From a virus: a stretch of DNA of 20,022 nucleotides. The stretch lies in IMG/VR virus record IMGVR_UViG_3300042934_000100, positions 1 through 20,022 of that record, one strand, 5' to 3'. The translations under genes were made by a program, and so were the position numbers. The notes below the pieces were generated by a model. The model had not been told where the DNA came from, ran no database searches, and saw only the letters and a list, made by a program, of their open reading frames with translations. This document shows, piece after piece, positions 1 to 20,022 of the stretch (positions are counted from its first letter, which is position 1; every line of letters starts with the position of its first letter).

Positions 1-22
1 GGGTAGAGGCCCCCGCAGAATT
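1..22. repeat. Left inverted terminal repeat (ITR)
   Basis: The first 22 bases are the exact reverse complement of the last 22 bases of the window, and similarity is lost directly afterwards. Together with the encoded protein-primed polymerase this marks a true genome end and replication origin. The strand begins 5'-GGG. In the known protein-primed phages a short terminal base repeat lets the first nucleotide be copied internally and then slid or jumped back, so a first TP-dGMP product is expected by inference. Confidence 0.95.
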
Positions 23-200
23 GTTGAGTTAGTCAATGATGTATCCTGTACATAGTTGAAGTTTCCAACTATTGACTGTTACAATGATTGACACAATCAA
101 CAGTTGAAAACCTCAATAATAGAACCCTTCAATAATAGTCATCCACAATAATACACGTTTCCAATAGTTGATTGTAGGAATCCTACAAAGAATGCTGTGG
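23..200. other. A+T-rich left-end region with many short dyads
   Basis: No credible ORF is present. CAACTATTG (66-74) is repeated in inverted form as CAATAGTTG (164-172), both preceded by GTTTC. ATAGTTG (53-59) pairs with CAACTAT (67-73). TGATTG-ACA-CAATCA is a 6-bp hairpin, and CAATAATA recurs three times between 113 and 155. In phi29 the ends are bound by the p6 nucleoprotein and by regulators. Such dyads would suit that role here, but this is inference. Confidence 0.55.
172..188. promoter_or_regulatory. 17-bp palindrome, possible operator
   Basis: TTGTAGGA-A-TCCTACAA is a perfect dyad with a single central base. It lies in the left-end non-coding region, just upstream of a weak promoter-like sequence. 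The symmetry suits a dimeric DNA-binding protein. No repressor gene was identified. Confidence 0.4.
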
Positions 201-210
201 ACTTATGGTG

Positions 211-240
211 TTGCACAGTGTAGGGTGCTCGTGCTAGAGT
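211..240 (+). promoter_or_regulatory. Possible promoter for the left (early) block
   Basis: TTGCAC (211-216) and TAGAGT (235-240) are separated by 18 bases. The -10 resembles the TAGTGT, TAGTTT and TAGATA hexamers of the three better promoters in this genome, but the -35 is weaker. If it is used, the SSB gene would have a leader of about 520 nt containing several hairpins. Low confidence. Confidence 0.3.
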
Positions 241-743
241 TGGTGTTACAGGGCAGGTAGTAATAACTAAATCGAAAACCACAGATATCGGGCCGGATGA
301 GGCTTAGAATAATAGTAACCTTTGATTTAATGCTTATTAGCTTCTGTCAAATAAGTAAATGTTTGGGGTGCAGGCAGTTACGTGCTGAGAGTCTAGGTGC
401 AGGTTTGGAAGCTTCCTAGCAATAATTTAATCGTCATTTGCGGACGTTAAACGCCTCTTATGCCCGTTCGCGGGTTAATACTATAACTTAATAAACAGGT
501 ACTTCCAGAGGTCGCCTCTCATGTTTAATGTGAAACAGTCAGTTAGTAAAGTAGCGCCTGTCAGTTAGTCCGCTGATCGAATGTGACTATTGCTCAAATT
601 AATGGCTGGTTTGGGAACTGGTTTTAACATCGGGACGGCATACCTCGGGACCATAACCAACAGTGCAGAAATGAGAGTGGGCAAGCGTAACGGTCCTCCC
701 CGGCGATATGTGCGCTGTGGCCCACACCTTCAATAACAATCCG
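241..743. other. Non-coding left region with multiple hairpins; RNA possible
   Basis: There is no supported ORF on either strand for about 500 bases. Hairpins visible: CCCG-TTCG-CGGG (463-474, a UUCG tetraloop), AGAGG-TCG-CCTCT (507-519), the GGAAGCTTCC palindrome near 409-418 inside a CTAGG/CCTAG pair, and a composite stem at 677-725 (GTGGGC/GCCCAC plus AGCG/CGCT). Direct repeats: GGTGCAGG twice, CGCCTCTYATG twice (452 and 513), GTCAGTTAGT at 538 and 560. In phi29 the packaging RNA is encoded close to the left end, so an RNA gene or a structured leader is possible here. Confidence 0.45.
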
Positions 744-747
744 TATA

Positions 748-764
748 ATCGGGCAAACAAAGGA
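748..764 (+). promoter_or_regulatory. Leader element copy 1 with ribosome binding site
   Basis: ATCGGGCAAACAAAGGA, 6 bases before the ATG at 771. It is nearly identical to sequences at 4433-4450 and 17240-17257, each before a different gene. It contains the Shine-Dalgarno AAAGGA. TATAAT precedes it (744-749, overlapping), but no good -35 is visible. It decides the start at 771 rather than 708. Confidence 0.75.
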
Positions 765-770
765 AAACAT

Positions 771-1196
771 ATGTCGAATGAAGTTGCAACCCAGAGCAGC
801 GCTGACAGCACTATCGCGGGCATTGGTTCGAGCCAGGGATTCTACACTTCCCTTCAGACCACGACGCGCGCTGACAAGATGGCGATGCTTAAGGCAATCA
901 ATAACAGCACTCCGCTGGTGGAGAAGGCCGGTAGTGAAATCTCCATTGTCGATGTTGTTATGCAGTCTGTTGAGATTGCTAACGAGTCGACTGGTGCTGT
1001 GGAGGATGCAGTCCGCATCACTCTTATCACCAATGAGGGCGAGGCGTTTAACGCCACGTCAAAGGGTATTGCACAGTCGCTGAAGCAGGCTTTCGGTGTT
1101 CTGGGTACGCCGGATCAGTGGGATGAGCCGCTGGTTGTGGGCGTTGCTGAGGAGCGCGGTCGTAACGGTTTCCGTTATCTGACGCTGAAGTTCTAA
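771..1196 (+). CDS. Putative single-stranded DNA-binding protein
   Basis: 141 residues. I recognise the layout of a phage SSB family common in small Gram-positive phages: a short N-terminal tail, a D-K-x-x-M-L-K-A-I-N segment (about residues 35-45), then I-x-I-x-D-V-V, a strand ending TLITNEGEAFNATSKG, a helix with SLKQAFG, and a final W-x-E-P-L-V-V-G-V ... FRYLTLKF strand. Such proteins coat displaced single strands, which protein-primed strand-displacement replication produces in quantity. The ATG at 771 follows the strong leader element; an upstream in-frame ATG at 708 lacks a ribosome binding site. The gene is closed by its own terminator, suggesting a separate, highly expressed unit. The family call rests on remembered pattern, not a search. 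Confidence 0.75.
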   Translation: MSNEVATQSSADSTIAGIGSSQGFYTSLQTTTRADKMAMLKAINNSTPLVEKAGSEISIVDVVMQSVEIANESTGAVEDAVRITLITNEGEAFNATSKGIAQSLKQAFGVLGTPDQWDEPLVVGVAEERGRNGFRYLTLKF

Positions 1197-1209
1197 GTTA
1201 ATATTCGAG

Positions 1210-1250
1210 AGGCGGCATCCTGTTTTGGGTGCCGCCTTTCGTGGTCTTTT
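1210..1250 (+). terminator. Intrinsic terminator after the SSB-like gene
   Basis: AGGCGGCATCC (1210-1220) and GGGTGCCGCCT (1227-1237) pair over 11 bp, with one G-T, around TGTTTT. TTTC and then TCTTTT follow. It lies 14 bases after the SSB stop codon. Confidence 0.85.
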
Positions 1251-1262
1251 GTGGAGGTTGTT

Positions 1263-1541
1263 GTGCGTCAGGTTATTTGTGAAGCTTGTAAGGGTAACGG
1301 TTATTTGACTTATAGAGATTGGCTAAGATATGAGAAAACTATTACATGCTTTGATTGTGGGGGCTATGGCTATAACAAATATAAGATTGAACCGGTTCGC
1401 CGTAAAGATGAAGTAGAAATTATTGCATGGAAGGTGACTACACCGGATCGCGCTTTCATTAAAATTGAATATTCGTTTGATAATGCGGTTGTGTGGGCGG
1501 ATATTCACGCTAGCGCTAATGGGGCATTGGAGCCTGCATAA
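1263..1541 (+). CDS. Small zinc-ribbon protein (two CxxCxGxG motifs)
   Basis: 92 residues starting at GTG 1263, chosen because GGAGG (1253-1257) lies 5 bases upstream; the frame is open to 1251. Residues about 6-35 hold CEACKGNG and CFDCGGYG, two CxxCxGxG motifs like those of the DnaJ zinc centre, spaced to bind one zinc. The remaining two thirds (VEIIAWKVTTPDRAFIKIEY and following) look like a small beta domain. Its stop overlaps the next ATG by one base, so it is translationally coupled to the replication genes. The function is unknown. A zinc-stabilised nucleic-acid or protein adaptor is plausible but not shown. Confidence 0.7.
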   Translation: MRQVICEACKGNGYLTYRDWLRYEKTITCFDCGGYGYNKYKIEPVRRKDEVEIIAWKVTTPDRAFIKIEYSFDNAVVWADIHASANGALEPA

Positions 1542-1816
1542 TGAATCATAAACTAAAGCTTCCTGAACCCTATTTTTCGGCCGTTGAATCAGGGCATAAA
1601 ACATTTGAAATTAGGAGAAATGATAGAGCATTTCAGAAAGATGATTTGCTCAGCTTAGTTGATGTATCATCTTGTGATTGTGACAGTGAGAAGTGTTATA
1701 AGAGAAAGCCTACAATCATTAAGAGGATTACATTTGTCTTTTCAGGCGATCCTAATTTGAGAGATAATGGCGGGATTCTTCCAGGATATGTAATTCTTGG
1801 ACTTGGCGATGAGTGA
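1541..1816 (+). CDS. DUF3850/ASCH-like protein
   Basis: 91 residues. The N-terminus reads H-K-L-K-L-P-E-P-Y-F ... V-E-S-G-H-K-T-F-E-I-R-R-N-D-R, then F-x-K-D-D-L-L-S-L and a C-terminal PGYVILGLGDE. This is the pattern I associate with the DUF3850 group of ASCH/PUA-like domains (LK..F..V..G.KTFEIR.NDR.F..GD.L.L), thought to bind RNA or modified nucleotides. A Cys pair within SSCDCDSEKC is an additional possible metal site. It overlaps its upstream neighbour by one base (TAATG) and the next gene by 8 bases. Its place in the replication block suggests an early role, perhaps in RNA handling. The domain call is good; the function is open. Confidence 0.7.
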   Translation: MNHKLKLPEPYFSAVESGHKTFEIRRNDRAFQKDDLLSLVDVSSCDCDSEKCYKRKPTIIKRITFVFSGDPNLRDNGGILPGYVILGLGDE

Positions 1817-2606
1817 GCTGTCACGCCTACGCGATGAGGCAAGAAAAAGGCGCGCAGCAGTAACCAATAAAATCTCTCGAACACGTCGTCAAGCCGGGGC
1901 AGAAATCAGCGGAACACAGTTCGATCCTCGCCGTAATGCGGGCGTAGAAAAGCGATACACGAAAGCACAGCTTCAACGGTATCTGTCTGATCTTAATTCA
2001 TTCATGAGTCGTGGCAATCAGTATGTTGCTGGCACTGGTGGAGCACCATTGCCGCGCGGACAATTCAACCGGTATAAGCGGCTGGAAGCTGAAGTAAATG
2101 CGGCGGGCGCTAGGCATGAGGCCAGCATTGGAAGTGTGCAGACTCCTATTGGGTTGACGGTGCGTCAGTCTAAGGCAATGATTCCGACTTCTCAGGGGTC
2201 TGCCGTTTATGGCCCGTATCGCAAGTTTGATCGGGACTCTACTGATATTCCTAGTGCTGAAGCTTTGGAGTCTCTTGCGCGCGATATGTTGCGTAAGGTT
2301 TCGAGTGGTTTTCTTGGACGTAAGATCAGTGAGGGTCGGGAGAATCTGAAGAAGGCTCTTACTGTCTTGGGTGAGACTCAATACGTGCGTCAGGTTGATG
2401 AGCTTTCCGACTATCAATTTGACGTGATGTGGTATGGAACGACTATTGCTGAATCTATCTTCATGCAATATGGAATTGAGAAGGAACGGGCAGCGGGCAC
2501 TAAAAAAGAGCGCTGGCAAGATAAGGTGGTTGAAAGTGCTGCAAATGAACTTGGATCAGTTCTTGAGTGGGCATCCAACGATATTCCGCGAGAACGTCCG
2601 CGTTAA
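1809..2606 (+). CDS. Putative terminal protein (replication primer)
   Basis: 265 residues, close to the 266 of the phi29 terminal protein. It lies directly upstream of, and overlaps by 62 bases, the protein-primed DNA polymerase gene, as terminal-protein genes usually do. The N-terminal third is rich in Arg and Lys (RLRDEARKRRAAVTNKISRT), as expected for DNA binding. The middle is mixed, and the C-terminal part (about 150-265) is helical and charged, suiting polymerase contact. In phi29 a C-terminal Ser carries the first nucleotide. Here Ser, Thr and Tyr residues after about residue 200 are candidates and I cannot choose among them. ATG 1809 is preferred over TTG 1797, although its ribosome binding site is weak and it probably depends on coupling to the upstream gene. 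The call rests on position and size, not clear sequence similarity. Confidence 0.7.
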   Translation: MSELSRLRDEARKRRAAVTNKISRTRRQAGAEISGTQFDPRRNAGVEKRYTKAQLQRYLSDLNSFMSRGNQYVAGTGGAPLPRGQFNRYKRLEAEVNAAGARHEASIGSVQTPIGLTVRQSKAMIPTSQGSAVYGPYRKFDRDSTDIPSAEALESLARDMLRKVSSGFLGRKISEGRENLKKALTVLGETQYVRQVDELSDYQFDVMWYGTTIAESIFMQYGIEKERAAGTKKERWQDKVVESAANELGSVLEWASNDIPRERPR

Positions 2607-4296
2607 GAAAACTGGTGTCACGGGGGTTAAGAAAACTCGCACGGATTTTGTAGCAGATTTTGAGACTATTACAGACCCTAACGATTGTCGTGTATGGGCA
2701 TGGGGGTTTGTGGAGGTTCAGAATCCCGAATATGATAACGTGGAAATTGGTCTTGATATTGATTCGTTCATGGAACGGGTATCAAGGCAGAACGGTAATT
2801 GCTACTTTCATAACCTGAAGTTTGACGGACATTTTTTACTAGACTGGTTATTGAATAATGGGTATGAGCACATTGATGGACTCACACTGTATCGAGATAA
2901 GACATTCAAAAGTCTTATTTCTGATATGGGAAAGTTCTATAGTATTACAGTACGGTGGGAAAACGGTCACACGACGGAATTTCGGGATTCGCTCAAAAAG
3001 CTACCTATGGGTGTTCGCCGAATCGCAAAATCTTTCGATATGGAAATGTCCAAGGGTGAGATTGACTATGAGGCGTATCGCGCTCCCGGTCATGAGCTAA
3101 CTGAAGAAGAAGAAGATTACCTTAGACGTGATGTTGCAATCATCGGTGGTGCGATGAAAGAGGTAATCAATTCGGGGATGAAGAAGCTTACGGTTGCTAG
3201 TGACGCGCTCAATGAGTACAAGCAACTTAATGGCATGTCATACTTCAACCGCATGTTTCCGGTGCTTCACCAGGATATGGACGCGGAAATTAGGCGTGCA
3301 TACCGTGGCGGTTTTACCTATGCTGATCCAAGATTTAGTGGGCGTATCGTAGACGCCGGTGTCGTTCTAGACGTGAATTCACTGTACCCGTCAGTCATGA
3401 AGAATCATATAATTCCTTACGGTGTTCCCGAATATATTCGCGGAAAGGTTGAGCCCACAAAAGAACGACCGCTAATCATCTTTAGCGTAACATTCACTGC
3501 AAAGCTAAAACCAAACCACATTCCATGTATTCAGATTAAAGGTAGCAACCTTTTCTTGGGCACCGAGTATTTGCGCGAGATTACCGAGCCAACAACATTA
3601 ATGGTTACGAATGTGGATTGGGCGTTGTATAACGACCATTATGATATAACCGTGTTGGCTTATGGTGGTGGCTGGCGTTTTCGTGCCGTTGATGGCATGT
3701 TCGATTCGTACATTGATAAATGGACGGAAGTTAAAGTTAGAGAGACAGGTGGAAAACGTGAAATTGCAAAGCTACACCTTAATAGTCTTTACGGTAAGTT
3801 CGCCTCAAATCCGAATGTCACGAGCAAGATACCGATACTTAAAGATGGTGTCGTTAAGCTTGTACGGGGAAATCCCGAAACGCGGCCTCCTGTATACACG
3901 GCGGCTGGTGTTTTCATTACTGCGTATGCCCGTGATATTACCATCCGTTCAGCACAAGCGAATTATGACGTTTTCGCTTATGCGGATACCGACTCACTCC
4001 ATCTGCTTAGAGATACGGTTCCCGAGTCTATCGACGTTCACCCAACGAAACTTGGAGCATGGAAATTTGAATATGCTTTCCAACACGCCTACTACATTCG
4101 AGCGAAAGCCTATCTAGAACAGAAGATTGACGGTACATACGAAAACCGTATTGCAGGTCTACCTATCGAAGTATCAGCCGCACTCACGTTTGATGATCTT
4201 GTGGATGGGAAGGTTCTGCATGGCAAACTCAACCCAAAGGTTGTACCGGGTGGGGTTGTGCTGAAGGATGTTCCGTTCGAGTTGAAACTCCATTGA
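2545..4296 (+). CDS. Protein-primed family B DNA polymerase
   Basis: 583 residues, near the 572-575 of phi29. Exonuclease motifs: ExoI D38-F-E40, ExoII around N90-LKF-D94, ExoIII Y192-LRR-D196. YxGG linker motif at 253-256. Polymerase motifs: A at D276-VNSLYP-282, B at K409-LHLNSLYG-417, C at YADTDS 479-484, and KAY at 521-523. The long stretch between motifs A and B is where phi29-like enzymes carry the TPR-2 insertion that gives processivity and strand displacement. It would start DNA synthesis from the terminal protein at the ITRs and copy the whole genome without other helicases. The start at 2545 is the ATG nearest the conserved N-terminus; the frame is open to 2434, but that extension lies inside the terminal-protein gene and has no family-like sequence. 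Confidence 0.97.
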   Translation: MNLDQFLSGHPTIFRENVRVKKTGVTGVKKTRTDFVADFETITDPNDCRVWAWGFVEVQNPEYDNVEIGLDIDSFMERVSRQNGNCYFHNLKFDGHFLLDWLLNNGYEHIDGLTLYRDKTFKSLISDMGKFYSITVRWENGHTTEFRDSLKKLPMGVRRIAKSFDMEMSKGEIDYEAYRAPGHELTEEEEDYLRRDVAIIGGAMKEVINSGMKKLTVASDALNEYKQLNGMSYFNRMFPVLHQDMDAEIRRAYRGGFTYADPRFSGRIVDAGVVLDVNSLYPSVMKNHIIPYGVPEYIRGKVEPTKERPLIIFSVTFTAKLKPNHIPCIQIKGSNLFLGTEYLREITEPTTLMVTNVDWALYNDHYDITVLAYGGGWRFRAVDGMFDSYIDKWTEVKVRETGGKREIAKLHLNSLYGKFASNPNVTSKIPILKDGVVKLVRGNPETRPPVYTAAGVFITAYARDITIRSAQANYDVFAYADTDSLHLLRDTVPESIDVHPTKLGAWKFEYAFQHAYYIRAKAYLEQKIDGTYENRIAGLPIEVSAALTFDDLVDGKVLHGKLNPKVVPGGVVLKDVPFELKLH

Positions 4297-4305
4297 GATT
4301 TGATG

Positions 4306-4334
4306 TTGACACGATGTGTGGTGTAGGGTAGTGT
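4306..4334 (+). promoter_or_regulatory. Promoter upstream of the 4457 gene
   Basis: TTGACA (4306-4311), a 17-base spacer and TAGTGT (4329-4334). The expected start is near 4341, giving a leader of about 115 nt that ends in the conserved leader element. It shares its shape with the sites at 17204 and 18353. Confidence 0.75.
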
Positions 4335-4432
4335 TGTAATCACAACAAGGGGATAGGCGCACTGAATCCGGCGACTATCTTAAATTACAGCGTAGCTAGC
4401 AACTACAATGTGCCCTTCCACAATCGCCTAAA

Positions 4433-4450
4433 ATCGGGCAAACGAAAGGA
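4433..4450 (+). promoter_or_regulatory. Leader element copy 2 with ribosome binding site
   Basis: ATCGGGCAAACGAAAGGA is identical to copy 3 at 17240 and differs from copy 1 by one base less. AAAGGA is 6 bases before ATG 4457. Upstream, CCCTTCCACAATCGC resembles CCCTTCACAATCGC at 4855 in the structured segment. TGCCC (4411-4415) can pair with GGGCA (4436-4440), so the element could be masked in a hairpin. Confidence 0.75.
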
Positions 4451-4456
4451 AAGATC

Positions 4457-4822
4457 ATGGGATTCAAGGTTACTAAGTTCGTCGCACCGGAGCCGGTCAA
4501 CCCGTACCTGGAAGACGTGGCAGCATTCGCAAAGGAAAACGCCGACAACCCTGAAGCAGCCATTGAAGTTGACGTTCCTGCCAAGGATCAGGGTAAGACT
4601 GAGCTTCAGATTCGTAAGGCCGCAAACGCTGTCGGAAAGACTGCGCGTCTGCGTAAGGTGGACACGTCACAGCGACAGGTCACCGGCCAGACCGACAAGG
4701 GTCGTGACATTGTTGAGGGAATCGTGGTTCTCACGTATACCCTGACCGAGAAGCACAAGGGCGGCAAGGGTCGCAAGCCCGCAGCTGAGACCGCTGAGGC
4801 ACCGGCCAAGCCTTCCAAGTAA
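4457..4822 (+). CDS. Small basic-tailed protein, candidate DNA-binding or p6-like
   Basis: 121 residues; family not recognised. An acidic helical N-terminal half (EDVAAFAKENADNPEAAIEV) is followed by a beta-like core (about 45-98) with ELQIRKAANAVGKTARLRKV and GIVVLTYTLTEKH, and then a tail rich in Lys, Ala and Pro (about 98-121), the kind seen in histone-like proteins. It has its own promoter, a long leader and a strong ribosome binding site, and it uses mostly C- or G-ending codons, all suggesting high expression. It sits between polymerase and virion genes. An abundant genome-organising protein doing the job of phi29 p6 is my best guess; a minor virion protein is the alternative. Confidence 0.8.
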   Translation: MGFKVTKFVAPEPVNPYLEDVAAFAKENADNPEAAIEVDVPAKDQGKTELQIRKAANAVGKTARLRKVDTSQRQVTGQTDKGRDIVEGIVVLTYTLTEKHKGGKGRKPAAETAEAPAKPSK

Positions 4823-4837
4823 TATCAATTTCAATAC

Positions 4838-4982
4838 TAATCGGGCAGTTCAACCCTTCACAATCGCGTGTTGAGGTTGTCGGATTGGTCGGAACAGTCT
4901 ATCCAGAATGCACCGGTTGGGTCCGGTCTGTGGTAGCATGGGGCTTGCAACCTACTGAGTCCGCTCACCGGATGCCCGATTA
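4838..4982 (+). ncRNA. Candidate structured RNA (possible packaging RNA)
   Basis: The segment is closed by a perfect 10-bp helix: TAATCGGGCA (4838-4847) with TGCCCGATTA (4973-4982). Inside are separate local hairpins: 4851-4862 with 4869-4879 (one bulge, one mismatch, loop ATCGCG); GGAT/ATCC 4882-4885/4901-4904; ACCGG/CCGGT 4912-4916/4923-4927; TGGTAG/CTACTG 4931-4936/4952-4957; TCCG/CGGA 4960-4963/4969-4972. This tiles nearly the whole segment in a multi-branched fold, and a strong terminator begins two bases later. It holds no ORF. phi29 packaging RNA is a similar-sized closed branched RNA needed by gp16-type ATPases, and this genome encodes such an ATPase. The alternative is a structured leader of the virion operon. 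Folding was done by eye. Confidence 0.5.
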
Positions 4983-4983
4983 A

Positions 4984-5023
4984 GAGGGGAGGTCACCTAT
5001 GTGGCCTCCCCTCGCTTCTGTTT
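4984..5023 (+). terminator. Strong intrinsic terminator before the virion block
   Basis: GAGGGGAGGTCAC (4984-4996) and GTGGCCTCCCCTC (5001-5013) form a 13-bp stem, with one G-T, and loop CTAT. GCTTCTGTTT follows. It lies directly behind the structured segment and would give that RNA a defined 3' end. Confidence 0.85.
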
Positions 5024-5039
5024 ATAAGGAGAAGAATTA

Positions 5040-5396
5040 ATGGGCGTCGTAGACGATTATATTAGTGGGTTGGAAGGTAAAGAAAGCCTTGATCCTCTTG
5101 AAGTTGCACGCAAATTGCATGAGCTTCATACTCAGGAAGTGAGCACACGAGAAGCTAAGATCAGTCAGCTTGATACAGAGAAAGAAACTCTTGCATCACA
5201 GATTGCCGCAAAGGAATCTGAGATTGAGAAGTGGAAAGCAAAGAATTTTGATCTTGCTATGCAAATTCCTGGCGCACCGGCAGAACCGAAACCTCGCGAT
5301 GAGAATGAGAAGCCGGATGCGAGCACCATTAAAACCGCCGATCTTTTCACACCAAAAGTTCGGCAACGTAACCCACATTTCAGAACAGGAAGGTAA
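5040..5396 (+). CDS. Putative scaffolding protein (phi29 gp7-like)
   Basis: 118 residues. The central part (about 25-75) is highly charged with heptad-spaced hydrophobics (ISQLDTEKETLASQIAAKES and on), predicting a long coiled coil. The C-terminal 40 residues are Pro- and Lys-rich and end in RNPHFRTGR. Immediate upstream position relative to the major capsid gene, small size and coiled-coil content match phi29 gp7, the internal scaffold that shapes the prohead and is later released. The ATG follows AAGGAG at good spacing. The capsid gene starts 2 bases after this stop. Sequence identity to gp7 is not evident, so the call is by context. Confidence 0.75.
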   Translation: MGVVDDYISGLEGKESLDPLEVARKLHELHTQEVSTREAKISQLDTEKETLASQIAAKESEIEKWKAKNFDLAMQIPGAPAEPKPRDENEKPDASTIKTADLFTPKVRQRNPHFRTGR

Positions 5397-5398
5397 AC

Positions 5399-7069
5399 AT
5401 GCCTAACGACGACCGGCCTCTTATTGAGGATTATACCAATGTGGACTGGCTTAACGCCGTCCGCAATGATGCGGGACTTGACTACCGGGACCGTATCCCC
5501 GAGGCCACGCAGGCCAATATTCAGGAGGTGATCCAGCTTCTCTGGACGTACAAGCCGTACATGAACAAGTTTGTTGATGTGCTTGTTAACCGTATTGGTC
5601 TTGTACTTTTCAGTGAATGGTCTTGGTCTAACCCGCTTGCCCCGCTTAAGCGCGGCATGCTTCAGATGGGTGAGACTATTGAAGAGATCATGGTTGGTCT
5701 TATTGAGGCCGATGAATATGACGCTGATCGTGACGAGCTTGAAGGTGAGCTTTTCGGAGCTAAAAAGCCGGAAGTGCAGGCTTCTTATCACGTTGTCAAT
5801 CGTCGTAACCGTTACAAGCTGACCATTCGTGAACCGGAGCTTCGCAACGCATTCATTACGGCAAATGGTCTTACCACTTTTGTCTCGCAGCTTATGGGTG
5901 CGGCGCAGAAGTCGGATCAGATCGATGAATTCCTTGCAATGGCAAACCTGTTCAAGGAAATGGATCAGGCCGCAACTGGCCCTGACGGAACGCACGGTCT
6001 GTTCAACGTTCAGATTGCCGATATTGGTGATGAGGCTTCGACTCCTGAACAGTCTAAGTATGCGCTTCGTCGTCTGCGCGAATTCGGTACTACGCTTCAG
6101 TTCCCCTCGCGGGCATATAACCCGGCTGGCATGCCGCAGGCTATTAACCCGGATGATCTGATTCTGTTTACCACTCCTGAGGCAGATGCCGCTATGGATG
6201 TTGAAGCGCTGGCAGCAGCATTCAATATCGATAAGTCGGATGTGGGATACCGTAAGTTCGTGCTCCCTTCGGCACACTATGGCATTCCCGGATTCCAGGC
6301 AGCGCTCACGTCTAAGGAATTCTTCGTTGTTGCCGATCAGCGTATCGAGACAACTTCGATGATGAACCCGGCAGCACTGTTTACGAATTACTGGCTTCAC
6401 CACTGGCAGGTTATTTCTGCTTCGCGGTTCGCGCCACTCGTCATGTTCAACTCGCTTCGTCCTTCGACGCAGCTTGCACCGATCGTGTACGAAATCACCG
6501 GCATTACCGATTTCACTATTGAAGATGCGGAAGGTGTTGCGGCACCGACCAACCTGTCTCGTGGCGAAATCTACAATGTTATTGTGGAAGGTGAGACTAC
6601 TCCTGTGGGCGGCCCCGCAGCGGTTCGTCTGTCGCTGGACGGTGCTACGTCGTCGTTCACGCGCGTTACTAACAACGGTGCGCTCTACATTGGTCCCGAT
6701 GAGCTTGCCGACACGCTCACCATTATTGCTACGGCAGTAGACAGTGATGACGTGCCGCAGTACACCGAGTCCACTACTCGCACCATTGTTGGGGACGGTG
6801 TTGTTCTCTGGCCTCACCCGCACGAGATTAACGACGCCGACAACGATGGCACGGAAGAAGTGACGCCCGCCGAGCTTACGATGGATGAGGACGACAACGT
6901 GACGATTCCGTCAATTGTCGGCGTTCAGTATCGTAAGGAAGGTGTGAACGTCAATAACGGGACTGTTCATAACATCGCAGTTGAAACCGACTTCGATGCC
7001 GTGGCCCGTACCGGCTATGAAATCGCAGCCGGTGCCGACACTACGTGGACGTTTACGCCCACACCGTAA
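5399..7069 (+). CDS. Major capsid protein with C-terminal Ig-like region
   Basis: 556 residues against 448 in phi29 gp8. The N-terminal two thirds follow gp8: VDVLVNRIGLV (about 59-69), N-P-L-A-P-L-K-R-G ... G-E-T-I-E-E-I (about 79-98), then YDADRDELEGELF, and later YWLHHWQVISASRFAPLV near 331-348, matching the gp8 YYYHVWQTLSVSRFA region. This part would form the HK97-like shell. From about 360 to 465 there is an Ig-like domain comparable to the phi29 BIG2 domain. A further domain of about 80 residues (about 475-556), absent from gp8, begins with an acidic linker and ends in WTFTPTP. It has GC-richer codons than neighbouring tail genes, as expected for the most abundant protein. Confidence 0.93.
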   Translation: MPNDDRPLIEDYTNVDWLNAVRNDAGLDYRDRIPEATQANIQEVIQLLWTYKPYMNKFVDVLVNRIGLVLFSEWSWSNPLAPLKRGMLQMGETIEEIMVGLIEADEYDADRDELEGELFGAKKPEVQASYHVVNRRNRYKLTIREPELRNAFITANGLTTFVSQLMGAAQKSDQIDEFLAMANLFKEMDQAATGPDGTHGLFNVQIADIGDEASTPEQSKYALRRLREFGTTLQFPSRAYNPAGMPQAINPDDLILFTTPEADAAMDVEALAAAFNIDKSDVGYRKFVLPSAHYGIPGFQAALTSKEFFVVADQRIETTSMMNPAALFTNYWLHHWQVISASRFAPLVMFNSLRPSTQLAPIVYEITGITDFTIEDAEGVAAPTNLSRGEIYNVIVEGETTPVGGPAAVRLSLDGATSSFTRVTNNGALYIGPDELADTLTIIATAVDSDDVPQYTESTTRTIVGDGVVLWPHPHEINDADNDGTEEVTPAELTMDEDDNVTIPSIVGVQYRKEGVNVNNGTVHNIAVETDFDAVARTGYEIAAGADTTWTFTPTP

Positions 7070-7079
7070 CCCTTGCATA

Positions 7080-7116
7080 GTGTGGGGAGCGATGCCGCAA
7101 GGATCGCTCCCCACAC
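7080..7116 (+). terminator. Perfect 14-bp hairpin between capsid and tail genes
   Basis: GTGTGGGGAGCGAT (7080-7093) and ATCGCTCCCCACAC (7103-7116) pair without mismatch around a 9-base loop. No U-run follows, so it may be a partial terminator or an mRNA-stabilising or processing element. CCTTGC (7071-7076) can also pair with GCAAGG (7097-7102) in and beside the loop. Placed right after the capsid gene, it would let capsid mRNA outnumber the tail mRNA. Confidence 0.65.
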
Positions 7117-7147
7117 ACTCATATAGAGTCCTGAAAGGATCTATTAA

Positions 7148-9358
7148 ATGGCATCTATCACTGATCCGGCTAATACGGATTATAATTTTGGGTACGGCTT
7201 TGACTATTCTGTCTGGACTGCCGGAACCCAAATTGATCTTGTAAACGTTCCCTGGAATAATGACTATAGGGACGTTGTACGTTTTAATAATAAAACAGCA
7301 CTTGACACGTATATTGATTCGCTTGAGCCTGCCGGTATTCGTATTACGTCCGTTTCATACGTGAAACCGAATGAGCCGGTAAAGATTAATATTCCACATA
7401 ACCGAGCTATTCGATACAACTATATTCGAGTATCAAATCCAGTTCAGCCAATTCCAGGCGACGACATACAGAAGAATTACTATTACTTCATTCTCGATGC
7501 ACGCTATGTAAACCCTGGCGTTACCGAGATTGTCGTTCAGCTTGATGTATGGCAGACATACATTTATGACGTGACAATCGGTCGTTGCTATGTTGAGCGC
7601 GGCCATATTGGCATTGCTAATACTAATAACTTTAACAACTACGGTCGTGACTATCTTACGGTTCCTGAAGGGCTTGACGTTGGTGGAGAATACAACGTTG
7701 TTGCCACTCGTGAAAATTGGATTATGTCACCGACACCGTTTGCTACACAGTTTCGTTATGGTGGTTATGACATTCTTGTATTTTCTAGCACTGATCTTCT
7801 AGCCGATCCCGGCACTGTAGAAAATCCTACACTTGTTGCCGCTAGTGGCTCATCGTTTCAGGGCACCTTTCATGGTGCAAATGTGTATGTGTTTGATGCT
7901 CAATCTTTTGCGGCATATCTTAGCAGCATGAAAGATAAGCCTTGGGTTACTCAAGGAATCATGTCTATTACAATGATTCCTAAGATCAGCCGCTATCATC
8001 CTGATTTTGTTTATGGGGCATTCCCACTTCCGGCAGCGGCACCTACATTGCCGCCACAGAATCATAGACACAACTTGTTTTCAGGGTGGAGAACACACGC
8101 TGATTATGTTAATAAGATTCCTGAGCGGTACCGTCATCTAAATAAGTTTAAGGTTTTCCCTTATACAGCGATTGAAATGACGACATTTCATGGGTCGCCG
8201 GTTGTTCTAAAACCTGAGTCGTGGAATGATCCTAACGCTCAAATTATGGAACGGGTATCTCTTGTTCCGCCTAGTCAGCGGGTAGAGTTTATGCCGCGTT
8301 ATTATAATACGCATTCTGCACATTTGAATGTGTATGAGCAGCTGTGGCCGGAGCCGATCGATCAGAACAGTTATCTTGCATCTTTGCAGGGTGATGATTT
8401 TGGTGACTATCTTGATCTTGTTACACAGATTGCAAATTTCCCATCTATGGCAATCGTGAACAATGGCGCAATTTCCTATCTCGCCGCTAACACGCATGCA
8501 ATTGCTAATCAATACAAGTCGGCCGATTGGTCACAACAGCGCGCACTAGGAATGGCGCAAGGTCAGTATGACGTTGCTACAGGCGCAATGCATACTGCAA
8601 TGTCAATGTCTGGTATCGGTGTAAATGCTGATATTGCACAAACCGCAAATGCAAACCGTACAAACGTAGCGAACGCAATTGTAAGCGCCGCAACGGGCGT
8701 TGCAGGTGGGGCCGGTGGCGGCGCGGTGTTTGGTGGCGTAGGTGCCGCAGCGGGCGCTGTAGGTGGCACTGTGCAGGGTGTTGGCAATCTCATTAGTAGC
8801 GGTATTAATGCCGCAGCTAATGATGAGTCGCTTGCAGTGCGTAGTCGTGCCGCAGCACAGTCTGCGATTACGCAGAATCAGCAGCAGCAGCTTGTACGCG
8901 ATACGAATAAAGGTCTTGCTGATTGGGCCGCACGCGGCGATTACGCTATTACACAGGGTGCGCTGAATGCTAAGGTGCAGGACGCTAATTTGATTCAGCC
9001 TACAACGGCAGGTCAAACAGGTGGCGAGACTATTAACATTGTGAATGGTGGTTTGAAGGTCTCGCTTCGATGGAAGCTGATTGATAACGCCGCTATTCGT
9101 ACGATTGGTGAATTCTGGCTACGTTATGGTTACGCGATTCGTGCGTCCATTGTGCCGCCCGCAAATCTTCGTGTAATGAGCAAGTTTACTTATTGGAAGA
9201 TGAGTGAAACTTATATTAGCGCATCGGCAATTCCTGAAGGTCATAAGCAAACCGTGCGCGGTGTACTTGAAAAGGGTGTTACAGTGTGGACAAATCCTGC
9301 AGATATTGGTGTTATTGATTGGGCGGATAATGCGCCACTTGGAGGGATTAGCTACTAA
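7148..9358 (+). CDS. Tail knob protein (phi29 gp9-like)
   Basis: 736 residues against 599 in phi29 gp9. Early residues NVPWNNDYRDVVRFNN match the gp9 start (DVPFSNDYKNTRWF). ALDTYIDSL, then FILDARYVNPGVTEIVVQLD and VWQTYIYDVTIGRCYVERGH follow the gp9 order. The C-terminal part keeps YWKMSETYISASAIPEGH and VTVWTNPADIG, matching gp9 (ITLWHTDNIGNY). Residues about 510-560 are an Ala/Gly-rich apolar run (GVAGGAGGGAVFGGVGAAAG), at the place of the gp9 loops that insert in the host membrane to open a DNA channel. It should form the hexameric distal tail tube. AAAGGA lies 9 bases before the ATG, and the stop overlaps the portal start by one base. Confidence 0.93.
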   Translation: MASITDPANTDYNFGYGFDYSVWTAGTQIDLVNVPWNNDYRDVVRFNNKTALDTYIDSLEPAGIRITSVSYVKPNEPVKINIPHNRAIRYNYIRVSNPVQPIPGDDIQKNYYYFILDARYVNPGVTEIVVQLDVWQTYIYDVTIGRCYVERGHIGIANTNNFNNYGRDYLTVPEGLDVGGEYNVVATRENWIMSPTPFATQFRYGGYDILVFSSTDLLADPGTVENPTLVAASGSSFQGTFHGANVYVFDAQSFAAYLSSMKDKPWVTQGIMSITMIPKISRYHPDFVYGAFPLPAAAPTLPPQNHRHNLFSGWRTHADYVNKIPERYRHLNKFKVFPYTAIEMTTFHGSPVVLKPESWNDPNAQIMERVSLVPPSQRVEFMPRYYNTHSAHLNVYEQLWPEPIDQNSYLASLQGDDFGDYLDLVTQIANFPSMAIVNNGAISYLAANTHAIANQYKSADWSQQRALGMAQGQYDVATGAMHTAMSMSGIGVNADIAQTANANRTNVANAIVSAATGVAGGAGGGAVFGGVGAAAGAVGGTVQGVGNLISSGINAAANDESLAVRSRAAAQSAITQNQQQQLVRDTNKGLADWAARGDYAITQGALNAKVQDANLIQPTTAGQTGGETINIVNGGLKVSLRWKLIDNAAIRTIGEFWLRYGYAIRASIVPPANLRVMSKFTYWKMSETYISASAIPEGHKQTVRGVLEKGVTVWTNPADIGVIDWADNAPLGGISY

Positions 9359-10407
9359 TGAGCAGCATTAAGCGTGGTGGTGGCGCAGACTCGTTTTACA
9401 ATACACATCTTTTCGGCTATGACGGTAGGTTTAATACTAATCCGTCAGCGAATCGTGAACGTGCAATTGCAACAATGTTGGAACGTAATATCAGCGAACT
9501 TGCCGTAAACAGATTCAAATGGGAAGGATTGCCGGAGTCAATTGATCCTCGATTCTTGGAAATGTGTCTCTTGCTTAACGGTCTTGCCGTATGGTATTGG
9601 GATGATGATTATGACAAGCTACTTGCCGTGCGAGGCAGTGGTGTCGGCACAGTAAACATGCTGGACAATCCTGTGAGCTTTACAGTGATCGGGCCAGGTT
9701 CGACAATGCAACCTGATAATGAGCTTGCACCGGCACTGTTTAAGAATAAGACTCTTGGCGCGTATCAGCCCGCAGTAAAATATGAGGATGATGAAGTCAA
9801 GCGTAAGGCTATTGGAATGTGGCCTAATTATTTTCGGTATCCTGAGATTGATGTTATCCGTATTTACTCGACGCGACTTGCGACCATTGATCGCACGCTA
9901 GAAATCAACACCAAAAATGCACGACGTAACAAGGTACTTCGCACAACGCCTAACACTCAACTTTCGATTGTAAACATGAATCGACAGATTGATGAGGGTG
10001 TTGAAGCAATTCAAGTAAGTGATTCATTCGCAGATATGAACGTCATTGATGCCATTGATCTTGGCATTCTTCCTGACTCATATGACAAGCTGGGGGTGCA
10101 TCGTACTCGTGTATGGAATGAGTGCATGAATCTTCTTGGCATTGATAACGCTAATCAGGAAAAGAAAGAAAGGCTTGTTGCCGCTGAAGTTGGAGCTAAC
10201 GATTCTCAGACAGACTCAATGCGTTATGTGAGTCTCAATGCTCGACGTTATGCCGCAGACCAAATCAACAAGGTCTTTGGCACGAAAATTAAGGTTGATT
10301 TCAATGTAGAAGTTGAACAACAGGCCGAAGCAATGGAGCAGAATACAAACCCGGCAGGAGGGGAGGAAAATGGCAACGTTCACGCTGGAGCTGAAAACAG
10401 TAATTGA
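9358..10407 (+). CDS. Portal / head-tail connector (phi29 gp10-like)
   Basis: 349 residues against 309 in phi29 gp10. Clear landmarks: FKWEGLPESIDPRFLE (about 53-68; gp10 has FEWENLPPTINPSFLE), and RVWNECMNLLGIDNANQEKK with ERLVAAEVGAND (about 250-285; gp10 has [20 protein letters not shown]). It would form the twelve-subunit ring at one capsid vertex through which DNA is pumped by the ATPase. The C-terminal tail is acidic and Asn-rich. Its ATG overlaps the stop of the tail-knob gene, and its 3' end overlaps the next gene by 38 bases and contains that gene's ribosome binding site. Confidence 0.95.
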   Translation: MSSIKRGGGADSFYNTHLFGYDGRFNTNPSANRERAIATMLERNISELAVNRFKWEGLPESIDPRFLEMCLLLNGLAVWYWDDDYDKLLAVRGSGVGTVNMLDNPVSFTVIGPGSTMQPDNELAPALFKNKTLGAYQPAVKYEDDEVKRKAIGMWPNYFRYPEIDVIRIYSTRLATIDRTLEINTKNARRNKVLRTTPNTQLSIVNMNRQIDEGVEAIQVSDSFADMNVIDAIDLGILPDSYDKLGVHRTRVWNECMNLLGIDNANQEKKERLVAAEVGANDSQTDSMRYVSLNARRYAADQINKVFGTKIKVDFNVEVEQQAEAMEQNTNPAGGEENGNVHAGAENSN

Positions 10408-11146
10408 ATTCATGTACGGCACCACAATGGACCCGGAAGATTACGAGCAGACTTACGAGTCTGTGACTTTCGGTGACGTTATATATGGAGAATTGCCGGT
10501 ACTGGCAGACAACGGCACAAAGCTAGGAATCGGCGGCTACCCGATTTTTGACGCTAATTATCGTAAGGTGCTTAACGGCAAGATTCTTGACCGTTATTGG
10601 AATCGTGAAATTTGCACGGAAACTATTGATGATTGGCGACTCATCATTCGTCGCAAGATGAATGAAATCATGCCATTTTATAATAAGTTGTATGAAACTG
10701 AGCAGCTTGGATATAGCGCGCTAGACACGATGAGCATTCACAGTGTGAACGCGTCAACACTTGTAGGTGTAGAGAACGCTATAGCAGAGAATGTCTCGAC
10801 AAGTGACACCGATTCCAAAGCACGAGTTGTCAACTCTGACACCCCTCAAACGATGCTCGCACAGAATGCGGATTACGCATCTGGCGCAACTGACAGTAAC
10901 AGTCAAAGCGAAGTAGGATCGCAATCTAATCAAACGTCTGATTCCACGAATAACACCGAGTCAGATTCGGACACGCTTGTTACCGGCTATCAGGGTGCGG
11001 CATCTGATCTTGTCGTTAAGTTCCGCAACAGTCTCTTGAACATTGACACGATGATTCTTGATGAGCTTAATGATTGCTTCATGCAAGTACTTAACAATGG
11101 TGACACTTACACTCGTCAACACTACCCGTATGGATGGGGCTACTAA
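10370..11146 (+). CDS. Lower collar protein (phi29 gp11-like)
   Basis: 258 residues. The start at ATG 10370 is set by GGAGGGGAGG just upstream, rather than the frame opening at 10313. DRYWNREICTETIDDWRLII followed by M-N-E-I-M-P-F-Y-N-K-L-Y-E-T-E (about 80-120) is the pattern of gp11-type collar proteins, which join the portal to the tail knob. Residues about 140-210 are a low-complexity stretch of Ser, Thr, Asp and Asn, probably an exposed loop. The C-terminal 45 residues return to a hydrophobic helix pattern. Gene order (portal, collar, appendages) supports the call. Confidence 0.88.
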   Translation: MATFTLELKTVIEFMYGTTMDPEDYEQTYESVTFGDVIYGELPVLADNGTKLGIGGYPIFDANYRKVLNGKILDRYWNREICTETIDDWRLIIRRKMNEIMPFYNKLYETEQLGYSALDTMSIHSVNASTLVGVENAIAENVSTSDTDSKARVVNSDTPQTMLAQNADYASGATDSNSQSEVGSQSNQTSDSTNNTESDSDTLVTGYQGAASDLVVKFRNSLLNIDTMILDELNDCFMQVLNNGDTYTRQHYPYGWGY

Positions 11147-12135
11147 TGCCAATCACACCTTTGCCGCCGTATATTCCGCCATTTGGTCCAACACCAAATA
11201 TTACGCCTTTTAACTATCGTGATGGTCGTAACTATCTTCGCAAAATTGAGGACTTGATTAAATACCTCAATCGTGTTGTTATTCCTAACACCAATGAGGC
11301 ATGGGAAGCATTGGCACTAGCATTTGAGGAACAGGTAAATATCCTCATTGCAGAAGTTAATACGCAGCTTGCCGCACAGGATGCTGCCGTAACTGAGCAG
11401 CTTGAACAGCAGAATGCCGACGTTACACAGCAACTTGCCGATCAGGATGCCGCTGTAACAGCACAGTTGGATGCACAGAACACGGCAATTACCAATCAGC
11501 TTGCGGCGCAAGATATTGCGATTGCCGATCAGCTTGCCGATCAGAACACTGCCGTCACTAATCAGCTTGACGCGCAAAATACGGCTGTTACTAATCAGCT
11601 TGCGACACAAGATGCAGATATTGCCGATCAGCTAGCTACTCAGAACACAGCAATCTCTGCACAGCTTGCCGATCAGGATGCGGCGATTGCCGCCGAGATT
11701 GCAACCGTGCAAACTGTTGCATTCGCTGATCCCGTTATTGATGCTGTAATTACGGATACTGACACTGACACTCGCGCATTGCTGGACAGTCTTTATGCGG
11801 CACCGGCTGTTGATACCGGCTGGGTTGATCTTACGATTGATGCAGCGTTTACCGGCTTTGTACGGTATCGTGCTGTTGGTGACACGGTATCTATTGCCGT
11901 TGACGTGACAGGCGCGGCAGGGTCCATGCCTGAAGCTGATACGGATTTGACTGCCGATCTTGTTTTCATTCCCGCAGAGTATCGGCCTACACAGGCACCG
12001 GTGGTTGCGTCGGCAACGTTGACACCTATTGATATGGGGCTGATTTACGTAAACCCGGCAGGTCTAGTTAGATTTAATAATGGTGACGCGTTGACGACGC
12101 GCGCTGTCGGCACTATCACTTATCAGGCAGGTTAA
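11146..12135 (+). CDS. Appendage/fibre protein A with hendecad coiled-coil stalk
   Basis: 329 residues with three parts. Residues 1-60 hold a Pro-rich start and PNITPFNYRDGRNYL, an anchor shared with the next gene and typical of phi29-group appendage proteins. Residues 74-183 are ten exact-length repeats of 11 residues with pattern QLxxQ[DN]xA[VI]xx, encoded at 11365-11694; eleven-residue periodicity makes a slightly right-handed coiled coil, almost certainly trimeric here. Residues about 205-329 form a beta-rich globular end (WVDLTIDAAFTGFVRYRAVG ... FIPAEYRPTQAPVV) that resembles fibre tip domains and could bind the receptor. The ATG overlaps the collar stop by one base. A host-recognition fibre is a strong inference; its target is unknown. 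Confidence 0.85.
   Translation: MPITPLPPYIPPFGPTPNITPFNYRDGRNYLRKIEDLIKYLNRVVIPNTNEAWEALALAFEEQVNILIAEVNTQLAAQDAAVTEQLEQQNADVTQQLADQDAAVTAQLDAQNTAITNQLAAQDIAIADQLADQNTAVTNQLDAQNTAVTNQLATQDADIADQLATQNTAISAQLADQDAAIAAEIATVQTVAFADPVIDAVITDTDTDTRALLDSLYAAPAVDTGWVDLTIDAAFTGFVRYRAVGDTVSIAVDVTGAAGSMPEADTDLTADLVFIPAEYRPTQAPVVASATLTPIDMGLIYVNPAGLVRFNNGDALTTRAVGTITYQAG
11365..11694 (+). repeat. Ten tandem 33-bp repeats coding the hendecad stalk
   Basis: Ten units of 33 bases, each coding 11 residues that start Gln-Leu. The units are degenerate at third positions yet still share CAGCTTGCN and GATCAG-type blocks. Such repeats can gain or lose units by recombination and so change fibre length. Confidence 0.9.
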
Positions 12136-12136
12136 A

Positions 12137-13846
12137 ATGAGTATTCCCGAACTTATTCCCCCGTTCTCGCCGGAAATTGGTCCGGTTCCGAATATCACAC
12201 CATTTACATACCGTGATGGTCGCACTTATCTTGATAAGCTGGCAGGTCTAGTTTATTGGGCTAATAATAGCCTTGTGCCACAGATGAATGAAGCTGTGGA
12301 AATTGTTATTAATGATGGTATTCAGTTGCAAGATCCAGTAATGGCAGGAATTATGAATATTCCTGATTCTAATACACGACTTGTTACTGACGATATTTAC
12401 ACACTTGCATATTTGGCTCCTAGAGCAACAGGGGCGAATCAGCTAACTGAATTGCAGACTGCTATTGATACAGCAGCAAGTAATGGAATGTCGCTAGCAT
12501 TACGGGGCGACTACATTATTGCTGGTGAGCTAACTGTTCCGTCAAATATGACGATTGACGGTAGTAATGCGACAATTACACAAATATCTAATCTGCAAAG
12601 TATTTTTAGACTTAATAATGTGACTAATGTTCACATTACGCATGTTAAAGCATTTGGAAAGCAGTCTGATTATGTAAACAGTTCCAATGTTTATCGTGCA
12701 GCAGCAGTATATTGTGCAGGCGAAACAAATGATGTGATTGTTGATTTTTGCGATTTTAGAAATTTTGCAGGCGCAGGTGTATATGCTGCGGGAACTTGCA
12801 CCGATATCACTATTCAACGAAATAAGCTTGGTGGACCGGGTAGTGATTACATCCTAAATACCACTTACAATTATGGTGCGGGAATTGTAATTATGGATGG
12901 TTTGCAGAATTGGAATGCTATTGAAAATGAAATATTCGACTGGACACAAGGAATTGTAACAGGCCATAGTGCAAATAAGTTTAGAGTAATTGGAAATTAC
13001 ATTCATGATATTGTAGGACAGCATGGAATGTATTTCCGTGCAATTGCTGAAGGGGTTATTTCTAATAATTTGGTAGTAGATATTGCTCTACAAGGCATGA
13101 AAATTCAAATTACTGAAACAGGTGCAGCAGTAGTTAGCACCGATATTTCTATTACAGCCAATACATTCAAAAATGTTGGTGTTCATGGCATTTTGTTTGC
13201 ATCTACAGTAGCAGTTTTGGTTACTAAAATTTCGGTCACATCTAATACGATTGACGGTTCTACAGGTGACGGAATTGTACTAGATGGTGCCTATGTTCAA
13301 GGCATTACACTTGTAGCAAATCATATTAGTAACACCAACTATGGCATTCGTAGTAATGGTGCATCATATAATCAAATTATTAATAATGATATTGAAAACG
13401 TTGCTCGAACGGGAATTCATCTAGTTGGTGGAACGGGTAATAAAGTGATGGGTAATAATGTAAAAAATGTGGGCTCCGCAGATGACATTGCGGCGAATAA
13501 TGGTATTAGTTTTTCAACAGTGCTAGATACTACAGTCATGTCAAATAAGGTTAGATCGCCTAATGGTAAAATGCGATATGCATACTATGTGCTTACAGGT
13601 GCAATTAGTGAACTAATTTTCACCGATAATGAGGGTGTAGATGCAACTCAATACGGCTATCGTGGTGTTGCCGGAGACGCCAAGATGTTTCGAGGGAACA
13701 AATTTTCTGGCGCATTGGGGAGTGTAGTAACACCCCCTACGAACTACCCTGCTATTTCGGACAGTACCGGAGGCACCGTAACAAGTTTGGAAACTAGACT
13801 TAATCAACTATACTCGGTTCTTCGAGCTAACAACATTATTCGTTAA
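12137..13846 (+). CDS. Appendage/tailspike protein B with parallel beta-helix
   Basis: 569 residues. The N-terminal 55 residues repeat the anchor of protein A (PNITPFTYRDGRTYL). Residues about 120-520 show the short-strand, Asn- and Gly-rich repetition of a right-handed parallel beta-helix, with repeated turns such as NNDIENVARTGIHLVGGTGN and ITANTFKNVGVHGILF. This is the architecture of the phi29 gp12 appendage and of many glycan-cleaving tailspikes. The last 40 residues include a helix suited to trimerisation (VTSLETRLNQLYSVLRANNI). Catalytic residues cannot be assigned. The middle of the gene is visibly richer in A and T than its neighbours. It probably binds or cuts a cell-surface glycan. 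Confidence 0.87.
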   Translation: MSIPELIPPFSPEIGPVPNITPFTYRDGRTYLDKLAGLVYWANNSLVPQMNEAVEIVINDGIQLQDPVMAGIMNIPDSNTRLVTDDIYTLAYLAPRATGANQLTELQTAIDTAASNGMSLALRGDYIIAGELTVPSNMTIDGSNATITQISNLQSIFRLNNVTNVHITHVKAFGKQSDYVNSSNVYRAAAVYCAGETNDVIVDFCDFRNFAGAGVYAAGTCTDITIQRNKLGGPGSDYILNTTYNYGAGIVIMDGLQNWNAIENEIFDWTQGIVTGHSANKFRVIGNYIHDIVGQHGMYFRAIAEGVISNNLVVDIALQGMKIQITETGAAVVSTDISITANTFKNVGVHGILFASTVAVLVTKISVTSNTIDGSTGDGIVLDGAYVQGITLVANHISNTNYGIRSNGASYNQIINNDIENVARTGIHLVGGTGNKVMGNNVKNVGSADDIAANNGISFSTVLDTTVMSNKVRSPNGKMRYAYYVLTGAISELIFTDNEGVDATQYGYRGVAGDAKMFRGNKFSGALGSVVTPPTNYPAISDSTGGTVTSLETRLNQLYSVLRANNIIR

Positions 13847-14581
13847 ATGGGACTTCTTATTGAAAGACAAGGCGACACCCTGTGCTTGAACGTGCAGGGT
13901 ACTCGCCTTGTCTTTCATCCCACACCGGCAGGCGTATGGATTAATGCCACGGCTGGCGATTTGAAACTAGAGCCCTACGGCAATTGTCTAGTACTCAATA
14001 CGACACAGACTAAATTGCTTGCCGTTCCTCTGCCTAACGGCGATTGGATGCTCACTGGCGATTATGGCCCCGGTCCCGGTCCTGATCCGGGTGAAGGCGA
14101 CTTCTCGTGGCCTTACGAGCCTACATGGCTTCATTGGGTTACGTCAGAGTATGGTCCGCGTAATGGACGATTCCATGAGGGAATTGACTTCTCTGGCGGT
14201 CCCGCATTGTACGGCACACCGATTCCCGCAATTGGCGACGGCACAGTACACCTGTCGCAATATTTTGGTGCGTTCGGTAACTGCATCATCGTCAATCATG
14301 GCGAGTTTGACGGATTCGTATGGTACTCTCTACATGGGCACATGGTTAGCGTTTCACCATTGGGTGTAGGTGATCCGGTAACGAAAGCTCAAACCATTGG
14401 ACAAGTGAACAACACTGGTAGTAGCTTTGGCTCACACCTTCACCTTGAAATACACCGGGTGCCACCAGGCGGAAACCTGCGATGGGATAACAATAATCCG
14501 TCATACAGCAGTCCACGCACAGCAATTAACCCTAGAGATTTCTTCACTGCATACGGGGACGGGACTTGGATTATCTCATGA
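13847..14581 (+). CDS. M23 metallopeptidase, putative tail-tip lysin (gp13-like)
   Basis: 244 residues. The catalytic domain (about 95-235) carries the M23 signature: H110-EGI-D114 and H197-L-H199 as zinc-site motifs, and a Y-S-L-H163-G-H165 segment holding the usual catalytic His. It would cut peptide bridges of peptidoglycan. The first 70 residues form a separate beta-rich domain (TLCLNVQGTRLVFHPTPAGV), and a Gly/Pro/Asp linker (PGPGPDPGEG) joins the two. phi29 gp13 has an M23 domain at the tail tip and lies between appendage and ATPase genes in the same relative place, but also has a lysozyme domain, which is missing here. Entry-side wall digestion is therefore more likely than lysis, for which a second M23 gene exists at 16533. 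Confidence 0.87.
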   Translation: MGLLIERQGDTLCLNVQGTRLVFHPTPAGVWINATAGDLKLEPYGNCLVLNTTQTKLLAVPLPNGDWMLTGDYGPGPGPDPGEGDFSWPYEPTWLHWVTSEYGPRNGRFHEGIDFSGGPALYGTPIPAIGDGTVHLSQYFGAFGNCIIVNHGEFDGFVWYSLHGHMVSVSPLGVGDPVTKAQTIGQVNNTGSSFGSHLHLEIHRVPPGGNLRWDNNNPSYSSPRTAINPRDFFTAYGDGTWIIS

Positions 14582-15642
14582 GCAACGTTACGAATATTGC
14601 CACAAAGCGACCTGGCAAAATCACCAAATACTACAGCTTCGCTAAACTCGACTCCTATAATGCGCGTTATAACATGGCTGTAGGTGGTCGTGGAATTGGT
14701 AAAACATACGGGAAAAAGGTTAAAGCTGTAAGAGATGCAATTAGGCGTGGTGAGCAATTCATCTATGTACGGCGTTATCGTGAAGAATTGCAACTAGCAA
14801 AGGAAACATTCTTCAGTGACTTTCAGCATGTTTTCGAGGATTGGGATTTTCGTACACAGGGACGCACAGCGCAAATGTCCCCCGCCAGTCAACGCGACAA
14901 GAAAAAGCGTGAATGGAAAACCATCGGATTCTTTGTCGCACTATCACAGGCGCAATCGTACAAATCTGTAAACTTCGAGCTAGTCAAAACCATCATCTTC
15001 GATGAGTTTATTATCGAGAAAAGCGCAACACACTATCTGCCTAATGAAGCAATCATCTTTAACAACTTCTTCAGCACTGTAGACAGGTACAAAGATAAGA
15101 CGCGTGTCTACTTCCTAGCCAACAGTGTAGCTGTTACTAATCCGTACTTCATCTATTATAAGATCGAGCCGGGACAGGCTGATAATAACGGCTTCCTGAA
15201 GATTGATACCGACGGCTTCATGATCTGCCACTTCATTGATAGTAAAGAATTCGAGAATGAAGTATACAAAACACAATTCGGCAAGTTCATTCAAGGCACC
15301 GAGTATGCAGACTACGCTGTCGGCAATCAATTTGGTGACAACCACACAAGTCTAATTGATGAAAAGACTAGTCGTGCCCGTTACATGTTCACACTTGAAA
15401 CTGCAAGTGGCGTATTTAGTGTTTGGTATGATATGGTAGCTGACAAATACTTTTGCCAGGATAAGCGTCCAAAAGATGAAACAATTGTTACTCTCGAACC
15501 GGAAAGGATGAGCGAAAAGAAAACTCTAATGACGTTCGCAGATAAGCCATTGGCAATGTTGCGAACAGCGTTCAGGCATGATAGAGTAAGGTTTGATCGG
15601 GCTCCAACGCGCAACGCATTTTTGGAGATATTTAAACGATGA
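14578..15642 (+). CDS. DNA packaging ATPase (phi29 gp16-like)
   Basis: 354 residues. Walker A is GGRGIGKT (36-43; phi29 gp16 has GARGIGKS), followed by GEQFIYVRRYREEL (58-71), nearly identical to GEQFIYVRRYKPEL of gp16. Walker B is TIIFDEF (138-144) with catalytic E143. Later matches include S-V-A-V-T-N-P-Y-F and F-G-K-F-I-Q-G-T-E-Y. It drives genome translocation through the portal into the prohead. In phi29 it works only with a ring of packaging RNA, which makes an RNA partner in this genome likely. ATG 14578 overlaps the stop of the peptidase gene (ATGA); the frame is open to 14566 without a better start. In phi29 the ATPase follows the lysis genes; here it precedes them. Confidence 0.96.
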   Translation: MSNVTNIATKRPGKITKYYSFAKLDSYNARYNMAVGGRGIGKTYGKKVKAVRDAIRRGEQFIYVRRYREELQLAKETFFSDFQHVFEDWDFRTQGRTAQMSPASQRDKKKREWKTIGFFVALSQAQSYKSVNFELVKTIIFDEFIIEKSATHYLPNEAIIFNNFFSTVDRYKDKTRVYFLANSVAVTNPYFIYYKIEPGQADNNGFLKIDTDGFMICHFIDSKEFENEVYKTQFGKFIQGTEYADYAVGNQFGDNHTSLIDEKTSRARYMFTLETASGVFSVWYDMVADKYFCQDKRPKDETIVTLEPERMSEKKTLMTFADKPLAMLRTAFRHDRVRFDRAPTRNAFLEIFKR

Positions 15643-15983
15643 ACGCATCGAATGGTGGAGCGCCGAAACCTGTTAGCGAGCACGTAGCATTAGCCGTGAT
15701 TACAACAGAAGTGGCACACATTAAGGAAGGTGTAGAACGTATTGAAAGAGCCTTACAAGGAAACGTCCCCCACACTTCATGGGAACAACGCAACCGCTAT
15801 GTAGATCAAATGTTTGTCGAAGTACGCGCAGACATAACACAAGTAGAAGCAAATGCCGCAAAAGCTGTAGCGGAAGTGTGGGCAGAAATTAAATCAAAAA
15901 GAGTGCCGTGGACAAGTATTGCAGCATTCGCTGTAGCGGGACTCTTAGCATTCTTTGAAATTCTTGATAGACTAGGAACATGA
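15639..15983 (+). CDS. Coiled-coil protein with C-terminal membrane segment, lysis-associated
   Basis: 114 residues. Residues about 15-90 are predicted helical and charged (VAHIKEGVERIERALQ, then ADITQVEANAAKAVAEVWAE). A single hydrophobic segment (about 92-110, SIAAFAVAGLLAFFEIL) follows. This layout recalls XhlA-like holin partners of Gram-positive phages: cytoplasmic helix and C-terminal anchor. Its ATG overlaps the ATPase stop (ATGA), and its own stop overlaps the next gene's start, which encodes a holin candidate. It may be a holin regulator or second holin. No family is firmly recognised. Confidence 0.7.
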   Translation: MNASNGGAPKPVSEHVALAVITTEVAHIKEGVERIERALQGNVPHTSWEQRNRYVDQMFVEVRADITQVEANAAKAVAEVWAEIKSKRVPWTSIAAFAVAGLLAFFEILDRLGT

Positions 15984-16222
15984 TGACTGAAACACCAATC
16001 TACGACAATCTCAACAAGCCAACCGTGCCTAGCAAAACCCCACAGCCCAAGGTGGTTGCGGCAACTGTAGGAGCGGGTGTCGGTTCAGCTATCGGTGAAA
16101 TTATTACATGGGCAGTAGAAGCAACTGCACAGATTGATATTCCGTCAAATGTCGAACTTGCCATAGGCGTTGTACTTACGGCAGGGCTCGCATTCATCGG
16201 CGGATATTTCAAGAAAAACTAA
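15980..16222 (+). CDS. Putative holin with two membrane segments
   Basis: 80 residues. A polar N-terminus of about 25 residues is followed by two hydrophobic stretches, roughly 25-45 (VVAATVGAGVGSAIGEIITW) and 57-76 (VELAIGVVLTAGLAFIGGYF), and a short positive C-terminus, FKKN. This is the class II holin shape. It lies between a coiled-coil membrane protein and the endolysin region, as expected for the pore that releases the enzyme at lysis. A second start codon immediately follows the first (ATGATG), a possible dual start, though without the charge difference known from lambda. Family assignment is by topology. Confidence 0.75.
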   Translation: MMTETPIYDNLNKPTVPSKTPQPKVVAATVGAGVGSAIGEIITWAVEATAQIDIPSNVELAIGVVLTAGLAFIGGYFKKN

Positions 16223-16224
16223 TC

Positions 16225-16533
16225 ATGGCAACTATTCCAATCAAACAGCCCCGTAGGATTGATCCATCATTGGTGGAGATTGGAGACGACATTAGTGTCA
16301 CGTTCAAAAAGGACCGTGGCCTCACGACTACTAATCGTGGCATTGTGGGCAAACGTATGGATAGCGGTTCTACTCGTTATCTACTCACCGAGGAAGGTGC
16401 AACTTTACTGGCATGGGAACCGTCACGAACAAAGCTGGTAGAAGTTACGCTTTATGGTCGTGAAGAAGTGCCACAGTCAACACTGTTTGACATTGCTGAA
16501 GGCATTGATTTGGTTAAACAAAGGATTGCATAA
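16225..16533 (+). CDS. Hypothetical protein in the lysis block
   Basis: 102 residues, not recognised. It is predicted mostly beta (VEIGDDISVTFKKDRGLTTT, then TRYLLTEEGATLLAWEPS), compatible with a small SH3-like barrel, followed by a short C-terminal helix. No membrane segment or signal peptide is visible. It starts 2 bases after the holin stop, and its stop overlaps the endolysin ATG by one base. Its place between holin and endolysin suggests a lysis or wall-related role, but nothing in the sequence proves it. Confidence 0.75.
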   Translation: MATIPIKQPRRIDPSLVEIGDDISVTFKKDRGLTTTNRGIVGKRMDSGSTRYLLTEEGATLLAWEPSRTKLVEVTLYGREEVPQSTLFDIAEGIDLVKQRIA

Positions 16534-17183
16534 TGCCAAAACTTGCAATGCCATTTAATAATCCGAGCACGTATGAAGGTCATAGTGGGGTTGACTTTGG
16601 TCAGCCAACTAACCAACCGATTCTTGCATCGGCGGAAGGTCGAGTTGTTTACTCTGGTCGTGTAAATGAGCGTGCAGGATGGGGTGTAATTGTTGAATAT
16701 GACGGTATTGACGCAGAATTTCTATACTGTCATCAGCCTGTAAATGCAACACGACCAAAAACAAATGCGCGCATTGCTAACGGTGGATATCTAGGACTTG
16801 TTGGAAGCACAGGTTCTCGCAGTACCGGGCCACATCTACATCTTGAAGTGGTTGAAGGTGAAGGCGCACACACATATGAGGGTGTATGGGTATATTTTGA
16901 TGAAGACAAAGTTGTAGGTCAAGGCTCCCCGTCAGGAGGCGGTAATAATCAGCAATCTCCTGTTGAATCACTAACGAAAGAGGAAATCATGAACCCAATT
17001 CTATTGCAGCTTGATCCGCAGGTTGATGGTCGATGGGTGCTTATTCGATACGATCTTGGCACGTACTGGCCTATTCGTAATGGTTGGCAACTTGATCGCA
17101 TTAGAGAAGATAAGACAGTCTTTGAGCGTCAGGGCCCACAGCCGTTGTATGTTGTTGACGGTCTAGATGCTGTAGGCCGTTAA
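16533..17183 (+). CDS. M23 endolysin with C-terminal binding domain
   Basis: 216 residues. The M23 domain (about 1-125) has H17-SGV-D21 and H101-L-H103 as zinc-site motifs, with Y65-C-H67 as the probable catalytic His. A linker rich in Gly, Ser and Asn (about 130-145) leads to a C-terminal domain (about 152-216) with aromatic residues, likely for wall binding. There is no signal peptide, so it would rely on the holin encoded just upstream. It shares only the peptidase family with the tail-tip enzyme at 13847. GAAAGAGGAAATC directly before an in-frame ATG at 16989 (Met153) suggests that the C-terminal domain may also be made separately. Confidence 0.88.
   Translation: MPKLAMPFNNPSTYEGHSGVDFGQPTNQPILASAEGRVVYSGRVNERAGWGVIVEYDGIDAEFLYCHQPVNATRPKTNARIANGGYLGLVGSTGSRSTGPHLHLEVVEGEGAHTYEGVWVYFDEDKVVGQGSPSGGGNNQQSPVESLTKEEIMNPILLQLDPQVDGRWVLIRYDLGTYWPIRNGWQLDRIREDKTVFERQGPQPLYVVDGLDAVGR
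16989..17183 (+). CDS. Possible separate C-terminal domain of the endolysin
   Basis: In-frame ATG 16989 (Met153) is preceded by AAGAGGA at good distance and lies at the linker/domain boundary. The product would be 64 residues, equal to the putative wall-binding domain. In several known endolysins an internal start makes extra binding-domain subunits that assemble with the full-length enzyme. That is the inference here; the site could also be chance in a Lys/Glu-rich stretch. Confidence 0.4.
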   Translation: MNPILLQLDPQVDGRWVLIRYDLGTYWPIRNGWQLDRIREDKTVFERQGPQPLYVVDGLDAVGR

Positions 17184-17192
17184 ATTTAATTT

Positions 17193-17224
17193 TGGGCCGG
17201 GTGTTGACAACAGCACCCGGCCCA
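17193..17224 (+). terminator. GC-rich hairpin after the endolysin gene
   Basis: TGGGCCGGGTG (17193-17203) and CACCCGGCCCA (17214-17224) pair perfectly over 11 bp with loop TTGACAACAG. No U-run follows, so its efficiency as a terminator is uncertain. The loop contains the -35 hexamer of the next promoter. Confidence 0.65.
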
Positions 17225-17233
17225 TGATAGTTT
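17204..17233 (+). promoter_or_regulatory. Promoter for the 17267 gene cluster
   Basis: TTGACA (17204-17209), an 18-base spacer and TAGTTT (17228-17233). The predicted start, about 7 bases later, falls at the first base of leader element copy 3 (17240). The -35 overlaps the loop, and the spacer overlaps the 3' arm, of the preceding hairpin. Confidence 0.7.
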
Positions 17234-17239
17234 GTGATT

Positions 17240-17257
17240 ATCGGGCAAACGAAAGGA
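17240..17257 (+). promoter_or_regulatory. Leader element copy 3 with ribosome binding site
   Basis: ATCGGGCAAACGAAAGGA, identical to the element at 4433. AAAGGA lies 9 bases before ATG 17267. A shorter ATCGGGCATC follows at 17257, overlapping the start region. Confidence 0.75.
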
Positions 17258-17266
17258 TCGGGCATC

Positions 17267-17446
17267 ATGGCAAAATTTCTTATTATTCTTGGAGCAATCG
17301 TATTCTTCTTTGGCGGAAGTTTTACAGTTGCACTCATTGTTCTTTGGTTGCAGCTACCAACATATCTTGCTGTAATAGGCGGAATGATTGTTGGAGCAGC
17401 TACACTGCCATTGACGGTTGAAGCGTGGGATAAGTGGGTGCGATAA
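17267..17446 (+). CDS. Small two-TM membrane protein
   Basis: 59 residues starting after the conserved leader element. Two hydrophobic segments (about 4-27, FLIILGAIVFFFGGSFTVAL, and 32-50, LAVIGGMIVGAATLPL) are joined by a short turn, and the C-terminus is WDKWVR. Family unknown. It heads a cluster of small membrane genes with its own promoter, just after the lysis genes. Possible roles are an extra holin or antiholin, or a superinfection-exclusion protein. Its stop overlaps the next ATG by one base. Confidence 0.75.
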   Translation: MAKFLIILGAIVFFFGGSFTVALIVLWLQLPTYLAVIGGMIVGAATLPLTVEAWDKWVR

Positions 17447-17637
17447 TGATTTACCTTCTTACAATTGGGGTATACTTTCTCCTAAATGGATTTGAAGTCA
17501 TGCCACAAATATTTTCAGTACAATGGTGGCTGGTTATAATCGGATTTGCATTGATTGCACAAGCCATTACAATGATGTGCAATTACATCATTAAAGCAAT
17601 CAATATCGTTAGGAGCGCGGACAATGCACATCGTTAG
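17446..17637 (+). CDS. Small membrane protein
   Basis: 63 residues. Hydrophobic segments lie at about 2-15 (IYLLTIGVYFLLNG) and 26-50 (WWLVIIGFALIAQAITMMC). The C-terminus is positive and polar. It is translationally coupled to the preceding membrane gene (TAATG overlap). Not recognised; it probably acts with its neighbours at the host membrane. Confidence 0.72.
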   Translation: MIYLLTIGVYFLLNGFEVMPQIFSVQWWLVIIGFALIAQAITMMCNYIIKAINIVRSADNAHR

Positions 17638-17887
17638 CCTCATCATTTGTTACCTACTCATCATTGCATTCTTCTGGATGATGGTAGCAGGAGCAGCAAA
17701 AGTCGAACGACAAGTAAGGGAGCGACAGAAATGCATGATGAATCACCCGGCGGGATCGCTTGTAGAGACAGAGCCCTCGCCTATTGGACAGATTCCAACA
17801 ATTTCCCAACGCGAAAGCGCCAAGCGATTTCTGAACGAAAGGTATGGCGTGACAGCAATACGAGACGATTCGGAGCAGGATTCTTGA
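17624..17887 (+). CDS. Small protein with N-terminal membrane anchor
   Basis: 87 residues. Residues 3-23 are hydrophobic (IVSLIICYLLIIAFFWMMVA), followed by a charged region (KVERQVRERQK) and a polar C-terminal half ending in an acidic tail. AGGAGCG precedes the ATG at good distance. It overlaps the upstream gene by 14 bases and shares 157 bases with the 17731 ORF in another frame. No family is recognised. With the N-terminus in the membrane, the rest would be cytoplasmic by the positive-inside rule. Confidence 0.65.
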   Translation: MHIVSLIICYLLIIAFFWMMVAGAAKVERQVRERQKCMMNHPAGSLVETEPSPIGQIPTISQRESAKRFLNERYGVTAIRDDSEQDS

Positions 17888-17922
17888 TTGGCACGTTGTT
17901 TGCCGCAATGTTCGGAGGATAA
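17731..17922 (+). CDS. Overlapping small protein with C-terminal membrane segment
   Basis: 63 residues in a different frame from the 17624 gene and overlapping it from 17731 to 17887. AAGGGAG (17716-17722) lies 8 bases before the ATG. The N-terminal part is polar (RDRALAYWTDSNNFPTRKRQ), and the last 17 residues, FGAGFLIGTLFAAMFGG, look like a membrane segment. The next gene starts 3 bases after its stop, with GGAGG inside its 3' end. Both overlapping frames look protein-like; I hold each as probable, and homologues would settle it. Confidence 0.55.
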   Translation: MHDESPGGIACRDRALAYWTDSNNFPTRKRQAISERKVWRDSNTRRFGAGFLIGTLFAAMFGG

Positions 17923-17925
17923 GCT

Positions 17926-18093
17926 ATGGATTATGTAGTTCAATGGTGGCTACCTAAAACCGGCATTCAAGTTCACCGGGAAATTGTGACTAAGGATGAG
18001 CTAGTACCACTTATTAATGAAATCATTAATGCTGGTGGCATCATTTACCGAGTTAATGCTAAGCTCAAGAAGCGCACAATCGATCAGAGCTAG
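17926..18093 (+). CDS. Small hypothetical protein
   Basis: 55 residues, beginning MDYVVQWWLPKTGIQVHREI and ending in a basic tail (KLKKRTIDQS). GGAGG lies 7 bases before the ATG. It looks like a compact alpha/beta protein (strand, helix with ELVPLINEIINAGG, strand IIYRV). Family unknown. It is the last gene of the cluster and is followed 28 bases later by a strong terminator. Confidence 0.7.
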   Translation: MDYVVQWWLPKTGIQVHREIVTKDELVPLINEIINAGGIIYRVNAKLKKRTIDQS

Positions 18094-18121
18094 ATGGGGA
18101 AAATCCTGAAACACAAAATCA

Positions 18122-18160
18122 AAGGTGGGGGTCTAAAATAAAGACCCCCACCTTATTTTC
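18122..18160 (+). terminator. Strong intrinsic terminator after the small-membrane-gene cluster
   Basis: AAGGTGGGGGTCT (18122-18134) and AGACCCCCACCTT (18142-18154) form a perfect 13-bp stem with loop AAAATAA, then ATTTTC. The whole is the best terminator in the window and separates the late units from the right-end genes. Confidence 0.92.
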
Positions 18161-18257
18161 ATGCACACAAAAGTCAAAATAATAAAAGAGCAAAACCGAA
18201 ATTAGGATGAGATTTTATTGGGCCGCGCGCATTAGCAGAAAAGTTGTACGCGCGAAG

Positions 18258-18335
18258 TTATACACAGGGCTGTGGATAACCCTGTGGATAGTTCTCCACA
18301 ATTCACTAACAGGCTGTGGATAAATCTGTGGATAA
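18258..18335. promoter_or_regulatory. Cluster of DnaA-box-like sites
   Basis: Six 9-mers within 78 bases: TTATACACA (18258), TGTGGATAA (18271), TGTGGATAG (18283), TTCTCCACA (18292), TGTGGATAA (18315) and TGTGGATAA (18327). Three are perfect reverse complements of TTATCCACA, one is the accepted TTATACACA form, and two differ by one base. Two box pairs with 12-base internal spacing are repeated 44 bases apart. The 334 bases between genes here otherwise hold only the terminator and the promoter at 18353. Confidence 0.8.
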
Positions 18336-18352
18336 GTTATTGACGAAATCGC

Positions 18353-18382
18353 TTGACAGTGGTAGCGAATGATGATTAGATA
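18353..18382 (+). promoter_or_regulatory. Promoter for the right-end genes
   Basis: TTGACA (18353-18358), an 18-base spacer and TAGATA (18377-18382). The last DnaA-box-like site ends 17 bases upstream of the -35. A second TTGACA at about 18405 has no matching -10. Confidence 0.65.
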
Positions 18383-18427
18383 TAGGTAGAAAGTAAGTTG
18401 ATAGCTTGACAGATTGGAACTCCGGCC

Positions 18428-18619
18428 ATGCTTAAAGAAATCGCAACCAAGCGCATCGTTGACAGAGGCGAAATCTTTACCTCTAATGTGAGCGGCAAGC
18501 GTGCTATCATTCTTGGCAATCACACTGACCGTGGAACCGACTTTGTAACTGTACGTTATCAGGGTGAAGATATCCCGCGTATGGTTCTCGCGAAAAACTT
18601 TGGACTGTACAATGGCTGA
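18428..18619 (+). CDS. Small hypothetical protein
   Basis: 63 residues, mostly predicted beta (GEIFTSNVSGKRAIILGNHT, FVTVRYQGED), ending KNFGLYNG. Not recognised; a small barrel fold is possible, and its layout loosely recalls the 16225 protein. It is the first gene after the right-end promoter, with a weak ribosome binding site (GGAAC). It overlaps the next gene by 8 bases. A role early in infection is likely by position only. Confidence 0.65.
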   Translation: MLKEIATKRIVDRGEIFTSNVSGKRAIILGNHTDRGTDFVTVRYQGEDIPRMVLAKNFGLYNG

Positions 18620-18752
18620 CATTACATTTGACCAATGGAAGGGCGACGGATTCTGTATCTGTTGCAACGCACAACTACACGAAATCGACCCTGACATTAT
18701 CTGCATGGAATGTGTAGATATGAATTGCAACATCGACACTGAAAAGGAATAA
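18612..18752 (+). CDS. Small Cys-rich protein, probable zinc binder
   Basis: 46 residues. F-C-I-C-C and I-I-C-M-E-C-V flank a short acidic segment (NAQLHEIDPD), a four-Cys arrangement that suits one zinc ion, and a further Cys lies near the end. ATG 18612 is chosen because the residues before it in the same frame are only the out-of-frame shadow of the upstream gene. Function unknown; compact zinc proteins are common among phage early genes that bind host proteins. Confidence 0.65.
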   Translation: MADITFDQWKGDGFCICCNAQLHEIDPDIICMECVDMNCNIDTEKE

Positions 18753-18757
18753 CCACA

Positions 18758-19213
18758 ATGTCAAACCTCAAACTTCCCACAATGAACATTGCCACGCTTA
18801 AGCGATTCAAGCACGGTGCAACAATCGCATACGCAACCACAATCGAGTGGAACGGCGACAAAACCAAATGCGGCATTTATCACCACAACAGCCTCATTGC
18901 CGTAATCGACGAAAGCGGCGCAACCGGCCATAAGCGCGTTGTAAGCGTTTCTAACGCTGGCTACCACACGCGCACCACATCCCAGCGTGTAGGCGCGGTT
19001 CTACAGGCTAATACACTCGGTTATTACAACACCCGGATCATTCAGGGCATCATGCATTTGACTTGCACACAATCGCACTACACCGGGGGCGGTGTGTATG
19101 ATGTGTTTAATGGTCACCGTTTCATTAGCATCATTGTTAATGACAATAAAGAATTCGGTGAGCTTGTCGGAAACGTTATTACCGATGAAAGCCTCTACAA
19201 CGGAATTCACTAA
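18758..19213 (+). CDS. Hypothetical phage protein
   Basis: 151 residues, the largest right-end gene. It has a short basic N-terminus, then AYATTIEWNGDKTKCGIYHH, a strand pattern, and SNAGYHTRTTSQRVGAVLQA (about 68-87). I have an impression of this G-W/Y-H-T-x-T-T ... R motif from a widespread family of uncharacterised phage proteins, but cannot name it. The C-terminal half is mixed alpha/beta. AAAGGA lies about 9 bases before the ATG. Its stop overlaps the next ATG by one base. Function unknown. Confidence 0.72.
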   Translation: MSNLKLPTMNIATLKRFKHGATIAYATTIEWNGDKTKCGIYHHNSLIAVIDESGATGHKRVVSVSNAGYHTRTTSQRVGAVLQANTLGYYNTRIIQGIMHLTCTQSHYTGGGVYDVFNGHRFISIIVNDNKEFGELVGNVITDESLYNGIH

Positions 19214-19443
19214 TGGAATGGCTAATCGCCGTCATGACATGGAACGGCACATACGCAAACCTACTAATCCAAAAAGACGACGAAACACTATTCAAACTCA
19301 CAGTAGACAGGATCGACCCCGACACAATCACAAAAGCAATTGCCACACAATTCAATATCCCAATCGAGCGTGTCATTTATCACGACACACGGCAGACACT
19401 TTATAGGCGACTAACGTACATGCGTTTTGTTGTCATGGAATGA
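19213..19443 (+). CDS. Small hypothetical protein
   Basis: 76 residues with an alpha/beta pattern: strands MEWLIAVMTWNGTYANLLIQ, an acidic turn, then a helix (PDTITKAIATQFN) and a final strand (YMRFVVME). Not recognised. It is coupled to its upstream neighbour by a TAATG overlap. Codons are notably rich in A and C. Probably a small cytoplasmic protein. Confidence 0.65.
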   Translation: MEWLIAVMTWNGTYANLLIQKDDETLFKLTVDRIDPDTITKAIATQFNIPIERVIYHDTRQTLYRRLTYMRFVVME

Positions 19444-19454
19444 GAGGTAATATC

Positions 19455-19625
19455 ATGCTTAACAACAAGATTTATCACAATGGTGAAGCCATTGCGGCAT
19501 TTAAATACACTGGCGATGCAATCGACTACATAGAAAATGAAAGCTGGGGTTATGAAGAGGGACTGACAATTATTGATGACAATAACCGCACATTCATTTA
19601 CCTCAATGGTGAGATTGTGAAATGA
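19455..19625 (+). CDS. Small hypothetical acidic protein
   Basis: 56 residues. ATG 19455 is preferred over the in-frame ATG 19440 because GAGAGG lies about 8 bases before it. Predicted strand-helix-strand (KIYHNGEAIAAFKYTG, DAIDYIENE, RTFIYLNGEIV). Not recognised. It follows the previous gene closely and is part of the right-end small-gene run. Confidence 0.6.
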   Translation: MLNNKIYHNGEAIAAFKYTGDAIDYIENESWGYEEGLTIIDDNNRTFIYLNGEIVK

Positions 19626-19626
19626 A

Positions 19627-19752
19627 ATGTGTGATGTATTCCAACCACACCAATGGCAACTCGCAAACATCGAATACAACGACAACCCCACACCAATGAC
19701 ACGCCACACAACATACGTATGTGTTAATTGCGACGAAGAAAGGACAACATAA
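19627..19752 (+). CDS. Very small protein with a Cys pair
   Basis: 41 residues, beginning MCDVFQPHQWQL and ending YVCVNCDEERTT, with a C-x-x-C motif near the C-terminus and another Cys at position 2. It starts just after the upstream stop, and its own stop overlaps the next ATG (TAATG), the coupling used throughout this genome. A competing 25-codon frame from 19622 is lower in complexity and less convincing. Confidence 0.55.
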   Translation: MCDVFQPHQWQLANIEYNDNPTPMTRHTTYVCVNCDEERTT

Positions 19753-19904
19753 TGGATAAGCACACAAGCTACATAATTTATCGCCGCAACGGTGAAATAC
19801 TAGGAACAACTAGATATAAGATTGATGCATTTGCTATTGCATGTAGATGGCATGGTGCATATGTAACAGATAGAGAAGGACATAAAATGAATGAAGATGA
19901 ATAA
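19752..19904 (+). CDS. Very small protein, last supported gene
   Basis: 50 residues: MDKHTSYIIYRRNGEILGTT, then a helix (DAFAIACRWHG) and an acidic C-terminus. AAAGGA lies 6 bases before the ATG (19740-19745), and the start overlaps the preceding stop. Not recognised. The remaining 96 bases before the right ITR contain no supported gene; they are A+T-rich and presumably part of the replication origin. Confidence 0.6.
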   Translation: MDKHTSYIIYRRNGEILGTTRYKIDAFAIACRWHGAYVTDREGHKMNEDE

Positions 19905-20000
19905 ATACCCCGCCCATAAACACAATTCAATATGTGCTCCTGCACTATTTGATAAAGCACTTATTGTTACAGTAATAGACTGTTCAATGGGGAAATTAAT

Positions 20001-20022
20001 AATTCTGCGGGGGCCTCTACCC
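20001..20022. repeat. Right inverted terminal repeat (ITR)
   Basis: This is the perfect reverse complement of bases 1-22, ending in CCC. It forms the second terminal origin for protein-primed replication. Its presence at the very end of the window indicates that the window is the whole genome. Confidence 0.95.

Follow-up and report, generated by a model that had tools for sequence, protein, structure and literature searches.

The stretch of DNA analysed here (the window) is a virus contig of 20,022 bp that carries a full phi29-type gene set, including, in addition to the genes listed below, those for a protein-primed DNA polymerase, major capsid protein, tail, portal and lower collar. The gp16-like ATPase that the original prediction had placed at 14578 is borne out by matches to PDB 7jqq, a 332-residue DNA packaging protein (E=6.1e-48, residues 18-354), and to the phrog_2150 terminase (9.4e-73). 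By this ATPase, the nearest named relatives (~50-53% identical) are the Arthrobacter phages Anjali, Mendel, Swim and Tillums, together with many Curtobacterium phages. The segment under study lies between the small gene that ends the replication operon and the scaffold gene:

708-1196: SSB gene
1797-2606: terminal-protein candidate
4457..4822, + strand: last gene of the replication operon (small, after the polymerase), assigned by gene order; at this position Anjali, Mendel and Swim have a gene annotated with an RHH domain
4838..4982, + strand: candidate packaging RNA, the full structured segment in the window phage (closing helix plus covariance-model core)
4984..5013, + strand: intrinsic terminator hairpin that follows immediately on the RNA; a strong hairpin stands at the same place in most relatives
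5040..5396, + strand: scaffold protein gene, assigned by position, the first gene past the RNA; the equivalent gene in phage Ayka is annotated as scaffolding protein
14578..15642, + strand: gp16-type packaging ATPase (PDB 7jqq and phrog_2150 matches)

Elsewhere in the window, a long AT-rich inverted repeat lies at 86-182, near the left contig end and upstream of the SSB gene, and the inverted repeat TTGAAAGACAAGG/CTTGTCTTTCA at 13854-13924, which came up through a chance match to a microRNA model, lies near the start of an M23 peptidase-like gene at 13847.

The segment had been singled out, from the letters of the window, as a closed, multi-branched structure and a candidate packaging RNA. Its perfect 10-bp closing helix (4838-4847 with 4973-4982), the absence of any convincing ORF spanning it and the 13-bp terminator hairpin just after it (4984-5013) are all present as described, and the boundaries 4838-4982 are valid for the window phage. 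The comparison of its thermodynamic fold with shuffled sequences, proposed at the same time, gave -54.7 kcal/mol with z = -1.88, and 11 of 200 shuffles folded equally well, a marginal result when taken alone; since the fold is only mildly unusual by energy, the case could not be settled from one sequence. A scan of the window with the Rfam collection, including the phi29 pRNA family RF00044, to a limit of E=10 brought up nothing that rose above noise, and BLASTN of the gap sequence against phages gave no matches, so that sequence similarity alone is blind to the RNA family outside close relatives.

Distribution and covariation of the RNA family

A non-coding gap separates the small post-polymerase gene from the scaffold gene in the annotated genomes that share this order of genes, which range from Anjali to Rhizobium phage N3_8, and a strong terminator hairpin stands 300-600 nt upstream of the capsid start in 114 of the 136 loci examined. 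Just 5' of this terminator lies a segment of ~112 nt whose ends pair, with sequences differing between phages (GATTCAGGA/TCCTGAATC in Mendel, GGTACCTG/CAGGTATC in Prophecy and TAATCGGGCA/TGCCCGATTA in the window). A covariance model (R1), built from an alignment of 53 gap segments with the window absent from the seed, was run against both strands of 1.36 Mb; each genome gave a single match, situated in the gap, and there were two off-target matches only (E-values of 3 and 5). On the window, R1 matched 4872-4982 with 69.1 bits (E=2.3e-13), and a further covariance model, R2, matched the same interval with 81.5 bits (E=8.7e-15). Altogether, the ~112-nt element was aligned from 85 phi29-like genomes or contigs (Arthrobacter, Curtobacterium, Microbacterium and Rhizobium phages and IMG/VR records), in which a strong terminator and then the scaffold gene come after it.

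Because the 85-member alignment based on R1 is fitted to its own model, an independent test was made with a held-out-clade model, R3, for which the structure was derived automatically and the seed comprised the Anjali-type clade only. Although built from a distant clade, R3 recovered the window-type RNAs (window E=0.0044); each of its 24 matches with E-values of up to 10 was correctly placed, with zero off-target matches in 0.61 Mb. Between the window and locus L001, the RNA differs at 2 of 145 positions (1.4%), the upstream gene at 37 of 366 (10.1%) and the scaffold gene at 13 of 357 (3.6%).

Covariation was counted over 40 consensus pairs in the alignment of the 85 R1 matches. The cells of these pairs are paired in 82.6% of cases, and 37 of the 40 pairs have changed on both sides, so that the compensating changes which the original prediction had proposed to look for in relatives are indeed found. 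Cells with double changes number 824, vs. 269 +/- 19 after shuffling and 180-263 when the partners are slid by 1-3 columns. By this comparison of sequences, which puts the structure well outside chance expectation, the segment is a genuine RNA whose structure is conserved.

The consensus begins and ends in helix P1 (helix 1), with 5'-YGUG and 3'-CCGA ends and 11 pairs, nine of which show two-sided changes (89.8% paired). P2 leads to a three-way junction, whose closing G-C pair is near-invariant and stands next to a strongly covarying one (U-A 25, G-C 23, A-U 21). In P3, the first of the hairpins, the outer stem is separated by a bulge, present in the 5' strand only, from an inner stem of 3-4 bp, which carries a hexaloop U-U-G-R-N-U. 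All P3 pairs covary, including 4 of 4 in the inner stem (94.4% paired), and in the hexaloop an invariant UG is followed by A or G in every one of the 85 members. P4 is a short hairpin, smaller than P3, with the loop (U/A)GC(A). The interior, described at first as tiled by five hairpins, instead branches at a three-way junction into two conserved hairpins (P3 and P4), to which the window clade adds one insert. In the window, these parts are placed as follows:

4872..4982, + strand: family core, domain-I-like, 111 nt (R1, R2 and R3 matches)
4838..4847, + strand: 5' strand of the outer closing helix, by which helix A is lengthened in the window clade (all 10 positions pair with 4973-4982)
4973..4982, + strand: 3' strand of the outer closing helix, including the conserved CCGA
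4851..4879, + strand: hairpin inserted in helix A, holding the CGCG loop (constrained fold)
4880..4883, + strand: inner closing helix, paired with 4968-4971 (constrained fold)
4899..4936, + strand: P3 hairpin, equivalent of the phi29 CE-hairpin (consensus pairs present in the window)
4908..4912, + strand: 5'-side bulge AUGCA, equivalent of the right-hand or CE-loop (U4909-A4912 complementary to the P4 loop)
4917..4922, + strand: hexaloop UUGGGU, equivalent of the phi29 E-loop, there UUGAGU (UG invariant in 85/85)
4939..4954, + strand: P4 hairpin, equivalent of the phi29 D-hairpin or left-hand loop (consensus pairs, constrained fold)
4946..4949, + strand: P4 loop UGCA, complement of the P3 bulge (in-register pairing test)

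A helix equivalent to 4838-4847/4973-4982 is found in L001, L007, L008, L045 and L053, and in L001 the change of U4880 to C turns a U-G pair into C-G. The hairpin 4851-4879 belongs to the window's clade only, and most of the 85 members in the alignment lack it; the self-complementary CGCG loop, which had been suggested as a site of intermolecular contact, sits in this lineage-specific insert and was ruled out in that role. For the window, the unconstrained minimum free energy favours a different fold, ~4 kcal/mol below the constrained consensus, with the bulge-loop pairing not credited.

The same alignment bears on a reading at the DNA level, namely, a promoter region for the late genes that would include the extended -10 TGGTAGCAT (4931-4939), which the original prediction had entertained for part of the segment. 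The motif TGnTAnnnT recurs in the window clade, and in phi29 the late promoter A3 sits between early and late genes, where the p4 site activating A3 is also annotated. However, the bases 4931-4939 are the 3' strand of P3, which covaries with its 5' strand, and the start of P4, and a promoter at this place would transcribe straight into the terminator. As the motif is lost in the Anjali clade with the pairing kept, and as the promoter scan found none, the extended -10 was ruled out as an explanation, and we regard a DNA-level element as extremely unlikely.

Comparison with the phi29 packaging RNA and other systems

The phi29 reference structure (from a run of Rfam on phi29) has paired ends and a first hairpin made of a 9-bp outer stem, a 9-nt 5' bulge, a 4-bp inner stem and the hexaloop UUGAGU, which is followed by a 3-nt linker, a second hairpin with a 5-nt loop and then directly the 3' strand of the long helix; the diverged B103 and Chedec 11 pRNAs retain UUGAGU, as phi29 does. 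The new family is like phi29 pRNA (RF00044) and its Bacillus relatives B103, Chedec 11, GA-1, SF5 and DLc1 in the ~112-118-nt core, the paired ends and the three-way junction. It is also like phi29 pRNA in a first hairpin with a 5'-side-only bulge, 4-bp inner stem and UUGAGU-type hexaloop, in a second hairpin that adjoins the 3' strand of the closing helix and in the complementarity of bulge and loop. In phi29, a pseudoknot of the LCE and LD loops joins one molecule to another, LE touches the capsid protein, and gp16 is bound by the A-helix (PMC6765105). With LE here taken as the equivalent of the hexaloop, these roles would explain the conservation of the same parts in the new family.

The window elements of the bulge-loop pairing are U4909GCA4912 and U4946GCA4949. 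Across the family, at least three contiguous Watson-Crick pairs in register can be formed in 76 of the 85 members, vs. an average of 47 and a maximum of 58 when the loops were shuffled among members (1000 rounds). The bulge:loop type is GC:GC in most members, GU:AC in L035 and L152, and AC:GU in L134, L137 and L139, while the pair flanking this core switches between U-A (34) and A-U (22); the third and fourth pairs fail in a large minority of members. This covariation fits pairing between molecules and within one molecule alike. The compensatory GU:AC variant occurs in the RNA of Rhizobium phage RHph_N3_8 (L035, 5584-5697), a phage recorded from a Gram-negative host; a 2024 review calls its Rhizobium host questionable (PMC11476376).

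The gene context is likewise shared with phi29. The phi29 early operon runs 6, 5 (SSB), 4, 3 (TP), 2 (polymerase), 1, pRNA, and that of the window ssb, TP, polymerase, one small gene, RNA; both phages encode a gp16 ATPase. The new element is unlike phi29 pRNA in its location at an internal early/late gene boundary (4838-4982 of 20022), on the late-gene strand, with a terminator following. The original prediction had raised its distance from the genome end as a departure from phi29, a concern that loses its force since the RNA follows ssb-TP-pol along the early operon in phi29 as well, and this operon is here inverted relative to the late genes, which places the RNA inside the genome instead of at its terminus. 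The pRNAs of GA-1 and Karezi are also non-terminal, and a genome end is not required (PMC9965433). Further differences from phi29 are the mostly GC-centred and often self-complementary bulge/loop pairing (UGCA, AGCU), vs. the AACC/GGUU type of phi29, and, in the window clade, the extra hairpin in the closing helix.

RF00044 and the new models gave no significant score either way: RF00044 misses the window at the E=10 limit, and R2 reaches only 3.2 bits on phi29 pRNA (E=9.9 in 6.5 kb), though at the right place. As neither model recognises the other's members at a significant score, common ancestry is read only from the layout, the sequence of the loop, the order of the genes and the ATPase. 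With a descriptor of the phi29 topology, the top-ranked match was the known pRNA in each of the three Bacillus sequences examined and the gap RNA in the window; overall, such a first rank was reached in 64 of 89 sequences, with 17 of 89 missed and 186 other matches in 1.14 Mb. The descriptor, written after both structures had been seen, provides supporting rather than independent evidence. A competing pRNA elsewhere in the window, which the original prediction had named as evidence against itself, was not found with Rfam, R1 or R2.

Several other phages are of note at this point. In Glutamicibacter phage Voltaire (L039), positions 4768-4881 hold a candidate for a diverged member with a weak R2 match (11.2 bits, E=0.007 in 232 nt), the hexaloop UUGAUU, the bulge UGCA, a second loop CCGCAAA and UGC/GCA pairing, and this is the first descriptor match in the genome. 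Actinomyces phage Av-1 (L040, DQ123818), also phi29-like and with an actinobacterial host, has an annotated "packaging RNA" at 16295-16402 that differs in place, at the right end and opposite ORF C; it was matched neither by RF00044 nor in genome scans with R1 or R2. The early/late gap of Av-1 (4471-4611) contains a different structured stretch with a terminator. In Bifidobacterium phage BadAargau2 (L044), a promoter-like box TGCTATAATG followed by a structured stretch and a hairpin (~5660-5800) lies upstream of the capsid operon, and the stretch is possibly another RNA. In the gaps of Av-1 and BadAargau2, R2 found no match even with its filters switched off.

The shared layout also helps to weigh readings in which the element is an RNA with a function other than packaging. 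A cis-acting RNA at the early/late boundary (an attenuator, a riboswitch-like leader or a polymerase-bound antiterminator like HK022 put) would control whether transcription continues past the terminator and so reaches the capsid operon. The gap RNA, immediately ahead of a terminator and of the late genes, is placed as such regulators are, and very little space is left for a late promoter between the terminator and the scaffold gene; RNA antitermination elements such as HK022 put and Bacillus EAR are, like the gap RNA, structured RNAs close to a terminator. Nevertheless, pRNA-like loops are not expected in those elements, and a cis-acting RNA would not predict the phi29 pRNA layout, the hexaloop or the bulge-loop pairing. 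Moreover, the complementarity of the terminator 5' arm to the RNA is at chance level (6.2 vs. 6.5, n=77), which argues against a classical switch and on which grounds the antiterminator switch was rejected. A cis-acting function thus appears unlikely.

A trans-acting phage small RNA with a non-packaging role, such as host regulation or replication control, would typically be a structure with its own terminator, as observed here; set against this are a layout specific to pRNA and a strict co-occurrence with gp16, a homologue of which is encoded in 48 of 48 long loci, and we find such a role quite improbable.

A putative packaging RNA and its meaning

Overall, the covarying family in 85 genomes and contigs, the phi29 topology, the UUGRNU hexaloop and the compensatory bulge-loop pairing lend support to what began as a guess from a single contig. 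On this comparative evidence, the element is very probably a phi29-type prohead/packaging RNA (pRNA), in an actinobacterial-phage lineage with none described before.

As a packaging RNA, it would be made with or after the replication operon and would end at the terminator. Bulge-to-loop pairing between molecules would assemble a ring on the portal vertex, where the hexaloop would contact the capsid protein and the paired-end helix would recruit the gp16 ATPase, both as in phi29, and the RNA ring would link portal and ATPase during DNA packaging. It is possible, as a matter of speculation, that the terminator hairpin 4984-5013 occupies the place of phi29 pRNA domain II. The 60 nt before the RNA contain no consistent common promoter, with TGnTAnnnT present at -14/-15 in only 5 of 83 cases, so that the RNA may arise by cleavage of the early transcript or as its continuation. 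In the Anjali group (L025, L026, L028), the ribbon-helix-helix gene upstream has its stop codon within reach of the 5' CGUGA of the RNA, the two overlapping, which suggests either cleavage out of the early transcript or a start of the RNA inside this gene.

The literature searched yielded no published transcript, prohead-binding or packaging data on these phages. As far as is currently known, according to the 2024 review, only phi29 and the Bacillus phages related to it use a packaging apparatus based on pRNA (PMC11476376). The new pRNAs reported by a 2025 Infernal survey, for which phi29, GA-1 and DLc1 served as seeds, are from phi29-group phages only (PMC12670572), and no RNA is mentioned in the Ayka genome paper (PMC9502298).

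In the broader picture, pRNA is likely to be an old and widespread part of phi29-type motors rather than a speciality of Bacillus phages, represented in actinobacterial phi29-like phages by a separate, deeply diverged family. In this family, the loops that form the ring would mostly be self-complementary (UGCA, AGCU), the gene would lie inside the genome, a terminator hairpin would stand in place of domain II, and the helix that binds the ATPase would carry inserted hairpins particular to single clades. The more than 80 diverse members, which keep the bulge-loop pairing and the putative capsid-contacting hexaloop, bear on the question of whether pRNA is ancestral to phi29-type motors. The family offers natural compensatory variants of the presumed ring interface, and the culturable phages of Arthrobacter, Curtobacterium and Microbacterium provide motors for probing ring size and the role of the RNA.
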